NCBI RefSeq assembly: GCF_009371975.2
Contig: NZ_VIKT02000001.1
Coordinates: 124,535-188,534, forward strand
Source of the DNA: Microcella pacifica
GTDB lineage: Bacteria > Actinomycetota > Actinomycetes > Actinomycetales > Microbacteriaceae
Length of the DNA: 64,000 bases
Direction: 5' to 3'
In this document: in pieces, positions 1 to 64,000 of the stretch
How the letters are laid out: each line of letters opens with the position of its first letter
Numbering within the stretch: the stretch's first letter is position 1
The notes under the pieces: model-generated
Databases searched by the model: none
The model's input: the letters and a program-made list of their open reading frames with translations, nothing else
What the model was told of the DNA's origin: nothing
Translations under genes and position numbers: made by a program

Positions 1-566
1 CCGAGCGCACCGTAGACCATCGCGATCGAGGCCAGGAAGAGCAGGGACGACAGGAGGCTCACGATCACGTACGTCACCCCGGCGCGGATGCGCGCCTCGG
101 TGCCGCCGAGCGTGATGAGCACGTAGCTCGCCACGAGGAGGATCTCGAAGCCCACGTAGAGGTTGAAGAGGTCGCCGGAGACGAACGCGACCATGACGCC
201 CGTCGTGAGGATGAGGTACGTGGGGTTGTAGATCGAGACCGGCGTCTCCTCGTCGCCGTCGGCGATTCCCTGACCGACCGAGAACAGCAGCACCGCGAGC
301 AGCACGAGGGCCGACACGAGCACCATGACGGCCGAGAGGCGATCGACCACGAGGACGATGCCGAACGGCGCCGACCAGCCGCCGAGCTCCATGGCGAGCG
401 GGCCACCGGCGTCGACCGCGATGAGGAGGGCGATGCCCAGGCCGAGCTCGATGACGAGGGCGACGATCGCGACGATGCGCTGCGCCTGAGGCCGGAACCC
501 GAGCGCGAGCGTGACCGCCGCGCCCAGCAGCGGCACGAGGACGACGAGGGGAACGAGCGCGGTCAT
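1..566 (-). CDS. mrpD: Mrp Na+/H+ antiporter subunit D, partial (N-terminal part)
   Basis: This is the first 188 codons of a multi-pass membrane protein; the rest lies beyond the left edge. The translation begins MTALVPLVVLVPLLGAA and continues with hydrophobic helices and the motif FNLYVGFEILLVASY, typical of NuoN/MrpD-type proton-translocating subunits. In Mrp complexes MrpD is one of the two large antiporter-like subunits that exchange cytoplasmic Na+ for external H+. The ATG at 566 overlaps the TGA of mrpC (ATGA), so the order mrpA-mrpC-mrpD is translationally coupled. MrpD is preferred over a NuoN or hydrogenase subunit because MrpA and MrpC sit directly upstream. Subunits E, F and G are expected to the left of the window. 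Confidence 0.9.
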   Translation of the reverse strand, partial: MTALVPLVVLVPLLGAAVTLALGFRPQAQRIVAIVALVIELGLGIALLIAVDAGGPLAMELGGWSAPFGIVLVVDRLSAVMVLVSALVLLAVLLFSVGQGIADGDEETPVSIYNPTYLILTTGVMVAFVSGDLFNLYVGFEILLVASYVLITLGGTEARIRAGVTYVIVSLLSSLLFLASIAMVYGAL

Positions 567-1000
567 GCGCGACTCCTCGCATCGTCGGTGGGGAACTCGG
601 TGTCTTCGGCGTCCGGCGCGGTCTCTTCGACCGGCATCTCGACGGCCCCCTCCCGCAGGGCGACGTCATCGGCGTCGTCGGAGACGTCGTCCGCGTTCGC
701 GAGTCGCCACGACCGGTAGATGAGAGCGAGGAGGAACGCGGAGACCGCGAAGGTGATCACGATCGCCGTGAGGATGAGCGCCTGCGGCAGAGGGTCGGTG
801 TAGGCGTCGTCGGCGACGCCCTCCTCGACGATCGGGGCGATGCCCGCCTCCCCCGCCATGATGAGCAGGAGCAGGTTCACGGCGTTGCCCAGCAGGAGGA
901 AGCCCAGCACGACGCGCGTGAGACTGCGCTCGAGCAGCATGTAGACGCCCGCGGCGAAGAGCGCACCCATCGTGATGACGAGGATCAGCGAGATGCTCAT
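563..1000 (-). CDS. mrpC: Mrp Na+/H+ antiporter subunit C
   Basis: A 145-residue NuoK-like protein. Three transmembrane helices fill about residues 3-105 (MSISLILVITMGALFAAG, then VLGFLLLGNAVNLLLLIMAG, then LILTAIVITFAVSAFLLAL). The pattern LGxxLxGNAVNLL and PQALILTAIVI is characteristic of MrpC. It is a small membrane subunit of the seven-part Mrp antiporter used for Na+ and pH homeostasis. The acidic C-terminal tail of about 40 residues (rich in D and E) is longer than in many MrpC proteins and has no recognisable domain. ATGA overlaps at both ends couple it to mrpA upstream and mrpD downstream. Confidence 0.92.
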   Translation of the reverse strand: MSISLILVITMGALFAAGVYMLLERSLTRVVLGFLLLGNAVNLLLLIMAGEAGIAPIVEEGVADDAYTDPLPQALILTAIVITFAVSAFLLALIYRSWRLANADDVSDDADDVALREGAVEMPVEETAPDAEDTEFPTDDARSRA

Positions 1001-3966
1001 GAGCGGCCCTCCTTCGTCGAGTCGGCCTTCGTCGAGTCAGCCAGAGTCGAGTCCGCCAGAGTCGAGTCGACGCGGCGGCCGCTCGCCCGGTCGGACGCGT
1101 CGTCGCCCTGGCGGTCGACCTCGGCGCCGAGGCTGCGCAGCACGTCGAGCACGAGCCCGACGACGACGAGGTAGACGCCGATGTCGAAGATCGTCGACGT
1201 CACGAAGGAGACCTCGCCCAGGAGCCAGAGCTCCGCCTTCCAGTAGGTCGAGGTGAGGGCATCCGCGCCGAACAGCAGGGGCACGATCGCGGCACCAGCG
1301 GCGATGGCGATGCCTGTGCCGAGCACGGCCCCCGCGCCCACGGGCACCGCAGCGGTGAGCTCGTGCCGACCGCCCGCGAGGTAGCGCGCGACGAGAGCGA
1401 GCCCCGCGATGAGTCCGCCCGCGAAGCCGCCGCCGGGCAGATTGTGCCCTGTGAAGAGCACGTAGAGAGACAGCACGATGACGGCGTGGAAGATGAGGCG
1501 CACGACCACCTCGAGAAGGATCGACCGATGACGCGGGTCGAGCGTCGGCCCCGCGAGGATCCAGGCGTTGCGGCGCTCGCCCGGGATCGACTCGACGCGC
1601 GACTGCTGCACGCGAGCACGTGCACGACGGCGCATCGTGACACGCTGCGCCCGCGAGGTGGAGTCGACGCGGCCCCGGATGAAGAGCAGGCTCGCGACGC
1701 CGGTCGCCGCCGCGATGACGACGGCGAGCTCCCCCATCGTGTCCCACCCGCGGATGTCGACGAGGGCGACGTTGACGATGTTGCTGCCGCGACCATCGAC
1801 GAAGGCGAGTTCGGGCCAGGCGAGGGAGATGCGCTCGGTCGTGCGCGCCCCGGCCGCGACGAGGGCGATGAGCACCATGACGATGCCCGCGGCGATCGCG
1901 ATGACGGCGCGCAGCACTCGATGATGGCTGCCGTGCCGGTCACCGAGCTTGGCCGGGAGGCGGCGCAGCACTAGTACGAACGCGATGAGCGTCACGAGCT
2001 CGACCAGAATCTGCGTGATGGCGAGGTCGGGTGCACCCTGCAGCGCGAACAGCGCTGACATCCCGAAGCCCGTGACGCCGACCGTGACGAGCGCGGCGAA
2101 GCGCTTCTGCACCTGCGTCGCCGCGATCGCCGCGGCGATCATGACGACGGCGATCGCGAGCTGCGCGGGGTAGTCCCACACCCGCACATCGGTGCGCCAG
2201 GTCGAGCCCGCGACGAGGCCCGCGGTCGTGACGGCGATGAAGACGAGCAGGATGACGCCGAGGTAGAACGAGAGGGAGCCGCGCTGGGTGAGACTCGTGA
2301 TCCGCGCAGAGAAGCGGTCGACGCCCGACATGACGTCCCAGTACGCCTCGCTCGCGCTCAGCCCCGTCGAGAGCCGCTTCTGCGCGGCCGCCACGCGAGT
2401 GCGAGCGACGAAGAGCGCGGCCCCCAGCACGATCGTGAGCGCCGAGAGACCGAGAGCGGGCTCGAACCCGTGCCAGAGCGCGAGGGTGTACGGCTTGCCC
2501 TCCGGCGCCTCGAACAGGGTGGGATAGCCCGCGAGGGCGCGATCGGCGAGACCCGCGAGCGGCCCGAGGGCGAGCGACGTGATGGCCAGGACGGTGGGGG
2601 CGAACAGGAAGCCGCGGCGCACGTGCTCGAGCGAGGTGACGTCGTCGACGCCGGCCTTGCGCGCGAACGCACCCCAGAAGAAGCGCAGGCTGTAGGCCAC
2701 CGTGAGGACCGAGCCGAGCACGACCCCGACCACGGCAACGACGGCGATCGGGTCGCCGGACTCGACGCCCACGAGGAGCCCGTAGAGCACGGTCTCTTTC
2801 GCGACAAAGCCAAAGAGCGGTGGCACGCCCGACATCGAGGCGAGCGAGAGCGCCGCGATCGTCGCGAGGATCGGGGAACGTCGACCGAGACCGGAGAGCT
2901 TGCGCAGGTCGCGCGTGCCCGCCTCGTGGTCGATGATGCCCACGATGAGGAAGAGCGCACCCTTGAAGAGGGCGTGGGCCATCAGGAGCGCGAGCGCCGC
3001 GAGTGCCGTGTCTCGCGTGCCGTAGCCCGCGACGACCGTGAGGAAGCCCAGCTGACTGACGGTCCCGTAGGCGAGGAGGAGCTTGAGGTCGGTCTGCTTG
3101 AGGGCGATGTAGCCGCCGAGCAGCATGGTCGCGACGCCGAGCCCGACCAGTACTTCACGCCACCCCGGCATGTCGAAGAACGCCGGCGCGAAACGGGCGA
3201 TCAGGTAGATGCCCGCCTTGACCATCGCGGCGGCGTGCAGGTAGGCGCTCACGGGGGTCGGCGCGGCCATCGCTCCGGGCAGCCAGAAGTGCACAGGGAC
3301 GATCGCGGACTTCGAGAGGGCGCCGACGAGCACGAGGAAGACCGCCGTGGTCGTGAGGGCACCCGCGGGCGAGGAGGAGAGGATCACGTCGAGGGAGGAC
3401 GATCGCGCCTGCACCGAGAGCAGCACGAGGCCCACGAGCATGACGAGCCCGCCGAGGGTTGTCGTGATGAGAGCCTGCAGAGCGGCACCGCGGCTCGCCC
3501 TCCGACCCGTGTAGTGGCCGATGAGCAGGTACGAGAAGACGCTCGTGGCCTCCCAGAAGACGAAGAGCAGGTAGACGTCGTTGGCGGTGACGAGCCCGTA
3601 CATCGCTCCCGCGAAGGCGAGCAGCACGGCGGCGAAGCGCCCGAGGCCCGGCTCGTCGTCGGCGAAGTACCAGGAGCAGTAGACGAGCACGAGGCTGCCG
3701 ATGCCCGTGATGACGAGCGCGAGCACCCACGAGAGCGGGTCCATGCTGAGGTCGAGGGTGAGCTGCAGCTGCGTGACCCACGCGAGGCGCTCGATCGGGT
3801 ACGCCTCCGGGTCGCCGTCGAGGATCGCGGGAGCCTGCAGCAGGGTGTGCACGAAGGCGCCGAAGGAGACGAGTCCGGCGACGAGGAACACCCGGCGGCC
3901 GAGGGCGCGCACGAGGGCCGGGAGGATGATCGCGGCCACGCCGAACACCGCTAGGACGAGGAGCAA
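997..3966 (-). CDS. mrpA: Mrp Na+/H+ antiporter subunit A with fused MrpB domain
   Basis: A 989-residue protein. The N-terminal two thirds are a NuoL/MrpA-type subunit with motifs such as VFWEATSVFSYLLIGH and a central HFWLPGAM segment. The stretch near residues 800-945 (FTGHNLPGGGFAGGLIAG) is the MrpB domain, so A and B are one polypeptide as in many actinobacteria. It is expected to form the main ion-translocating subunit. The start is TTG at 3966, supported by a strong GGGAGG Shine-Dalgarno five to six bases upstream; no in-frame ATG fits better. The last ~25 residues are a low-complexity repeat of ADST(L/K) units (see repeat at 1013-1072). It is first in the visible mrp order, and a TAGGCT box near 4036 could be its -10 element. 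Confidence 0.92.
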   Translation of the reverse strand: MLLVLAVFGVAAIILPALVRALGRRVFLVAGLVSFGAFVHTLLQAPAILDGDPEAYPIERLAWVTQLQLTLDLSMDPLSWVLALVITGIGSLVLVYCSWYFADDEPGLGRFAAVLLAFAGAMYGLVTANDVYLLFVFWEATSVFSYLLIGHYTGRRASRGAALQALITTTLGGLVMLVGLVLLSVQARSSSLDVILSSSPAGALTTTAVFLVLVGALSKSAIVPVHFWLPGAMAAPTPVSAYLHAAAMVKAGIYLIARFAPAFFDMPGWREVLVGLGVATMLLGGYIALKQTDLKLLLAYGTVSQLGFLTVVAGYGTRDTALAALALLMAHALFKGALFLIVGIIDHEAGTRDLRKLSGLGRRSPILATIAALSLASMSGVPPLFGFVAKETVLYGLLVGVESGDPIAVVAVVGVVLGSVLTVAYSLRFFWGAFARKAGVDDVTSLEHVRRGFLFAPTVLAITSLALGPLAGLADRALAGYPTLFEAPEGKPYTLALWHGFEPALGLSALTIVLGAALFVARTRVAAAQKRLSTGLSASEAYWDVMSGVDRFSARITSLTQRGSLSFYLGVILLVFIAVTTAGLVAGSTWRTDVRVWDYPAQLAIAVVMIAAAIAATQVQKRFAALVTVGVTGFGMSALFALQGAPDLAITQILVELVTLIAFVLVLRRLPAKLGDRHGSHHRVLRAVIAIAAGIVMVLIALVAAGARTTERISLAWPELAFVDGRGSNIVNVALVDIRGWDTMGELAVVIAAATGVASLLFIRGRVDSTSRAQRVTMRRRARARVQQSRVESIPGERRNAWILAGPTLDPRHRSILLEVVVRLIFHAVIVLSLYVLFTGHNLPGGGFAGGLIAGLALVARYLAGGRHELTAAVPVGAGAVLGTGIAIAAGAAIVPLLFGADALTSTYWKAELWLLGEVSFVTSTIFDIGVYLVVVGLVLDVLRSLGAEVDRQGDDASDRASGRRVDSTLADSTLADSTKADSTKEGRS
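1013..1072. repeat. Four 15-bp tandem repeats at the 3' end of mrpA
   Basis: On the + strand, units of the type CCAGAGTCGAGTCCG or CCTTCGTCGAGTCGG repeat with a 15-bp period. On the coding strand they encode repeated LADST/KADST pentapeptides just before the stop. The period is a multiple of three, so unit gain or loss keeps frame and only changes tail length. Confidence 0.8.
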
Positions 3967-4046
3967 GCGTCCTCCCTCGGTGTCGGTACGGCACGAACGG
4001 GATGGGGCGCCGCATCGAGCGGAGCTGTGGGTCTAGCCTATCGAGC

Positions 4047-4841
4047 CTAAGCCGAGAGAATCCCGCGACGGCGCACGGCGAGCTCGGCGAGCACAGCGGC
4101 CATGGCGGCCGGGTCGGCAACGCGGTGCTCGGCGACGGTCGCGGCAGCGCCGACCTTGACGCCGAGGTCGCGCTCGCCGAGCGTGCGCAGAGCATCCTCG
4201 TCGGTCACATCGTCTCCCGCGAAGAGCACGGCGTCGACGCCGAGCCTCTCGCGCAGGATGCGCAGACCGTCGCCCTTGGTCGCGTCGCGCACGGCGAACT
4301 CGACGACGTTCTTGCCGTCGCGCACCGTGAGGCGGGAGTCGAGAGAGGATGCGCGCTCACGCGCGTCGCGCTGGAGCGCGGCCGCCGCGTCCTGCTCGAC
4401 GACCCGCGTGTGCACGGCGAACCCCGCGGGCTTGTCCTCGATCCAGGCGCCGTCGACGGCGGCGACGAGCGGGGCGAGCGCAGCACGGAGGGTATCGACT
4501 CGCTCGCGATCGGCGGCATCCACCGCGGGCTCCGGCGCGCCGGCGCCGAGCCTCACCTCGAGCCCGTGGGAGCCCACGAGCGGCGTGTCAGGCGGCAGCT
4601 GGCCGACGTGGGCGAGGCTCTCGAGCGATCGCCCGGAGACGAGGGCGACGATCGTCTGGGGCAGCGCTCGAAGGGCCTCGAGCGCGACCGCAGCCTCGGG
4701 GAGCGCACGCGCCGAGAGCGGGTCGTCGACCTCGGGCGCGAGGGTGCCGTCGAAGTCGAGAGCCACGAGCAGTCGGGGGGCAGCGGCGAGGCGCTCGAGC
4801 GCGGCGTCGAGTGCCGGGGCGAGCCGATCGGCCGGGGTCAC
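4047..4841 (-). CDS. otsB: Trehalose-6-phosphate phosphatase
   Basis: A 264-residue HAD-superfamily enzyme that removes phosphate from trehalose 6-phosphate to give trehalose. The nucleophile motif LVALDFDGTLAPEVDDP is near residue 25 and the late metal-binding motif FAGDDVTDEDAL is in the C-terminal third; the cap region contains ALVSGRSLESL. Length is usual for OtsB. The frame is open further upstream, but the best start is GTG at 4841, whose GTGA overlaps the TGA of otsA, so the two trehalose genes are translationally coupled. The product fits osmoprotection. An 80-bp gap separates it from mrpA on the same strand. Confidence 0.93.
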   Translation of the reverse strand: MTPADRLAPALDAALERLAAAPRLLVALDFDGTLAPEVDDPLSARALPEAAVALEALRALPQTIVALVSGRSLESLAHVGQLPPDTPLVGSHGLEVRLGAGAPEPAVDAADRERVDTLRAALAPLVAAVDGAWIEDKPAGFAVHTRVVEQDAAAALQRDARERASSLDSRLTVRDGKNVVEFAVRDATKGDGLRILRERLGVDAVLFAGDDVTDEDALRTLGERDLGVKVGAAATVAEHRVADPAAMAAVLAELAVRRRGILSA

Positions 4842-6274
4842 ACCGACCTCGCCGCGTCGGCGCTCTGCCGCAGGGTCGAGAGGAAGGAGTCCGACCACGA
4901 GGAGACGTCGTTCTCGCGCACGCGCCGACGGAGCGAGCGCATGCGCGACGCGCGCTCCTTCTTCGGCATGCGCAGCGCCTTCACCATCGACTCCTTGAGC
5001 CCGTCGATGTCGTGCGGGTTGATGAGCAGCGCGTTCTTGAGCTCGTCGGCAGCGCCGGCGAACTCGCTCAGCAGCAACACGCCGTCATCGTCGTGCCGAC
5101 ACGCGACGTACTCCTTGGCGACGAGGTTCATGCCGTCGCGCAGGGCCGTCACGAGCATGATGTCGGCGGCGAGGTAGAGCGCGGCCATCTCCTCGCGCGG
5201 ATACCCGTGGTGCAGGTAGGCGATCGCATTGTGGCTGATAGTCGAGTAGGTGCCGTTGAGGCGGCCGACGGTGAGCTCGATCTCGTCGCGCAGCTGCATG
5301 TAGGCGGCGACGCGCTCGCGGCTCGGGCTCGCCACTTGCACGAGCACGGCGTCACCCACGTCGATGTCGCCGTCGCGCAGCAGCTCGCCGTACGCCTTCA
5401 AGCGGTGGCGGATGCCCTTCGTGTAGTCGAGCCGGTCGACGCCGAGCATGATCGTGGTGGGGTTGCCGAGCTCCTCGCGAATCTGCCGCGCGCGCTCGAT
5501 CGTCTCGGGGCGGCGCGCGAGCTCCTCGAAGCTCGCGACGTCGATGGAGATGGGGAACGCCTTCGCGATCGCGACGCGCTCCGGCCCGCCGTCAGGGCTC
5601 GGTACGCGGATGCTCGTGCCCTTCGTCGTCGTCGGCCCGTACAGTCGCCGCACCGCGCGCGTGAAGTTGCCCGCGTCGGCGACGCGCTGGAAGCCGATGA
5701 GGTCGGCGCCGAGCAGCCCTTCGACGATCTGGCGCCGCCACGGGAGCTGCGCAAAGATGCCGTAGGGCGGGAACGGGATGTGGTTGAAAAAGCCGATGAC
5801 GAGGTCAGGGCGCTGCGCGCGGAGCATCGCGGGCACGAGCTGCAGCTGGTAGTCCTGCACCCACACGGTCGCGCCCGGCGCGGCGACCTCCGCCGCAGCG
5901 TCGGCGAAGCGCTGGTTGACGACCTGGTACGCCTCCCACCACTCGCGGTGGTAGCTCGGCGCGGCGATCACGTCGTGATAGAGCGGCCACAGCGTGTCGT
6001 TGCTGAAGCCCTCGTAGTAGCGCTCGACCTCGAGCGCGCTGAGGGGCACGGGCACGAGGTCGATGCCGTCTTCGGTGAAGGGCTCGAGCTCGAGGTCGGG
6101 CTTGCCCGCCCAGCCGACCCAGGCGCCCTCGGAGGCGCGCATGACGGGTTCGAGCGCGGTCACGAGCCCGCCGGGCGAGCGCCGCCAGTGGGCGGTGCCG
6201 TCGGGCTCGATGACGCGGTCGACGGGAAGTCGGTTGGAGACGACGATGAAGTCGTTCTGGCTGGAGTCGGTCAT
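4838..6274 (-). CDS. otsA: Trehalose-6-phosphate synthase (GT20)
   Basis: A 478-residue glycosyltransferase family 20 enzyme that joins glucose from a nucleotide sugar to glucose 6-phosphate. It shows the N-terminal VVSNRLPVDR, the glycine loop RRSPGGLVTALEPV, the VWVQDYQLQLVPAMLR segment and the GVDRLDYTKGI motif that contacts both substrates. Length is standard for OtsA. The ATG at 6274 starts the family-typical N-terminus; a GAGGAG sequence lies about 13 bases upstream, which is long for a ribosome site. otsB follows with a GTGA overlap, giving the two-step OtsAB pathway in one transcript. Divergent to the sugar isomerase gene at 6459. Confidence 0.95.
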   Translation of the reverse strand: MTDSSQNDFIVVSNRLPVDRVIEPDGTAHWRRSPGGLVTALEPVMRASEGAWVGWAGKPDLELEPFTEDGIDLVPVPLSALEVERYYEGFSNDTLWPLYHDVIAAPSYHREWWEAYQVVNQRFADAAAEVAAPGATVWVQDYQLQLVPAMLRAQRPDLVIGFFNHIPFPPYGIFAQLPWRRQIVEGLLGADLIGFQRVADAGNFTRAVRRLYGPTTTKGTSIRVPSPDGGPERVAIAKAFPISIDVASFEELARRPETIERARQIREELGNPTTIMLGVDRLDYTKGIRHRLKAYGELLRDGDIDVGDAVLVQVASPSRERVAAYMQLRDEIELTVGRLNGTYSTISHNAIAYLHHGYPREEMAALYLAADIMLVTALRDGMNLVAKEYVACRHDDDGVLLLSEFAGAADELKNALLINPHDIDGLKESMVKALRMPKKERASRMRSLRRRVRENDVSSWSDSFLSTLRQSADAARSV

Positions 6275-6446
6275 GGCGCGCGGGCGTCTCCTCAGGGGGA
6301 TGCGTCGATGGGCGGGGGCCGGCGCTCGAACCGTATCAGCCGAAGGTCAGAGACCTCCCAGAGTCGCGGCGGGCAGCGTGCGCGGTTCTCCCGCGCGTCA
6401 CCGAGAGTTCACGGGTCGCTCCCGCGTCGCGGCCCGGGTCACGACG

Positions 6447-6461
6447 TACAGTGACGGTGTG
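6447..6461 (+). promoter_or_regulatory. -10 box and leaderless start of the sugar isomerase gene
   Basis: TACAGT at 6447-6452 is followed by six bases and then GTG at 6459. This matches the actinobacterial pattern in which transcription starts at or next to the start codon. It decides the choice of GTG 6459 over upstream in-frame codons. Confidence 0.6.
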
Positions 6462-7259
6462 GCTCAGATCGGCATGGGTACGACGAGCGTCCTCCCCCGA
6501 CGCCTGCGCGAGGCCTTCCGCCTCGCCGCGGAGGCGGGCTTCGACGGCATCGAGGTCATGATCACGAGCGACCGCGGCACGCAGGACCCGTCGCGGCTGG
6601 CAGCGCTCAGTGACGAATTCGGGATGCCCGTGCTGAGCATCCACGCACCGGTCCTGCTCTTCAGCAGCCACGTCTTCGGCCGCAACCCGCTCGTCAAGCT
6701 GCGCCGCAGCGTCGAGCTCGCCGAGGCCGTCGGCGCGACGACCGTGGTCGTGCACCCTCCCTACCGCTGGCAGCGCCGCAGTGCCGCGCTCTTCGTCGAG
6801 ACCGTGCGGCGGCTCTCCGAGCGGCACGGCATGCGCATCGCGGTCGAGAACATGTTCCCCGTCACTCGAGGCGGCATCGAGCACGATCCCTTCGCCCCGA
6901 GCTGGAACCCCGGCGTGCTCGAGGTCGACGCGCTCACCCTGGACTTCTCGCACGCGGGCATGAGCGGGCGCTCAGCCGCCGACCTCGCGCGCGAATGGGG
7001 CTCGCGCCTGCAGCACGTGCACCTGTGCGATGCGGCGTGCACTGCGCCCGGCGGCGCGCTGCTCGACGAGCACCTCGTGCCCGGGCGCGGTGCGCAACCG
7101 GTCGCCGAGGTGCTGCAGGGTCTTGCCGAGTCGGGGTTCGCGGGCCACATCATCGCCGAGATCAATACGCGCGCGTGCGGTCGCGATGACGAGCAGCGCG
7201 TCGCGTGGCTGCGGGAGACGCTCGAGTTCGCACGCTCGCACTCGCGCGTGCTGCGCTAG
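6459..7259 (+). CDS. Sugar phosphate isomerase/epimerase family protein (TIM barrel)
   Basis: A 266-residue protein of the xylose isomerase-like / AP endonuclease 2 TIM-barrel superfamily. Diagnostic stretches are GMGTTSVLPRRLREAFRLA at the start, FDGIEVMI, VVVHPPYRW, RIAVENMFP, LDFSHAGMSG, LQHVHLCDA and a C-terminal GHIIAEINTRA. The conserved His, Glu and Asp at strand ends could bind a metal ion. The exact substrate cannot be read from the sequence; myo-inositol or sugar-phosphate metabolism is possible. The GTG at 6459 is chosen because a -10 box lies six bases upstream and the family N-terminus begins there; an ATG at 6474 is an alternative. It is divergent from otsA and convergent with the YhgE-like gene. 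Confidence 0.8.
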   Translation: MAQIGMGTTSVLPRRLREAFRLAAEAGFDGIEVMITSDRGTQDPSRLAALSDEFGMPVLSIHAPVLLFSSHVFGRNPLVKLRRSVELAEAVGATTVVVHPPYRWQRRSAALFVETVRRLSERHGMRIAVENMFPVTRGGIEHDPFAPSWNPGVLEVDALTLDFSHAGMSGRSAADLAREWGSRLQHVHLCDAACTAPGGALLDEHLVPGRGAQPVAEVLQGLAESGFAGHIIAEINTRACGRDDEQRVAWLRETLEFARSHSRVLR

Positions 7260-7302
7260 CGCTCCCCCGGTTCCCGAGGCCCCTGGCGCTGCCCAGCACC
7301 GC

Positions 7303-9273
7303 TCACGCCATCGACGGCGCGAACCTCCTCAGTACCGCGCGGCGCCGCGCTCGACCCGCGGCCAGGCGGGCGATGATGAGCGAGATCGCCGTGAGGATCA
7401 CGAGACTCACCGCCGCCGACACTGCTCGGTCGGCCGAGCCGCCCGCGATGATCGCGGTGAGGCCGTCGGTCGCCTGCGAGAGCGGCAGCACGGCGCTCAG
7501 GGCGGGGAAGGGCGCCGCGAGCGCCTCGATGGGGATGACGCCGCCCACGACGATGACCTGCACGGCGAGCGCGAGAAGCGACACGACGAGCCCGCCGCGG
7601 CCGAGCCACTGGGCGAGGGCAACGTGGAGTGCCGTGAACGCGACCGCGATGAGCGTCATGAGGCCAAGGATGGCGGGCGCGAGCGCCCACGAGACTCCCG
7701 CCACGGTGTGCGCGAGCAGGGTGACGAGGCCCGCCTGCGCGAGCGAGAGCCCGGCGAGCAGCAGTAGTCGGCGCCGCAGGAGGGCTCCCGCCCCGAGCGG
7801 AGAGCCCACCATCGCCGCACCGCGGGCGGGCAGCGCGAGAGTCACGGCCATGGCGCCGAACCAGAGGCCGAGCGGGCCGAGCACGGCGATGATGAGCCCG
7901 CCGACCCCCTCGAGCGCGTTCGCGCGCTCGGCCTCGAGGGTGATCGGCTCGGTCACGGCATCGGGCACGGTCGCGACGTCGTCGGGCACGGATGCTGCGC
8001 CCTCGTCGAGGCCGGCCGCGAGCTCCTCCGTCCCGGCCGCGAGCTCGCTCGCGCCGTCGGCGAGCTCGGCGTTGCCTGCGGCGAGCTGCGCAGCACCGTC
8101 GGCGAGCGAGAAGGCGCCATCGCGCGACTGACCGAGCCCGGCCGCGAGTTCGCCGAGTCCCGCGGCAAGCCCGCGGGCTCCCCCGCGCAGAGCGGCGCTC
8201 TCGCTCGACAGCGCGGCGGCACCGCTCGCGCTGTCGCTCACGCCCGCCTCGATGCCTGCGAGCGCCGGGGTGACCTGCGCGCTCGTGCCTGCGGCGGTCG
8301 CGGCGAGTGTCCGCGCGTCGACGAGCACGGCCTGCGCCTCCGCGATCGTCTCTGCGCTCGCACCGGAGGTCTGCGCCTCGTCCAGTGCCGCTTGAGCCTG
8401 TACCACGAGAGCGTTCGCGAGACTCGAGACGTTCGCGACGGCACCACTGAGGGCACCGAGCGAGCCCGCGGCCGTGTCGAGCTGGGCGAGCCCGGAGGCC
8501 AGGGCGTCCACGCCCTGTGTATACCCGGTGATGCCGGAGGAGAGGGCCGCGGCGCCGTCGGCCGACTCGCGCGCGCCCGCCGTCGCCGAGCCCAGCCCGC
8601 TGCCCAGCGCGCTCGCGCCGCTGCCGAGACCGGAGACGCCGTCGCCGATCTCGCGCACGCCGCCCGCGATCTCGCGGGAACCGTCGGCGAGTTCACCCGC
8701 ACCGTCTGCCGCGGTCTCGAGCGACTCGCCGAGCTCACCGAGACCGCCCGCGAGCTCGTCCAGGTAGAGCGCCGTGATCTCCGAGCCGAACTGCGCGACG
8801 AGGCCGCTGCCGATCGCCTGCATGACCGAGCCGGCCAGGTAGCTGTGGGCGTCGTCGGTCTCGACGCGGATCGACGCCGGCTGAGCATCCGTCTCGGAGA
8901 TCTTCGTGAGCGACGCGGAGAAGTCGGAGGGGATCGTGACGACGGCGTAGACCTCTCCCTCCTCGAGGGCGCGTGCCGCTTCCTCCTGGCCCGTCGGGGT
9001 CCAGTCGAAGCCCACCGAGTCGGGGCCGGTCAGCTCGGTCACGAGCTGACGGCCGGCGAGGAACGGCTGCTCCTCGCCGTCGGCGTCGACCATCGTGACG
9101 AGCTCGTCGTTGTTGACGATCGCCGCGGGAATGCGGTCGAGCGCCTCCTCGCCGTCGCCGACGGCGGCCAGCGCGAGCCCCACGAGACTGAGCGGCACGA
9201 GCACGGCGCCGACGACCATCGCGATGCGGCGCCGCGAGCGCCGGGCGGGCTGGGGTGCGGAGCGGTCGGTCAT
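7303..9273 (-). CDS. YhgE/Pip domain ABC-2-type membrane protein
   Basis: A 656-residue membrane protein. One N-terminal helix (IAMVVGAVLVPLSLVGLALA) is followed by a large extracytoplasmic domain with AIVNNDE and VVTIPSDFSASL, both typical of the YhgE/Pip N-terminal domain. A long region (about residues 190-450) is rich in repeated LADGA/LASGL heptads, likely coiled-coil. Five or six C-terminal helices resemble an ABC-2 permease. Relatives include the Lactococcus phage-infection protein Pip and the ESX-linked YueB. Its ATG overlaps the TGA of the MMPL gene (ATGA), so the two are coupled and probably act together in export of an envelope molecule. The cargo is not evident. Confidence 0.88.
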   Translation of the reverse strand: MTDRSAPQPARRSRRRIAMVVGAVLVPLSLVGLALAAVGDGEEALDRIPAAIVNNDELVTMVDADGEEQPFLAGRQLVTELTGPDSVGFDWTPTGQEEAARALEEGEVYAVVTIPSDFSASLTKISETDAQPASIRVETDDAHSYLAGSVMQAIGSGLVAQFGSEITALYLDELAGGLGELGESLETAADGAGELADGSREIAGGVREIGDGVSGLGSGASALGSGLGSATAGARESADGAAALSSGITGYTQGVDALASGLAQLDTAAGSLGALSGAVANVSSLANALVVQAQAALDEAQTSGASAETIAEAQAVLVDARTLAATAAGTSAQVTPALAGIEAGVSDSASGAAALSSESAALRGGARGLAAGLGELAAGLGQSRDGAFSLADGAAQLAAGNAELADGASELAAGTEELAAGLDEGAASVPDDVATVPDAVTEPITLEAERANALEGVGGLIIAVLGPLGLWFGAMAVTLALPARGAAMVGSPLGAGALLRRRLLLLAGLSLAQAGLVTLLAHTVAGVSWALAPAILGLMTLIAVAFTALHVALAQWLGRGGLVVSLLALAVQVIVVGGVIPIEALAAPFPALSAVLPLSQATDGLTAIIAGGSADRAVSAAVSLVILTAISLIIARLAAGRARRRAVLRRFAPSMA

Positions 9274-12140
9274 GAGAGGAGGGCCTCCGGAGTTCGGGCG
9301 TCGTGGGCGTCGACGGGCGCGAGGGGTTCGAGAGCGAGCGCCGCGGCGTCCTCGCTCGCGGCGTCGCCCGTCACGATGCGGGCAGGGTGCGGCTCGGAGA
9401 GGGCGACGATGAGAGCGTCGACGGCGTCGACCGTCGCGCGTGCGAGCCCACCCGCATCGATGAGGTGCACGGTGGCGCGATGCGCCGTCGCGAGTGCGAC
9501 GAGGGCGAGCGCTCGGCGCTCGGGCGACAACGACACGAGGGTGTCGTCGAGCTCGACGGACGCGAGCGGGGCGGCGGCGCCTCCCAGTCGTCGGGCGGTC
9601 GCCGCGACTCCGCGCCACCAGCGCTCGATCTCGCGCTGCCCCGTGCGGCCGGGGTGCGACGCACGATGCTCGGTCGCGAGTTCGCGCACCGTGACGCTCG
9701 GGTCGAGTCGATGAGGCTCCAGCTCGAGCAGACTCACGCGCTCGCTCGCCGTCCCCGCCTCGGAGGGCAGGAGGGCGCCCGCGATGCGCGCGCGCCCGCT
9801 CGGTGCCGCGAGGTAGCCGGCGAGGGTCGCGAGCACGAGACCGCGCTCGGCGGGCGCCGCATCGACGAGGATGCCCTGCCCCGACTCGACGCGCAGGCTG
9901 AGGGTCTTCTCGGTGCCCGCGATCTCGAGCCGGTCGGCCACGACCTCCGCATCGCCCGCCCCGGCCGCCCACTGGACGGTGTCGCGATGGTGCCGCAATC
10001 GGGCGCCCTCGACGTCGAGGTCGGGCAGCAGCCGGTCGAGGAAGCGCGGGAACCACCAGCCCGCGCGGCCGAAGAGCGTCATGAGCGCGGGCCCGAGCAG
10101 CATGCGCACGACGAACGCGTCGACCGCGATGCCGACGGCGAGCCCGAGGGCGATGGGCTTGATGAGCCCCGCACCCTCGGGCACGAAGGCGGCGAAGACG
10201 AAGAACATGATGAGGGCCGCAGCCGTGACGACGCGGGCTCCGGTCGTGAAGCCCTCCTCGATCGCCTCGCGCGGGGTCGCGCCGTGCACGTGCTCTTCGC
10301 GCATGCCCGAGACGAGGAACACCTCGTAGTCCATCGCGAGGCCGAATAGCACCGCCATGAGGATGATGGGCATGAAGCTCAGGATGGGGCCGGGCTCGGC
10401 GTGCAGCAGCTCGGCGCCCCATCCCCACTGGAAGACGGCGACGGTCACGCCGATCGCGCTGCCGACGGTGAGGAGGAAGCCCAGCGCCGCCTTCACGGGC
10501 ACCAGCACCGAGCGGAAGACGGCCATGAGCAGCACGATCGAGAGGCCGACGACGATGATGCCGAAGGGCACGAGCGCGCCCGTGAGGCGCGTCGAGATGT
10601 CGATGCCGACGGCCGTGACGCCCGTCACGGCGAGCGGGGTGCCGTACTCCTCCTCGATGAGCTGCCCGGTCTCGCGCAGCTCGGCGACGAGAGCCTTCGT
10701 CTCCTGCGCGTCAGGAGCGGTCGTGGGGGCGACGCGGAAGATCGCCAGCTCGAGACCCGGCGACGGGATGCCCGGACTCACGCTCGCGACGCCGTCGACC
10801 GCCTCGAGGTCGTCCCGAATGCCCTCGAGGTCGCCCATGATGTCGGTGGACTGGGTGATGTCGAGGGTCACGAGGAGGGGGCCTGCGGTGCCGGGGCCGA
10901 AGGAGTCGGCGATGAGGTCGTAGGCGATGCGCTGCGTCGAACCCTCGGGCTCCTTGCCGCCATCGGGAAGGTTGAGGTCGAGCGAGAACGCCGGGATCGA
11001 GATGGTGCCGAGCACGAGCACGACGCCGACCGTGGAGAGGATCGGACGGCGCATGACGCCGCGCACCCACCGGCGCCCCATGGTCGGGCGGCTCGACGAC
11101 GTGGGGTGTGCGCGCTTCCAGGCGCGCGACCCCTCGCGGGGGACGAGGCGGTCGCCCGCGAGCCCCATGAACGCCGGGAGCAGCGTCGTCGCGGCGAGCA
11201 TCGCGACGGTCACCGCGACTGCCGCACCGATGCCCATGACGGAGAGGAACGGCACACCGACGACGAGGAGCCCGAGCAGGGCGATGATGACCGTCACGCC
11301 CGCGAACACGACGGCACTGCCCGCGGTGCCCACAGCGATGCCGGCCGACTCGAGTGGTCGCTCGCCTCGGGCGAGCTGGGTGCGGTGTCGGGAGAGGATG
11401 AAGAGCGAGTAGTCGATGCCGACCGCGAGCCCGATCATGAGGGCGAGCAGGGGCGCGGAGCTCGAAACGGGAACGAAGGCCGCGACGCCGAGAATGCCGC
11501 CGAGGGAGATCCCGATGCCGATGAGGGCGGCCGCGAGCGGCATGCCGGCGGCGAGGAGAGACCCGAAGGTCACGACGAGCACGGCCCCCGCGACGAGCAC
11601 GCCGATGACCTCGATCACGGTGATGCCGACCGTGGTGTTCTGAAAGACCTGGCCGGCGAACTCGACGCGCACATCGCGCGCGTCGGCGGTCGCGGTGATC
11701 GCGTCGAGAGTCTCGGTCGAGATCGACTGGGAGGTGCCCTCGAGGCTCGCCTGCACGATCGCGACCGACTCGTCGTCACTCACCTGGTTGCTCGCGAACT
11801 CGTCGAACGGGCCGAGGACGGTCTCGACGCCGGGGATCGACTCGAGGTCGGCCATGAGCGCGTCGATCTCGCCTCGGATGTCGGCATCCGTCACGAGGGA
11901 GTCGTCCTCGGGCGCGACGACCGCCTGCACGGTGGTGCCGGCGGCTTCGGGGAAGAGCTGGTCAAGCTGATCGAGCGCCTCCTGCGACTCGGTGCCGGGA
12001 ATCGAGAAGCTCTCGTCGGTCTGGCCGCCGAGGCTCAGGCCCACGCCGAGAGCCGCCGCGAGGGCGATGACCCACACGGTGATGACGAGCGCGGCGCGGC
12101 GGTAGGCAAAGCGCCCGAGACGGTAGAGGAGGGTGGCCAC
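9270..12140 (-). CDS. MMPL/RND-family transporter fused to a degenerate ABC-ATPase-like domain
   Basis: A 956-residue protein. Residues 1-708 form a full MMPL transporter: two repeats of one helix, an extracytoplasmic loop and five helices (for example TFGSLLAAGMPLAAALIG and MAVLFGLAMDYEVFLVSGMR). About 248 further residues (DNA 9270-10016) are not part of the family. They read like an ABC nucleotide-binding domain that lost its catalytic residues: GQGILVDAAPAERGLVLATL where a Walker A would be, APSGRARIAG after it, then LSPERRALALVALATAHR and ATVHLIDAG where the signature and Walker B would be. There is no GK(S/T). The GTG at 12140 lies one base after the tetR stop, and the gene overlaps the YhgE-like gene. 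It probably exports a lipid or drug under TetR control. Confidence 0.85.
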   Translation of the reverse strand: MATLLYRLGRFAYRRAALVITVWVIALAAALGVGLSLGGQTDESFSIPGTESQEALDQLDQLFPEAAGTTVQAVVAPEDDSLVTDADIRGEIDALMADLESIPGVETVLGPFDEFASNQVSDDESVAIVQASLEGTSQSISTETLDAITATADARDVRVEFAGQVFQNTTVGITVIEVIGVLVAGAVLVVTFGSLLAAGMPLAAALIGIGISLGGILGVAAFVPVSSSAPLLALMIGLAVGIDYSLFILSRHRTQLARGERPLESAGIAVGTAGSAVVFAGVTVIIALLGLLVVGVPFLSVMGIGAAVAVTVAMLAATTLLPAFMGLAGDRLVPREGSRAWKRAHPTSSSRPTMGRRWVRGVMRRPILSTVGVVLVLGTISIPAFSLDLNLPDGGKEPEGSTQRIAYDLIADSFGPGTAGPLLVTLDITQSTDIMGDLEGIRDDLEAVDGVASVSPGIPSPGLELAIFRVAPTTAPDAQETKALVAELRETGQLIEEEYGTPLAVTGVTAVGIDISTRLTGALVPFGIIVVGLSIVLLMAVFRSVLVPVKAALGFLLTVGSAIGVTVAVFQWGWGAELLHAEPGPILSFMPIILMAVLFGLAMDYEVFLVSGMREEHVHGATPREAIEEGFTTGARVVTAAALIMFFVFAAFVPEGAGLIKPIALGLAVGIAVDAFVVRMLLGPALMTLFGRAGWWFPRFLDRLLPDLDVEGARLRHHRDTVQWAAGAGDAEVVADRLEIAGTEKTLSLRVESGQGILVDAAPAERGLVLATLAGYLAAPSGRARIAGALLPSEAGTASERVSLLELEPHRLDPSVTVRELATEHRASHPGRTGQREIERWWRGVAATARRLGGAAAPLASVELDDTLVSLSPERRALALVALATAHRATVHLIDAGGLARATVDAVDALIVALSEPHPARIVTGDAASEDAAALALEPLAPVDAHDARTPEALLS

Positions 12141-12141
12141 G

Positions 12142-12741
12142 TCAGTCCTTGGGGGTCGGGTCGGCGAGGGAGGCGGGGGCAAGCGACTGCTCGGAGGGCA
12201 CGAGCAGTTCGTGCAGGATGACCAGGAGTGCGCCGCGCAGGTCGTCGACGTCGATCTCGCCGCTGAGGCCGAGGCGCTCGGCGGCCGCGAGCGTGTAGGC
12301 GACTCCGCCGAATGCGACGCCGAAGCGCAGCTTCTCCATGGTCGAGCCGCTCGCGAGCCGGAAGAGTTCGGCGACGCGGCGCATGATCTCGGTCGCGCGG
12401 TGCATGACGGGAACGTCATCGAGGGTCGCGCCCTGGTTGATGACGAGGGGAACAACCTCGCGGTGCCGCAGCAGGAGGTCGACGAAGTTCTCGACGAAGT
12501 CGGCGTGGCGTAGCCCGCTCGCGGTGTCGATCGAGTCGAGCAGGCGATCGAGGTCATCGACGGCGGGGCTCACGATGTCGGCGAGCAGCAGCTCTTTCGA
12601 CGCGAAGTGGTAGAGCACGCTCGCCTTCGATGTGCCCGCGAGGTCGGCGATGCGCTGCAGTGAGGTCGCGGCGTACCCGGAGGTCGCGAATTCGGCAAGC
12701 GCGATCGCGCGCAGTTCGTCATGGAGAGTCACGGCGGCCAC
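12142..12741 (-). CDS. TetR/AcrR-family transcriptional repressor
   Basis: A 199-residue regulator. Residues 5-50 form the TetR helix-turn-helix: ALAEFATSGYAATSLQRIAD followed by LAGTSKASVLYHFASKELL. The rest is a helical ligand-binding and dimerisation domain with no recognised ligand. It is first in an operon with the MMPL and YhgE-like genes (one-base gap). Two palindromes immediately upstream are likely operators, giving autorepression and control of the exporter. The GTG at 12741 is used; a second GTG at 12732 also fits the family. Confidence 0.92.
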   Translation of the reverse strand: MAAVTLHDELRAIALAEFATSGYAATSLQRIADLAGTSKASVLYHFASKELLLADIVSPAVDDLDRLLDSIDTASGLRHADFVENFVDLLLRHREVVPLVINQGATLDDVPVMHRATEIMRRVAELFRLASGSTMEKLRFGVAFGGVAYTLAAAERLGLSGEIDVDDLRGALLVILHELLVPSEQSLAPASLADPTPKD

Positions 12742-12747
12742 GTTAGT

Positions 12748-12761
12748 TGACCGATCGGTCA
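12748..12761. promoter_or_regulatory. TetR operator, perfect palindrome
   Basis: TGACCGATCGGTCA is a perfect 14-bp palindrome, six bases upstream of the tetR start at 12741. It shares both half-sites with the site at 12767-12780. The pattern GACCGNNCGGTC resembles known TetR-family sites. Confidence 0.75.
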
Positions 12762-12766
12762 GGATT

Positions 12767-12780
12767 TGACCAATCGGTCA
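12767..12780. promoter_or_regulatory. TetR operator, near-perfect palindrome
   Basis: TGACCAATCGGTCA differs from the first site by one base and is centred 19 bp from it, roughly two helical turns, so two dimers could bind on one face of the DNA. Confidence 0.72.
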
Positions 12781-12908
12781 GATGCCAAGGTTGCGCTGGG
12801 CGACTTCCCAGCCCCGCGCAACAGCCTGGACACGAACTGGACGCTGGCGGCATCCGCACCGGGCAGGAACGATAGCGTGGAGCACACACGACGAGGGAAG
12901 GTCACCGC

Positions 12909-13106
12909 ATGCGCAAGTACATCCTCAACGGTGCCGTGGTGAGCGCCGTGTTCTCCGCCTGGAATGTCATCTCGACCACTCGGCACGGCCCGCGCGACTG
13001 GCGCCTCGCCCTCATGTGGGCCAGTTGGGGCATCAGCGTCGCGATTGCCGTCGGCACGGTCATGGAGGAGAACAAGGCGATCGACGCCCCCGGCATCGAC
13101 GACTAG
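12909..13106 (+). CDS. Small hypothetical membrane protein
   Basis: A 65-residue protein, MRKYILNGAVVSAVFSAWNV and onward, with two weakly hydrophobic segments (about residues 6-20 and 34-50) and a basic loop. I do not recognise a family. The frame has an AGGGAAGG ribosome site seven bases before the ATG, ends cleanly and is followed by a strong hairpin terminator at 13125-13161, so it is probably expressed. A TAGCGT box upstream at about 12872 could be its -10 element. It is divergent from tetR. Confidence 0.6.
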   Translation: MRKYILNGAVVSAVFSAWNVISTTRHGPRDWRLALMWASWGISVAIAVGTVMEENKAIDAPGIDD

Positions 13107-13124
13107 AGCGTCGCCAGGCACGAA

Positions 13125-13161
13125 AAAACCCCGGCAGCTGGCGAGAGCGAACCGGGGTTTT
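13125..13161. terminator. Bidirectional hairpin terminator
   Basis: AAAACCCCGG (13125-13134) and CCGGGGTTTT (13152-13161) are perfect complements with a 17-base loop. It serves the small gene on the + strand and tRNA-Lys on the - strand. Confidence 0.85.
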
Positions 13162-13163
13162 CG

Positions 13164-13236
<73 letters not shown>

Positions 13237-13390
13237 GTAGGCCTTGACGGCCGAGAGGAAACACTACCACCGTGGCGGGGCAGCCTCCACTCGGGCGGCT
13301 TTCAGCGAGCATCCTGCCCGCATTCATACACTGAAACCCTCACCGCGGAGCCGACCTGCGCCGCGCATCCCGTTCACACTAGGAGCCCTC

Positions 13391-13864
13391 ATGGCCAGCA
13401 CGCGCCTCGAAGCCGGAACCGCCGCCCCCGCCTTCACCTTGCCCGACAAGGACGGCACGCCCGTCTCGCTCGGCGACTACGCCGGCCAGAAGGTCGTGCT
13501 CTACTTCTACCCCGCCGCCTCGACGCCCGGCTGCACGACGCAGGCGTGCGACTTCCGCGACAACCTCGCCTCCCTCGCGAGCGCCGGCTACCAGGTGCTC
13601 GGCATCTCCAAGGACTCCGGGGATGCTCTGCAGACGTTCGCCGACGAGCAGAACCTGACCTTCCCCCTGCTGAGCGACCCCGATCTCACGGTGCACAACG
13701 CCTACGCGGCGTACGGCGAGAAGTCGATGTACGGCAAGACGGTGACGGGCGTGATTCGCTCCACCTTCGTCGTCGACGAGCAGGGCACGCTCGAGCACGC
13801 CCTCTACAACGTCAAGGCCACCGGCCACGTCGCGAGCCTGCGCAAGAAGCTCGGGCTCGACTGA
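13391..13864 (+). CDS. bcp: Thioredoxin-dependent peroxiredoxin (Bcp/PrxQ)
   Basis: A 157-residue peroxiredoxin that reduces hydrogen peroxide and organic hydroperoxides using thioredoxin. The active-site sequence YPAASTPGCTTQACDFRD contains the peroxidatic Cys48 and the resolving Cys53 five residues later, the atypical 2-Cys arrangement of PrxQ. YQVLGISKDSGDALQTF and FVVDEQGTLEH complete the fold. The ATG at 13391 gives the family-typical N-terminus and has AGGAG seven bases upstream; earlier in-frame codons lack this. It is monocistronic and cytoplasmic. Confidence 0.95.
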   Translation: MASTRLEAGTAAPAFTLPDKDGTPVSLGDYAGQKVVLYFYPAASTPGCTTQACDFRDNLASLASAGYQVLGISKDSGDALQTFADEQNLTFPLLSDPDLTVHNAYAAYGEKSMYGKTVTGVIRSTFVVDEQGTLEHALYNVKATGHVASLRKKLGLD

Positions 13865-13903
13865 GCCACCCGCCCCTCCCCCGGCGCGCCGCTCGGCGCG
13901 GGC

Positions 13904-14296
13904 TCAGTCGCGCCGCGACAGGTACTCGGTGATCGTCGGCGTGAGCGCAAGCACGATGCCCACGATCGAGGGGATGATGATCCACGACGCGATGTCGGGC
14001 CGCGGCACAAAGCCCTGAAGGCTGCCGACCCCGATCGCGAGCTGCAGGAAGTGGTAGACGAGAATGCTGCCACGCGTCCACGCCCGCGCGCGCCAGACGC
14101 CCGCCGTCATCGCGACGAGCCACACGACCACGAGCGCAGTGAGGCCGACGAGGGCGAGCGCCGTCACCGGGAAGTCGGCCTGCTGCCCGACGAGCTCGAC
14201 CGTGAGCGCAACCGTCACGACGGCGAGGAAGACCGCCTCCAGCGCCAGGATGGTGACGAGCAGGATGACGAGAGGTGTCCGCCGGGTGTCCGACAC
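13904..14296 (-). CDS. Hypothetical four-helix membrane protein
   Basis: A 130-residue protein with four predicted helices (LVILLVTILALEAVFLAVV; ALALVGLTALVVVWLVAMTA; ILVYHFLQLAIGVGSL; IIPSIVGIVLALTP). Similar small integral membrane proteins are common in actinobacteria but I recognise no function. The GTG at 14296 has AGGA eight bases upstream and is preferred to a TTG at 14314. It is divergent from whiB1 and convergent with the peroxiredoxin gene. Confidence 0.7.
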   Translation of the reverse strand: MSDTRRTPLVILLVTILALEAVFLAVVTVALTVELVGQQADFPVTALALVGLTALVVVWLVAMTAGVWRARAWTRGSILVYHFLQLAIGVGSLQGFVPRPDIASWIIIPSIVGIVLALTPTITEYLSRRD

Positions 14297-14324
14297 GAGA
14301 ACCGTCCTATACAAAGCTATTGAT

Positions 14325-14353
14325 TTGACTCAGGCCCTGTGAGAGCCTATATG
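14325..14353 (+). promoter_or_regulatory. whiB1 promoter
   Basis: TTGACT (14325-14330), a 17-bp spacer and TATATG (14348-14353) make a near-consensus housekeeping promoter. Transcription would start near 14360, leaving about 135 nt of untranslated leader before whiB1. Confidence 0.75.
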
Positions 14354-14494
14354 CGGTTGATCAGACGCCTACAGTGACGTGGGCGGCATCCCTCACTGTC
14401 TCACTTGCCCCCTTTTCGTCGGCGAGTTCACGGATGTAGCGCGTCCCCAACCTCACTCGACGTGCTACGGCAATGCACAAAAGGAGCACGTCCT

Positions 14495-14743
14495 ATGGAT
14501 TGGCGCGACAAAGCAGCCTGCCTCACCGCTGACCCGGAGCTCTTCTTCCCGGTCGGCAACACTGGTCCCGCCGTGGACCAGATCGAGAAGGCGAAGACCG
14601 TCTGCGGTCGCTGCTCGGTGACCGAGACCTGCCTGCAGTACGCTCTCGAGACCAACCAGGACTCCGGCGTCTGGGGCGGCCTCAGCGAAGACGAGCGCCG
14701 CGCCCTCAAGCGCCGCGCCGCCCGCGCGCGCCGCGCCTCCTAG
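14495..14743 (+). CDS. whiB1: WhiB-family iron-sulfur transcription factor, WhiB1-like
   Basis: An 82-residue protein starting MDWRDKAACL. Cys9, Cys37, Cys40 and Cys46 have exactly the WhiB1 spacing for a [4Fe-4S] cluster. GVWGG at residues 58-62 and the basic tail LKRRAARARRAS are the beta-turn and DNA-contacting parts. WhiB1 of Mycobacterium is essential, binds the primary sigma factor and senses nitric oxide; the near-identical N-terminus (DPELFFPVGN) supports the same role here. AAAGGAG lies eight bases before the ATG. A strong promoter and a long leader precede it. It is convergent with thiL. Confidence 0.93.
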   Translation: MDWRDKAACLTADPELFFPVGNTGPAVDQIEKAKTVCGRCSVTETCLQYALETNQDSGVWGGLSEDERRALKRRAARARRAS

Positions 14744-14765
14744 CCTTCCCCGCGCCGTCCGGCGT

Positions 14766-15887
14766 TCAGCCGACGCCGCCGCTCCACTCGTCGAACGAGT
14801 CCCACCCGCCGCGCGCGGCGAAGACCCGGCCCCCGACGAGCAGGGCAGGGCCCTCTGCGCCCGCCTCGACGACGCGGCCGATCACCCGGAACCCGCCCGG
14901 CAGCGACTGGCCCGGGCCCGTCGCGGGCGGGAACGTCGCGAGCAGCGAGTGATCCTCCCCGCCCACGATCACGTGCGGCAGCCGGGAAGCATCCACCCCC
15001 GCCGCCATGCACACGGCAGCCGCATCGAGGTCGAGGCTCACGCCGCTCGCGCGCGCAATCCGCCGCGCGTCGAGGGCGAGGCCGTCGCTCAAGTCGAGCA
15101 TCGAGGTGGCTCCCGCGAGCGCGGCGGCGACGCCGTCCGCGATCGGCGGGTGCGGCGTGAGCTGGGCGGCTACGGCGACGGGATGCTCGGAGCGCAGTCG
15201 AGCGGCGGCCCGCGCATCCGGCACGCCGTCGCCATTGACCGCGCGCTCGAACAGCAGGGCCAGACCCTCTGCGGCCGCACCGAGCGGGCCGGAGACCGCG
15301 ACCACGTCGCCCACGCGCGCGCCGTCGCGCCGCACCGGCTCACGCCCTTCGAGGTCGCCGAACGCCGTCACGGCGATCGTGAGGGTGGGTGAGACACTCA
15401 GGTCTCCCCCGACGACTCCGCAGCCCGGAGCGAGCTCGGCGCACGCTTCCCGCAAGCCGTCCGCGAGGGCCTCAAGGTCGCTCACGGGCGTCTCGGCCGG
15501 TGCCGCGAGCGCCACGACGAGAGCCGTCGGTCGCGCGCCCATCGCGGCGACGTCGCTCAGGTTCGTCGCCGCGGCCTTGAACCCCAGATCGCGCATGCTC
15601 GACCACGCGAGGCGGAAGTCGGGGCCGTGGATCATCATGTCGGTCGTCACGACGTAGAGACCGTCGGGCGCCGCGAGCACGGCTGCGTCGTCGCCCGGGC
15701 CCAGCATGGTCGCCTCGCTCGGCGGCAGGCGCGGGATAATGCGGGCGAGGGCATCGAGCTCACCGACGGAGCCGAGAGTGTCGAGGGTGTGCTTCGAGTC
15801 GTCTCCGCCGCCCGGTTCTGCGGCTGCCCGGGTGCCCTCGACGCCGGCGCCGTCGCCGTCGGGCCCGCTCGACTCGGCTTCGCTCAT
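14766..15887 (-). CDS. thiL: Thiamine-monophosphate kinase
   Basis: A 373-residue enzyme that phosphorylates thiamine monophosphate to thiamine pyrophosphate. Residues 40-75 contain GELDALARIIPRLP and LGPGDDAAVL, the ThiL metal and ATP motif. TTDMMIHGPDF, GVVGGDLSVSPTLTIAVTAF and STSMLDLSDGLALDARRIA-like segments follow. The first ~40 residues are a disordered acidic tail rich in S, G, D and E, longer than in most ThiL proteins. The ATG at 15887 sits seven bases after a TACCGT -10 box, so the mRNA may be leaderless. It is divergent from the DUF3515 gene. Confidence 0.93.
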   Translation of the reverse strand: MSEAESSGPDGDGAGVEGTRAAAEPGGGDDSKHTLDTLGSVGELDALARIIPRLPPSEATMLGPGDDAAVLAAPDGLYVVTTDMMIHGPDFRLAWSSMRDLGFKAAATNLSDVAAMGARPTALVVALAAPAETPVSDLEALADGLREACAELAPGCGVVGGDLSVSPTLTIAVTAFGDLEGREPVRRDGARVGDVVAVSGPLGAAAEGLALLFERAVNGDGVPDARAAARLRSEHPVAVAAQLTPHPPIADGVAAALAGATSMLDLSDGLALDARRIARASGVSLDLDAAAVCMAAGVDASRLPHVIVGGEDHSLLATFPPATGPGQSLPGGFRVIGRVVEAGAEGPALLVGGRVFAARGGWDSFDEWSGGVG

Positions 15888-15894
15888 GCGCTCA

Positions 15895-15904
15895 ACGGTA
15901 GCCT
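15895..15904. promoter_or_regulatory. Overlapping divergent -10 boxes for thiL and the DUF3515 gene
   Basis: The 10-bp sequence ACGGTAGCCT reads as TACCGT on the - strand (seven bases before the thiL ATG) and as TAGCCT on the + strand (eight bases before the DUF3515 ATG). The two boxes share the central TA. Confidence 0.55.
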
Positions 15905-15912
15905 GAACGACG

Positions 15913-16413
15913 ATGAGAACCCGCTCCCCCCTCCTGGCCCTTGCCGTCGCCGCGCTCGCCATCATGCCCCTCGCGGCGTGTGCTCCGACCGTGCCGCTCG
16001 AGGCGGCGCCCGAGGCGAACTCCGTGGCGTGCGCCGAGATCTCGGTGCGGCTGCCGCAGACCATCGGCGAGCTCGACCGCCGCAGCACGAACGCGCAGGC
16101 CACTGCGGCGTGGGGTGAACCCACGGCCGTCATCTACCGGTGCGGGCTGCCCGATCTCGGCCCGAGCGACCTGCCGTGCTTCGACGTCGACGGCGTCGAC
16201 TGGCTGCTCGACGAGAGCGACGCCCCGCAATACGTCTTCACGACCTACGGACGCACGCCCACGACCGAGGTCATCGTCGACATCACCTACATCGCCGGCG
16301 CGGACGCCGTGCGCGCCATCAGCGGAGCGGTCGCCGCGACCCCGGCCGAGGCCCGGTGCCTCGCTACGACCGACGTCTTCGGCGGCGGCACGGTCGCACC
16401 CGAGACCGAGTAG
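15913..16413 (+). CDS. DUF3515 family lipoprotein
   Basis: A 166-residue protein with a type II signal peptide: basic MRTR, a hydrophobic core and lipobox LAAC, predicting lipid attachment at Cys23. Motifs CGLPDLGPSD and VDGVDWL with the surrounding region match the DUF3515 family found almost only in actinobacteria beside ddl, gpsA and thiL, as here. It is probably anchored on the outer face of the membrane. Its biochemical role is unknown. Paired Cys residues in the mature part could form disulfides. Confidence 0.85.
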   Translation: MRTRSPLLALAVAALAIMPLAACAPTVPLEAAPEANSVACAEISVRLPQTIGELDRRSTNAQATAAWGEPTAVIYRCGLPDLGPSDLPCFDVDGVDWLLDESDAPQYVFTTYGRTPTTEVIVDITYIAGADAVRAISGAVAATPAEARCLATTDVFGGGTVAPETE

Positions 16414-16429
16414 CGCCCCGCGCATCCCC

Positions 16430-16513
16430 GCTCACCCCGCACGACCCGCGCACGCCCGCTCACCCCACACGACCCGCGCATGCCCGCTCACCCCACACGA
16501 CCCGCGTGGCCCA
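16430..16513. repeat. Three 28-bp tandem repeats plus shorter repeats
   Basis: Units beginning GCTCACCCC(G/A)CACGACCC start at 16430, 16458 and 16486 (period 28). They run into two copies of a unit beginning TGGCCCACGCACCCCGCA at 16507 and 16525. There are no spacers. This fills the first part of the convergent gap between the DUF3515 gene and ddl. Confidence 0.85.
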
Positions 16514-16550
16514 CGCACCCCGCATGGCCCACGCACCCCGCGCAACCCCG

Positions 16551-16617
16551 CAGATTCGCCGCAAAACGGGAGTATCGCGCACCGCGAGCGCCCATTCGTG
16601 CCAGATCTGGCACGACA
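16551..16617. repeat. Dispersed palindromic repeat, copy A
   Basis: A ~67-bp unit starting CAGATTCGCCGCAAA and ending in the perfect 18-bp palindrome CGTGCCAGATCTGGCACG (16597-16614). It is very similar to copy B at 16658. It lies between two convergent genes and could act as a terminator or a REP-like element. Confidence 0.8.
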
Positions 16618-16657
16618 TAGCGCGCGGGTTCGCCCTCGCGCGCCGCGAGCGCCGCCG

Positions 16658-16723
16658 CAGATTCGCCACAAAGTGGCCGAATCGCGGGCGACGAGCGCCC
16701 TTTTGCGCCAGATCTGGCACCGA
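16658..16723. repeat. Dispersed palindromic repeat, copy B
   Basis: A second copy of the same unit, starting CAGATTCGCCACAAA and containing GAGCGCCCTTTTGCG followed by the palindrome GCCAGATCTGGC (16707-16718). Related sequences recur near 43.5 kb. Confidence 0.8.
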
Positions 16724-16765
16724 CGCCCGTGCGCGCGTGCGCGGGCGCGCGAGCGCGCCGCGCGG

Positions 16766-17914
16766 CTACGCGCGGGGGCCGTCGAGGCCGACGAGCTTGC
16801 CGGCGATGCCGCCCGCGGCTCGTAGCGCGGCGCCGCCGCCGAACCCGGCCTGGGGGAAGACTACGCGGCGGTCCCGGGCCTCGGTGAGAGCATCCACGAG
16901 GACGGTCGCCGCCGGCTGCTGCGGCGCCCACAGGTACAGCGAGAGCGCGCCGGGGATCGTGTTGACCTCGTTGACGTAGAGCTCGCTGCTCGCCTCGTCG
17001 AGCAGCAGGTCGACGCGCACGATGCCGGTGAGCCGCGTGACGTCCGCGACGCGCTCGGCAAGCTCGCGCGCCCGTGTGTGCACGGCCTCGGGCACCTCAG
17101 CCGGGAACTCGCGGGGAGCGCTCGTGAGGCCGGCATCGGCGCCCGCGCCGCCTGCAAGGTACTTCTCGGCGTAGCTGTAGAGCGCACTGCCGGCGGGCCC
17201 GCGCAGCGGCTTCTCGAGCTGCGTGATCTCCAGGCTCGGGAAGGTGCGGAAGGCGATGTTGAGGTCGACGAGCTCGGGGCGGTAGGGCTCGACCACGGCG
17301 CCCGTGCGCAAGTGCACGCTGCTGGCCGCGAGAGCGCGGGCCGCGGCGACATCCTCGGCGATCTCGATGCCGATCGAGGAGCCGCCGAAGCGCGGCTTGA
17401 CGATGTAGGGGCCCTCGAAGGCGGGCTCGGTGAGCGTCGACACCGCTTCGCGGGGAAGGCTCGGGATGCCCGCGGCCGACATGAGGCCGCCGAAGGCGAG
17501 CTTGTCCATGCCGACCGCGCCGGCGAACAGCGTGGACCCTGTCGCGGGAATGCCCAAGAGCGAGAACACCGCAGCGGCGCCGCCGCCCTCGCCGACGCCG
17601 CCGTGCAGGCACAGCAGCGCGGCCTCGAGGTCGAGGCGCTCGGCGCCGAACGTCTTGCGGCGGTACAGCCCGGGGTCGCCCGAGACGCGCGCTTCGAGCG
17701 GCGTCGACTCGCGCGGAGCGCCCTCGAGGTAGTCCTTCGCCTCCGTGCCCGCGGGCACGCGGAACCAGTCCCCCGTCGGCGACCAGTAGATCGGCACGAC
17801 GTCGTGACCGGCAGCGGTCAGAACGCGTTCTGCCTGGAGACCCGTGAGGATCGAGATCTCATGCTCGGGGCTCGGACCGCCGAAGACGACGGCCCAGGGG
17901 GCGGTTCCAGCCAT
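16766..17914 (-). CDS. ddl: D-alanine--D-alanine ligase
   Basis: A 382-residue ATP-grasp enzyme that makes the D-Ala-D-Ala dipeptide of peptidoglycan. Seen in order: VVFGGPSPEHEISILTG (N-terminal Ddl motif), CLHGGVGEGGGAAAVFSLLG, YIVKPRFGGSSIGIE, the loop YAEKYL and the terminal VNEVNTIPGALSLYLW. The Lys-Tyr in the loop matches ligases that add D-Ala rather than D-lactate. The ATG at 17914 has AAGG five bases upstream; GTG at 17920 is also possible. It lies 27 bp downstream of the membrane Mur ligase gene on the same strand, so the two are probably co-transcribed. Confidence 0.94.
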   Translation of the reverse strand: MAGTAPWAVVFGGPSPEHEISILTGLQAERVLTAAGHDVVPIYWSPTGDWFRVPAGTEAKDYLEGAPRESTPLEARVSGDPGLYRRKTFGAERLDLEAALLCLHGGVGEGGGAAAVFSLLGIPATGSTLFAGAVGMDKLAFGGLMSAAGIPSLPREAVSTLTEPAFEGPYIVKPRFGGSSIGIEIAEDVAAARALAASSVHLRTGAVVEPYRPELVDLNIAFRTFPSLEITQLEKPLRGPAGSALYSYAEKYLAGGAGADAGLTSAPREFPAEVPEAVHTRARELAERVADVTRLTGIVRVDLLLDEASSELYVNEVNTIPGALSLYLWAPQQPAATVLVDALTEARDRRVVFPQAGFGGGAALRAAGGIAGKLVGLDGPRA

Positions 17915-17941
17915 GTGCACCTTAATCAGTGGGTTCTGAGA

Positions 17942-19540
17942 TCACGGATAGTGATCGGGCAAGTCGTTCTCATAGAGGATAACGCCCCGCTCCCCCGCGA
18001 CCGTGACCGCCTCGGCGACCGCGTGCTCGCGCGAGCGCACGGCGTCCGCACCGAGCGCCTCCGCCGTCGCCGTGCTCGCGTAGCCCGCGAGCAGAGCGGC
18101 CCGGTTGGTGCGTGCGACCGCGAACAGTCGCGCTCCGACAGCGCCGATTGCGGCGCCGAACGCGTGGTTGCGCTCGGCCTGCACGGGGCCGAGCTCGACC
18201 ATGCCCGGCGTCACGACGACGAGAGGGCCTCCCCGCTCGGCGGCGAGCGCCGCCGCGCTCTCGAGCGCGCGTAGCGACCCGACGGGGTTCGCGTTGTAGG
18301 TGTCGTCGATCACGAGCGCTCCGCTCGGCGACTGCTGCACCTCGGCGCGGTGCTGGGAGCCCGGCAGTGCGTCGATGCGAGACGCGATGACAGCGGCGGG
18401 CACACCCGCGGCGAGGGCGATGCCCGACGCGACCGCGACGTTGACGGCGTGGCCCGTGCTCGCGATGGTCACGGGCACCGGCTCGGCACCCCGGCCGAGA
18501 ACGATCGTCGCCCCCGCATCGCCCGATGCAGGAGACAGCACCACGTCGGCGTCCGTACCCGGCACGCAGCTGACCGTGACGACCCGCTTCCCGTTCATGC
18601 GGTCGGAGGAGGCAAGAGCAGCGAGACGCGCGTCGTCGATCGGCAGCACGACCGTGCGCGCACGATCGGTGATCGTCGACTTCTCCTGCAGAATCGCGTC
18701 CGTCGTGCGCATGCGTTGCAGGTGGCCCTCACCGATGACCGTGATGGCCGCGATGTCTGGTGGGAAGTGCTCGCAGAGCTCCGCGATCTGGCCGGGAGCA
18801 TCCATGCCCATCTCCGCAACGAACATCTCGGTGCCCGGCACGAGCTTGTCATTCACCGACCGGGCGAGCCCCAAACGATTGTTGAAGGATGCTGGGCTCG
18901 CGACCGTCGTGAACGTAGCGCTCAGCAGGTGGGCCACGTAGTTTTTCGTGCTCGTCTTGCCGTAGGACCCGGTGATCGCCACGACCGTCGGCCGCACCTG
19001 GGCGAGCCGCTTCTTCGCCGCGGCCACGTACCGCTGCGAGGCGGACTTCTCGACGGGCGCCATGATCGCGAGCGCGAGGTCGGTGAGTGGTGCGCTCAGC
19101 AGGAGCGTCAGCGCCGGGCCTGCGGGGCCGAGGAGGAGTGTGAGCGCCGCGCCGACCGCAAGGTGCACGACAACCCACACCACGAGCAGTCGCTTCACGC
19201 GCGACGTGACCGCGAGAGGCTTCGAGGTGCCCCGGAACCCCAGCCCCAAGGGCAGCAGGCCCAGCAGGACGATGGCGGGGAGCGGGAGCGCCTGCAGGGC
19301 GGGAATCGGCACGAGCACCGCCACCGCAATCGCCACGATGACAACGGCCGTCGCGGGGCCGGACCCCGGCTCGCGGCGCAGCCACAGCCAGGCCATGCGC
19401 GACACCGAGCCGGGTACGTAGTGCTCCCGCTGGGCGACGCGCACCCAGCGGCCCGCGATGAGGATCGCCGCGAGCGCACCGAGGACGCTTGCTGTGACCA
19501 CGAAGGGCAGATAGAGCACCGAGGCGACGATGCCGGCCAT
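17942..19540 (-). CDS. Membrane-anchored Mur ligase family protein (MurF-like)
   Basis: A 532-residue protein. Residues 1-160 contain four or five predicted membrane helices (for example LYLPFVVTASVLGALAAILI and LPAIVLLGLLPLGLG). From about residue 183 it is a Mur ligase: ATP loop TGSYGKTSTKN (190-200), NNRLGLARSVN, AEMGMDAPGQIAEL, and the MurF-type DDTYNANPVGS with a C-terminal domain. Canonical MurF has a soluble N-terminal domain that binds the UDP-MurNAc peptide; here it is replaced by the membrane part, so the substrate is probably different or lipid-linked. The ATG at 19540 overlaps the hydrolase stop by one base. The ligase reaction would be ATP-dependent amide bond formation; the acceptor is unknown. 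Confidence 0.85.
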   Translation of the reverse strand: MAGIVASVLYLPFVVTASVLGALAAILIAGRWVRVAQREHYVPGSVSRMAWLWLRREPGSGPATAVVIVAIAVAVLVPIPALQALPLPAIVLLGLLPLGLGFRGTSKPLAVTSRVKRLLVVWVVVHLAVGAALTLLLGPAGPALTLLLSAPLTDLALAIMAPVEKSASQRYVAAAKKRLAQVRPTVVAITGSYGKTSTKNYVAHLLSATFTTVASPASFNNRLGLARSVNDKLVPGTEMFVAEMGMDAPGQIAELCEHFPPDIAAITVIGEGHLQRMRTTDAILQEKSTITDRARTVVLPIDDARLAALASSDRMNGKRVVTVSCVPGTDADVVLSPASGDAGATIVLGRGAEPVPVTIASTGHAVNVAVASGIALAAGVPAAVIASRIDALPGSQHRAEVQQSPSGALVIDDTYNANPVGSLRALESAAALAAERGGPLVVVTPGMVELGPVQAERNHAFGAAIGAVGARLFAVARTNRAALLAGYASTATAEALGADAVRSREHAVAEAVTVAGERGVILYENDLPDHYP

Positions 19541-20289
19541 CAGCCCTGCCCCGCCGTCTCGGCGATGAGGGCGAGCAGCTCCTCGCGCACGGCCAGTTCG
19601 AGGTCGCCCTCGAGCAGGTGGGCGCTGCCGGGCACGACGCGGAAGGGCGAGCCGACGCGCTCGGCGGCCCGCCGCCCGGCCTCCGTCGGCGCCGCCGTGT
19701 CGTGCTCGCCCCACACGAAGCGCACGGGCACCGTGCCGGCGGCGAGGGCGTCGAGCTCCTCGTCGTAGGACTCGTTGACCACGCGCACGAGGACGCCGCG
19801 CAGCACGCCCTCGGCGGCGCGGTAGTCGGTGGATCCGCGCGCGTTGCGCAGGGCATCCATGCGCTCGTCGCTCAGCAGGCCGCGCCGATTCGCCCAGCGC
19901 GCCAGGCGATAGCCCAGCGGAGGCGCGGCGGGCGCCTGCAGCCTCAGCAACGGCACGCCCGTGAGAACGAGCCCGCGCACGAGCTCGGGGCGGCGCGCGG
20001 CCAGCCGAGCCGCCACGCGCCCGCCGAAGGAGTGGCCGACGACGATGACCGGCGCGTATGCCGCGACAGCCTCGGCGACCAGCTCGGCGTAGTCCTCGCT
20101 GCCCCACACGTCGTCGGGCGCCGGAGCCGGGCCGAAACCGGGAAGGTGCAGGCACACGGCGTCGAGGCCCGAGACGATCGTGCCGAAATCGGTGCCGTCG
20201 CGCGCCCAGCCGTGCAATGCGACGACCGTCGGAGGAGTCGCCCCGTGCTTCTCGGCGAGGACGCGGCCGCCGGCGAGGGTCGTGATCAC
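19540..20289 (-). CDS. Alpha/beta hydrolase
   Basis: A 249-residue alpha/beta hydrolase. The nucleophile elbow is VVGHSFGGRVAARLA, the oxyanion region VVALHGWARDGTDF, the acid is in FVWGEHDTAAP and the catalytic His in GSAHLLEGD. BioH-like esterases are the closest type, but the substrate is not evident. The GTG at 20289 lies seven bases after a TAGGCT box (20297-20302), suggesting a leaderless transcript that also carries the membrane Mur ligase and ddl. The TGATG overlap with the Mur ligase suggests a joint role in envelope metabolism, by inference only. Confidence 0.85.
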   Translation of the reverse strand: MITTLAGGRVLAEKHGATPPTVVALHGWARDGTDFGTIVSGLDAVCLHLPGFGPAPAPDDVWGSEDYAELVAEAVAAYAPVIVVGHSFGGRVAARLAARRPELVRGLVLTGVPLLRLQAPAAPPLGYRLARWANRRGLLSDERMDALRNARGSTDYRAAEGVLRGVLVRVVNESYDEELDALAAGTVPVRFVWGEHDTAAPTEAGRRAAERVGSPFRVVPGSAHLLEGDLELAVREELLALIAETAGQG

Positions 20290-20310
20290 GAGAGCCAGCC
20301 TACCGAGGCG

Positions 20311-20397
20311 CCACTCGCCCTGAGGCTCGACGCGACCTATCGCCTACTCCCCCTGAGGCTCGACAGCGCGCGCAACCTACTCGCCTTGAGGCTCGTC
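20311..20397. repeat. 33-bp-period triplication of the gpsA 3' end
   Basis: Three copies of a 21-bp block (the third is CTACTCGCCTTGAGGCTCGT plus one base) lie at 20311-20331, 20344-20364 and 20377-20397. The third copy encodes the last residues and the stop of GpsA; the two others lie just downstream in the gap before the hydrolase gene. Confidence 0.85.
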
Positions 20398-21459
20398 GGA
20401 ATCCGTGGCGAGGTGCGGGGCGAGCTCGCGCGGGTCGAGGGTTCCTTCGAGCACGCGCGCGACCTGTGCGACGATCGGCATCGAGACGCCCTTGGTCGAT
20501 GCCAGTTCGAGAATCGGGCCGACGGAGGAGAGACCCTCCGCTGTCTGGTTCATCTGGGCGATCACTTGCGCGAAGGCGTAGCCCTGACCGAGCAGCCGGC
20601 CCGCCGTGTTGTTGCGCGAAAGCGGGGATTCGCACGTCGCGATGAGGTCGCCGAGACCTGCGAGCCCCGTCATGGTCTCTGAGCGGCCGCCGAACGCGAC
20701 CGCGAAGTCGGTGATCTCGACGAGCCCGCGGGTGATGATCGATGCCTTCGTGTTCTCGCCGTAGCCCACGCCGTCGGCGATGCCCACGGCCACGGCGATG
20801 AGGTTCTTGAGCACTCCCCCGAACTCGGTGCCGACGACGTCGGTGTTGACGAAGCAGCGGAAGTACTCGTTCGACGCCACCTGCGCGACGGCGACGGCGG
20901 TGTCGCGGTGGGCGCTCGAGACGACGGCCGCGGTCGGCTGGCGCTTCGCGATCTCGAGGGCCAGGTTGGGGCCGCTCACGACGGCGATGCGCTCCTCGTC
21001 GATGCGCAGCTCGTCGCGGATCACCTCGCTCATGCGCAGCCCGCTGCCCTTCTCGACCCCCTTCATGAGGCTCACGACGGGCACGTCGGCGGGCACGATG
21101 TCGCGAATCGAGGCGAGGTTGGCGCGCAAGCTCTGGCTCGGCACCGAGAGGTACACCTGCTCGGCACCCGCGAGCACGTGCTCGAGCGAGTCGTGGCCGC
21201 GCAGATTGCCGGGCAGGTTGATGCCGGGCAGGTAGCCGCTGTTCCGATGCGTCTCAGTGATCTCCTGCGCAACCTCGCGCCGGCGTGCCCACATGACGAC
21301 GTCGGCACCGCCATCGGCGAGGATCTTCGCGAACGTCGTGCCCCACGAGCCGGCGCCGAGCACGGCGACGCGCGGCGCGTCAGCATCGAGGTTCGGCAGC
21401 GGCAATCGCACCGCTTCCGTCAGAGGCGGATGCTCGCGTGACGCGCCCTCGTCACTCAA
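20377..21459 (-). CDS. gpsA: Glycerol-3-phosphate dehydrogenase [NAD(P)+]
   Basis: A 360-residue enzyme that reduces dihydroxyacetone phosphate to sn-glycerol 3-phosphate for phospholipid synthesis. It has the Rossmann motif VAVLGAGSWGTTFAKIL, SVPSQSLRANL, SLMKGVEKGSGLRMSE, SGPNLALEIA and the catalytic-Lys segment FGGVLKNLIAVAVGIADG. The end reads DSDEPQGE, and its DNA is repeated downstream. The TTG at 21459 overlaps the end of plsC by eight bases; the Shine-Dalgarno is weak, and an internal start near residue 18 is possible. The reaction product feeds the PlsC pathway encoded directly upstream. Confidence 0.93.
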   Translation of the reverse strand: MSDEGASREHPPLTEAVRLPLPNLDADAPRVAVLGAGSWGTTFAKILADGGADVVMWARRREVAQEITETHRNSGYLPGINLPGNLRGHDSLEHVLAGAEQVYLSVPSQSLRANLASIRDIVPADVPVVSLMKGVEKGSGLRMSEVIRDELRIDEERIAVVSGPNLALEIAKRQPTAAVVSSAHRDTAVAVAQVASNEYFRCFVNTDVVGTEFGGVLKNLIAVAVGIADGVGYGENTKASIITRGLVEITDFAVAFGGRSETMTGLAGLGDLIATCESPLSRNNTAGRLLGQGYAFAQVIAQMNQTAEGLSSVGPILELASTKGVSMPIVAQVARVLEGTLDPRELAPHLATDSDEPQGE

Positions 21460-22237
21460 AGCGGCCCGTCTCGGCCTGGTTGTTCTTCGCGGGATCCCAG
21501 CGCTCCGCCGGCGGCTGCTCGTCGCGCAGGTCGCCGAGCAGGTCGGCGATCGCCGTCATGACGCGACGCGTGCCCTCGGCGAGCGTCGCCGAGTCGAGCG
21601 GACGCCCCTCGAGGTCGCTCAGGTCGACGGGATCGCCGATCTTGCAGTAGATGGTCTTGCGGGGGAAGAAGCTGATCTTCTTCGAGTAGCGCGCCATGAT
21701 CTGCTGCGTGCCCCAGTGCGCGGCGGGAATGATCGGCACGCCCGCGGTGAGCGCCATGCGCACCGCGCCGCTCTTGCCCCGCATGGGCCACAGGTCGGGG
21801 TCGCGCGTGAGGGTGCCCTCGGGGTAGATGATGATCGCGAGCTCGCGATCGACGAGCTGCTGCGCCGCCTTGAGCGGAGCATCCGGCCGCCCCCGCCCCT
21901 CCCGCTCCACCGGAATCTGACCGGACCAGCGCAGGATCGCACCGAGCACGGGAACACGGAAGACGGAGGCTTTCGCGAGAAAGCGCGGAACCCGCCCGAG
22001 CTTCCACATGAAGCGGCCCATGATGACGGGGTCGATCTCGCTGTAGTGGTTGGGCGCGAGGATGAAGGCGCCCTGACGGGGAAGCTTGTGGCCGTCGATG
22101 ACGGGGAACCGCGCCATGAGGGTCAGGAGCGGGAGGCACAGGGCCGCGATCACGTACCAGAGTGCGGTCTTCTCCCGGCGTCGACGGCGCGCGGGGCGGC
22201 CGTCGTCGTCGACGGTCGCGGGGGTGGCGTCAGTCAC
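21452..22237 (-). CDS. plsC: 1-acyl-sn-glycerol-3-phosphate acyltransferase
   Basis: A 261-residue PlsC-type acyltransferase that makes phosphatidic acid. Motif I is NHYSEIDP (the HX4D catalytic pair), motif II is GQIPVER, motif III YPEGTLTRD and motif IV VPIIPAAHWG. One hydrophobic N-terminal helix (ALWYVIAALCLPLLTLMA) would place it on the membrane. The GTG at 22237 is preceded by TAGCCT (22244-22249) at a six-base distance, so its mRNA is probably leaderless. gpsA overlaps its end, coupling two steps of phospholipid synthesis. Confidence 0.92.
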   Translation of the reverse strand: MTDATPATVDDDGRPARRRRREKTALWYVIAALCLPLLTLMARFPVIDGHKLPRQGAFILAPNHYSEIDPVIMGRFMWKLGRVPRFLAKASVFRVPVLGAILRWSGQIPVEREGRGRPDAPLKAAQQLVDRELAIIIYPEGTLTRDPDLWPMRGKSGAVRMALTAGVPIIPAAHWGTQQIMARYSKKISFFPRKTIYCKIGDPVDLSDLEGRPLDSATLAEGTRRVMTAIADLLGDLRDEQPPAERWDPAKNNQAETGRFE

Positions 22238-22303
22238 GGGTACAGGCTAGTGCGTGACGAATGCCGGCGCAGGAATGGAGTCGGTCATGACGGTGCGAGC
22301 AGC

Positions 22304-23671
22304 TCAGGAGGGCAGCTCGAAGTCGGCGCCCAGCTGCCGCAGCTTGTCGATGAACAGCTCGTAGCCGCGGCTGATGATGCCCACGTTGCTCACCGTCGAC
22401 GTGCCCTCCGCCGCGAGCGCGGCGATGAGGTGGCTGAAGCCGCCGCGCAGGTCGGGCACACGCACGTCGGCGCCGTGCAACGGGGTCGGCCCCGTGATGA
22501 CAGCGGCCTGCTCGAGCGGTCGGCGCGGCACGCGGCGCGTGATGGAGGCGAGCCCCGACTGGTGCACGACGATGTTCGCGCCCATCTCGTTGAGCGCCTC
22601 CGTGAAGCCGAAGCGGTTCTCGTACACCGTCTCGTGCACGACCGACTCGCCCTCCGCCTGGGTGAGGGCCACGATGAGCGGCTGCTGCCAGTCCGTCATG
22701 AAGCCGGGGTGCACATCCGTCTCGATCATGACGGGCTTGAGCGGGCCTCCAGGGTGCCAGAAGCGGATGCCGTCCTCGAGCACGTCGAATTCGCCGCCGA
22801 CCTTGCGGTAGACGTTGAGGAAGGTCATGAGCTCTTGCTGCGTCGCACCGCCGACAGTGATGTCGCCGCCCGTCGCGAGCGCCGCCGCCGCCCAGCTCGC
22901 GGCCTCGTTGCGGTCGAAGATCGCGGTGTGGTTGTAGCCGCGCAGCGTCTCCACGCCCTCGATGACGATGACGCGGTTGGGCTCGACCGAGATGATCGCG
23001 CCCATCTTCTGCAGGATCGCGATGAGGTCCATGATCTCGGGCTCGATCGCGGCGTTCTTGAGCTCGGTCGTGCCCTCCGCCCGCACCGCCGTGAGGAGCA
23101 CCTGCTCGGTCGCCCCGACGCTCGGGAACGGCAGGTCGATATCGGCGCCGACGAGCTTGTGGGGCGCCGTGAGGTGGATGCCCTGGTACGACTTCTCGAC
23201 GACCGCCCCGAAGGCGCGCAGGGCGTTGAGGTGGAAGTCGATGGGGCGGTCGCCGATGCGGCAGCCGCCGAGGTCGGGAATGAAGGCCTCGCCGAGCTGG
23301 TGCAGGAGGGGGCCGCAGAACAGGATCGGGATGCGGCTCGAGCCGGCGTGCGCGTCGATCTCGGCGAAGTGCGCGCCGACCACGTTGCTCGGGTCGAGCG
23401 TGAGCACGCCGGGCGCGGAGGAGTCGATCGCGACCCCGTGCGCCTTGAGCAGCCCGCTCACGACGGCGACGTCGCTGATCTCGGGCACGCCCTTGAGAGT
23501 GCTGGGGGTGTCGGCGAGCAGAGAGGCGACCATCGCCTTGGTGACGAGGTTCTTGGCGCCGCGCACTTCCACGCGACCCCGCAGCGGCTTGCCGCCGTGG
23601 ATGGTGATGCTGTCGGAGACGAGACCGACGCGTGCGGCGGCCTTCTGCGAATCCTGGGTGAGCGAGTTCAT
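22304..23671 (-). CDS. murA: UDP-N-acetylglucosamine 1-carboxyvinyltransferase
   Basis: A 455-residue enzyme of the EPSP synthase family that adds enolpyruvate from PEP to UDP-GlcNAc, the first committed step of peptidoglycan synthesis and the target of fosfomycin. The catalytic Cys is present in LGGCRIGDRPID (Cys137), unlike the Asp form that gives natural fosfomycin resistance. RGAKNLVTKAMVASLL, NAAIEPEIMDLIAIL and GGFSHLIAALAAEG are other family blocks. AGGAAAGG stands a few bases before the ATG at 23671. It is between plsC and leuD on the same strand, an order seen in other Microbacteriaceae. Confidence 0.95.
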   Translation of the reverse strand: MNSLTQDSQKAAARVGLVSDSITIHGGKPLRGRVEVRGAKNLVTKAMVASLLADTPSTLKGVPEISDVAVVSGLLKAHGVAIDSSAPGVLTLDPSNVVGAHFAEIDAHAGSSRIPILFCGPLLHQLGEAFIPDLGGCRIGDRPIDFHLNALRAFGAVVEKSYQGIHLTAPHKLVGADIDLPFPSVGATEQVLLTAVRAEGTTELKNAAIEPEIMDLIAILQKMGAIISVEPNRVIVIEGVETLRGYNHTAIFDRNEAASWAAAALATGGDITVGGATQQELMTFLNVYRKVGGEFDVLEDGIRFWHPGGPLKPVMIETDVHPGFMTDWQQPLIVALTQAEGESVVHETVYENRFGFTEALNEMGANIVVHQSGLASITRRVPRRPLEQAAVITGPTPLHGADVRVPDLRGGFSHLIAALAAEGTSTVSNVGIISRGYELFIDKLRQLGADFELPS

Positions 23672-23709
23672 GCGCCCTTTCCTGGTGCGTTGTCTCTGCG
23701 CCGCCCGCG

Positions 23710-24306
23710 TCAGCGAGCGGGCAGAGTCGTCGGCCGCCAGCTTTCGCGGCGGGCTTCGAAATCGGTGATCGCCTGCTCGTCGCGCAGCGTGAGCGCGATG
23801 TCGTCGAGCCCTTCGAGCAGGCGCCAGCGCGTGTAATCGTCAATCTCGAACGGGGCCGTGATATTCCCCACCGTCACGGTGCGGGCCTCGAGGTCGACCG
23901 TCGCCTCCATGCCGGGGCTCGCCTCGAGCTCGGCCCAGAACTGCTCGACCGTCGCCTCGTCGACCTGGCCGGCGAGCAGCCCCTGCTTGCCAGCGTTGCC
24001 GCGGAAGATGTCGGCGAACTTGGGGCTGATCACGGCGGCGAAGCCGAAGTCGCGCAGAGCCCACACGGCGTGCTCGCGGCTCGAGCCGGTGCCGAAGTCG
24101 GAGCCCGTGATGAGGATGCGAGCGCCGGCGTACTCGGGGCGGTTGAGGATGAACTGCGGGTCCTTCCGCCACTCGTGGAAGAGCCCGTCGTCGTAGCCGG
24201 TCTTCGTGACGCGCTTGAGGAAGACGGCGGGGATGATCTGATCGGTGTCGACGTTGGAGCGCCGCAGGGGCACGGCGACGCCGGTGACGGTTGTGACCTT
24301 GTCCAC
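23710..24306 (-). CDS. leuD: 3-isopropylmalate dehydratase small subunit
   Basis: A 198-residue swivelling-domain subunit of isopropylmalate isomerase in leucine synthesis. [35 protein letters not shown] and [20 protein letters not shown] are the LeuD signatures. The GTG at 24306 overlaps the TAG of leuC (TAGTG), so LeuC and LeuD are made in a coupled way, as needed for their 1:1 complex. Confidence 0.96.
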
Positions 24307-25796
24307 TACGCGCTCACCCCCTCGACGCCCGTGTACTCAGTATCGACGGCAATGCCGTCCGCGAGCAGGTCGGCCGGGCTCGAGAGCGTGCCCCGGATGG
24401 CCGTGGCCGCCGCGACGAGCGGGCTCACGAGGTGGGTGCGACCGCCCTTGCCCTGCCGACCCTCGAAGTTGCGGTTGCTCGTGGAGGCGCAGCGCTCCCC
24501 CGGGGCGAGCTGGTCGGGGTTCATGCCCAGGCACATGGAGCAGCCCGCGAAGCGCCATTCAGCACCGAACTCCTCGACGATCTTGTCGAGCCCTTCGGCC
24601 TCCGCTTCGAGACGCACGCGCGCAGAGCCGGGAACGACCATGACGCGAACACCCTCGGCCTTCTTCTGGCCCTTGATGATCGAGGTGAACGCGCGCAGGT
24701 CGTCGAGCCGGCTGTTGGTGCAGGAGCCCATGAACACGGCGTCGACGGGAATCTGCTTCATGGGCGTGCCCGCGGCGAGGTCCATGTACTCGAGGGCGCG
24801 CTCGGCCGCGGCACGCTCGTTGGCGTCGATGATCGTCGCGGGGTCGGGAACGCTCTCGCTCAGCGAGACTCCCTGACCGGGGTTGGTGCCCCACGTGACG
24901 AAGGGCTCGAGCTCGTTCGCGTCGAGGTACACCTCGGCGTCGAACAGGGCGTCGTCATCGGTGCGCAGCGTGTTCCAGTACTCGACCGCTGCATCCCAGT
25001 CGGCTCCTTCCGGAGCGTGCGGGCGACCCTTGAGGTAGGCGTAGGTCGTCTCGTCGGGGGCGACCATGCCTGCCCGCGCACCCGCCTCGATCGACATGTT
25101 GCAGATCGTCATGCGGCCATCCATGGAGAGGGCGCGAATCGCCGAGCCGCGGTATTCGAGCACGTAGCCCTGCCCGCCGCCCGTGCCGATCTTGGCGATG
25201 ACGGCGAGGATGATGTCTTTCGCCGTCACGCCGGGCTTGAGCTCGCCCTCGACCGTGATCGCCATGGTCTTGAACGGCTTGAGGGGCAGCGTCTGGGTGG
25301 CGAGCACGTGCTCGACCTCGCTCGTGCCGATGCCCATGGCGAGGGCGCCGAATGCGCCGTGGGTGGATGTGTGGCTGTCGCCGCACACTACCGTGATGCC
25401 CGGCATCGTGAGGCCCAGCTGCGGGCCGACGACGTGCACGATGCCCTGCTCGACATCGCCGAGCGAGTGCAGGCGAATCCCGAACTCTTGCGCGTTGGCG
25501 CGCAGCGTCTCGATCTGCTTGCGGCTCGTCGGCTCGGCGATGGGCTTGTCGATCGCGAGCGTCGGAGTGTTGTGGTCTTCCGTCGCGATCGTCAGGTCGG
25601 GGCGGCGCACAGGACGGCCGGCGAGACGGAGGCCGTCGAAGGCCTGCGGGCTCGTGACCTCGTGCACGAGGTGCAGGTCGATGTAGAGCAGGTCGGGCTC
25701 GCCCTTCGCGCCTTCGGCGACGAGGTGGGAGGCCCAGACCTTCTCGGCGAGAGTGCGGGGCCGGTCAGTCGTCGTGCTCACGGAATCGGTCGTCAT
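24306..25796 (-). CDS. leuC: 3-isopropylmalate dehydratase large subunit
   Basis: A 496-residue aconitase-family subunit that carries a [4Fe-4S] cluster and converts 2-isopropylmalate to 3-isopropylmalate. The three cluster cysteines are in [16 protein letters not shown] and in [33 protein letters not shown] and [17 protein letters not shown] are typical. The ATG at 25796 follows an AGAAGGGTGA ribosome site that can fold into a small hairpin (GGG/CCC). A leader peptide gene with three Leu codons lies 76 bases upstream, suggesting control by leucine supply. Confidence 0.96.
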
Positions 25797-25831
25797 GGGT
25801 GGTCACCCTTCTAGCAGTTCGAATCGAAGCG

Positions 25832-25852
25832 GCCGCGTCGAGACTCCGCGGC
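25832..25852 (-). promoter_or_regulatory. Alternative hairpin in the leuCD leader
   Basis: GCCGCG (25832-25837) and CGCGGC (25847-25852) can form a 6-bp stem with a nine-base loop. The right arm overlaps the arm 25846-25855 that pairs with 25879-25888, so the two structures exclude each other. No U-run follows, so if it acts it may work through Rho or by hiding the ribosome site. Confidence 0.5.
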
Positions 25853-25888
25853 GAGAATGCGACCTGGGGTGATCAGGACTCGCCGCGG
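25846..25888 (-). promoter_or_regulatory. Long-range hairpin in the leuCD leader
   Basis: CCGCGGCGAG (25846-25855) and CTCGCCGCGG (25879-25888) are perfect 10-bp complements. On the mRNA the first arm lies in codons 11-14 of the leader peptide, just after its three Leu codons. Confidence 0.6.
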
Positions 25889-25920
25889 CGACGAAGGAGA
25901 AGGAACCGCTCGCGCTGCAT
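25873..25920 (-). CDS. leuCD leader peptide with three consecutive Leu codons
   Basis: A 15-residue frame, MQRERFLLLRRRGES, upstream of leuC. The three Leu codons are CTT CTC CTT; CTT is rare in genes of this GC content, which would make translation sensitive to leucyl-tRNA. The ATG is six bases after the -10-like box TAACCT (25927-25932), so the peptide would be the first thing translated on a leaderless transcript. Mutually exclusive hairpins follow. This is the layout of a leucine attenuator. Start, stop, codons and hairpins are seen directly; the regulation is inferred. Confidence 0.65.
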   Translation of the reverse strand: MQRERFLLLRRRGES

Positions 25921-25926
25921 GGAGCC

Positions 25927-25932
25927 AGGTTA
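25927..25932 (-). promoter_or_regulatory. Putative -10 box of the leu operon
   Basis: TAACCT on the - strand, six bases upstream of the leader-peptide ATG at 25920. A clear -35 box is not evident; that position lies near the end of the TerC-family gene. Confidence 0.5.
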
Positions 25933-25951
25933 CCACCGGGGGATGCTCGGC

Positions 25952-27034
25952 TCAGCGCCCGCTGCGAGTCTCGGTGTTCTCGGTCCCCGCCGCAGCAGAC
26001 GCGGCTTCGGACCCCTCCTCCTCGTCGTCCGCACTGCCGATGATCGCGGTCGGCAGGTAGCGGCCCTCGCGGCGGATCTTGAGCAGGCTCAGCACGACCG
26101 CCACCGCCATGGCGACGAGGATGACGATGAGCGACGTCCAGGTGTCGATCTCGGGCACGGGCACGTGCTCGCCGCCGTTGATGAAGGGCAGCTCGTTCTC
26201 GTGGAGCGCGTGCAGCACGAGCTTGACGCCGATGAAGGCGAGGATGAACGCGATGCCGTACTTGAGGTATTCGAGCTTGTCGACGAGATGGCCGAGCAGG
26301 AAGTACAGCTGGCGCAGCCCCATGAGGGCGAAGACGTTGGCCGTGAAGACGATGAAAGGGCTCTGGGTGATGCCGAAGATCGCGGGAATCGAGTCGAGGG
26401 CGAAGATCACATCGGTCGTGCCGATCGCGATGAGGACGATGAGCAGAGGCGTGAAGAAGGCCTTGCCGTCGATGCGCGTGCGCATCTTCATGCCGTCGTA
26501 CTCGTCGGTGATCGGGATGCGCTTGCGCAGGAACCCGATGAGCTTGCTCTCGCGCTCTTCATCGTCTTCGCGGCCGCTGAAGGCCTGCTGCGCGGCCGTG
26601 ACGAGCAGAAACGCTCCGAAGATGTAGAACACCCAGCTGAAGTTCGCGATGAGTGCTGCGCCGAGCAGGATGAAGATGCCGCGGAACAGCAGCGCCAGGA
26701 TGATGCCGATCATGAGCACGCGCTGCTGCATGCGCCGAGGAACGTTGAACTGCGCCATGATCAGCACGAACACGAAGAGGTTGTCGATCGAGAGGCTGTA
26801 CTCGGTGAGCCAGCCGGCCACGAACTCGCCGCCAGCGTCGGCACCCGCGATGACAAACATGAGCCCCGCGAAGATGAGAGCCAGGGTCACGTAGAAGGCC
26901 ACCCACAGTCCGGATTCGCGAGGGCTTGGCACGTGCGGGCGCTTGATGACGAGCAGCAGGTCGGCGATGAGGACGGCGCTCAGGATGACGAGCGAGCCGA
27001 TCTCGAACCAAGCGGGAATGACGACGTCGCTCAC
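25952..27034 (-). CDS. TerC family membrane protein, probable Mn2+ exporter
   Basis: A 360-residue protein with about nine helices. The family motifs include LSIDNLFVFVLIM and FALDSIPAIFGITQSPFIVFTANVFALMG; the paired acidic residues within membrane helices are thought to bind metal. TerC/Alx proteins export manganese and can support metallation of exported enzymes. The C-terminus is acidic and low-complexity. The GTG at 27034 has AAAGG six bases upstream; a longer frame to 27085 has no such site. A yybP-ykoY-like manganese riboswitch lies just upstream, which strongly supports Mn2+ as the ligand and substrate. Confidence 0.88.
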   Translation of the reverse strand: MSDVVIPAWFEIGSLVILSAVLIADLLLVIKRPHVPSPRESGLWVAFYVTLALIFAGLMFVIAGADAGGEFVAGWLTEYSLSIDNLFVFVLIMAQFNVPRRMQQRVLMIGIILALLFRGIFILLGAALIANFSWVFYIFGAFLLVTAAQQAFSGREDDEERESKLIGFLRKRIPITDEYDGMKMRTRIDGKAFFTPLLIVLIAIGTTDVIFALDSIPAIFGITQSPFIVFTANVFALMGLRQLYFLLGHLVDKLEYLKYGIAFILAFIGVKLVLHALHENELPFINGGEHVPVPEIDTWTSLIVILVAMAVAVVLSLLKIRREGRYLPTAIIGSADDEEEGSEAASAAAGTENTETRSGR

Positions 27035-27070
27035 GGGAGCCTTTCGATGGGAGGGGTCAGAAGAACTCGA

Positions 27071-27172
27071 CGGTCTCTCCCCCACCGTGCCGGTGGCGCC
27101 GCGCCCGGAGCTGCTGTCGTAGCAGCTCGTGATGACGATCGCGGCGATTCGGGATACTCCCCCTCGCGCGTG
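27071..27172 (-). ncRNA. yybP-ykoY-like (manganese) riboswitch
   Basis: On the - strand the region starts with GAGGGGGAGTATCCC, has CGATCGTCATCACGAG, then a hairpin AGCTGCTACGACAGCAGCT, and ends with CACGGTGGGGGAGAGACCG. The two purine-rich blocks GGGGGAGTA and GGGGGAGAGACC in this order, with TCATCACG between, match the actinobacterial form of the yybP-ykoY motif. A TAGGCT -10-like box ends about five bases before it. The element precedes a TerC-family gene, the usual partner. Confidence 0.75.
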
Positions 27173-27273
27173 ACAGCCTAGCGAATCCCGGCGGCTCCGA
27201 CCGCCGAGCCGCCGAACGCGCTACGTCGGCGCACTGAGAATCGCCCTCGCGACTGGCCGAGGCCGCGTTCGGT

Positions 27274-29325
27274 TCAGGGGGCGGGCTTGTCCTCGTGGTC
27301 TATCCCGTGGTGCTCCTTGCCTCGCTCGAAGTTCAGGAGCCGCAGTGCGTTGGCGACGACGATGAGGGTAGAGCCTTCGTGAATGAGCACGACGGCCCCG
27401 ATGTTCAGGCCGACGAAGGTCGCGACGATGAGGAATGCGACGATGGCCAGACTGGCGATGAGGTTCTGTCGGATGATGCGGCTGGTGGCGCGGCTGAGCC
27501 GCACCGCAAAGGGCACGCGCCCTAGGTCGTCGCTCATCAGAGCGATGTCGCAGGTCTCCAAGGCGACCGTTGACCCGGCGGCGCCCATGGCGATGCCGAT
27601 GTCGGCACGTGCCATGGCGGGGGCGTCGTTGACGCCGTCGCCGACCATCGCGATGGGGCGGTGGGTCGCGGCGAGGCGAGTGATCTCGGTGACCTTGTCT
27701 TCGGGCAGCAATTCTCCGATCGCGGTGTCGACGCCGACCTCTCGGCCGATGGCGTCAGCGACGCGCTGGTTGTCCCCGGAGATCATGACGAGCTGCTTGA
27801 TGTTCGCGTCGCGGAGGGCGCTCAGTACCTGGGCGGATTCCTCACGCGAGGCATCCATCACGCCGACGATGCCGAGGAACCGGTCGCCGCGGCGCACGAT
27901 CACCAGGGTCTGGCCCGAGTCCCGCACTCGCCTGTACTCATCTGCCAGAGGAGCAGGCAGGGTGAGCTTCTGCTCGTCGAACATGCGAAGGTTGCCGACT
28001 TCGACGGAGTCACCGTCGATCGTTGCACGGATGCCGCGGCCGGTCACAGACTCGAGGTCTGTTGCCGTAACCGGGTCGCTCTCCGTCACGCGTGGTGTCA
28101 GATCGCGAACGATCGCGGCGGCGAGGGGGTGGTCGCTGAGGGCCTCGACGGCGATCAGTGCGACGATCAGCTCGGCCTCAGATGTGCCCTCGGCGGGGAT
28201 GACCGTCGTGACTCGCGGCATGCCCCAGGTCAGTGTGCCTGTCTTGTCGAAGGCGATCGCCTTGACCTTTCCCAGCGTCTCGAGCGGCGCGCCGCCTTTC
28301 ACGAGTAGGCCGGCTCTCGCCGCACGCGCCACCCCCGCGAGGACGGCTGCCGGTGTCGCGATCGCGAGAGCGCAGGGGCTCGCTGCGACCAGCACGGTCA
28401 TCGCGAGATAGAACGCATCCTGGAAAGGCTGGGCGAATACCAGCATCGCCACCAGCAGAGTCGCGGCGACACCGACGATCACGGCGGGGACATACCAGCG
28501 CTGGAAGCGGTCGATGAACTGCTGCGTGGGCGACGCAGCCTGGTCGGCGGTGCGCACGAGCTCCACCACTTTGCTCAGGGTCGAGTCTGCCGAGGTCGCG
28601 GTGACGACGATCTCCAAGACCCCCGATCCGTTGACAGTGCCTGCGAATACCCTGTTGGCGGCGGGGAGCGTGTCGACGGTGCGCAGTGCCCGCTCCCGGT
28701 CCGGGACGGGTTCCTTTTCGACCGGGATCGACTCCCCGGTCACCGCGGACTGGTCGACGGCGGATTGCCCTGTGGAGACGAAGCCGTCTGAAGGGATACG
28801 GGAATTCGGGCGCACCACGACCACGTCGCCCACGACGATCTCCTCCACGGGAACCTCCACGGGCTCCTCGCCGTCGCGGCGGACCAGGGCGCTACGGGGT
28901 GCCAACTCCGCGAGCGATTCGATCGACTTGCTGGCGCGGCTGAGTGCGTACTCCTCGAGCGCGTGGCCGAGGCTGAACAGGAACAGCAGCACTGCACCTT
29001 CCGCCCATCGACCGATCAGGGCCGCGCCCACTGCCGCGACGAGCATGAGGAAGTCGACCTCGAACTTCCCACGCAGTGTCGACGAGATTGCCGTGCGAAT
29101 CGTGAAGTAGCCACCGAAGAAGTAGGTGGCGAGGAAGAACGCCAGAGGCCATCCGACCATCGGTAACCCGAGCGCGATCTCCGCGACCATCCCTGCGGCG
29201 TAGGTGACGCCGGCGGCGATGGCGAACCAGAGCTCCCAACGGGCAGACCCGTGCTCGTGATCCTGAGAAGTCGCGGTGGGAGCGGTGGCGGTCGAAGAGG
29301 CACTCATAGGTCGACCATACATCAT
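27274..29325 (-). CDS. P1B-type heavy-metal ATPase (P1B-4, SPC/HEGST type)
   Basis: A 683-residue metal-exporting P-type ATPase. It has TGESIPVEKEP (actuator), AASPCALAIATP (metal site in helix 6), [10 protein letters not shown] (phosphorylated Asp), SDHPLAAAIV, and [15 protein letters not shown]. The SPC motif plus IHEGSTLIVVANALRLL in the last helix define the P1B-4 group (CtpD/CoaT), usually exporting Co2+, Fe2+ or Zn2+. There is no N-terminal metal-binding domain apart from a short HEH. Two ATGs (29325, 29322) fit; the second has AAGG at five bases. A divergent ArsR gene lies 42 bp away, the expected sensor. Confidence 0.9.
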   Translation of the reverse strand: MMYGRPMSASSTATAPTATSQDHEHGSARWELWFAIAAGVTYAAGMVAEIALGLPMVGWPLAFFLATYFFGGYFTIRTAISSTLRGKFEVDFLMLVAAVGAALIGRWAEGAVLLFLFSLGHALEEYALSRASKSIESLAELAPRSALVRRDGEEPVEVPVEEIVVGDVVVVRPNSRIPSDGFVSTGQSAVDQSAVTGESIPVEKEPVPDRERALRTVDTLPAANRVFAGTVNGSGVLEIVVTATSADSTLSKVVELVRTADQAASPTQQFIDRFQRWYVPAVIVGVAATLLVAMLVFAQPFQDAFYLAMTVLVAASPCALAIATPAAVLAGVARAARAGLLVKGGAPLETLGKVKAIAFDKTGTLTWGMPRVTTVIPAEGTSEAELIVALIAVEALSDHPLAAAIVRDLTPRVTESDPVTATDLESVTGRGIRATIDGDSVEVGNLRMFDEQKLTLPAPLADEYRRVRDSGQTLVIVRRGDRFLGIVGVMDASREESAQVLSALRDANIKQLVMISGDNQRVADAIGREVGVDTAIGELLPEDKVTEITRLAATHRPIAMVGDGVNDAPAMARADIGIAMGAAGSTVALETCDIALMSDDLGRVPFAVRLSRATSRIIRQNLIASLAIVAFLIVATFVGLNIGAVVLIHEGSTLIVVANALRLLNFERGKEHHGIDHEDKPAP

Positions 29326-29367
29326 AACCTTGTGATATATTGATGGTGTGAATGATAATCGTGATCA
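29322..29367. promoter_or_regulatory. Divergent ATPase/arsR control region
   Basis: For arsR, TTGTGA (29330-29335), an 18-bp spacer and GATAAT (29354-29359) form a promoter. The imperfect palindrome ATCATAACCTTGTGAT overlaps its -35 box and the ATPase ribosome site, a likely ArsR operator. Confidence 0.55.
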
Positions 29368-29718
29368 GTGGCGAGAATCTTGAACATGATCAGTCCGATG
29401 CCACGTCAGGGCCTTGGCCCTCTCTCCGGGACGGATGCCGAACGGCTCGCAGAGATCATGCAGGCACTGGCATCGCCGGTTCGTCTGCGCATCCTGAGCG
29501 TTCTCCGCTCCCGATCGAGCACGGTGACCGAGCTCGGCGAAAGGCTGGCGATCGGTCAGACCACAGTGTCGAACCATCTGCGTCTGCTTCGGCATCTGAG
29601 CTTGGTGACCGGGACGCGTCACGGCCGTCACATCCACTACTCGTTGTTCGACGCGCATGTCAGCGATTTGCTGGATGAGGCGATCGGTCATCTTCAGCAT
29701 GTGCCGCGCAGAGATTGA
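29368..29718 (+). CDS. ArsR/SmtB-family metal-responsive repressor
   Basis: A 116-residue winged-helix regulator. The core LAEIMQALASPVRLRILSVL, TVTELGERLAIGQTTVSNHL and GRHIHYSLFD are typical ArsR features. There is no Cys, so the sensing site is not the CadC/ArsR thiolate type; the C-terminal His residues (HVSDLLDEAIGHLQHV) could form a helix-5 Zn/Co/Ni-type site. The GTG at 29368 is eight bases after GATAAT, allowing a leaderless start; an ATG at 29386 is an alternative. It is divergent from and probably represses the P1B-4 ATPase gene. Confidence 0.88.
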   Translation: MARILNMISPMPRQGLGPLSGTDAERLAEIMQALASPVRLRILSVLRSRSSTVTELGERLAIGQTTVSNHLRLLRHLSLVTGTRHGRHIHYSLFDAHVSDLLDEAIGHLQHVPRRD

Positions 29719-29926
29719 GCAGCGGGGTGTAGCGAGAGCGCCGTGACGCGTGCCAGTGGCAGCACCGGATCCGACCACGAACACGACGAGAACCTGGTGA
29801 CACGCTGTCACCCGCGCGCCCGAATCCGCGTGTCAACGCGATCACCTGCAACCAACGCCACTCGCAGCCGTGGGTGAAATGGGGGCAGAAGAGACACTCA
29901 GCTAGGTCATGCTGAGCCGGAATGAC
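29719..29926. other. Non-coding gap between arsR and the terminator
   Basis: No convincing gene is visible. GGTGACACGCTGTCACC (29796-29812) is a perfect 7-bp inverted repeat that could end the arsR transcript. No integrase or repeat of the tRNA-Glu end was seen. Confidence 0.5.
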
Positions 29927-29954
29927 AAGAACCCCCGGAAAACCGGGGGTTCTT
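29927..29954. terminator. Hairpin terminator downstream of tRNA-Glu
   Basis: AAGAACCCCCGG and CCGGGGGTTCTT are perfect 12-bp arms around a four-base loop. It follows the tRNA-Glu 3' end on the - strand and can also stop arsR read-through. Confidence 0.88.
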
Positions 29955-29958
29955 GTGG

Positions 29959-30031
29959 TGACCCCAGCGGGATTCGAACCCGCGTTACCGCCGTGAGAGG
30001 GCGGCGTACTAGGCCGCTATACGATGGGGCC
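29959..30031 (-). tRNA. tRNA-Glu (CTC)
   Basis: The minus strand has acceptor GGCCCCA pairing with TGGGGTC, the anticodon region CGCCCTCTCACGGCG with anticodon CTC, and the T arm GCGGGTTCGAATCCCGC. The discriminator is A and a CCA is encoded at 29956-29958. Confidence 0.94.
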
Positions 30032-30093
30032 GTCACGCAACCAGTCGAGTATGCCATAGGGCTCACACCCCGACCAAACCGGGGCCGCGACCG

Positions 30094-30996
30094 CTACGCG
30101 AGCACTCGCAGGGAGCCCTCCTGCATGTGGATGTCGACGGGCAACGGTGCGATCCGCTCTCCGTCGGCGTAGGCCACGACACCCGCCGCCTCGATGCGCA
30201 CCTCGCGCGCGCGGTGCACGACGACGCGGCTGTCGGTCACGTGGGTTCCGGCGAAGACGCGGGGGTAGATGCGCAGGAAGGCGAGCCGCCCGAGGGGCCG
30301 CACGAGCACGACGTCGAAGAGCCCGTCGTCGAGGGAGGCGTCGGGGGCGACCTTCATGCCGCCGCCGAAGGACAGGTTGTTGGCGACGGCGACGAGCAGC
30401 GCACGCTCGACGTGCTCGACGCCGTCGAGCGTGAGCCGGTACTCGATCGGGCGCAGCCGTGCGAGCTCGATGAGCAGCGCGATCGTGTACCGGCTGCGGC
30501 CGCGCGGCCAGCGCATGCGGTTGGCGCGTTCGTTGACGAGGGCGTCGAACCCGGCCGCGAGGATGCACGCGAACCGCGCCCGGCCGCCGTCGAACGCGAT
30601 GCGACCAGCGTCGATGACGCGCGGCGGCCGATGCAGCGCCGCGGTGAGCGCCGTGATCGCCGCCTCGGTGTCTCCGATCGGGATGCTCAGCCCCCGCGCC
30701 ATGTCATTGCCGGTGCCGCTCGGCACGATCCCGAGGGGTATGCGCGTGCCCTCGAGCGCCGTGACGCCGAGGTTCACCATGCCGTCGCCGCCGCCGACGA
30801 CGAGAGCATCGGGCTTCTCGCGCAGCGCCGCGCGCGTCGCGTCGAGCAGTTGCGCGAAGTCGGGCTCGGTGAGGCTCGTGACCTCGTGGCCGAGGCCGCG
30901 GAGCGTCGTGACGAGGGCCGGCCCGACCTCGCTGCCGAGGCCGAAGGATGCTGCCGGGTTGATGGCGACGACCACGCGACGCGACGACGATGTCAT
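30094..30996 (-). CDS. Diacylglycerol kinase family lipid kinase
   Basis: A 300-residue DagK/YegS-type kinase. VVVAINPAASFG, VVGGGDGMVNLGV (nucleotide-binding GGDG) and IPLGIVPSGTGNDMARGL are the core motifs; LSFGGGMKVAPDASLDDGLFDVV is the usual C-terminal block. It would phosphorylate a lipid such as diacylglycerol at the membrane. The ATG at 30996 follows CATAAT by six bases, suggesting a leaderless mRNA; the open frame further upstream has no supporting signal. Confidence 0.9.
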   Translation of the reverse strand: MTSSSRRVVVAINPAASFGLGSEVGPALVTTLRGLGHEVTSLTEPDFAQLLDATRAALREKPDALVVGGGDGMVNLGVTALEGTRIPLGIVPSGTGNDMARGLSIPIGDTEAAITALTAALHRPPRVIDAGRIAFDGGRARFACILAAGFDALVNERANRMRWPRGRSRYTIALLIELARLRPIEYRLTLDGVEHVERALLVAVANNLSFGGGMKVAPDASLDDGLFDVVLVRPLGRLAFLRIYPRVFAGTHVTDSRVVVHRAREVRIEAAGVVAYADGERIAPLPVDIHMQEGSLRVLA

Positions 30997-31058
30997 CCGC
31001 TGATTATGGCGCGAAACCGCGTCACGATCCGCCGGACGGCCGCCGGCGGACCGACGCG

Positions 31059-33107
31059 TCAGCCTCGCCGCAGCAGTTGTGCGTTGAGCGCGACGACGAT
31101 CGTCGACACGCTCATGAGCACGGCGCCGAGCGCGGGCGAGGGCAGGAAGCCGACGCCCGCGAGCACTCCTGCCGCGAGCGGAATGCCGACGACGTTGTAG
31201 CCGGCCGCCCACACGAGGTTCTGCTGCATCTTCGCGTAGGTGCGGCGACTGAGCTGGATCGCCTGGTCGACGCCGCGCGGGTCACTCGAGGCGAGCACGA
31301 TGCCTGCCGACTCGATGGCGACGTCCGTTCCCGCTCCGATCGCCATGCCCACATCGGCGCGAGCCAGTGCGGGGGCGTCGTTGACGCCGTCGCCGACCAT
31401 CATGACGCTCGTGCCGCCGCGCTGCAGCTCGGCCACGACGTCGGACTTCTGGCCGGGCAGCACCTCGGCGTGCACCTCGTCGATGCCGAGCTCGCGGCCG
31501 ACCCACTCGGCGACGGGCTGCGCGTCGCCCGTGAGCAGCGCGACCCGCACGCCGCGCTTCTGCAGAGCCGCGACGGCGTCGCGCGATTCGGGACGGATCA
31601 CGTCGGCGATCGCGAAGAGCGCGAGTACGGCATCCCCCTCGAGAAGATAGACGACCGTCTGCCCGGCCTCGCCCGCCTCGCGGGCCGCGGCGACGAGAGT
31701 GCTCGGCACCTCGATGCTCTGCTCGGTCACCCAGCGACCGCTCGCGACCGAGTACTCCGTGTCGCCGACGCGCGCGGTCACGCCCCTGCCGGAGACCGCG
31801 GTGAACTGCGCGCTGCGGCGCTTCTTCAGGTCGCGATCGGCGGCTTCGGCGATGATCGCGCGGGCGATGGGATGCTCGCTCTTCGCCTCGACGGCGGCGG
31901 CGAGCGTCACAGCCTCGTCCTCGTCGACTCCGTCGCCGACGACGACCGTCTCGACGCCCTGACGGCCCTCGGTGAGGGTGCCCGTCTTGTCGAACAGCAC
32001 GACGTCGATCGTGCGCGCGGTCTCGAGTGCGGGGCGCGAACGGATGAGCAGGCCCTGCTTCGCACCGCGCGACGTCGAGATCTGGGCGACGAGCGGGATG
32101 GCGAGGCCCAGAGCGTGCGGGCAGGCGATGACAAGCACCGTCACGACGCGCGCCAGCACGAAGTCGGGCTCGCCCGGGCGCACCACGGTCCACACGATCG
32201 CGGTGATGATCGCCGCGGCGAGGGCGAGGTAGAACAGCAGCGCGGCGGCGCGGTCGGCGAGCAGCTGGGTGCCCGACTTCGAGCTCTGAGCGTCGGCGAC
32301 GAGCTTCATGACGCCCGCGAGCGCAGTGTCCTCCCCCGTCTTCGTGACCTCGACGGTGAGGGATCCGCCTCCCACGACCGACCCGGCCACGACGGCGTCG
32401 CCCTTGTGCTTGCCGATCGGCTCGGATTCGCCCGTGAGGAGCGACTCGTCGACGTCGCTCTCGCCGTCGACGACCGTGCCGTCGGCGGGGATCGCCGACC
32501 CGGGGCGCACGATCACGCGGTCGCCGACCACGAGCTCGGAGGCCGCGACCGTGCGCGTCTCGTCGCCGCCGTCGCCCACCACGAGCTCGGCCTCATCGGG
32601 AATGAGCGCGGCGAGCTCGCCGAGAGCGTTCTGCGCTCCCATGACCGCCGACATCTCGAGCCAGTGGCCGAGCAGCATGATCGTGATGAGGGTCGCGAGC
32701 TCCCACCAGAAGTCCATGCCGTCGAGACCCAGGGTGACGGCAGCGCTGTAGCCGAAGGCGACGACGATCGCGAGCGAGATGAGGGTCATCATGCCGGGCT
32801 GCTTTTGCCGCAGCTCGACCCAGGCGCCGCGCAGGAAGACCCAGCCACCGTAGAAGAAGAGGAACGCGCCGAGCCCGGCGGAGATGAACTCGCTGCCCGG
32901 GAACCGCGGGCCGTCGAGGCCGAGGAGGTTCTGCAGCCCGGGCGAGAAGACGAGGATCGGGACGGTGAGCGCGAGGCTCAGCCAGAACTTGCGCTGAAAT
33001 TGCGCGGGGTCGTGCCCCGTGTGGTCGCCGTCGGCCCCGTGGCCGTGCGGCGCATCCTTCGTCGCGGTGGTCTCGTGACGCGTGTGCGTCTCGTGGTCGT
33101 GCGCCAT
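31059..33107 (-). CDS. copB: Copper-exporting P1B-3-type ATPase (CopB-like)
   Basis: A 682-residue P-type ATPase. The CPH motif ([13 protein letters not shown]) in the sixth helix defines the P1B-3 group, which exports copper. The first 33 residues hold eight His ([20 protein letters not shown] and on), a copper-binding tail typical of Cop[35 protein letters not shown] and [16 protein letters not shown] complete the catalytic set. The ATG at 33107 lies two bases after the csoR stop, so the pair is one operon under CsoR. Confidence 0.93.
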
Positions 33108-33109
33108 GC

Positions 33110-33391
33110 TTACTCCCCCCGGTTGTTCTTGAGCTCGAAGACGGCGAGCAGCTCGGCCATCGCCTTCTCGCGCTCCTCGCCGCCCGCGTCGAACATGTCG
33201 GTCACGTGCGTGCGCAGGTGGTTCTCGACGAGGAGCTTGTTGAGGCTGCGCAGGCTCTTCTGCACGGCGAGGGACTGCGTGATGATGTCGACGCAGTAAT
33301 CCTCGTTCTCGATCATCTTCTCGATGCCGCGCAACTGACCCTGCAGGATGCGCGAACGGTGCAGGGCCCTCTTCTTGATGTCCTCGATCAC
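33110..33391 (-). CDS. csoR: CsoR-family copper-sensing repressor (C-H-H type)
   Basis: A 93-residue all-helical repressor. Numbering from the GTG at 33391, the ligands would be Cys33, His58 and His62: the usual third ligand Cys is His (NHLRTHV). The C-H-H set is known from the Thermus CsoR. HRSRILQGQLRGIEKMIE is the family core. The GTG at 33391 is preferred over the ATG at 33403 because the ATG lies inside the -10 box and operator; TATGGT then stands seven bases before the GTG. Copper binding would release the protein and allow csoR-copB transcription. Confidence 0.88.
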   Translation of the reverse strand: MIEDIKKRALHRSRILQGQLRGIEKMIENEDYCVDIITQSLAVQKSLRSLNKLLVENHLRTHVTDMFDAGGEEREKAMAELLAVFELKNNRGE

Positions 33392-33398
33392 GAGGGCG

Positions 33399-33428
33399 AC
33401 CATACCCCCCTGGGGTATCGCCCGTCAA
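33399..33428 (-). promoter_or_regulatory. csoR-copB promoter with embedded CsoR operator
   Basis: On the - strand TTGACG (33428-33423), an 18-bp spacer and TATGGT (33404-33399). Between and across them lies ATACCCCCCTGGGGTAT (33402-33418), the classic CsoR palindrome. A bound repressor would block polymerase. Confidence 0.8.
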
Positions 33429-33462
33429 GGGCCGGCCCACCCCCGGTGAGTACAGTGTGCCC

Positions 33463-34101
33463 ATGATCCTCACCAAGCGCGAGCACGCGTGTCTCGTCAT
33501 CGAGCACGAGGGCGCGAGCCTTGTCATCGACCCGGGGAGCTTCACCGCCCCCTTCACCGCCGAGAATCTCGCCGCGATCGTCGTCACCCACGAGCACGCC
33601 GACCACGTCGCGACCGAGCACCTCGACCGCCTGCTGGCTGCCGCACCCGGGGCCGTGGAGCTCTTCGCGCCCGCGGGAGTCGCGGCCGAGCATCCGGGAT
33701 ACGACTGGACCATCGTCGTGGCGGGCGACGTGCGCGCGGCCGGCCCCTTCGCCCTCGCGTTCTCGGGCGGGCGCCACGCGACGATCCATCGCAGCATTCC
33801 GATCGTCGACAACCTCGGCGTGTTCGTGAACGAGACCCTCTACTACCCCGGCGACTCCTACACCGTGCCCGAGCGGCCCGTCGACGTGCTCGCCGTGCCC
33901 TCGAGCGCGCCGTGGCTCAAGATCGGCGAGGTCATGGACTACCTCGACGTCGTGCGGCCACGTCGCTCCTTCCCGACCCACGAACGGGTCAACTCTGAGA
34001 TCGGGCAGAGGATGGCGAACGCCCGCATTCAGCGCGTGACCGAGCTGCACGGCGGCACCTTCGTGGCCCTCGAGGCGGGAGACTCGCTCGACCTCGACTA
34101 G
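33463..34101 (+). CDS. MBL-fold metal-dependent hydrolase
   Basis: A 212-residue metallo-beta-lactamase-fold protein of the UlaG-like group. THEHADH (residues 43-49) supplies metal ligands; GGRHATIH, LYYPGDSY and the late FPTHE motif add the others. The reaction cannot be named. TACAGT (33451-33456) stands six bases before the ATG, suggesting a leaderless mRNA; an in-frame GTG at 33457 is less likely. It is divergent from csoR. Confidence 0.82.
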   Translation: MILTKREHACLVIEHEGASLVIDPGSFTAPFTAENLAAIVVTHEHADHVATEHLDRLLAAAPGAVELFAPAGVAAEHPGYDWTIVVAGDVRAAGPFALAFSGGRHATIHRSIPIVDNLGVFVNETLYYPGDSYTVPERPVDVLAVPSSAPWLKIGEVMDYLDVVRPRRSFPTHERVNSEIGQRMANARIQRVTELHGGTFVALEAGDSLDLD

Positions 34102-34110
34102 CGGCTCGAC

Positions 34111-35571
34111 CTACCAGCCCTGCCCGATACCGAGGGCGGGGAGCCGGTGCAGGCCGAACTCGTGCTTGAGGGCGCTGCGGGCGGCGTACGCGCCGCTGAG
34201 GCCGTGCACCCCCGGCCCGGGCGGGGTCGCCGACGAGCAGAGATAGAGGCCGGGGACGGGGGTTCGCCACGGCTCGGGCGAGAGCGACGGGCGGGCGATG
34301 AGCTGCCGCAGCGTTGCGGCGCCGGCCGCGATGTCGCCGCCGATGTAGTTGGGGTTCTCGATCTCCATCTGGGCCGCCGTGGCGCTCGTGGAGGCGAGGA
34401 TCAGGTCGCGGAAGCCCGGGGCCCAACGCTCGATCTGGCGCGTGATCGCCTCCGTCTGGTCCACGGTCGACCCGCTCGGCACGTGCGTATAGGCCCACAG
34501 CACGTGGTGCCCGGCGGGTGCGCGGGAGTCGTCGACGATCGACGGTTGCGACACGAGCACGTACGGGTCGTCGGAGTGGCGCCCGCGCGCGACGGTCGCC
34601 TCGGAGGCGGCGATCGCCCGCCGCGCTCCCCCGAGGTGCAGCGTCGGCGTCTTTCCGAGTTCGGGGTCGGACCACGGTACGGGGCCGCTCAGCGCGAAAT
34701 CGACCTTCGCGATGCCGGGGCCGTACCGGTAGTCGAGCAGCGTACGCCGGTAGCGGTCGGGCAGCGCGTCCCCCGCCAGACGCTCAAGCGCGCGCGGGGT
34801 CACGTCGAGCAGCACGACGTCGGAGGGCGGCAGCTCGGCGAGCGAGGTAATCTCGACGCCGGCCTCGATCGTGCCGCCGTGGGCGAGCAGGTCGTCGACG
34901 AGCGCGTCGGTGATCGCCTGACTGCCGCCCACCGGGATCGGCCAGCCCCCGGCGTGACCGGCGGTCGCGAGAGAGAGGGCCGTGCCGGCGGTGCCGAGCG
35001 AGGGCATGGGCTGCACCGAGTGCGCCGCGACGCCGGTGAGGAGGGCGGGCGCCGCGTCGTCCCGCCACCGCAGATTCCACGCCGCACCGCCCTGCTCGAG
35101 GGAGCGCAGCCCGAACAGGGCCGCCGCGATCGGATGGTCGGGCACGCGCACGAGGCTCGAGCCCGTGAACTGGGCGACGTGGGCCGCGCGGTCCACGAGG
35201 GGCGCGAAGAACCGTTTCCACGCCGGGCCGTCGACACCGAGACTGTGGGTGGTGCGATCGAGGCTGCGGTACGCGATCGCCGCCGGGCGACCATCAAGAG
35301 GATGCCCGTACGAGCGCTCGGGAGTGCGCAGCTCGACGCGCCTGTCGAGCTGGAAGCGTCGGAAGAAGCCAGACGACACCGCGAGGGGGTGGACTGCCGA
35401 CCCGACATCGTGCCGGTAGCCCGGCAGCGTCAGCTCCGCGGTGCGCGCCCCACCGCCGACATGAGCCGATCGCTCGAAGACCGTGGTGCGGATGCCCGCC
35501 CTGGCCAAGATCACGGCCGCCGCCAGACCGTTCGGGCCCGAGCCGACGATCGACGCGGCGTGAGGTGCCAT
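34111..35571 (-). CDS. NAD(P)/FAD-dependent oxidoreductase, CrtI/amine-oxidase-like
   Basis: A 486-residue flavoprotein. The N-terminal SIVGSGPNGLAAAVILARAG is the dinucleotide-binding motif followed by VFERSAHVGGGARTAEL. The C-terminal TPVPGLYLCSSATPPGPGVHGLSG is the second FAD-contacting motif of phytoene desaturase-like proteins. The substrate is unknown; no carotenoid genes are nearby. The ATG at 35571 follows TAGGTT by six bases, and this box overlaps the stop codon of the preceding gene (35581-35583). Confidence 0.85.
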   Translation of the reverse strand: MAPHAASIVGSGPNGLAAAVILARAGIRTTVFERSAHVGGGARTAELTLPGYRHDVGSAVHPLAVSSGFFRRFQLDRRVELRTPERSYGHPLDGRPAAIAYRSLDRTTHSLGVDGPAWKRFFAPLVDRAAHVAQFTGSSLVRVPDHPIAAALFGLRSLEQGGAAWNLRWRDDAAPALLTGVAAHSVQPMPSLGTAGTALSLATAGHAGGWPIPVGGSQAITDALVDDLLAHGGTIEAGVEITSLAELPPSDVVLLDVTPRALERLAGDALPDRYRRTLLDYRYGPGIAKVDFALSGPVPWSDPELGKTPTLHLGGARRAIAASEATVARGRHSDDPYVLVSQPSIVDDSRAPAGHHVLWAYTHVPSGSTVDQTEAITRQIERWAPGFRDLILASTSATAAQMEIENPNYIGGDIAAGAATLRQLIARPSLSPEPWRTPVPGLYLCSSATPPGPGVHGLSGAYAARSALKHEFGLHRLPALGIGQGW

Positions 35572-35580
35572 GTCTCGAAC

Positions 35581-35868
35581 CTAGGGCGTGGGCGCGGGCT
35601 CCGTCGACTCGCTCACAGCAGATGCGCGGCCTCGGCGGTCGTCTGCGGCGGGGAGGGAGCCCGCGCCCGTGAGGACGAGGCCGCGGCGTACCGCGGGGGC
35701 GCGCAGCAGCGCGATGTGCCGCGCACCGACCTCGAATAGCAGCGCGAGCGGCGGGATCGCACGAGGGATGCGCCACGGCGCGACCGCGGCCACGAACGTC
35801 AGGAGCGCGCGGGCGAGGGCGAGCAGACGGACGGTGTTCGAGCCGCCGTCGATCACTCTGAGGCGCAC
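35581..35868 (-). CDS. Hypothetical protein with a hydrophobic segment
   Basis: A 95-residue protein with a helix around LLALARALLTFVAAVAPWRI and a basic, proline-rich middle; I recognise no family. The GTG at 35868 lies six bases after TACGCT, consistent with a leaderless start, and the frame ends just before the oxidoreductase gene on the same strand. The coding call rests on this context and is moderate. Confidence 0.5.
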   Translation of the reverse strand: MRLRVIDGGSNTVRLLALARALLTFVAAVAPWRIPRAIPPLALLFEVGARHIALLRAPAVRRGLVLTGAGSLPAADDRRGRASAVSESTEPAPTP

Positions 35869-35963
35869 GTGTCGAGCGTACGCGCCCTGGTCCCGAAGCA
35901 AGCGTTGCGAAAGCTGTGGGCAACCAGCCCGGCAGCGTCGGTGAGTAAGAGAAGGATGGCTGA

Positions 35964-36674
35964 GTGAGAATTGTCTATGCGGATGAGTCGGCCCACCTCA
36001 ACCTGCTGTACGTCATCGGCGCGCTTGTCGCTGACGACGACGCCGTAGGCCACCTGCAGTCGAGCCTCGACCGCATCGGTCAGATCGTTGCGCACGAAGT
36101 CGAAGGCTTCGACCCGACAACGGAGTTTCACGCATATGACATGTTTCATGGCGAGAGAGCTTGGGACTCCGTCCCTGTTGGCCTCCGCGTGAAGGCAAGC
36201 GTTCTCACGGCGAAGGCGATTGCTCGCTCGGGCGCGACGTTCATCTTGCGCGGGCTCGACATGCCCCGCCTGGAGCAGCGCTACCGCTACCCCTTCCCGC
36301 CTCACGAGTTGGCTTTCGCCCAAGCACTCGAGACCGCCGACGAACATCTGGCCCGTCTGGGCGAACGGGCGATCGTCGTTGCTGATGAGCACCACACCGC
36401 CGAGGATGGACGCAGACGTTTTCGTCGGATGCGGGCGGACACGCTCGCCGGATATTCGGGTCGGCGGATCACGAATCTCGTCGACACGGTGTACTTTGGG
36501 CCGTCGCATCACAGCAGACTTCTGCAGGCCGCTGATGTCGCGACGTACTTCATGTGCCGACGGCATTGGAAGCCCATTCGGGAAGAGGACGCCCGGGCTC
36601 GACCTCACATCGCCAAGATTGTGAATCTGATCTGGTCATGTACGGCGCGCGACTATGTCTGGCCGAACTCCTAA
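35964..36674 (+). CDS. DUF3800 domain-containing protein
   Basis: A 236-residue protein of the DUF3800 family. It begins MRIVYADESAHLNLLY with the acidic pair Asp7-Glu8, contains FHAYDMFHG, a central VVADEHH and the late LLQAADVATYF, the family's usual order of acidic residues. The fold is related to RNase H-like nucleases, and members often lie in phage-defence or mobile regions. The GTG at 35964 has AGAAGGA upstream. It is convergent with the restriction operon and ends in a strong terminator, so it has its own transcript. A defence role is inferred from position only. Confidence 0.85.
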   Translation: MRIVYADESAHLNLLYVIGALVADDDAVGHLQSSLDRIGQIVAHEVEGFDPTTEFHAYDMFHGERAWDSVPVGLRVKASVLTAKAIARSGATFILRGLDMPRLEQRYRYPFPPHELAFAQALETADEHLARLGERAIVVADEHHTAEDGRRRFRRMRADTLAGYSGRRITNLVDTVYFGPSHHSRLLQAADVATYFMCRRHWKPIREEDARARPHIAKIVNLIWSCTARDYVWPNS

Positions 36675-36687
36675 GGCCCGACAACAC

Positions 36688-36712
36688 GAAACCCCGCTCA
36701 AGGCGGGGTTTC
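36688..36712. terminator. Hairpin terminator after the DUF3800 gene
   Basis: GAAACCCCGC (36688-36697) and GCGGGGTTTC (36703-36712) form a perfect 10-bp stem with a five-base loop, 14 bases after the DUF3800 stop. Confidence 0.88.
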
Positions 36713-36825
36713 AGCAGGTGCGGGAGACCACTAAGGCGTCCTGCAGTGACATTCTATCAGCGAACCACTGACGGCCGCCATGTCGCGGGCCAAGTGGACT
36801 TGTCGACCACTCTTCGAGAGTCTCA

Positions 36826-39251
<2,426 letters not shown>

Positions 39252-39255
<4 letters not shown>

Positions 39256-40925
39256 TCGTCGACGTCGCCCTCGGGCTCAACCTCGTCAGACACGTCACCG
39301 GGGCGGTATTTGCGGCCGCCGGGAAGGTGCGTGGCGGGGATTGGCGAGTCGAGCGACAGGATCGGTTCTCGTGACGCAATCATGCGCTCGATGTATTCGA
39401 CCTCCTCGTCGCTAAGTCGGAACTGCTGGTACAGGTCGCTATCGGTCCAACGGCGGCTCATATCAAGGAGCGGGACAAACGTGAAACGTGCATTCGTCAG
39501 ATGCTGCGAAATCTTTCGCTGAAGCACCAGGAATCGAACGAACTTTGTGGTCAAGTAGTAAGCGTAGTTCTGCGTCTCCTGGCTGTTGTCGAAGGTCCCG
39601 GCAACGAGGTAACTCTGTGTGCACGCCGAGCCGGGCGCGAGAGCTATGGGTTCACCGGTCACACTAAAGTTCTCGGCACCCGAGTCGCCAAAGGCCATTG
39701 GAATGAGCACCTTCCAACGCTCAACCCACGCGCGGTTGCGTTCCAGCATGTCTGGATCGATGTGCCCGACCTTGGTTGCAAATACGAGAGGAATCGAGCC
39801 CTCGAACGGCGAGTCCGAAGCACCCTTGAAGTTTGTCTTGATGGACTGCCCAAAGGGGTCACTGGCGGACACGAGGTCCGCCAGAGACCCCTTTGAAAAG
39901 GGGTCACTGGCGATTTTCTGCACGATTCCTGCAGCAAAATTGTCACGCAGCAATACGCCTCGACCGAGCCGCAAGTCTCGAGTACGCGTGTCCCGGACAT
40001 TCCCGCCGATGCGCGTCGAGAATTCGCAATCACCTAGATACTCGCGGTCCCACAGAAAGTAGGACACGCCCCCTTCGATCTTCGCCATGGGAAACACGTC
40101 GTAGAGCTTGGGATTGTCCACAAGTACGCGCAAGCGGCGGTCCGCGATCATCTTGTCTCGAAACTCGTTCAAACCCTTGCCGCCGGCGAACCACCGAGAC
40201 GGCGTGATCATCACGACATACTTCGGGTTCATCGCGATCGCCTTCTCGACGAAGAGGTTGTAGAGCGGTGTGATGTTCGCGGTGCGGTTGCCCTTCCCGT
40301 CGTCCATCCCGATCTGGTACGGAGGGTTTCCGACAATCACATCGAACTTCATGGCGGCCAGCTCCTTCGTGGGGTACGTGCCATGGATGAATGAGTAGGC
40401 GAACGACTCTCGACGCTCCCGAATAAGCGTCGCCGGCGCGCGGCACACCGTGCAGAACCGCTCCTTCTTGTCGAGAGTGTGCTCGGTCTCGACATACGGC
40501 ACATTGCCGTGGGGCTCGTCGAAGTGCACGACGAGGTCTTCGAGAGACGGGTCCTTCACCTGCAGTCCGGTCGCGTCGCGCGTCTGGTACAGCGTGCGGC
40601 GGGCGATCTCGCCGTTGAGTTGCGTCGTCGCGGAGCCGAAGATCATGTTCTTCAAGATGTGCTCGCGGCGCTTCACGCCGTCTGGCTGCCACGGGGCGAG
40701 CCCGACCATCAGGCGTCGGAACACCTCGCGAAGGAAGATGCCCGACTTCGTCGCGGGGTCGAGCCACCGGTAGTCAGGCTCGCTCCACACGTGATCGGGG
40801 AGCACGTCGAGCATGGCGCCGACGACCTTCGGCGGCGTGTACACGTCGTCGTTGGGCAGCTGCGCGAGGGTCTCGAGCACATCCGGTACATGCTTCTCCG
40901 CCGCGATCACCGCCGCCTCGCTCAT
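39252..40925 (-). CDS. Eco57I-type N6-adenine DNA methyltransferase
   Basis: A 557-residue methyltransferase. Motif I is LDPATKSGIFLREVF (55-69) for S-adenosylmethionine, and the catalytic motif IV is FDVIVGNPPYQIG (194-206), so adenine N6 is the target. CTVC (158-161) is a possible half zinc site. The C-terminal half after about residue 300 should be the target-recognition domain; it holds the duplicated peptide ASDPF encoded by a direct-inverted-direct DNA repeat (39852-39912). It overlaps both neighbours by ATGA, so all three proteins are probably made together. It should protect host sites from the helicase-nuclease. Confidence 0.88.
39852..39912. repeat. Direct-inverted-direct repeat inside the methyltransferase gene
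   Basis: AAAGGGGTCACTGGCG occurs at 39852-39867 and again at 39897-39912, exactly 45 bp (15 codons) apart. Between them 39876-39894 is the inverted complement of 39852-39870 with one mismatch in 19, around a five-base loop. The reading frame is kept throughout. Confidence 0.9.
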
Positions 40926-41539
40926 GCGCCCAACTCCAAGAAGTGCACCGTCGGCAACGACATCGGCGGCTCGTAGAAGAGGTCCATCGCCGGCGGTTCC
41001 AGCTCTGACGGCACGCGGTCAAACTTTTCCACGGCGACCGGCGTGTACTCGACGAGTACGATCTGGTGCGCCGCGTTCAGCGAGTCCCCCTGCACGATGT
41101 TGGTCGACAGAATCGTGATAACGGCCCTCGTGAACTGAGGGCTCGGGTCGTAGCCGCCGACAGCGTGCGCTGCATCGATGACGGTGGCCATCCGCTCGCG
41201 CGCCTCCAGCACGTTCGCATCGTCGATGTCTACCCCGTAGATGGAGGCGAGACAGCGCATCAGGGCGAACTCGAACCAGTGGGGCGTGCCGCCGTGAAAT
41301 GCCTCGTCGATGCGCGCGATCTTGCGTTCGAGAATGGCCACCAGGAAGTTGCCGTTGCCCGCCGCTGGCTCGAGAAACCGAGTGTCGATCTGCGTGAAGG
41401 CATCCGGAATCAGGTCGAGCATCGCGTCTACCTCGCGTGGCTGCGTGTAGACCTCGCCGAAGTCGCGAACGCGATCCCGAGACCGAATGTGCAGGGGCGC
41501 GACAGGCTGCAGAAACTCGACTGACGACTCCCGGCTCAT
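40922..41539 (-). CDS. Accessory DNA methyltransferase subunit lacking the catalytic NPPY motif
   Basis: A 205-residue protein with RDFGEVYTQPREVDAMLDLI, motif I FLEPAAGNGNFLVAIL (56-71) and YGVDIDDANV (101-110), which are the S-adenosylmethionine-binding parts of an adenine methyltransferase. No (D/N)PP(Y/F) motif is present, so alone it should not transfer methyl groups. It is first in the operon and overlaps the complete methyltransferase gene by ATGA. It may be a partner subunit or a remnant kept for assembly. The ATG at 41539 has no clear Shine-Dalgarno; CAAGAT six bases upstream is a weak -10 candidate. Confidence 0.8.
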   Translation of the reverse strand: MSRESSVEFLQPVAPLHIRSRDRVRDFGEVYTQPREVDAMLDLIPDAFTQIDTRFLEPAAGNGNFLVAILERKIARIDEAFHGGTPHWFEFALMRCLASIYGVDIDDANVLEARERMATVIDAAHAVGGYDPSPQFTRAVITILSTNIVQGDSLNAAHQIVLVEYTPVAVEKFDRVPSELEPPAMDLFYEPPMSLPTVHFLELGA

Positions 41540-41661
41540 ACAGGTATCTTGCCCTGCCCCGCCGACACGCGAGTGCGGCTCGCGCGTGCTCTCGCCTTGG
41601 CAGCCCGATCGCAACGAGAAAAGACCCGTAAGAGCGAGCCCGATCGACGATGCGGCATTGG
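41540..41661. other. Non-coding gap between the restriction operon and tRNA-Gln
   Basis: Nothing is recognisable beyond the upstream region of the restriction operon. A second copy of the tRNA-Gln 3' end, which would mark an integration site, was not seen at the other end of the accessory region. Confidence 0.5.
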
Positions 41662-41733
41662 CTGGGGTACCTGGACTCGAACCAAGAACAACTGAACCAG
41701 AATCAGCCGTGTTGCCAATTACACCATACCCCA
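41662..41733 (-). tRNA. tRNA-Gln (CTG)
   Basis: The minus strand has acceptor TGGGGTA pairing with TACCCCA, anticodon arm CTGATTCTGGTTCAG with anticodon CTG, and a T-loop with TTCGAGT. The discriminator is G and CCA is encoded at 41659-41661. Confidence 0.94.
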
Positions 41734-41767
41734 CCGGTGCCGACCGGAGCCGGACCAAGTGTCGAGT

Positions 41768-42439
41768 TTAGCCTACCTGCGGAGTGACGAGATACGACAC
41801 CTGGCAGAACCCGGCCCCGAAGCACGTCACCTCGGCGACGACGTCCATCCCGGCCGCCGACCCCGTGTCGGACCGCACAGCCTCGGGTCGCCCGCTCTCG
41901 CGCGCATCGGAGATCGCCTGCGCGAGATCGCGTGCGGGCGGAGCCGTGAACCCCAGGTCGGGCACGCGCTCGCTCACCGCGAGGAAGGCGTCGGTGAAGG
42001 TGAGCGAGCCCCGCTCCTCAACACGCACCGAGGCGAGCTGGCCTCCTGACGTCGTCACGGTGAACTGCGGCGTCGTGAAGAGCGCACCGTTCGGCTCGGT
42101 CTCGGTCGCGATGAGCACGAGACGGTAGTCGAGACCCGTCGGGTGAGGCCCCACGGTGAGCGAGCCATCCGCCGGCAGGCCGAGCTCGACGGCATCGACG
42201 GGGGGCGAGCTGAGGTCGATGCGCGGGGTTCGTGCGTCGTCGATGAAACGCAGACCCTGCTCGGTGAACACCGACCAGTTGAGGTCGGTCACCTGGTCCT
42301 CGCCGGCGGGGCCTGGCCCCGCTGCGAGGCGCGGCCCCATGATCGCGGCCACGAGCACCGCGCCGACGATGACGACCAGCAGAATCGCGGCCGGAATCCA
42401 GCGCACCCACTCGGGGCGGTGCGGGTTCAGGGTGGCCAT
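41768..42439 (-). CDS. Hypothetical membrane-anchored protein
   Basis: A 223-residue protein with one N-terminal membrane helix (WIPAAILLVVIVGAVLVAAI) after a short basic cytoplasmic tail, and a large extracytoplasmic domain. Two Cys near the end (TCFGAGFCQVSYL) could form a disulfide. I recognise no named family. GGGAG stands nine bases before the ATG at 42439. It is divergent from the cytochrome b gene and lies 34 bp upstream of tRNA-Gln on the same strand. Confidence 0.75.
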   Translation of the reverse strand: MATLNPHRPEWVRWIPAAILLVVIVGAVLVAAIMGPRLAAGPGPAGEDQVTDLNWSVFTEQGLRFIDDARTPRIDLSSPPVDAVELGLPADGSLTVGPHPTGLDYRLVLIATETEPNGALFTTPQFTVTTSGGQLASVRVEERGSLTFTDAFLAVSERVPDLGFTAPPARDLAQAISDARESGRPEAVRSDTGSAAGMDVVAEVTCFGAGFCQVSYLVTPQVG

Positions 42440-42544
42440 GCGTCATTCTCCCACTGCGGCTACGCCGGCTGCGACGAACGCGGGCGCGCCGACACGGTGC
42501 CGGATGCCCGGCCACCGCTCACCGTGCCCCCACCCGCCGACGAC

Positions 42545-42559
42545 TACCGTAGAGGGGTG
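42545..42559 (+). promoter_or_regulatory. -10 box and leaderless start of the cytochrome b gene
   Basis: TACCGT (42545-42550), six bases, then GTG at 42557. This fixes the start codon, since the frame is open for more than 400 bases upstream. Confidence 0.6.
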
Positions 42560-43492
42560 CCCGACGCGAGACTCCGCCGCCGACGCGTCCTCGTTGTCGC
42601 AGCCGCTGTGGCGCTGCTCGCGCTCGCGGCGGCCGTTCTGCTCGCCCGCTGGTGGCGGGACACGACGACCGGAGCCGCCTTCCTCACTGACTACCCCGGC
42701 ACGGTCGCGCCGCCGCCCGGCGCGCCCGAGGGCTTCCCGGCCTGGCTGAGCTGGACCCACTACCTCAACGCGTTCTTCCTGCTCTTCATCGTGAGCTCGG
42801 GTCTGCACATCCGCTCGCGCACCCGGCCGATCGCGTTCGTCACGCGGCGCAACCGCGGACCGCTGCGCACGACGCGGCCCCCTCAGCGGCTCGGCATCCA
42901 CACCTGGTGGCACCTCGTCGTCGTCGCCCTGTGGGTCGCGACGGGCCTCGTGTACGTCGTGCTGCTGCTCGCGAGCGGGCACTGGGCGCGCCTGCTGCCC
43001 ACCGAGTGGGCGGTCGTGCCGAACGCGTTCTCGGCGGGCGTGCAGTATCTCTCGCTCGACTGGCCGGCCCACGACAGCTGGCGCAGTTACAACAGCCTGC
43101 AGGTGCTGTTCTACTCGGCGACGGTGTTCGTCGCCGCACCGCTCGCGCTGCTCACCGGGCTTCGACTCTCGCCCGTGTGGCCCCGCGGCTGGATGCGCGC
43201 CACGGGCCTCCTCGGCGACGTCACCGCTCGACGTACCCACGCCTGGGTGCTCTGGTACTACCTGGCTTTCACCGCCGTGCACGTCGGCCTCGTGTTGCTC
43301 ACGGGCATGCGCGAGAACCTCAACGGCATGTACGCGGGCGTCGAGGATGCGACGAGTTGGCTCGGTTTCGCCGTCTTCGCCGCGTCGACGCTCGTCATGG
43401 TCGCCGCCTGGGTGCTGCTGCGCCCACCCGCGCAGACGTCCATCGCCGAGCGGGTCGCCGACGTGCGCCGCCTCCCCACCCCACCCGCGTAG
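42557..43492 (+). CDS. Cytochrome b/b561-type membrane protein
   Basis: A 311-residue protein with about five helices. Histidines lie within or next to helices (WTHYLNAFFLLFIVSSGLHI; GIHTWWHLVVVALWVATGLV; HAWVLWYYLAFTAVHVGLVL), as needed to hold two b hemes. Such proteins transfer electrons between the quinone pool and a periplasmic molybdoenzyme or hydrogenase, but no partner gene is nearby. The N-terminal helix follows RLRRRR, and the start is set by the -10 box at 42545. It is convergent with gltX. Confidence 0.8.
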   Translation: MPDARLRRRRVLVVAAAVALLALAAAVLLARWWRDTTTGAAFLTDYPGTVAPPPGAPEGFPAWLSWTHYLNAFFLLFIVSSGLHIRSRTRPIAFVTRRNRGPLRTTRPPQRLGIHTWWHLVVVALWVATGLVYVVLLLASGHWARLLPTEWAVVPNAFSAGVQYLSLDWPAHDSWRSYNSLQVLFYSATVFVAAPLALLTGLRLSPVWPRGWMRATGLLGDVTARRTHAWVLWYYLAFTAVHVGLVLLTGMRENLNGMYAGVEDATSWLGFAVFAASTLVMVAAWVLLRPPAQTSIAERVADVRRLPTPPA

Positions 43493-43493
43493 C

Positions 43494-43523
43494 CCTTTTC
43501 CCGCCAGATCTGGCGGGAAAAGG
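43494..43523. repeat. 30-bp perfect palindrome, related to the repeats near 16.6 kb
   Basis: CCTTTTCCCGCC, AGATCT, GGCGGGAAAAGG: a perfect palindrome that begins two bases after the cytochrome b stop codon. Its core GCCAGATCTGGC is the same as in the repeats between the DUF3515 gene and ddl. It could work as a terminator. Confidence 0.88.
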
Positions 43524-43544
43524 CGCTCGGCCTCGAGCGCAAGC

Positions 43545-43568
43545 GCCCTTTCGCGCCAGATTTGGCCC
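43545..43568. repeat. Partial copy of the dispersed repeat
   Basis: CCCTTTCGCGCCAGATTTGG repeats the sequence of copy B at 16698-16717 with few changes. A GC-rich simple repeat of GCGGCGCGCG type follows up to the gltX stop. Confidence 0.7.
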
Positions 43569-43644
43569 AAGCGCGGAGCGCGGCGGCGCGCGGAGCGCGG
43601 CGGCGCGCGGCGGCGCGCGGCGACGCGGCGACGCGGCGACGCGG

Positions 43645-45144
43645 CTAGAGGGTTGCTCGGAGGGCGCGCAGGCGCGCGAGTGTCGACTCGCGGCCGAGCA
43701 GCTCCATCGACTCGAAGAGCGGCGGGCTCACGCGGCGCCCCGACACGGCGACGCGCAGCGGCCCGAAGGCGAGGCGCGGCTTGAGGCCGAGCCCGTCGAC
43801 GAGGGCCGCGCGCAGGGCCTCCTCGATCGCCGCGGTCGTGAAGTCGTCGAGCGGCTCGAGCGCCGCGACCCCGGCGTCGAGCACGGCGGCAGCGTCGTCC
43901 TTGAGACTCGCGGCGGCGTCCGGCTCGATCTCGAGCGCGTCGTCGGCAGTGAAGAGGAACGCGACCATGCCCGGCACCTCGCCGAGCAGCCCGACGCGCT
44001 CCTGCACGAGCGGCGCGGCCGCGATGAGCAGTTCGCGCTCGGCCGGGCGCGGAACCTCGTTGAAGAGACCCGCATCGGCGCAGTACGGGATGCTGCGCTC
44101 GACGAAGTCGTCGAGACCGAGCATCCGCACATGGTCGCCGTTGATCGATTCCGCCTTGGCCAGGTCGAACCGCGCCGGGTTGGGGTTGACGTCCACGATG
44201 TCGAACGCGGCGACCATCTCGTCCATCGTGAACACGTCGCGGTCGTGCGTGAGCGACCAGCCGAGCAGGGAGAGGTAGTTGAGCAGCCCCTCGCGGATGA
44301 AGCCGCGCTCGCGGTGGTGGAACAGGTTCGAGGCCGGGTCGCGCTTGGAGAGCTTCTTGTTGCCCTCCCCCATGACGTAGGGCAGGTGGCCGAACTGCGG
44401 GATGGCCTGCGCGATGCCGATCTCGATGAGCGCGTGGTAGAGCGCGATCTGGCGCGGCGTCGACGACAGCAGGTCCTCGCCCCGCAGAACGTGGGTAATG
44501 CCCATGAGGGCGTCGTCGACGGGGTTGACGAAGGTGTACAGCGGTGCTCCGTTGGGGCGCACGACGACGAAGTCGGTGAAGCTGCCCGCGGGGAAGGTGA
44601 TCTCGCCGCGCACGAGATCGGTGAAGCTCAGCTCGCTGTCGGGCACGCGCAAGCGCATGGCCGGCTCGCGCCCCTCCGCCCGGTACGCGGCCTTCTGCTC
44701 CTCGGTGAGGTCGCGCTCCGAGTTGTCGTAGCCCATCTTCGGGTCGCGACCGGCGGCGACGTTGCGCGCCTCGATCTCCTCGCCCGTGAGGTAGCTCTCG
44801 TAGAGGTGCCCTGAGGCCGTGAGCTGCTCGATGATCGCGCGGTAGATGCTCGAGCGCTCCGACTGGCGGTAGGGCGCGTGCGGCCCGCCGGTCTCGACGC
44901 CCTCGTCCCAGTCGATGCCGAGCCAGCGCAGGCCGTCGAGCAGCTGGTGGTAGCTCTCCTCGCTGTCACGCGCCGCATCGGTGTCCTCGATGCGGAACAC
45001 CATGGTGCCGCCCGTGTGGCGCGCGTACGCCCAGTTGAACAGGGCCGTGCGAACGAGCCCGACGTGCGGGGTTCCGGTCGGCGAGGGGCAGAAGCGCACG
45101 CGCACGTCGGCGCCGGTAGCGGTGGAGAAGGCGGGGCTGGTCAC
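43645..45144 (-). CDS. gltX: Glutamate--tRNA ligase
   Basis: A 499-residue class I aminoacyl-tRNA synthetase that charges tRNA-Glu (and, in organisms without GlnRS, tRNA-Gln). The ATP-binding HIGH motif is [16 protein letters not shown] and the KMSKS motif is [21 protein letters not shown] and [15 protein letters not shown] are family blocks. The GTG at 45144 is the family start and is eight bases after TAGACT; the open frame extends further but not as GltX. Both of its likely tRNA substrates are encoded in this window, as in other actinobacteria. Confidence 0.96.
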
Positions 45145-45208
45145 GGGGAGCCAGTCTAGGCGGTGCGGGATGCCCGGCCCGCGCTCGACCGCGCCCGAGC
45201 GCCCCGGC

Positions 45209-46699
45209 TCAGCAGCGGTAGAACCCCGCCACCCGTGGCGAGAGCGCGCCGAGCCCGCCGAGCAGCACGAGGTCGTCGGGGTTCTGGGCGCGCAGCGCGG
45301 AGTGGGCCTGCGACGGCACGCATCCCGGCCGCACGGTGAACAGGGGTGCTCCCAGTGCGCCGGCGGCGGCACCGCCCGAGAGTGCGTCGGCGAAGCCCGT
45401 GCCGGTCGCGAGATACCCGCGCGGGGCATCCGGGAAGTGCGCGGCGCCGATGAGCGCCGCCGTCGCGTAGCGGTCAGCGCCCGCGATGCGCTCGACTGCC
45501 AGCCCTGCCGCGTTCAGCGACTGCTGGATGCCCGACGAGACGGCACCCGGACCGCCCACGATCACGACCCGTTCCGTGTCCAGGTGGCGCAGCAGCGCGA
45601 GAGTGGCGGAGTCGGCAGACCGGGACGCGCCGGGCACCAGCACGACGGGTGCGTCCACGGAGGCGGCAGCGGGGCCGGCGGCGAGCGCATCGGCATACCC
45701 CGCCCCGGTAGCGATGTAGACGACGGGAGCGCCGACGCCGCCGTAGGAGTCGAGGGCGAGCCTGCGAGAGGTGTCGTACCGGTTCGCGCCAGCTATGCGA
45801 TCCACATCCGATGCGACCGTGCGCAGGCGGGAGATGACGGAGGACGTGACGACGCCGGAGCCGCCAGCGACGACGATGCGGTCGGGGTCGAGGCGTCGCA
45901 GCTCGCGCAGGATCACCGACGGCACGGAGGAGCGCGTGACGAGCAGCAGGGGCGCGTCGGCCGCACCGGCGAGGGCCGCCGCGCTCAGGGCGTCGGGGAA
46001 GTCGAGACCCGACGCGACGTAGACGGTGCTCGCACCCGAGGGGAAGGTGCGGGAGGAGATCTGGGCGGAGGTCGCGAAGCGGTCACTGCCTGAGAGGCGG
46101 TAGACGTCACCCGGAGGGGTCGGCGGCGCGCTCGAGTATCGGCCGAAGTTCTGCGTGTAGTAGAGGCGCCCCGTCGAGCTCACGGCGACGCCGATGCCGA
46201 TGTCGGTGTGGTTGGCGAGCATGTTGGCGCGGTGGCCCGTCGAGCCCGCCCAGGCACCCACGACCGCGCTCGGGCTGTAGCCCGCGGCGACGTTCTCCGC
46301 CGCGCGCGACCACCCGGAGGGGTACAGGAGGTGGAAGCCGGGCCGGTGCGACATGCGGGAGCTTCGCGCCTGCTGCACGGACCAGTCCTGCGCGATGTCG
46401 TTGAGGGCGGCGTTGAGGCGCAGCGGCGGCAGGCCCCGCGTCGCGCGCAGGTCATTCGTCTGCTGGAGGATGAGGGCACGCTCCGACTCGTAGACCCCCG
46501 CGGTAGGCAGCAGTCCCGTGGCCGACGTGATCGTGGTCGGCACGATCGTCCCCGAGGCCGGCTCGAGCTCGCGTTGCTCTTCGGGCGCAGAGGCCACCAA
46601 GCCCGGCTCGACGGTGTCGACCTCGGCGGCGGTCGCGCTCACGGGTGCGGCCACGAGCACCGCTGACATCACGATGGTGACGACGACACGCATTCTCAC
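45209..46699 (-). CDS. Secreted CAP-domain protein with cell wall-binding (CWB2) repeats
   Basis: A 496-residue exported protein. A signal peptide ([20 protein letters not shown] then ATAA) is followed by a CAP/SCP domain at about 70-190 ([52 protein letters not shown]). Then come three CWB2 repeats (about 200-495), each with (D/N)R(F/Y)(A/D)T and VVGG/VAGG-type turns: [48 protein letters not shown]2 repeats anchor proteins to wall polymers. The CAP part may be a protease-like or ligand-binding domain; its target is unknown. The start can be GTG 46699 or ATG 46693. Confidence 0.9.
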
Positions 46700-46835
46700 G
46701 GTTCCCCCCGAACCCGCTGCAGCACCCTCGACCCCCTGGTCAGCCGCGATCAGATCGCGCAGTGCCGCATCACGGCCCCCTGCCGCAGCGTGCCCTCAGT
46801 CTAGGCGGAGCGATCGAGGAAGCCGAGGGGCTGCG

Positions 46836-48119
46836 CTACCCCCTGTTCGCGGGGCGAACACCGCGTGGTGACACGATCAGCGCGGAGAGCACGACGCCGA
46901 CGAGTGCCATCGTCACGAACGACAGCCCCGAGTAGCCGAGCCCCGCGAGCAGGGGGCCCGCGAGCGCCCCGCCGACGGCCCCGCTGCCGCTCATGAGCAG
47001 GTCGCTGCGCCCCTGGACGATGGGGCGCCGTGCCGGGGCCGCCGACTCGGTGAGCAGCGCGGACCCCGCGACGGTGCTCGCGCTCCACCCGAGCCCGAGG
47101 AAGATGAGCCCGGCGACGACCCAGCCCTCGCTCTCGGCTCCGAACCCGGTCATCACGAGGCTCGCGAGCAGCATTCCCTGGCCCAGGAGGATCGTCGGGC
47201 GCCGCCCGAGGCGGTCGGAGAGGATGCCGAAGAGGGGCGCGAGCGCGTACATGCCGGCGATGTGCAGGCTGATCGTGAAGCCCACGATCACGAGGCTCGC
47301 ACCGTGATCGGTGAGGTGCACGGGCGTCATCGCCATGACGGCGACCATCGTCGCGTGGCTGAGCGCGATCGACAGGAGTGCGAGACGCACTCCCGCGCGA
47401 TCCTCCGACAGCCCGGCCGGCACAGGGGCGGCGACCCCTGAGCGTGCGGCCTCCGCCGCCGTGGCGCGATCCTGCTCGTCCTGCCAGGCGGCCGCGAGGG
47501 CGAGCGGATCGGGTCGGAGCCCGACGAGGTACAGCGCGGCCGCGAGGCACTGCGCGAGGACCGTGAAGAGGAAGGGCCCGCTGAGCTCGGGCAGGCCGAG
47601 CACCGCGCCGAGGCTCTCCCCGGGCCCGATGAGGTTCGGGCCGCTCACCGCTCCGACGGTCGTCGCCCAGACGACGAGGGAGAGGTCGCGACCGCGCGTG
47701 GCGGGAGCCGAGAGGTCGGCGGCAGCGAAGCGCGATTGCAGGTTGACCGCCGTGCCCGTGCCGATGAGCAGGATGCCCAGCAGGAGCAGCGGGAAGCTGC
47801 CGATGCCGGCGGAGGCCATAGCGAGCACCGCACCGAGGGCGGCGGTCACGGCGCCGGTCGCGAGCGCGGGTGCGCGGCCTGAGCGACGGGCAAGCCGCGC
47901 GAGCGGCACGGCCGCGAGGGCGGCGCCGAGAGTCGACATCGTCGCCGCCATGCCGCTGAAGGCGGGCGAGCCCGAGATCTGCGCCGCGAGGATCGCGCCG
48001 ATCGAGAGCGTCGAGCCCATGCCCAGGCCGGCGAGCACCTGACCGACCATGAGCACGCGCCGAGTGCGGCGCTGCGCCGCCGCTACCGTCTCGGCGGTCA
48101 GCGGCACGGTGGTGGTCAT
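46836..48119 (-). CDS. MFS transporter
   Basis: A 427-residue protein with about 12 helices. The loop between helices 2 and 3 is LARLARRSGRAP and the matching later loop is FGILSDRLGRRPTILLG, the major facilitator signature. The substrate is not evident; drug efflux is possible. The ATG at 48119 overlaps the stop of the FAH-family gene (ATGA), so the two are translated together, which may link the transporter to the same pathway. Confidence 0.9.
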   Translation of the reverse strand: MTTTVPLTAETVAAAQRRTRRVLMVGQVLAGLGMGSTLSIGAILAAQISGSPAFSGMAATMSTLGAALAAVPLARLARRSGRAPALATGAVTAALGAVLAMASAGIGSFPLLLLGILLIGTGTAVNLQSRFAAADLSAPATRGRDLSLVVWATTVGAVSGPNLIGPGESLGAVLGLPELSGPFLFTVLAQCLAAALYLVGLRPDPLALAAAWQDEQDRATAAEAARSGVAAPVPAGLSEDRAGVRLALLSIALSHATMVAVMAMTPVHLTDHGASLVIVGFTISLHIAGMYALAPLFGILSDRLGRRPTILLGQGMLLASLVMTGFGAESEGWVVAGLIFLGLGWSASTVAGSALLTESAAPARRPIVQGRSDLLMSGSGAVGGALAGPLLAGLGYSGLSFVTMALVGVVLSALIVSPRGVRPANRG

Positions 48120-48904
48120 GCCGGGTCGAGCCGATCGTCGCGGTTCTTGGCGGGGTTGCTCAGCACGCCGAGCCCCTCGATGTGGATCTCGACGGTCTGC
48201 CCGTCGACGAACCCGCCGAGACCGTTGGGGGTGCCGGTCATGATGATGTCGCCCGGCAGGAGGGTCCACGCATCCGTGATGAACGCGATGATGTCGGGAA
48301 TCGAGTGGATGAAGTCGTTGGTGTTGCCCTTGCGCCGCAGCTCCCCGTCGACGAAGGTCTCGATCTCGAGGTTGGTCGGGTCGAGGTCGGTCTCGATGTA
48401 CGGCCCGATGGGTGCGAAGGTGTCGTAGCCCTTTGCGCGCGCCCACTGCCCGTCGGCGAACATGACGTCGCGGGCGGAGACGTCGTTGCCGATCGTGTAC
48501 CCGAAGACGACGTCCTTCCAGTCCTCAGGCTTGACGCGCTTGGCGATCGCGCCGATGACGATGACGAGCTCGCCCTCGTGGGTGATGCGACCCTCGACGG
48601 GCGGCAGGATGATCGGCTCGCCCGGCCCGATGACGGCCGTGTTGGGCTTCATGAAGATGAGCGGCGTCTCGGCGACGTCGTGCCCCATCTCGGCGGCGTG
48701 CGCGGCGTAGTTCATGCCGACGCACACGACCTTGGACCGCGGGATGACCGGTGCGAGGATGCGCGCCTGGGCGAGCGGCACGCGCTCCCCCGTCGTGGCG
48801 AACCCGTGGTACATCGGGTCGCCGGTGAGCACGACGAGGTGGTCGGCGTCGACGATGCCGAACTGGGGGGCCTCTCCCTCGGTGCTAAAACGCGCGATCT
48901 TCAC
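48116..48904 (-). CDS. Fumarylacetoacetate hydrolase-family protein
   Basis: A 262-residue FAH-family enzyme. VVCVGMNYAAHAAEMG, PLIFMKPNTAVIGPGEPI, ITHEGELVIVIG (the metal-binding Glu residues), FGYTIGNDVSARD and GDIIMTGTPNGLG are the domain motifs. Members cleave or decarboxylate acylpyruvates and related beta-keto acids; acylpyruvate hydrolase or oxaloacetate decarboxylase activity is most likely. The GTG at 48904 is six bases after TAGGCT (48911-48916), so the mRNA is probably leaderless. Actinobacterial genomes often place this gene beside gltX, as seen here. Confidence 0.92.
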   Translation of the reverse strand: MKIARFSTEGEAPQFGIVDADHLVVLTGDPMYHGFATTGERVPLAQARILAPVIPRSKVVCVGMNYAAHAAEMGHDVAETPLIFMKPNTAVIGPGEPIILPPVEGRITHEGELVIVIGAIAKRVKPEDWKDVVFGYTIGNDVSARDVMFADGQWARAKGYDTFAPIGPYIETDLDPTNLEIETFVDGELRRKGNTNDFIHSIPDIIAFITDAWTLLPGDIIMTGTPNGLGGFVDGQTVEIHIEGLGVLSNPAKNRDDRLDPA

Positions 48905-48970
48905 CGCATCAGCCTACTGCCGGGGTACCCGTCGATTCGATGCGAACGCATCACCGACGGGATGCTCGGC

Positions 48971-50878
<1,908 letters not shown>

Positions 50879-50884
50879 GGTGAA

Positions 50885-52558
50885 TCAGTCCTTGGTTGCT
50901 GCGCGCTGCTCTCGACGCTCCCGCTGCGCCACTGGATCGGGCAGGGGAACAGCGGCGATGAGGCGCTGAGTGTAGGGGTCCTGGGGATTGCGCAGAATCT
51001 GATCGCGCGAACCCTGCTCCACGAGTCTACCGCGATGCATGACCGCGATACGGTGCGCCAGGATATCGACCACGGCGAGGTCGTGGCTGATGAACAGACA
51101 GGCGAACTGCAGTCTCTGCTGAAGCTCCTGGAGCAGGTCGAGGAACCGTGCCTGCACCGACACGTCGAGGGCGCTCGTGGGCTCGTCCGCGACGAGAAGC
51201 TCGGGAGTGAGCGCGAGGGCGCGGGCGATGCCGACGCGCTGGCGCTGGCCACCCGAGAGTTCGTGAGGGTAGCGGTTGCGGTAGCTGCGCGGCAGCTCCA
51301 CGGAGTCGAGCAGGTCTTCCACGCGCGCGTCGAGCTCTGACCCTTTCGCCTCGCCAGCGAGGTAGAGCGGTTCGCCGATGCTCTCGCCGATCGGCATGCG
51401 CGGGTTGAGGCTCGACCCGGGGTCCTGGAAGACGATGCCGGCCTTGCGGCGCAGCGGCCTCAGATCGCGAGCGTTCGCGGTCGAGATGTCGAGACCCGCC
51501 GAGACGAGTCGGCCCTGCTTGATCGGCAGAAGGCCGACCGCCGCGCGCCCGAGGGTCGTCTTGCCCGAGCCGGACTCCCCCACGAGCCCGACGATCTCGC
51601 CGGGGAAGACCTCCAGATTGATCTCGTCGGCGGCGAGGAAGGCGGGTACTCGACCGCGCTTGGGGTACTCGATCGAGACGCTCTGGAACGAGAGCACGGG
51701 CTCGGCTGTTCGCGTCGTGCCGGCGCGAGAGCCCTCCTCCGTGAGGTTGACGCCCAGGTGCGGAACGGAGGCGAGGAGTGACTGGGTGTAGGGATGCTGC
51801 GGCTTCTGGAAGATGTCGAGAGCGGTTCCCTGCTCGACTGCTTCGCCATCCTTCATGACCATGATCGAGTCGGCAAGGTCGGCGACGACGCCCATGTCGT
51901 GCGTGATGAGCACGATCGCCGAGTCGAGGCGCGTGCGCAGGCTACGCAGCAGCTCGAGGATCTCGGCCTGGACCGTGACATCGAGCGCGGTCGTGGGCTC
52001 GTCGGCGATGAGCAGCACCGGGTCGCACGAGATCGCCTGCGCGATCATGGCGCGCTGCCGCTGGCCGCCGGAGAGCTGGTGCGGGTACTTGTGGAACGCC
52101 GTGCCCGGGTCGGGCATGTCGACCTTGTCGAGCAGCTCGATCGACCGTTCTTTGGCCTGGGCGGGTGTGAGGTCGAAGTGCGTCCGAAGGGTCTCGACGA
52201 TCTGGAAGCCCACCGTGTAGACGGGGTTGAGGGCCGTCATGGGCTCCTGGAAGATGACGGCGATCTCGCTGCCGCGCACCTTGCGCAGCTCGTTGGCACC
52301 GAGCCCGGCGAGTTCGCGCTCGAGCAGCTGGATCGAGCCGGTGACGCGCGCAGTCGGAGGCAGCAGGCCGAGGAGCGCCATCGAGCTCGAGCTCTTGCCC
52401 GAGCCGGACTCGCCGACGATCGCGAGCACCTCGCCGCGGCGGACGCTGTAGGTGAGGCCGACCGCCGCCGGGTAGTACTCGCCGTCGACCCAGAAGTCGA
52501 CGCCGAGATCGGCGACCTCGAGCACGGTCTCGACATCGGCGGGTGCGGTGGGGGTCAC
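50885..52558 (-). CDS. Dipeptide/oligopeptide ABC transporter ATP-binding protein (two fused ATPases)
   Basis: A 557-residue protein with two full ABC domains, equal to DppD plus DppF. Domain 1: GESGSGKSSSSMALLG (Walker A), LSGGQRQRAMIAQAI, LLIADEPTTALDVT. Domain 2: GESGSGKTTLGRAAVG, LSGGQRQRVGIARAL, LLVADEPTSALDVS. Each is followed by the oligopeptide-transport C-terminal segment (IFQKPQHPYTQSLLASVPHL and ILRNPQDPYTQRLIAAVP). The GTG at 52558 has GGAAGGA seven bases upstream. The permease and binding-protein genes lie upstream on the same strand, separated by an opposing PH-domain gene. Confidence 0.94.
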   Translation of the reverse strand: MTPTAPADVETVLEVADLGVDFWVDGEYYPAAVGLTYSVRRGEVLAIVGESGSGKSSSSMALLGLLPPTARVTGSIQLLERELAGLGANELRKVRGSEIAVIFQEPMTALNPVYTVGFQIVETLRTHFDLTPAQAKERSIELLDKVDMPDPGTAFHKYPHQLSGGQRQRAMIAQAISCDPVLLIADEPTTALDVTVQAEILELLRSLRTRLDSAIVLITHDMGVVADLADSIMVMKDGEAVEQGTALDIFQKPQHPYTQSLLASVPHLGVNLTEEGSRAGTTRTAEPVLSFQSVSIEYPKRGRVPAFLAADEINLEVFPGEIVGLVGESGSGKTTLGRAAVGLLPIKQGRLVSAGLDISTANARDLRPLRRKAGIVFQDPGSSLNPRMPIGESIGEPLYLAGEAKGSELDARVEDLLDSVELPRSYRNRYPHELSGGQRQRVGIARALALTPELLVADEPTSALDVSVQARFLDLLQELQQRLQFACLFISHDLAVVDILAHRIAVMHRGRLVEQGSRDQILRNPQDPYTQRLIAAVPLPDPVAQRERREQRAATKD

Positions 52559-52626
52559 GAGGGGTCCTTCCTTGCTCGCGCAGTGCGCGATCCTGACGAG
52601 CGGGGTGAGTCTGAGAAACTGGCGTC

Positions 52627-53232
52627 ATGCGCCTTCAGCCCGCGAGCTTCCGCCCCGCCTTCGGGCGCGTCATCACGATCGCCATGATCGCGATCGCGCT
52701 CGTGTGCCTCGCGAGCTTCGTGGTGGCGGGCGATCTCGCGGGGCTCGTGCGCTTCGGCTCGTGGTTCGTGCTTCTCGCCGTGCTGGCTGTCGCCCTCTTC
52801 TGGCTTCCTCGAGTCGATGTGCTCGAGCACGCCGTAGTGGTGCGCAACCCCCTGAGCACGTGGGTCGTGCCGTGGCAGGCCATTCAGATCGTCGACACGA
52901 AGTACGCGCTCACCCTCACGACGCCCGCTGGGCGCATCGAAGCGTGGGCGGCGCCCGCATCGGGCCGCTTCACGGTCTTCACGCTCAACCCGGAGGACAC
53001 GCGCGTGAGCGAATCCGCTCGCGTCGCGGGCTCGATCCGGCCGGGCGACACCCTCTCGAGCGAGAGCGGCGCCGCTGCCAACCACATCCGCCGCTGGTGG
53101 GAGGAGCTGCGCGACGATGGACTGCTCGACGGTCCGCTCGAGCCCGGCAGCCTGCGGCGCACGTGGCACCCGACGACGATCGCCGTGATGAGCGCGCTCG
53201 GCGCGCTGGGCATCCTGGGCCTCGCGGTCTAG
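52627..53232 (+). CDS. Bacterial PH-domain membrane protein
   Basis: A 201-residue protein. Two helices (VITIAMIAIALVCLASFVVAG with LVRFGSWFVLLAVLAVALFW) precede a bacterial PH-like beta domain (VDVLEHAVVVRNPLSTWVVP, WQAIQIVDTKYALTLTTPAG), and a third helix closes the protein (AVMSALGALGILGLAV). The PH-like part recalls DUF2581-type proteins of actinobacteria. Its role is unknown. It is on the + strand inside the gap between the dppC-like and dppDF-like genes, so it interrupts the importer operon. Confidence 0.75.
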   Translation: MRLQPASFRPAFGRVITIAMIAIALVCLASFVVAGDLAGLVRFGSWFVLLAVLAVALFWLPRVDVLEHAVVVRNPLSTWVVPWQAIQIVDTKYALTLTTPAGRIEAWAAPASGRFTVFTLNPEDTRVSESARVAGSIRPGDTLSSESGAAANHIRRWWEELRDDGLLDGPLEPGSLRRTWHPTTIAVMSALGALGILGLAV

Positions 53233-53291
53233 TCGGCGCACCGTCGCTTCTCGACCGATCGACATGCGCCTGACGCGCACTGAGGCGAGCA

Positions 53292-54485
53292 TCACGATGA
53301 GCTCCCGCTCCGGCCAGGTCGGTCGTCCTTGTCTGTATCGACCGAGGGGCCGACGCCGCCGACCGCCGTGCCGCCCGCCTGGAAGCCCGCACCGCGCGTG
53401 ACGCCCGCGGTCGTCGCGCGCTGGAGCGACTCGCGGTTCTGCTTGACGAGCTTGCGCGCGTTCGGAAGCCGCTTCTGGCGCGGGTCGAACGCGTCGCGCA
53501 GCCCGTCGCCGATGAAGTTGATGCACAGGGCGATCGCGATGATGAAGACGCCTGGCCACCAGAACAGCCACGGCCGCGTCGCGAAGGCGGCCTGGTTCTC
53601 GCTGATGATGCGCCCGAGCGACGTGTCGGGCGGCTGCACGCCGTAGCCGAGGAAGCTCAGTGCCGTCTCCAGCAGGATCGCCGCCGCCATGAGCAGCGTC
53701 GTGTTGACGATAATGACGCCGATCGCGTTGGGCAGGATGTGCTTGAAGATGATGCGGCGGTCGCTCGCCCCCGCCACGCGCGCGGCATCGACGAATTCGC
53801 GCTCGCGCAGGCTCAGCACCTCGGCGCGCACGAGTCGAGCGAGGCCCGTCCACGTGAAGAGACCGATGATGATCGCGAGCACGAAGGCACCGAGTCGTCC
53901 GAAGGCCAGGCCGAGGACGGCGCCGACCACGATGAGCGGGATCGTGATGATGATGTCGGTGAAGCGCATGAGCACCGAGTCGACCCAGCCGCGGTAGTAG
54001 CCCGCGATCGCGCCGATGACGGTGCCGATCGCGGTAGCGATGAGTCCGACGACGACCATGATGACGACGGACTGCTGGGTGCCCCGCATGACGACCGCGA
54101 AGATGTCGCGGCCGATCTCGTCCTGACCGAAGGGGTGATCGCCGATGCGGATGCCGTCACCGCCGAGGAACTCCGGCACGAGGCTGAGCGTCGGCGCTCC
54201 GCCGTTCTGGGGAGTGGGGATCGCCGTCCAGGTCCACTGCCACCACCCGGCGGTCTTGATCGCGAGGTCGAACACCGCGAAGTCGAATCCCACGGCGCTG
54301 AAGGCGAGCACGATGATGAACGCGAGCACGATCATCGAGATCACGGCGCCGCGGTGACGGAAGAAGCGTCGGCGGACGATCTGGCCCTGGCTGAGGCCCT
54401 CGACCTCCTTGAGCTCGATCGAGTTCTCGGCGTCGGTCACGCCCGTCGAGGCGTCGCCCGGCTTCGGAGACGGTTCAGTGGTCAT
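53292..54485 (-). CDS. Dipeptide/oligopeptide ABC transporter permease (DppC-like)
   Basis: A 397-residue permease with a DppC/OppC N-terminal helix (GAVISMIVLAFIIVLAFSAV) and a C-terminal binding-protein-dependent domain; the EAA motif is AARVAGASDRRIIFKHILPN. About 60 hydrophilic residues at the C-terminus (after FIGDGLRDAFDPRQ) extend beyond the usual DppC end and are low-complexity. The ATG at 54485 overlaps the DppB stop (TGATG), so both permeases are made together. Confidence 0.93.
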   Translation of the reverse strand: MTTEPSPKPGDASTGVTDAENSIELKEVEGLSQGQIVRRRFFRHRGAVISMIVLAFIIVLAFSAVGFDFAVFDLAIKTAGWWQWTWTAIPTPQNGGAPTLSLVPEFLGGDGIRIGDHPFGQDEIGRDIFAVVMRGTQQSVVIMVVVGLIATAIGTVIGAIAGYYRGWVDSVLMRFTDIIITIPLIVVGAVLGLAFGRLGAFVLAIIIGLFTWTGLARLVRAEVLSLREREFVDAARVAGASDRRIIFKHILPNAIGVIIVNTTLLMAAAILLETALSFLGYGVQPPDTSLGRIISENQAAFATRPWLFWWPGVFIIAIALCINFIGDGLRDAFDPRQKRLPNARKLVKQNRESLQRATTAGVTRGAGFQAGGTAVGGVGPSVDTDKDDRPGRSGSSS

Positions 54486-56008
54486 CAGGACACCCGGATT
54501 CGCGGATCGAGAGCGGCATAAGCGAGGTCGGCGATCAGGTTGAAGAGGATCGCGAGACCGCCGACTACGACGAAGAAGGCCATCACGGGGTTCGGGTCAA
54601 CCTGGTTGAGGCCGTTGATGAAGAGCTGGCCCATGCCGGTCCACCCGAATACCGTCTCGGTGATGACAGCGCCACCGACGATTCCGCCGATATCGAAGGC
54701 GACGATCGTCGCGATGGGGATGAGGGCGTTGCGGAAGGCGTGACGCACGACGACCGTGCGCTCGTTGAGGCCCTTGGCCCTCGCCGTGCGGATGTAGTCC
54801 TGGTTCATGACTTCGAGCAGGCTCGCGCGCGAGTAGCGCGTGTAGGTCGCGAACGAGATGAGGATGAGCGCGATCGTGGGCAGCAGCAGGTGGGTGTAGA
54901 TGTCGACGCCCTCGACCCAGATGGAGCCCTCGAGCCCGGGGGTCGACGAGCCGATCGTCGCGATCGGCCTGCCGCGGATGCGGCCCGACGAGACGTAGTC
55001 GTCCCACACGATCATGAAGCGGTCGAGAAGGATCGCGAGCGCCGTGAGGACTCCCGTGAATGCTGTGATGCGCATGACGGGGGCGCGGTCATGACCGCCC
55101 ATGAGGCGACCGACGAGCATGCTGGCACCGACCGTCGCGAGACCGAGGAGGACGAGCATCCACCACTCTGTGATGAAGAACGAGAAGTAGAACTGGAACG
55201 GGAAGTACACGGCGAGCCCGATGCCGGCGGTCACGAGCGCGGCACGCAGAGCGCGTCGGTTCTGGAGCCCGGTGATGAGCAGCGTCATGCCGACTGCCGA
55301 GCCGATCGCGACGATGGCGACACCGACGATCGTGAGGCCCGGCACGGTGAACCAGTCGACGAGGTTCATGATCACGAGGATCGAGACGGTCGCGCCGACC
55401 GCGATGACGAACGTCGTAATCTTGCGCCTCAACGCCCCCGGGATGATCGACGCCCAGAGGAGCCCCGACGCGGTGGCCAGGAGCGCGATGACCCAGACCG
55501 GCAACTGCGGATCATCCTGGAGGAAGTCGTTGAAGCCGATCGCGATGTACTGCTTGAGCAGCACGGCCACCCAGAAGATGGGGAGCGAGAAGAACAGGAA
55601 GGAGATGAAGGTGACCGTGTAGTCGTAGCCGCTGTACTGACGCAGCGCCGTCGTGATTCCGACGACGAGACCGAGGATGATCGCGACGACCGTCGCGACG
55701 GTCACGAGCTGCAGAGTGGCGCCGATGGCCTGCTCGAGCATCGCGTTGACATCGCGGCCCTGCACGCTGATGCCGAAGTCGAGACGCAGAATGCCGAAGA
55801 ACCAGATGAAGTAGCGCAACGGCGGCACGACATCGAGGTTCAGGAGCCGCGTGCGCGACTCGATGAGCTGCTCCTTGTTGGGAGCGTTGCTCGCTCGGAG
55901 GTCTTCGAGCGGATCGCCCGAGAACGCCACGAGGTTGTACATGAGGAACGTCGCCGCGAGAAGCACGAAGACTGAGGCGATGAGTCGCCGGACGACGAAT
56001 GTGGCCAT
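54485..56008 (-). CDS. Dipeptide/oligopeptide ABC transporter permease (DppB-like, with insertion)
   Basis: A 507-residue permease, against about 310-340 for standard DppB. The N-terminal part (MATFVVRRLIASVFVLLAAT) and the EAA motif (RTARAKGLNERTVVVRHAFRN) are usual. Roughly residues 190-345 are an insertion with about five extra helices (for example FVIAVGATVSILVIMNLVDW and WWMLVLLGLATVGASMLVG). The same long form seems common in this family of bacteria, but its role is unknown. It forms the channel with the DppC-like subunit. Confidence 0.9.
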   Translation of the reverse strand: MATFVVRRLIASVFVLLAATFLMYNLVAFSGDPLEDLRASNAPNKEQLIESRTRLLNLDVVPPLRYFIWFFGILRLDFGISVQGRDVNAMLEQAIGATLQLVTVATVVAIILGLVVGITTALRQYSGYDYTVTFISFLFFSLPIFWVAVLLKQYIAIGFNDFLQDDPQLPVWVIALLATASGLLWASIIPGALRRKITTFVIAVGATVSILVIMNLVDWFTVPGLTIVGVAIVAIGSAVGMTLLITGLQNRRALRAALVTAGIGLAVYFPFQFYFSFFITEWWMLVLLGLATVGASMLVGRLMGGHDRAPVMRITAFTGVLTALAILLDRFMIVWDDYVSSGRIRGRPIATIGSSTPGLEGSIWVEGVDIYTHLLLPTIALILISFATYTRYSRASLLEVMNQDYIRTARAKGLNERTVVVRHAFRNALIPIATIVAFDIGGIVGGAVITETVFGWTGMGQLFINGLNQVDPNPVMAFFVVVGGLAILFNLIADLAYAALDPRIRVS

Positions 56009-56133
56009 GGAACTGGCACCCTACCTGTTCAGAATCCCTGGGGCACCCTCAGCGCGGGGCGCTGGAACCGCCGAAGCGATTCCAGCGCCCGCACTGAGGA
56101 CTGACGCGAGTCAGTCGGTGGTGCTGCTGCCGA

Positions 56134-57927
56134 CTAGTTGTTCTCGGTCGGTGCCCAGTCCCAGACGTTCCAGAAGATCGTCGGGGACAGCGGGCCCGGG
56201 TTCACGTTCTCCACGCGGTCCGAGTAGGCGGTGACGCCAGGGAACTGGAAGATGGTGAGACCGTAGAAGTCGTCCATCAGCAGCTTGTCGATCTGCAGCT
56301 GGATGTCGATCTGCTCCTCGGGGTCGAGGGTCACGTCCAGCTGGCTCAGCAGCTCGTCGACCTCAGCGTTGTTGTACTTGCTGAAGTTGTTGATGCCGTC
56401 CGAGCGGAAGGTCGCCGAGCTGTTGGTCACACCGAGGCTCGTCGACTGCCATCCGAAGAAGGTCGCGTCGTACGCGCCCGGCGTGCCGAGCAGGCCACCC
56501 CACTCGGGGCTGCCGCAGTCCTCGACCACGAAGCCGGCCTCGGTGGCCGAGGCCTGAATGAGGGCGAACTCGTTGACACGACGCGGGTTGTTCGACGCGT
56601 ACAGGATGCAGACCGCGGGGTCGGTGACGCCGGCCTCAGCGATGAGCGCCTGAGCGCCCGCGATGTCGACCTCTCCGAAGTTCGCCTGCATGCCGTTGTT
56701 CTCGACGGTCTCGTCGTAGCCGGGCGCACCCGGGAGGAAGAGCTGCGAGTTGCGCACCTCGGCCTCGGGGTTGAGCGGAACGATGAGCGTGTCGACGATC
56801 TGCTGACGCGGGATCGTCTTGAGGAAGGCCTCGCGCAGGAGCGGGTCGTCGAACGTGCCGTTCTTCGAGTCCGCGAAGGTGAGGTCGACGTGCTCGTAGA
56901 CAGCCTCTTCGCCACCGAGGACGGTCACGCCGTCGAGCGCCGCGAGGGCGTCCGCAACGTCGGCCGTGGCCTGGGGGCTGATGATGTCGACCTCGCCGTT
57001 GGCGAGCGCCTGCACGGCGGCGAGCGGGTCAGGAATGAACCGCACCGTGATCTCTTCGATCTCGGGCAGGTTGTCGCCACGGTAGTTCTCGTTGGCGGTC
57101 AGCGTGATGTACTGGTCGGCCACGAAGTCCGTGATCGTGTACGGGCCGCTGCCGACGACGAGATCGGTGTCCTCCGGCATCTCGCTGAAGTTGAATCCCG
57201 AGTTCCAGAACGACGAGATCGCGGCGAGCGCCTCGGTGTCGTTGTTCTGCACGGCGTCGATGAGCGCCTGCTTGGCCTCGGCCGGGTCCTCGATCTCGAG
57301 AGCCTTGCCCGCGGTGATGTGGGCCGGCATGCCGACGTCGAAGACGAGCTCCCAATCGACGAAGAAGTCGTCGTACACGAGCGTGATGGTCTTGCCATCG
57401 ATCTCGGGAGTCTGCGAGACGAGCTCGAGGCCCGAACCGATGGAGCCGTCGAAGAAGACGACGTCGGTCGGGTACTCGTCGGTGAACTCACCGGTGTCGG
57501 GGTCGGTGAACTCGCTCGGGTCGAAGTCGGGCGTGTTGAGAACGCCCGAGTTCGCGACCCACGCGAGGAGCATGTCTGCGGCGTCGACCTCGGTGCCGTC
57601 GGACCACTGCGTGTCGTCGTTGATCGTGTACTGGACCGTCAGCGGGTCCTCGGAGACGATCTCGTAGGTGCCGAAGGACTCGTCACGCACGAGCGCGGGC
57701 TCGTTGTTGTAGTAGTTGAAGCCCGAGTTGGACATGTACACGATGTTCGCGTTGGCCGTGGCGTTGCCGAACGACGTGTCGGGGTTGTACGAGTAAAACG
57801 CCTGGTTCCACGCGACGCTGATGGAGCTACCCTCGACGACCTCGGACTGCGGCGCTGCGCAAGCCGAGAGTACGAGAGCGCTCGCCGCGACCGTGGCCAC
57901 TGAGGCCCCGATTCTGCTGTTTCGCAA
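56134..57927 (-). CDS. ABC transporter substrate-binding lipoprotein (oligopeptide type)
   Basis: A 597-residue family 5 solute-binding protein. The signal peptide ends in lipobox LSAC (Cys at about 23), so it is held on the membrane. SGPYTITDFVADQYITLTAN and VRFIPDPLAAVQALANGEVD are SBP family 5 motifs, with a terminal tryptophan-rich FWNVWDWAPTENN. Acidic overall. It captures peptides for the permeases encoded downstream. TTG at 57927 is the start, with an AGGAGG ribosome site four bases before it. Confidence 0.93.
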   Translation of the reverse strand: MRNSRIGASVATVAASALVLSACAAPQSEVVEGSSISVAWNQAFYSYNPDTSFGNATANANIVYMSNSGFNYYNNEPALVRDESFGTYEIVSEDPLTVQYTINDDTQWSDGTEVDAADMLLAWVANSGVLNTPDFDPSEFTDPDTGEFTDEYPTDVVFFDGSIGSGLELVSQTPEIDGKTITLVYDDFFVDWELVFDVGMPAHITAGKALEIEDPAEAKQALIDAVQNNDTEALAAISSFWNSGFNFSEMPEDTDLVVGSGPYTITDFVADQYITLTANENYRGDNLPEIEEITVRFIPDPLAAVQALANGEVDIISPQATADVADALAALDGVTVLGGEEAVYEHVDLTFADSKNGTFDDPLLREAFLKTIPRQQIVDTLIVPLNPEAEVRNSQLFLPGAPGYDETVENNGMQANFGEVDIAGAQALIAEAGVTDPAVCILYASNNPRRVNEFALIQASATEAGFVVEDCGSPEWGGLLGTPGAYDATFFGWQSTSLGVTNSSATFRSDGINNFSKYNNAEVDELLSQLDVTLDPEEQIDIQLQIDKLLMDDFYGLTIFQFPGVTAYSDRVENVNPGPLSPTIFWNVWDWAPTENN

Positions 57928-57997
57928 TTTTCCTCCTGTGCAAGATGGATACGTGCAGCACCGACTTGCGGTCGGGCGCGCACGCGTATTGGATCTG

Positions 57998-58027
57998 ACC
58001 CTAGAGAGGCTGAATCATCGGAGCCAA
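57998..58027 (-). promoter_or_regulatory. Promoter of the peptide importer operon
   Basis: On the - strand TTGGCT (58027-58022), an 18-bp spacer and TAGGGT (58003-57998). Transcription would start near 57991, about 64 bases before the TTG start. Confidence 0.65.
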
Positions 58028-58320
58028 ACCGGCGCGGCATTCGTTACACACCAGTAACGATGTGCGCGGAAAATCGTCGCGACTACTGTTTTCGTGCGCG
58101 AAAGCGCCGCTTGATGCAGATATTTTGCGTCCGACGGCGCATCGTTGATGATTTCCGTGATGCCCGCCAATCCGGTGGCTGAGGAGCGAGGAGTTGCCCT
58201 GGTGGTTTGCGCCAAAGAACAGACCGTGTTGTCCACCCCGCGTTGGGGCATGTCCACAAAGTGCGCGTTTGCGCGCTTGCTGTTGCTCGGGGAACCCCGC
58301 CCGACCACCACGACGTACCC
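58028..58320. other. Intergenic region between the importer and the CPBP gene
   Basis: About 290 bp, slightly more AT-rich than its surroundings, with no believable gene. It should hold the promoter of the CPBP gene; no clear hexamers were picked out. Confidence 0.5.
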
Positions 58321-59121
58321 ATGACTGATCAGCCCCGCCCCGACGGTCTCGAGATCGCTCCCCTCACCCGCGCTCGCGTGCGCATCGAGATCTTGCTCGT
58401 GCTGGGCCTCTCCCTCGGTGCGAGCGCCGTCTACTCGATCGTCGCGATCACCAACCGACTCACGCGGGAGGTTCCCCTCTCGCAGCAGACCGCCACCATC
58501 AATGCCTCGCGCGACAGCCGGGAGATCTTCGACCTCGTCTACCAGTTGCTCAGCATCGCGTTCGGCCTGGTGCCCGTCGCGCTCGTCGCGTGGCTGCTGT
58601 GGAGTGCGGCGCGACCCCACCTGCACCGCTTGGGGCTCGACGCGACGCGGCCATGGCGCGACCTCCGCGACGGGCTGGGGATCGCCCTCCTCGTGGGCGT
58701 GCCCGGGCTCGGTCTCTACCTCGCCGGGCGTGGTCTGGGGCTCACGGTGACGGTCGTGCCCACCGCGCTCGACGAGTACTGGTGGACGGTTCCCGTGCTG
58801 CTGCTCGCGGCACTGCGCGCAGGCCTCGTCGAGGAGCTCATCGCCGTCGGGTACCTGTTCGCCCGACTGCGCGACCTGCGCTGGAGCCCCTGGGCGATCA
58901 TCCTCACGAGCGCCCTGCTGCGCGGCACCTACCACCTCTACCAGGGCTTCGGTGCGTTCGTCGGCAACGTGGCCATGGGCATCCTCTTCGGATGGTTGTA
59001 CACGCGCACCGGCCGCGTGGCCCCTCTCATCGTGGCCCACACCGCGATCAATGCGGCGGTCTTCGTCGGCTACCCGGCCACCGCCGCGGCCTTCCCCGAC
59101 CTCTTCGGCATCCCCGCCTAG
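58321..59121 (+). CDS. CPBP family intramembrane glutamic protease
   Basis: A 266-residue membrane protein with about seven helices. VEELIAVGYLFARLRDL holds the paired Glu, and LLRGTYHLYQGFGAFVGNVA plus VAHTAINAAVFVG hold the His residues of the CPBP (Abi) family, which cut peptides inside the membrane. The classic EExxxR is here EELIAVGYL, with Arg further on, a common variation. The partner or substrate is unknown. It is convergent with gcvP. Confidence 0.88.
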   Translation: MTDQPRPDGLEIAPLTRARVRIEILLVLGLSLGASAVYSIVAITNRLTREVPLSQQTATINASRDSREIFDLVYQLLSIAFGLVPVALVAWLLWSAARPHLHRLGLDATRPWRDLRDGLGIALLVGVPGLGLYLAGRGLGLTVTVVPTALDEYWWTVPVLLLAALRAGLVEELIAVGYLFARLRDLRWSPWAIILTSALLRGTYHLYQGFGAFVGNVAMGILFGWLYTRTGRVAPLIVAHTAINAAVFVGYPATAAAFPDLFGIPA

Positions 59122-59194
59122 CGGGCTGCGCGGAAACTACTCAGCAAAGGCGCTCCCGTCGCGCCGCAGGCGCGCCAGACAAGCACAGCGGGAT

Positions 59195-59236
59195 GCCGGT
59201 GGAGGCAATCGCCTTTAGGCGAATGCCTCCACCGGC
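59195..59236. terminator. Long hairpin overlapping the gcvP stop codon
   Basis: GCCGGTGGAGGCA (59195-59207) and TGCCTCCACCGGC (59224-59236) are perfect 13-bp arms; the loop contains a further CGCCT/AGGCG stem. The gcvP stop codon (59215-59217) lies within it. It can stop both the gcv operon and CPBP transcripts. Confidence 0.8.
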
Positions 59237-62121
59237 GGGCAGGAGCAGGCGACGTTGCGGTCGCCGTAGGCCTGGTCGACGCGGCGCACGGGCGGCCAGT
59301 ACTTGTCGGCGCGCGTCGCGCCGAACCCGCCGTCGACGGTGGAGCCGGCGAGCGTGGCCGGGTAGCTGGCGAGCTCGCGCGAGTAGGGGTGCTCCCACTC
59401 GCCGACGATGACGCTCTCGGCGGTGTGCGGCGCGTTCACGAGCGGGTTGTCGCTGGCGGGCCACTCCCCCGCGGCGACCGCGTCGGCTTCGTGCCTGATG
59501 GCGATCATCGCCTGGATGAACCGCTCAAGCTCGGCGAGATCCTCCGACTCGGTCGGCTCGACCATGAGAGTGCCGGCCACGGGGAACGACATGGTGGGCG
59601 CATGGAACCCGTAGTCGATGAGGCGCTTGGCGACGTCGTCGACGGTCACACCTGTGGTTTCGCGCAGCGGCCGCAGGTCGAGGATGCACTCGTGGGCGAC
59701 GAGACCGTTCTCGCCGGCGTAGAGCACGGGATAGTGCTCGCGCAGGCGCAGGGCGATGTAGTTCGCGGCGAGGACGGCGGTCGCCGTGGCCTCCGTGAGG
59801 CCCTCAGCGCCCATGAGGCGGGCGTAGGCCCAGGAGATCGGCAGGATGCTCGCGCTGCCGTAGGGCGCGGCCGAGACGGGCGCCCCGCGGTGCACGACAG
59901 TACCGACGGAGCCGGTGCGCATGTCGAAGGGCGGGTGCGCCTCCATCTGGGCCAGCGGGTGGCCGGGGAGGAACGCGGCCAGGTGCGCCTTGGCGGCGAC
60001 GGGCCCCACTCCGGGGCCTCCACCGCCGTGGGGGATGCAGAAGGTCTTGTGAAGGTTGAGATGGCTGACGTCGCCGCCGAGGTCGCCGAAGCGCGCGTAG
60101 CCGAGCAGGGCGTTGAGGTTCGCGCCGTCGACGTAGACCTGGCCGCCTGCCTCGTGGACGGCGGCCGTGACGTCCTTGACGTCGTGCTCGTACACACCGT
60201 GCGTCGAGGGGTAGGTGATCATGAGCGCGGCGAGCTCATCGCCGTGCTCGGCGAGCTTGGCGCGCAGGTCGTCGAGATCGACGTCGCCGCTGCCGGTCGT
60301 GGCGACGACGACGACGCGCATCCCGGCGAGGACGGCCGAGGCCGCGTTCGTGCCGTGCGCGCTCGACGGGATCAGACAGACCGTGCGGTGATCGTCGCCT
60401 CGCGACCGGTGGTAGCCGCGGATGGCGAGCAGACCGGCGAGCTCGCCTTGGCTGCCGGCGTTGGGCTGCAGTGAGACGGCGTCGTAGCCGGTGAGTTCGG
60501 CGAGCCAGTCTTCGAGCATGCCGATCATGACGAGCGAGCCCTGCACGTCGTCGAGCGGCGCGAAGGGGTGCAGGCCGTTGAACTCGGGCCAGCTCACGGC
60601 GGCCATCTCGGTCGCGGCGTTGAGCTTCATGGTGCACGACCCCAGCGGGATCATGCCGCGGTCGAGCGCGTAGTCGCGGTCGGCGAGGCGCTTGAGGTAG
60701 CGCATCATGGCGGTCTCGCTGCGGTGGGCGTGGAACACCGGGTGCTCCATGTACGCGGATGCCCGGCGCAGGCTCGAGGGGATCGCACTGTCGAACACCA
60801 TCGCCCAGTCTGACTCGAGCCCGAACACGCTCACCACGTCGGGCAGCACTGCCTCCGTCGTCTCATCGACGCTCAACCGGATGGTGTCGTCATCGACCTG
60901 CCACAGCAGCAGGTCGCGCTCGCGCGCTGCCGCCACGAGCTCGCGGGCTCGCCCGGGGGCGCTGATCTCGAGGGTGTCGAAGAAGGCCTCGTGCGCCACC
61001 GCGTAGTCGGCCCCGCGCAGGAGCGCCGCGAGCGTCGACGCCTGATCGTGCACGCGCTCGGCGATCCGGCGCAGCCCGTCGGGCCCGTGGTAGACGCCAT
61101 ACATCGATGCCATGACGGCGAGCAGTACTTGCGCCGTGCAGATATTGCTCGTCGCCTTGTCGCGGCGGATGTGCTGCTCACGCGTCTGGAGCGTGAGCCG
61201 GTAGGCGGGCTTGCCGTCGGCGTCCTTCGAGACGCCCACGAGTCGGCCGGGCAGCTGCCGCTCGAGCCCCTCGCGCACGGCGAGGTAGCCCGCGTGAGGG
61301 CCGCCGAATCCCATCGGCACGCCGAAGCGCTGCGTCGTGCCGACAGCGACGTCGGCACCGTGCTCGCCGGGTGGGGTCAGAAGCGTCAGCGCGAGGAGGT
61401 CGGCGGCCACGACCGCGAGGCCGCCGTGCTCCTTCACGCGGGCGATGACCGCGGAGGGATCCCACACGCGACCGGATGCGGCCGGGTACTGCACGAAGAC
61501 GCCGAAGGCCTCCGGCAGGTCGGCCCGGTCGGTCTCGGCGAGCGGCAGGTACTCGAGGTCGAGCCCGAGCGCTTCCGCGCGCCCGTCGAGAACGGCGCGC
61601 GTCTGCGCGAAGAGGTCGCTATCGACCAGGAAGAGATTCGACGCGCTCTTCGACACCCGGCGGGCGAGGAGCATGCCCTCAACGACGGCCGTGGCCTCGT
61701 CGAGCATCGACGCATTCGCGGTGTGCAGCCTCGTGAGGTCGGCGACCATGGTCTGGAAGTTCAGCAGTGCCTCGAGGCGCCCCTGCGAGATCTCGGGCTG
61801 GTACGGCGTATAGGCCGTGTACCAACTGGGGTTCTCGAAGACGTTGCGCTGAATCACCGCGGGGGTGAACGTGCCGTAGTAGCCCTGCCCGATGAGCGAG
61901 CGCCGCACGGTGTTGTGGTCGGCGATCGCGCGCAACTCGGCGAGCACCTCGGCCTCCGACGCCGGTTCGGGCAACGTGCGCAGCGGGCTCGACTGGCGGA
62001 TGGCGGTGGGTACGGCCGCATCCATCATCGATGCGAGGTCGGGGTACCCGAGGGCGTCGAGCATGAGCTGGCGGGCGTCGGTGTCGAGGCCGATGTGACG
62101 GTCGGCGAAGGCGTGGCTCAC
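59215..62121 (-). CDS. gcvP: Glycine dehydrogenase (decarboxylating), P-protein
   Basis: A 968-residue PLP enzyme, the full-length single-chain P-protein of the glycine cleavage system. It decarboxylates glycine and passes the aminomethyl group to lipoyl-GcvH. The PLP lysine lies in [36 protein letters not shown] and [13 protein letters not shown] are conserved. The GTG at 62121 gives the standard N-terminus HAFADRHIG. It is last in gcvT-gcvH-gcvP, with a 54-bp gap after gcvH. Confidence 0.96.
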
Positions 62122-62175
62122 AGGTGTCGAGGCTCCCAGGGGTCGAGTGCGTAAAGGGCTGATGCGGTGCGCCGG

Positions 62176-62547
62176 TCAGGCACTGATGAGTGTGCGGTAC
62201 TCGTCGGCGGTCAGGAGGGTCGGCGGCTCGCTCACGCGCAGCTTCACGAGCCAGCCCTCGCCATAGGGATCGGAGTTGATCGACTCTGGCGCGTCGACCA
62301 CACCCTGATTCGCCTCGACGACCTCGCCGTCGAGCGGCGCGTAGAGCTCGCCGACCGACTTGGTCGACTCGACCTCGCCGACGATCGCGCCCGAGGTGAG
62401 CGCCGCACCGACAGCCGGCAGCTCGACATAGACGACGTCGCCGAGCGCGTCGGCGGCATACTGCGTGATGCCGACCGTCGCGATGTCGCCGTCGAGGCGC
62501 ACCCACTCGTGCTCGGCGGTGTACTGCAGCTCGTCGGGAACGCTCAT
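62176..62547 (-). CDS. gcvH: Glycine cleavage system H protein
   Basis: A 123-residue lipoyl-carrier protein. The lipoylated Lys is in [30 protein letters not shown] and [13 protein letters not shown] are family blocks. It shuttles the aminomethyl group between GcvP and GcvT and the reduced lipoyl arm to dihydrolipoamide dehydrogenase. The ATG at 62547 is three bases after the gcvT stop. Confidence 0.97.
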
Positions 62548-62550
62548 GGC

Positions 62551-63693
62551 TCACGCCTCTTTTCGATAGAAGGGAAGGGCAACGACGGTCGCGGGCACGC
62601 GGGTGCCGCGCACGTCGACGTCGAGCACGGTGCCCGGCGTCTGGTGATCGGGGTGCACGAAGGCCATCGCGATCGGGTACCCCAGCGTGGGCGACAGCGC
62701 GCCGCTCGTGACGACGCCCACCTCGGTGTCGCCCGCCAGCACCGGGTAGTCGGCGCGCGGGGCGCGACGGCCCTCGGTGCGCAGGCCTACGAGCACGCGC
62801 GCGTCGGCGGCGGGGCCGGCCTCGACCGCCGACTTGCCGACGAAGCGCGGCTTGTCGACGGCGACGACGCGGCCGAGGCCCGCCTGCACGGGCAGGATGT
62901 CGCGGCTCAACTCGTGACCGTAGAGCGGCATGCCCGCCTCGAGGCGCAGGGTGTCGCGCGCGGCGAGCCCGCAGGGCACGAGGCCGTTCGGCTCGCCCGC
63001 GGCGAGGATGGCCCGCCACAGGGAGGGTGCGTCGGCGTTGTCGAGGTACAGCTCGAAGCCGTCCTCGCCCGTGTAGCCCGTGCGCGCGATGAAGACGGCG
63101 CCGCCGGCCCACGTCATACCCATCGCGGCGTAGTAGCCGAGGCTGTCGAGTGTGCGGCCACGTGAGAGCTCGTCGCTGATCTCGAGCCCCTCCGTCTGCT
63201 CGAGGATCGCGCGCGCCGCCGGGCCCTGCACGGCGATGAGCGAGAGCTGCTCGGTCAGATCGGCGAGCTGCACCTCGAAGTCGGCCTGCCGGTCGAGAAG
63301 TGCCTCCTCGACGGCATGGCGGTTGCTCGCGTTGGCCACCACGAGGTACTCGGCATCGGCGCTCGCGTAGACGATGAGGTCGTCGATGATGCCACCGCTC
63401 TCGTCGAGCAAGAGCGAGTACTTCGCCTTGAGCAGGGGCAGTGTCGACAGCCGCCCCGCGAGCGCGACGTCGAGGAAGGCGCCCGCATCAGCTCCCGTGA
63501 CGGAGATCTCAGCCATGTGCGAGAGGTCGAAGAGCCCCGCGGCGGTGCGCACGGCGGCGTGCTCGGCGAGGTCGCTGCTGTAGCGCACGGGCATCTGCCA
63601 GCCCGCGAAGCCCGTGAAGGACGCCCCCAGGGCGAGATGCTCGTCGTGCAGCGGTGATCTCTGCATCGGTGCGAGAGGGGTGGTGTCTGACAC
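62551..63693 (-). CDS. gcvT: Aminomethyltransferase (glycine cleavage T protein)
   Basis: A 380-residue folate-dependent enzyme that releases ammonia from the GcvH-bound intermediate and makes 5,10-methylenetetrahydrofolate. FTGFAGWQMPVRYSSDLAEH, FDLSHMAEISVTG, RTGYTGEDGFELYL and LRLEAGMPLYGHEL are the GcvT motifs. The GTG at 63693 has AGGAG six bases upstream. It is first in the operon, directly behind the glycine riboswitch. Confidence 0.96.
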   Translation of the reverse strand: MSDTTPLAPMQRSPLHDEHLALGASFTGFAGWQMPVRYSSDLAEHAAVRTAAGLFDLSHMAEISVTGADAGAFLDVALAGRLSTLPLLKAKYSLLLDESGGIIDDLIVYASADAEYLVVANASNRHAVEEALLDRQADFEVQLADLTEQLSLIAVQGPAARAILEQTEGLEISDELSRGRTLDSLGYYAAMGMTWAGGAVFIARTGYTGEDGFELYLDNADAPSLWRAILAAGEPNGLVPCGLAARDTLRLEAGMPLYGHELSRDILPVQAGLGRVVAVDKPRFVGKSAVEAGPAADARVLVGLRTEGRRAPRADYPVLAGDTEVGVVTSGALSPTLGYPIAMAFVHPDHQTPGTVLDVDVRGTRVPATVVALPFYRKEA

Positions 63694-63721
63694 GGAGTTC
63701 TCCTGACACGTCGGGTCGGTG

Positions 63722-63895
63722 GAACTCCCCCTCTGTCATGAGCCTGAGAGTTTCACGCGCCCGAGATGCACGGGCGGCGCTTTCACCGTGGGCGAGGAGG
63801 CGCGAGCGCGCTCCTGCTTTTCAGAGTGGCCTGGTCGAGCGGTACGGATGACCTGAGAGATTGGCGGGGAGGCTTGCTCCTTCGGTGCGCGGCCG
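63722..63895 (-). ncRNA. Tandem glycine riboswitch
   Basis: On the - strand the first aptamer begins CGAAGGAGCAAGCC and contains AATCTCTCAGG and CCACTCTGAAAAGC. The second contains GGTGAAAGC, GTGAAACTCTCAGGC and GACAGAGGGGGAG. CTCTCAGG and the GGAG/GGGGAG blocks repeated in this order are the glycine (gcvT) riboswitch signature with two aptamers. It lies about 30 bases before gcvT, as expected, and should switch on the operon when glycine is high. Confidence 0.88.
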
Positions 63896-64000
63896 TGCTG
63901 CTGTGGCTCGCGCTCTCCCGCCCGACGTTGCGGCCGAGTGTGAAGTTGTCGCCTCAGACTACAACTGTCGGGCTCCCTTGGCGTGAGGAAACGCATACCG
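63896..64000. other. Upstream region of the gcv operon
   Basis: This must hold the gcv promoter on the - strand. TTGTAG near 63960 is a possible -35 box, but no convincing -10 was found. No gene is visible. Confidence 0.4.

Follow-up and report, generated by a model that had tools for sequence, protein, structure and literature searches.

The C-terminal domain of an MMPL exporter of Microcella pacifica is a degenerate ABC nucleotide-binding domain (NBD), and its similarity to ABC NBDs is not a matter of chance. On balance, we favor the reading that an NBD that once partnered a YhgE-type permease became fused to this exporter, ceased to work as an ATPase and today serves as a clamp between YhgE and a proton-driven pump. 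The window, that is, the whole 64,000-nucleotide stretch of DNA that was analyzed and to which all positions refer, contains the gene in an operon on the minus strand with the order TetR (12741..12142), MMPL (12140..9270) and YhgE/Pip (9273..7303). The TetR-family regulator (12142..12741), the first gene of the operon, has a homolog upstream in 27/27 relatives. The MMPL gene (9270..12140) encodes 956 amino acids from a GTG start in an uninterrupted reading frame, and its product belongs to the MMPL family (PF03176, 4e-82), with both MMPL repeats and the transmembrane bundle present. In the full-length model (pLDDT 80.3, pTM 0.75), this bundle occupies residues 1-693 and the NBD is placed behind it. 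The third gene (7303..9273, 656 amino acids) encodes a YhgE/Pip family protein, an ABC-2-like permease (PF12698, 7.8e-13), whose N-terminal domain reaches membership of TIGR03061 (8.8e-32; 110 bits against a cut-off of 96.15), while the C-terminal TIGR03062 model is matched over its full length (E = 1.9e-25) at 89.7 bits, under its cut-off of 102.2. It is the one YhgE match in the host genome, and PADLOC returned no defence match.

Limits and fold of the C-terminal domain

The initial annotation had read an ABC nucleotide-binding domain by eye into residues 709-956 of the MMPL protein (10016..9273, minus strand). The domain itself is real, as judged from profile matches, predicted fold and transitive homology, but its NBD core begins only at about residue 729 (nucleotide 9956), after a linker, and runs to about residue 927 (9360..9956, minus strand); altogether, the degenerate NBD takes up roughly the last 230 residues of the protein. 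The conserved linker GWWFPRFLDRLLPDLDVEGARLRHHRDTVQWAAGA (residues ~694-728; 9957..10061, minus strand) is shared in its first half with actinobacterial MMPLs that have no NBD and end shortly past it. The strings on which the reading had been built, APSGRARIAG, LSPERRALALVALA and VHLID, are all present in the domain.

Searched as a single sequence, the domain gave nothing convincing against Pfam (no match), NCBIfam or PDB, and the gathering score of PF00005 was not reached by the Microcella domain itself, although fused orthologs from other genomes (L155-L157) do reach it. An unrelated alpha/beta domain that looks NBD-like only to the eye would account for this lack of a family match, but profiles, structure and transitive homology all indicate ABC NBDs, and we give that explanation next to no credence. 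A profile of 27 orthologs searched against PDB returned top matches that were nearly all ABC NBDs, the best of them collinear over positions 36-249 (EcfA, 2.2e-5; MsbA, 3.7e-5). Likewise, with the Microbacteriaceae domain profile, a canonical ABC ATPase encoded in the Microcella genome is matched at 4e-13, and ABC-like ORFs that stand alone in other actinobacteria are matched at about 1e-22. Structure prediction, which might have revealed a segment with no P-loop-like fold, returned an ABC NBD fold by AlphaFold, Foldseek and VIA: with the Microbacteriaceae alignment, the domain was modeled confidently as an NBD (pLDDT 86.1, pTM 0.80) with the RecA-like core and helical subdomain that define the PF00005 fold; a Foldseek search with this model gave 795 matches in the PDB (E <= 0.001), and the best 50 of these are all ABC ATPases or ABC transporters; and its top VIA match is TM_1403 (Z 16.0 over 209 residues). 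Finally, the chain of homology to ABC NBDs is closed by fused orthologs in other genomes, whose P-loops read GSGKT or GTGKT and whose matches to Pfam ABC_tran reach 3.5e-16.

Motif decay and selection

The initial annotation was also right to call the domain decayed, as Walker A, the signature and other ABC motifs have been replaced. The Walker A pattern GxxGxGK(S/T) is broken in the Microcella domain by Arg in place of Lys and by the loss of a glycine, and the GK(S/T) noted as missing has indeed zero occurrences in the domain. Throughout the Microbacteriaceae clade, the P-loop is shortened, and the residues on either side of the Lys position, a glycine in front and a Ser/Thr behind, are both gone. 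The Walker A lysine itself is replaced by Arg766 (DAAPAERGLVLATLAG; 9843..9845, minus strand), which is invariant in the Microbacteriaceae fusions (39/39), whereas the P-loop-intact fusions have Lys (5/5) and most stand-alone genes have Arg (21/23). The Q-loop Gln, LSGGQ, catalytic Glu and H-loop His are all replaced: the signature region survives as a remnant at residues ~867-876 (SLSPERRAL for LSGGQxQR; 9513..9542, minus strand), and the Walker B remnant VHLID (9456..9470, minus strand) keeps Asp895, as do 37/39 Microbacteriaceae fusions, with Ala in place of the catalytic Glu. The ATPase chemistry of the domain has presumably been lost.

Even a degenerate NBD may have kept nucleotide binding, or may team up with an active ATPase from an unlinked gene, and two alternative roles follow these lines. 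In the first, the domain would be a regulatory sensor: Arg766 and Asp895 would still bind a nucleotide, ATP or another, which would not be hydrolyzed, and the domain would gate MMPL or YhgE in response to the energy state of the cell. The near-complete conservation of these two residues fits such a role, as do the many stand-alone relatives with GPSGSGRT, in which the P-loop is otherwise intact; however, with the glycine and Ser/Thr gone and the loop shortened, a phosphate-binding loop is unlikely in Microbacteriaceae, and we regard a sensor as unlikely too. In the second, the domain would be one half of a heterodimeric motor whose other half is an active ABC ATPase from a different locus, so that YhgE is still driven by ATP. 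NBDs act as dimers, asymmetric dimers are known, and the host genome contains many ABC_tran genes that might supply a partner. But no other ABC ATPase gene was found within about 22 kb of the operon on the contig, and none stands consistently in the relatives' flanks, where the initial annotation had suggested looking for a stand-alone ATPase beside orthologous MMPL-YhgE pairs; moreover, with signature and P-loop both gone, neither composite site would be normal. We consider a motor of this kind quite unlikely.

Despite the loss of its motifs, the domain is kept under purifying selection: across eight close pairs, its dN/dS is 0.06-0.30, compared with 0.01-0.17 for the MMPL part. At the same time, it evolves several-fold faster than the MMPL part (mean identity of 33% versus 64%), and part of it may therefore be loosely constrained. 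This pace would also suit a neutral relic, a fused NBD in decay that matters only as a linker or as the carrier of a ribosome-binding site for YhgE. Such a relic is, in our estimation, improbable, considering that dN/dS lies well below 1 in all eight pairs, that the predicted fold is intact, and that the frame is open across 45 relatives, the sole frame change occurring in a draft Clavibacter contig. That locus (L056:10001-12778), which resembles an MMPL-NBD-YhgE triple fusion with a 926-residue tail, was rejected as a candidate, as the frame change lies inside the C-terminal domain.

Linkage to YhgE and forms among relatives

The fusion is not unique to the Microcella genome. A search for it in other Microbacteriaceae, which the initial annotation had proposed, found it widespread there, and the fused domain occurs in 45/99 relatives searched, nearly always within one long ORF. 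Among 80 named loci, YhgE follows all MMPLs that have the domain (27/27), while a separate YhgE gene was found in the flanks of none of the 52 scorable MMPLs that do not (L081, which is cut by a contig end, was excluded from this count). Across the class, a member of the NBD family, either fused or stand-alone, lies directly upstream of YhgE in 33/33 loci; these were chosen by their YhgE match alone, and the NBD member was recognized by profile in 25 and by reading in 8 more (L243-L248, chosen by NBD profile, were excluded, and L242 was dropped for its weak YhgE match). In Microcella, the end of the MMPL pseudo-NBD and the start of YhgE overlap in an ATGA stop/start (9270..9273, minus strand), and such overlaps are found in 25/25 relatives (22 ATGA, 3 GTGA); in most of them, the domain's final codons contain a purine-rich stretch that resembles a ribosome-binding site. 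Domain distances correlate better with those of YhgE (r = 0.73) than with those of the domain's own fused MMPL (r = 0.55), and the domain-YhgE partial correlation (r = 0.59, permutation p = 0.0002) controls for MMPL distance, though not fully for phylogeny. Thus, the suggestion that the domain is a docking module for the YhgE-like ABC-2 protein is well supported at the level of gene linkage, by exclusive co-occurrence, upstream homologs, the 25/25 overlaps and covariation with YhgE beyond that with MMPL.

In a tree of NBDs, the Microbacteriaceae fusions group together as a single clade (SH-aLRT 97). This clade lies within a family of NBDs that are directly linked to YhgE and that separate from the outgroup, which is limited to 11 canonical ABCs, all from one genome, that of Microcella; the tree was made with a quick method and has long branches among the short forms. 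Fusions with an intact P-loop form a branch in other actinobacteria, separate from that of the Microbacteriaceae. These MMPL-NBD fusions with GSGKT or GTGKT come from two other families (L154-L158, L210, L211, L243, L244); YhgE lies directly downstream in the four such loci examined (L210, L211, L243, L244), and the signature, catalytic Glu and H-loop are still non-canonical. They are possibly a two-engine form.

Several further forms were observed. In shortened MMPL-fused NBDs (L159-L165, L170, L172, L174), only about 170-215 amino acids follow the linker, and the signature region and much of the helical subdomain are absent. Stand-alone NBD-like genes upstream of YhgE at eight loci (L214, L216, L218, L224, L225, L226, L237, L241) are more decayed than the Microcella domain, with, for example, GPPGTGHT, in which His takes the Walker A Lys position. 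These eight, together with the short fusion L245, are missed by the Microbacteriaceae profile and were identified by reading; the eight group inside the YhgE-linked family in the tree. At L230, an NBD-YhgE pair is followed within one short stretch by a second NBD of the same family. The MMPL ORF of Kytococcus (L093, 1156 amino acids) also matches the YhgE profile (9e-23); this match, which lies inside the MMPL ORF and probably reflects YhgE-like heptad repeats of Leu/Gly, was not counted.

Proposed role and comparison with known systems

Both proton-relay pairs of the MMPL part, Asp243-Tyr244 (11409..11414, minus strand) and Asp604-Tyr605 (10326..10331, minus strand), are invariant, being kept in 27/27 relatives; by comparison with MmpL3, they are assigned to TM4 and TM10, respectively. 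Because both pairs are retained, proton drive is expected for this exporter by analogy with MmpL3.

We propose that the domain descends from an actinobacterial family of ABC ATPases that are dedicated partners of YhgE/Pip ABC-2-like permeases, and that such an NBD would have been joined to the C-terminus of the neighboring MMPL exporter, with its ATPase chemistry lost afterwards. In an operon presumably controlled by the TetR regulator, the MMPL protein would transport an amphiphilic substrate, with its two intact Asp-Tyr pairs coupling transport to the proton gradient. The pseudo-NBD, cytoplasmic and held on the conserved linker past the last MMPL helix, would still have its ABC surface for gripping YhgE on the cytoplasmic side, thereby keeping YhgE at the MMPL in fixed stoichiometry and possibly passing movement between the two; we infer the physical contact with YhgE, the transmission of movement and the substrate. 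A cytoplasmic-side clamp for YhgE is thus most likely what the pseudo-NBD provides. Its rapid evolution relative to MMPL speaks against a clamp, and so do the short forms found elsewhere, considering that they are missing the helical subdomain, which in ordinary ABC transporters takes part in holding the permease.

Pumps of the RND/MMPL kind are treated as one class and ABC transporters as another, each with a power source of its own, and YhgE/Pip proteins are phage receptors in Gram-positives. With the clamp in place, two usually separate transporter classes appear to be yoked together with one engine left running. More tentatively, and with slightly less than even confidence, we suggest a class of hybrid exporters, each made of an RND/MMPL proton pump coupled to an ABC-2-type YhgE module by an NBD that the two share and that is covalently part of the MMPL, in a series that would range from P-loop-intact forms, possibly with two live engines, to forms with a dead ATPase that run on proton force alone. 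In Microcella, an ABC subunit has turned into part of an MMPL pump. Its living relatives include fused as well as unfused forms, and intact as well as decayed ones, and these forms make it testable how YhgE/Pip proteins are powered. In a literature search that covered few subscription papers or preprints, neither an MMPL-NBD fusion nor an MMPL-YhgE operon turned up.

Comparable arrangements were observed in other actinobacteria. Stand-alone NBD and YhgE pairs (among L212-L241 and L246-L248) have the same NBD family directly upstream of YhgE, but unfused to MMPL, and most carry a GxxGxGRT loop (L246 has SGKT). The P-loop-intact fusions (L154-L158) have the same fusion as Microcella; unlike the Microcella domain, their NBDs keep GSGKT and are recognized as ABC_tran. 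ABC exporters of the TM287/288 type carry one degenerate NBD site; like the Microcella domain, that degenerate NBD is kept by selection, but it pairs with an active NBD, and no such partner was seen for the Microcella domain. The nearest known analogy is MmpL7-DrrABC, which exports the lipid PDIM in Mycobacterium (PMC11539658) and likewise has an MMPL exporter share one pathway with an ABC module of the ABC-2 type (type V). In that system, the proton-relay residues are missing from MmpL7, and the NBD of the ABC exporter DrrABC, DrrA, is a separate, intact ATPase (PMC11539658). TM_1403, the top VIA match of the Microcella domain, is the closest homolog of DrrA with a known structure (PMC11539658). 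The forms described here make testable the cooperation of MMPLs with ABC-2 permeases that is suspected for MmpL7-DrrABC, of which Microcella has the mirror arrangement: an intact proton relay, and a degenerate NBD fused to the MMPL exporter.

Follow-up and report, generated by a model that had tools for sequence, protein, structure and literature searches.

MurF is regarded as an essential and almost universal enzyme of cell wall assembly, and as a drug target. Within the window, the whole 64,000-nucleotide stretch of Microcella pacifica DNA that was analysed, an open reading frame on the minus strand (17942–19540) encodes a Mur ligase that carries a membrane domain at its N-terminus, hereafter TM-MurF, and the question is whether such an enzyme works beside a normal MurF or in its place. 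The genes and protein motifs of the window given below lie on the same strand.

The reading frame begins with an ATG and its product has 532 residues. Pfam placed Mur_ligase_M at residues 189–329 (E 4.1e-24) and Mur_ligase_C at residues 397–522, and two motifs, the P-loop ITGSYGKTS (residues 189–197; 18950..18976) and DDTYNANP (residues 412–419; 18284..18307), were read directly from the sequence and recovered in the alignments; the MurF-type ATP loop and DDTYNANP named in a preliminary description of the locus are thus in place. The top NCBIfam match was the MurF model TIGR01143 (residues 164–481, profile positions 54–368), with a score of 183.1 bits that lies below the curated cut-off of 288.6 bits. 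When TM-MurF was aligned with MurF, the P-loop, FNN, EMG, GE-HL, K287, N367, HRAE, and DDTYN-NP corresponded. For the AlphaFold2 model (pLDDT 93.0, pTM 0.89), the best PDB match by Foldseek was the MurF structure 4qf5 (E 2.8e-21), and VIA-align matched MurF 3zl8 (Z 36.6, rmsd 4.8, 357 aligned). The catalytic core of TM-MurF is MurF-type: the middle and C-terminal Mur ligase domains, the two motifs, and the closest solved structures are common to both proteins. TM-MurF differs from MurF in having no UDP-binding N-domain, in its membrane domain, in its ENDLPD tail, and in being encoded in a gene cassette outside the dcw cluster.

The membrane domain (residues 1–163; 19052..19540) replaces the UDP-binding domain of MurF, as judged from hydropathy, charge, and the AlphaFold2 model. 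Its hydrophobic stretches (residues 1–36, 58–103, and 115–163) are separated by K/R-rich loops, and the model contains only helices upstream of residue 185. No Pfam domain was found in residues 1–188, and Pfam recognised a UDP-binding N-domain in none of the 31 family members aligned (four from the genus and 27 from the 80 scan loci described below), a result to be read with the control in mind, in which PF01225 detected just two of three canonical MurFs, so that Pfam alone is a weak test for this domain. With hydropathy and the predicted fold in agreement, the earlier reading, that about 160 N-terminal residues form membrane helices where MurF has its UDP-binding domain, holds. Two further features mark the family: in the RWVRVAQREHY loop that follows membrane helix one (19418..19450), W32, R34, Q37, R38, and Y41 are invariant in all 31 aligned members, as is the C-terminal signature motif ENDLPD (17954..17971).

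We found no canonical MurF, that is, no match to TIGR01143 over the cut-off, in the M. pacifica genome. PF08245 detected five Mur-type ligases, of which the dcw cluster contains three; the other two are TM-MurF itself and a protein of contig C10 that we take to be probably folC. The other weak TIGR01143 matches, considered as candidates for a hidden canonical MurF, were the three dcw ligases, the C10 protein, and a MurF remnant. The preliminary description had pictured an extra enzyme beside a normal murF that would be sought in the dcw cluster; this picture had to be abandoned, as the slot between murE and mraY holds only that 216-residue remnant. TM-MurF was present in 24 of 26 genomes of the genus (this one included; the two without it are about 71% complete), and no second, canonical MurF was detected at E 1e-12 among the 26. 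In all 34 other relatives of the set searched, the match was confined to the MurF-like part and started at residue 127 or later. A genus alignment was built from 17 of the 24 TM-MurF sequences; one sequence with an in-frame TGA (L027) and one at a contig end (L045) were omitted from the genus alignments. Because the genome has no canonical murF and its dcw slot contains a fragment, TM-MurF most likely serves as the housekeeping enzyme here. The D-Ala-D-Ala-adding enzyme of the whole genus, and of many other Actinomycetota, is most likely TM-MurF as well.

The architecture also recurs beyond the genus. A scan of genome contigs returned at least 556 stretches related to TM-MurF, and the best 80, which were analysed, all align with it, 79 of them from residue 32 or earlier; the exception (L147) aligns from residue 145 and lies at a contig end. 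A search for the same architecture thus succeeded both here and in 23 of the 25 other same-genus genomes, and this recurrence shows that the architecture is not accidental. By their labels, the best 80 loci come from Microbacteriaceae, Actinotalea, Nocardioides, Arsenicicoccus, Modestobacter, Acidimicrobiia, and others; two (L132 and L143) are labelled Acidobacteria, a label that may be wrong. No viral copy was confirmed. The idea that TM-MurF is universal in the class of genome G246, which is Acidimicrobiia to judge by how its loci are named, was rejected, with canonical MurF in 165 of 296 genomes. In a phylogenetic tree, TM-MurF stands apart from canonical MurF, which is represented by only three rows, with one long branch; the TM-MurF proteins of Actinotalea and Microbacteriaceae form neighbouring clades. 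A more distant version of TM-MurF was seen in family f26 (L239–L242) and in genus g214 of family f59 (L243–L244); at the two of these loci for which reading frames were listed (L239 and L244), a hydrolase-like and a Ddl-like frame lie beside it.

What would such an enzyme act on? We think it fairly likely that TM-MurF replaced soluble MurF as the D-Ala-D-Ala-adding enzyme, most likely on lipid-linked MurNAc-tripeptide after MraY. Mur ligases form an acyl phosphate on the tripeptide, which is then attacked by the dipeptide. TM-MurF, held in the membrane by its N-terminal helices, would use ATP to activate the stem tripeptide at its carboxylate and, in a MurF-like manner, join to it the D-Ala-D-Ala that Ddl2, a ligase encoded beside TM-MurF, would supply; the step would take place after MraY, on lipid I or II, and the basic loops conserved in the membrane domain may lie near the pyrophosphate. 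We infer this activity, the lipid-linked acceptor, and the role of the loops; MurF chemistry is supported by the conservation of the P-loop, FNN, EMG, GE-HL, K287, HRAE, and DDTYN-NP. A lipid-linked step would also mean that MraY has to accept UDP-MurNAc-tripeptide.

A precedent comes from MurT of the MurT/GatD complex (lipid II isoglutaminyl synthase), which, like TM-MurF, is a Mur ligase without a UDP-binding N-domain. Working with GatD, MurT amidates D-Glu, and its C-terminal domain is DUF1727. The two systems differ in that TM-MurF is far closer to MurF than to MurT, and it is encoded between an alpha/beta hydrolase and a Ddl rather than next to the glutaminase GatD. In work on Staphylococcus aureus, MurT/GatD is described as amidating lipid I and lipid II but not soluble UDP-linked precursors (PMC6085368), and it is argued that a UDP-binding domain would clash with the membrane (PMC6113224). 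By this analogy, the missing UDP-binding domain and the presence of a membrane domain suggest lipid I/II-tripeptide as the acceptor, which is why we prefer it, and the membrane or lipid-linked substrate proposed in the preliminary description appears to be the most sensible reading. A membrane anchor is also compatible with a UDP-linked acceptor. TM-MurF might have replaced MurF and still use soluble UDP-MurNAc-tripeptide, its membrane domain only positioning it beside MraY for hand-over of the product. The evidence for replacement (no canonical MurF, and the mutual exclusion reported below) serves this reading equally, and the catalytic motifs are those of MurF; however, the helices-only N-terminus, the absence of a Pfam N-domain throughout the aligned family, and the lipid-linked substrate that goes with the same domain loss in MurT make it the less likely reading.

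The remnant in the dcw cluster raises the question of whether MurF function might be divided between two proteins. We take the gene order there to be ftsI-murE-(217-codon reading frame)-mraY-murD-ftsW-murG-murC-ftsQ-ftsZ, with names assigned by family resemblance. The remnant (12728–13378 of L006, minus strand, on contig C2 of the same genome, G000, and outside the window) has no ATPase domain; it matches positions 226–416 of TIGR01143 as well as Mur_ligase_C, is without a P-loop, and reads DDTGASTP where MurF has DDTYNANP. Its predicted fold (pLDDT 91.5) corresponds to the C-terminal half of MurF. A remnant-like match was found in 25 of the 26 genus genomes searched (this one included), 20 of which entered an alignment. 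Its dN/dS was 0.09–0.44 in close pairs (TM-MurF, about 0.11 in one pair) and reached 0.84 in more distant pairs, perhaps through saturation or misalignment. Since the remnant recurs in the genus, has low dN/dS in close pairs, and is predicted to fold, it is probably kept by selection. An assembly error as the source of the missing murF was rejected, given this recurrence and the slots read in five genus genomes.

We read what precedes mraY in TM-MurF genomes and, for comparison, in a few controls. Cassette-bearing Microbacteriaceae have a C-terminal MurF remnant there, of 337 residues in Marisediminicola and shorter elsewhere, and in Actinotalea (L201, L204, L205, and L210) murE and remnant sequence share a single open frame. 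In the Acidimicrobiia, Arsenicicoccus, Modestobacter, and Nocardioides examined, murE adjoins mraY with no remnant between them; weak second matches in Acidimicrobiia had first suggested a degenerate MurF of full length, but in the slots read this proved to be murE adjoining mraY. It is unlikely, then, that the remnant and TM-MurF form a two-part MurF: the recurrence, low dN/dS, and predicted fold of the remnant would fit such a split enzyme, but many TM-MurF genomes do without a remnant, and the remnant lacks both the P-loop and the N-domain, the very part that TM-MurF itself is missing.

The typical setting of TM-MurF in Actinomycetota is a cassette of an alpha/beta-hydrolase, TM-MurF, and a divergent Ddl. 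In M. pacifica, the hydrolase gene (19540..20289; 249 residues; identified by Pfam and conservation) ends in a stop codon that overlaps the ATG of TM-MurF, and ddl2 (16766..17914; 382 residues; identified by Pfam, NCBIfam, and alignment) lies downstream. The hydrolase is probably active, because at least 95% of the 74 rows aligned keep S87, D197, and H224; as a guess, it could remove or proofread wrongly loaded precursors. Among the best 80 of the at least 556 related stretches, the hydrolase was present at 74 loci and the Ddl at 69, on the opposite strand in three. Four of the six loci without the hydrolase lie at contig ends and two do not; five of the 11 without the Ddl lie at contig ends and six lack it despite flanking DNA. 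Downstream of ddl2 (16417–16761), a 28-nt unit recurs about five times and a unit of about 107 nt occurs twice; these repeats contain the palindrome GCCAGATCTGGC.

Upstream of the cassette are genes that we take, by family resemblance and gene order comparison, to be gpsA, plsC, and murA (20377..23671), a conserved context. In all four cassette-free Microbacteriaceae examined (L246–L249), the order is murA-plsC-gpsA-ddl, with ddl directly after gpsA, and the cassette here thus occupies the canonical ddl position of these sister genera. Ddl2 is about 25–27% identical to the canonical ddl products of the four. The M. pacifica genome has a second, shorter Ddl on contig C60 (G000:C60:37838–38743; L252), and short Ddls resembling it are encoded near the cassette in Actinotalea and in some other cases. 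In 18 of 50 genomes, the Ddl beside TM-MurF was the sole one at E 1e-20. Most likely, the cassette took over both the synthesis and the addition of D-Ala-D-Ala.

Ddl2 scored 157.5 bits against TIGR01205, under the curated cut-off of 245.65; apart from this score and its place beside TM-MurF it resembles Ddl, aligning over its length, matching PF01820 and PF07478 (the N and C domains of the D-Ala-D-Ala ligases, which have the ATP-grasp fold) over their cut-offs, and retaining the Y..KY region (Y248, K251, and Y252). That both Ddl2 and TM-MurF are divergent and below their family cut-offs could mean that the stem carries no D-Ala-D-Ala, and that the two attach another dipeptide or a depsipeptide, or work on a different polymer. 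Some Mur-type ligases do lie outside the classical series, and a structural match of TM-MurF to this group was seen: PgsB/CapB is a membrane Mur-type ligase with PgsC/CapC and PgsA/CapA as partners, and cyanophycin synthetase pairs ATP-grasp and Mur-ligase parts. These enzymes make other polymers, though, and the TM-MurF sequence is closest to MurF; with D-Ala-D-Ala ligases as the best matches of Ddl2, and with MurF lost while murE, mraY, murD, murG, and murC are kept in M. pacifica, which points to the same pathway, we regard such a role as very improbable.

TM-MurF is found where MurF is missing, and the pattern recurs in a sample of the phylum. We surveyed 398 Actinomycetota genomes with completeness of at least 95, calling TM-MurF at E 1e-60. 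MurF over the curated cut-off was present in 346 and TM-MurF in 45, of which a single one (G470) had both; the 353 genomes without TM-MurF included 345 with MurF over the cut-off and eight whose matches were broken, partial, or near the cut-off. Eight of the 45 TM-MurF matches (family f26) start only at model position 86–92, and three more are weak or partial (G394, G470, and G260). Fisher's test gave p of about 4e-49 for the exclusion, a value that is overstated because the genomes are related and the counts not independent; five families (f1, f18, f49, f59, and f73) include genomes of either kind. Starting from 46 of the best 80 loci, we examined the 46 genomes to which they belong, and three had a canonical MurF, all of them Nocardioides.

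In these three genomes and G470 (L253–L256), the canonical murF lies beside van genes. VanX exceeded its cut-off on all four murF stretches, and among the ten proteins scanned, VanA-type ligases and VanH-type dehydrogenases were each named in three of the four genomes. The four exceptions raise the possibility that these organisms require a soluble MurF to incorporate D-Ala-D-Lac. The linkage is consistent with such a need and is not proof of it, because murF is in any case present in van clusters of several actinobacterial orders (PMC8698665). That TM-MurF works alongside a normal MurF as an extra ligase dedicated to some special modification of the wall, as the four dual genomes might suggest, is scarcely credible when canonical MurF is absent from M. 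pacifica and from 44 of the 45 TM-MurF genomes of the phylum sample and the known exceptions are all linked to van genes.

In the open-licence PMC literature searched, we found no published membrane MurF and no report of murF loss in these groups. We give about even chances to a broader reading, in which MraY, and perhaps MurG, would work on the tripeptide in a large part of the Actinomycetota and D-Ala-D-Ala would be added later at the membrane, by an integral-membrane MurF acting together with a Ddl of its own and a serine hydrolase; the cassette would have spread between lineages and displaced ddl, and murF, no longer needed, would have disappeared or survived as a conserved remnant without catalytic function. 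Annotation with murF models misses TM-MurF. With canonical MurF absent from well-covered genomes and a membrane substitute present, the cytoplasmic Mur series is not fixed, and lipid-linked addition of D-Ala-D-Ala may exist. Taken together, these results suggest that wall building in these bacteria has shifted one of its textbook steps to the membrane.
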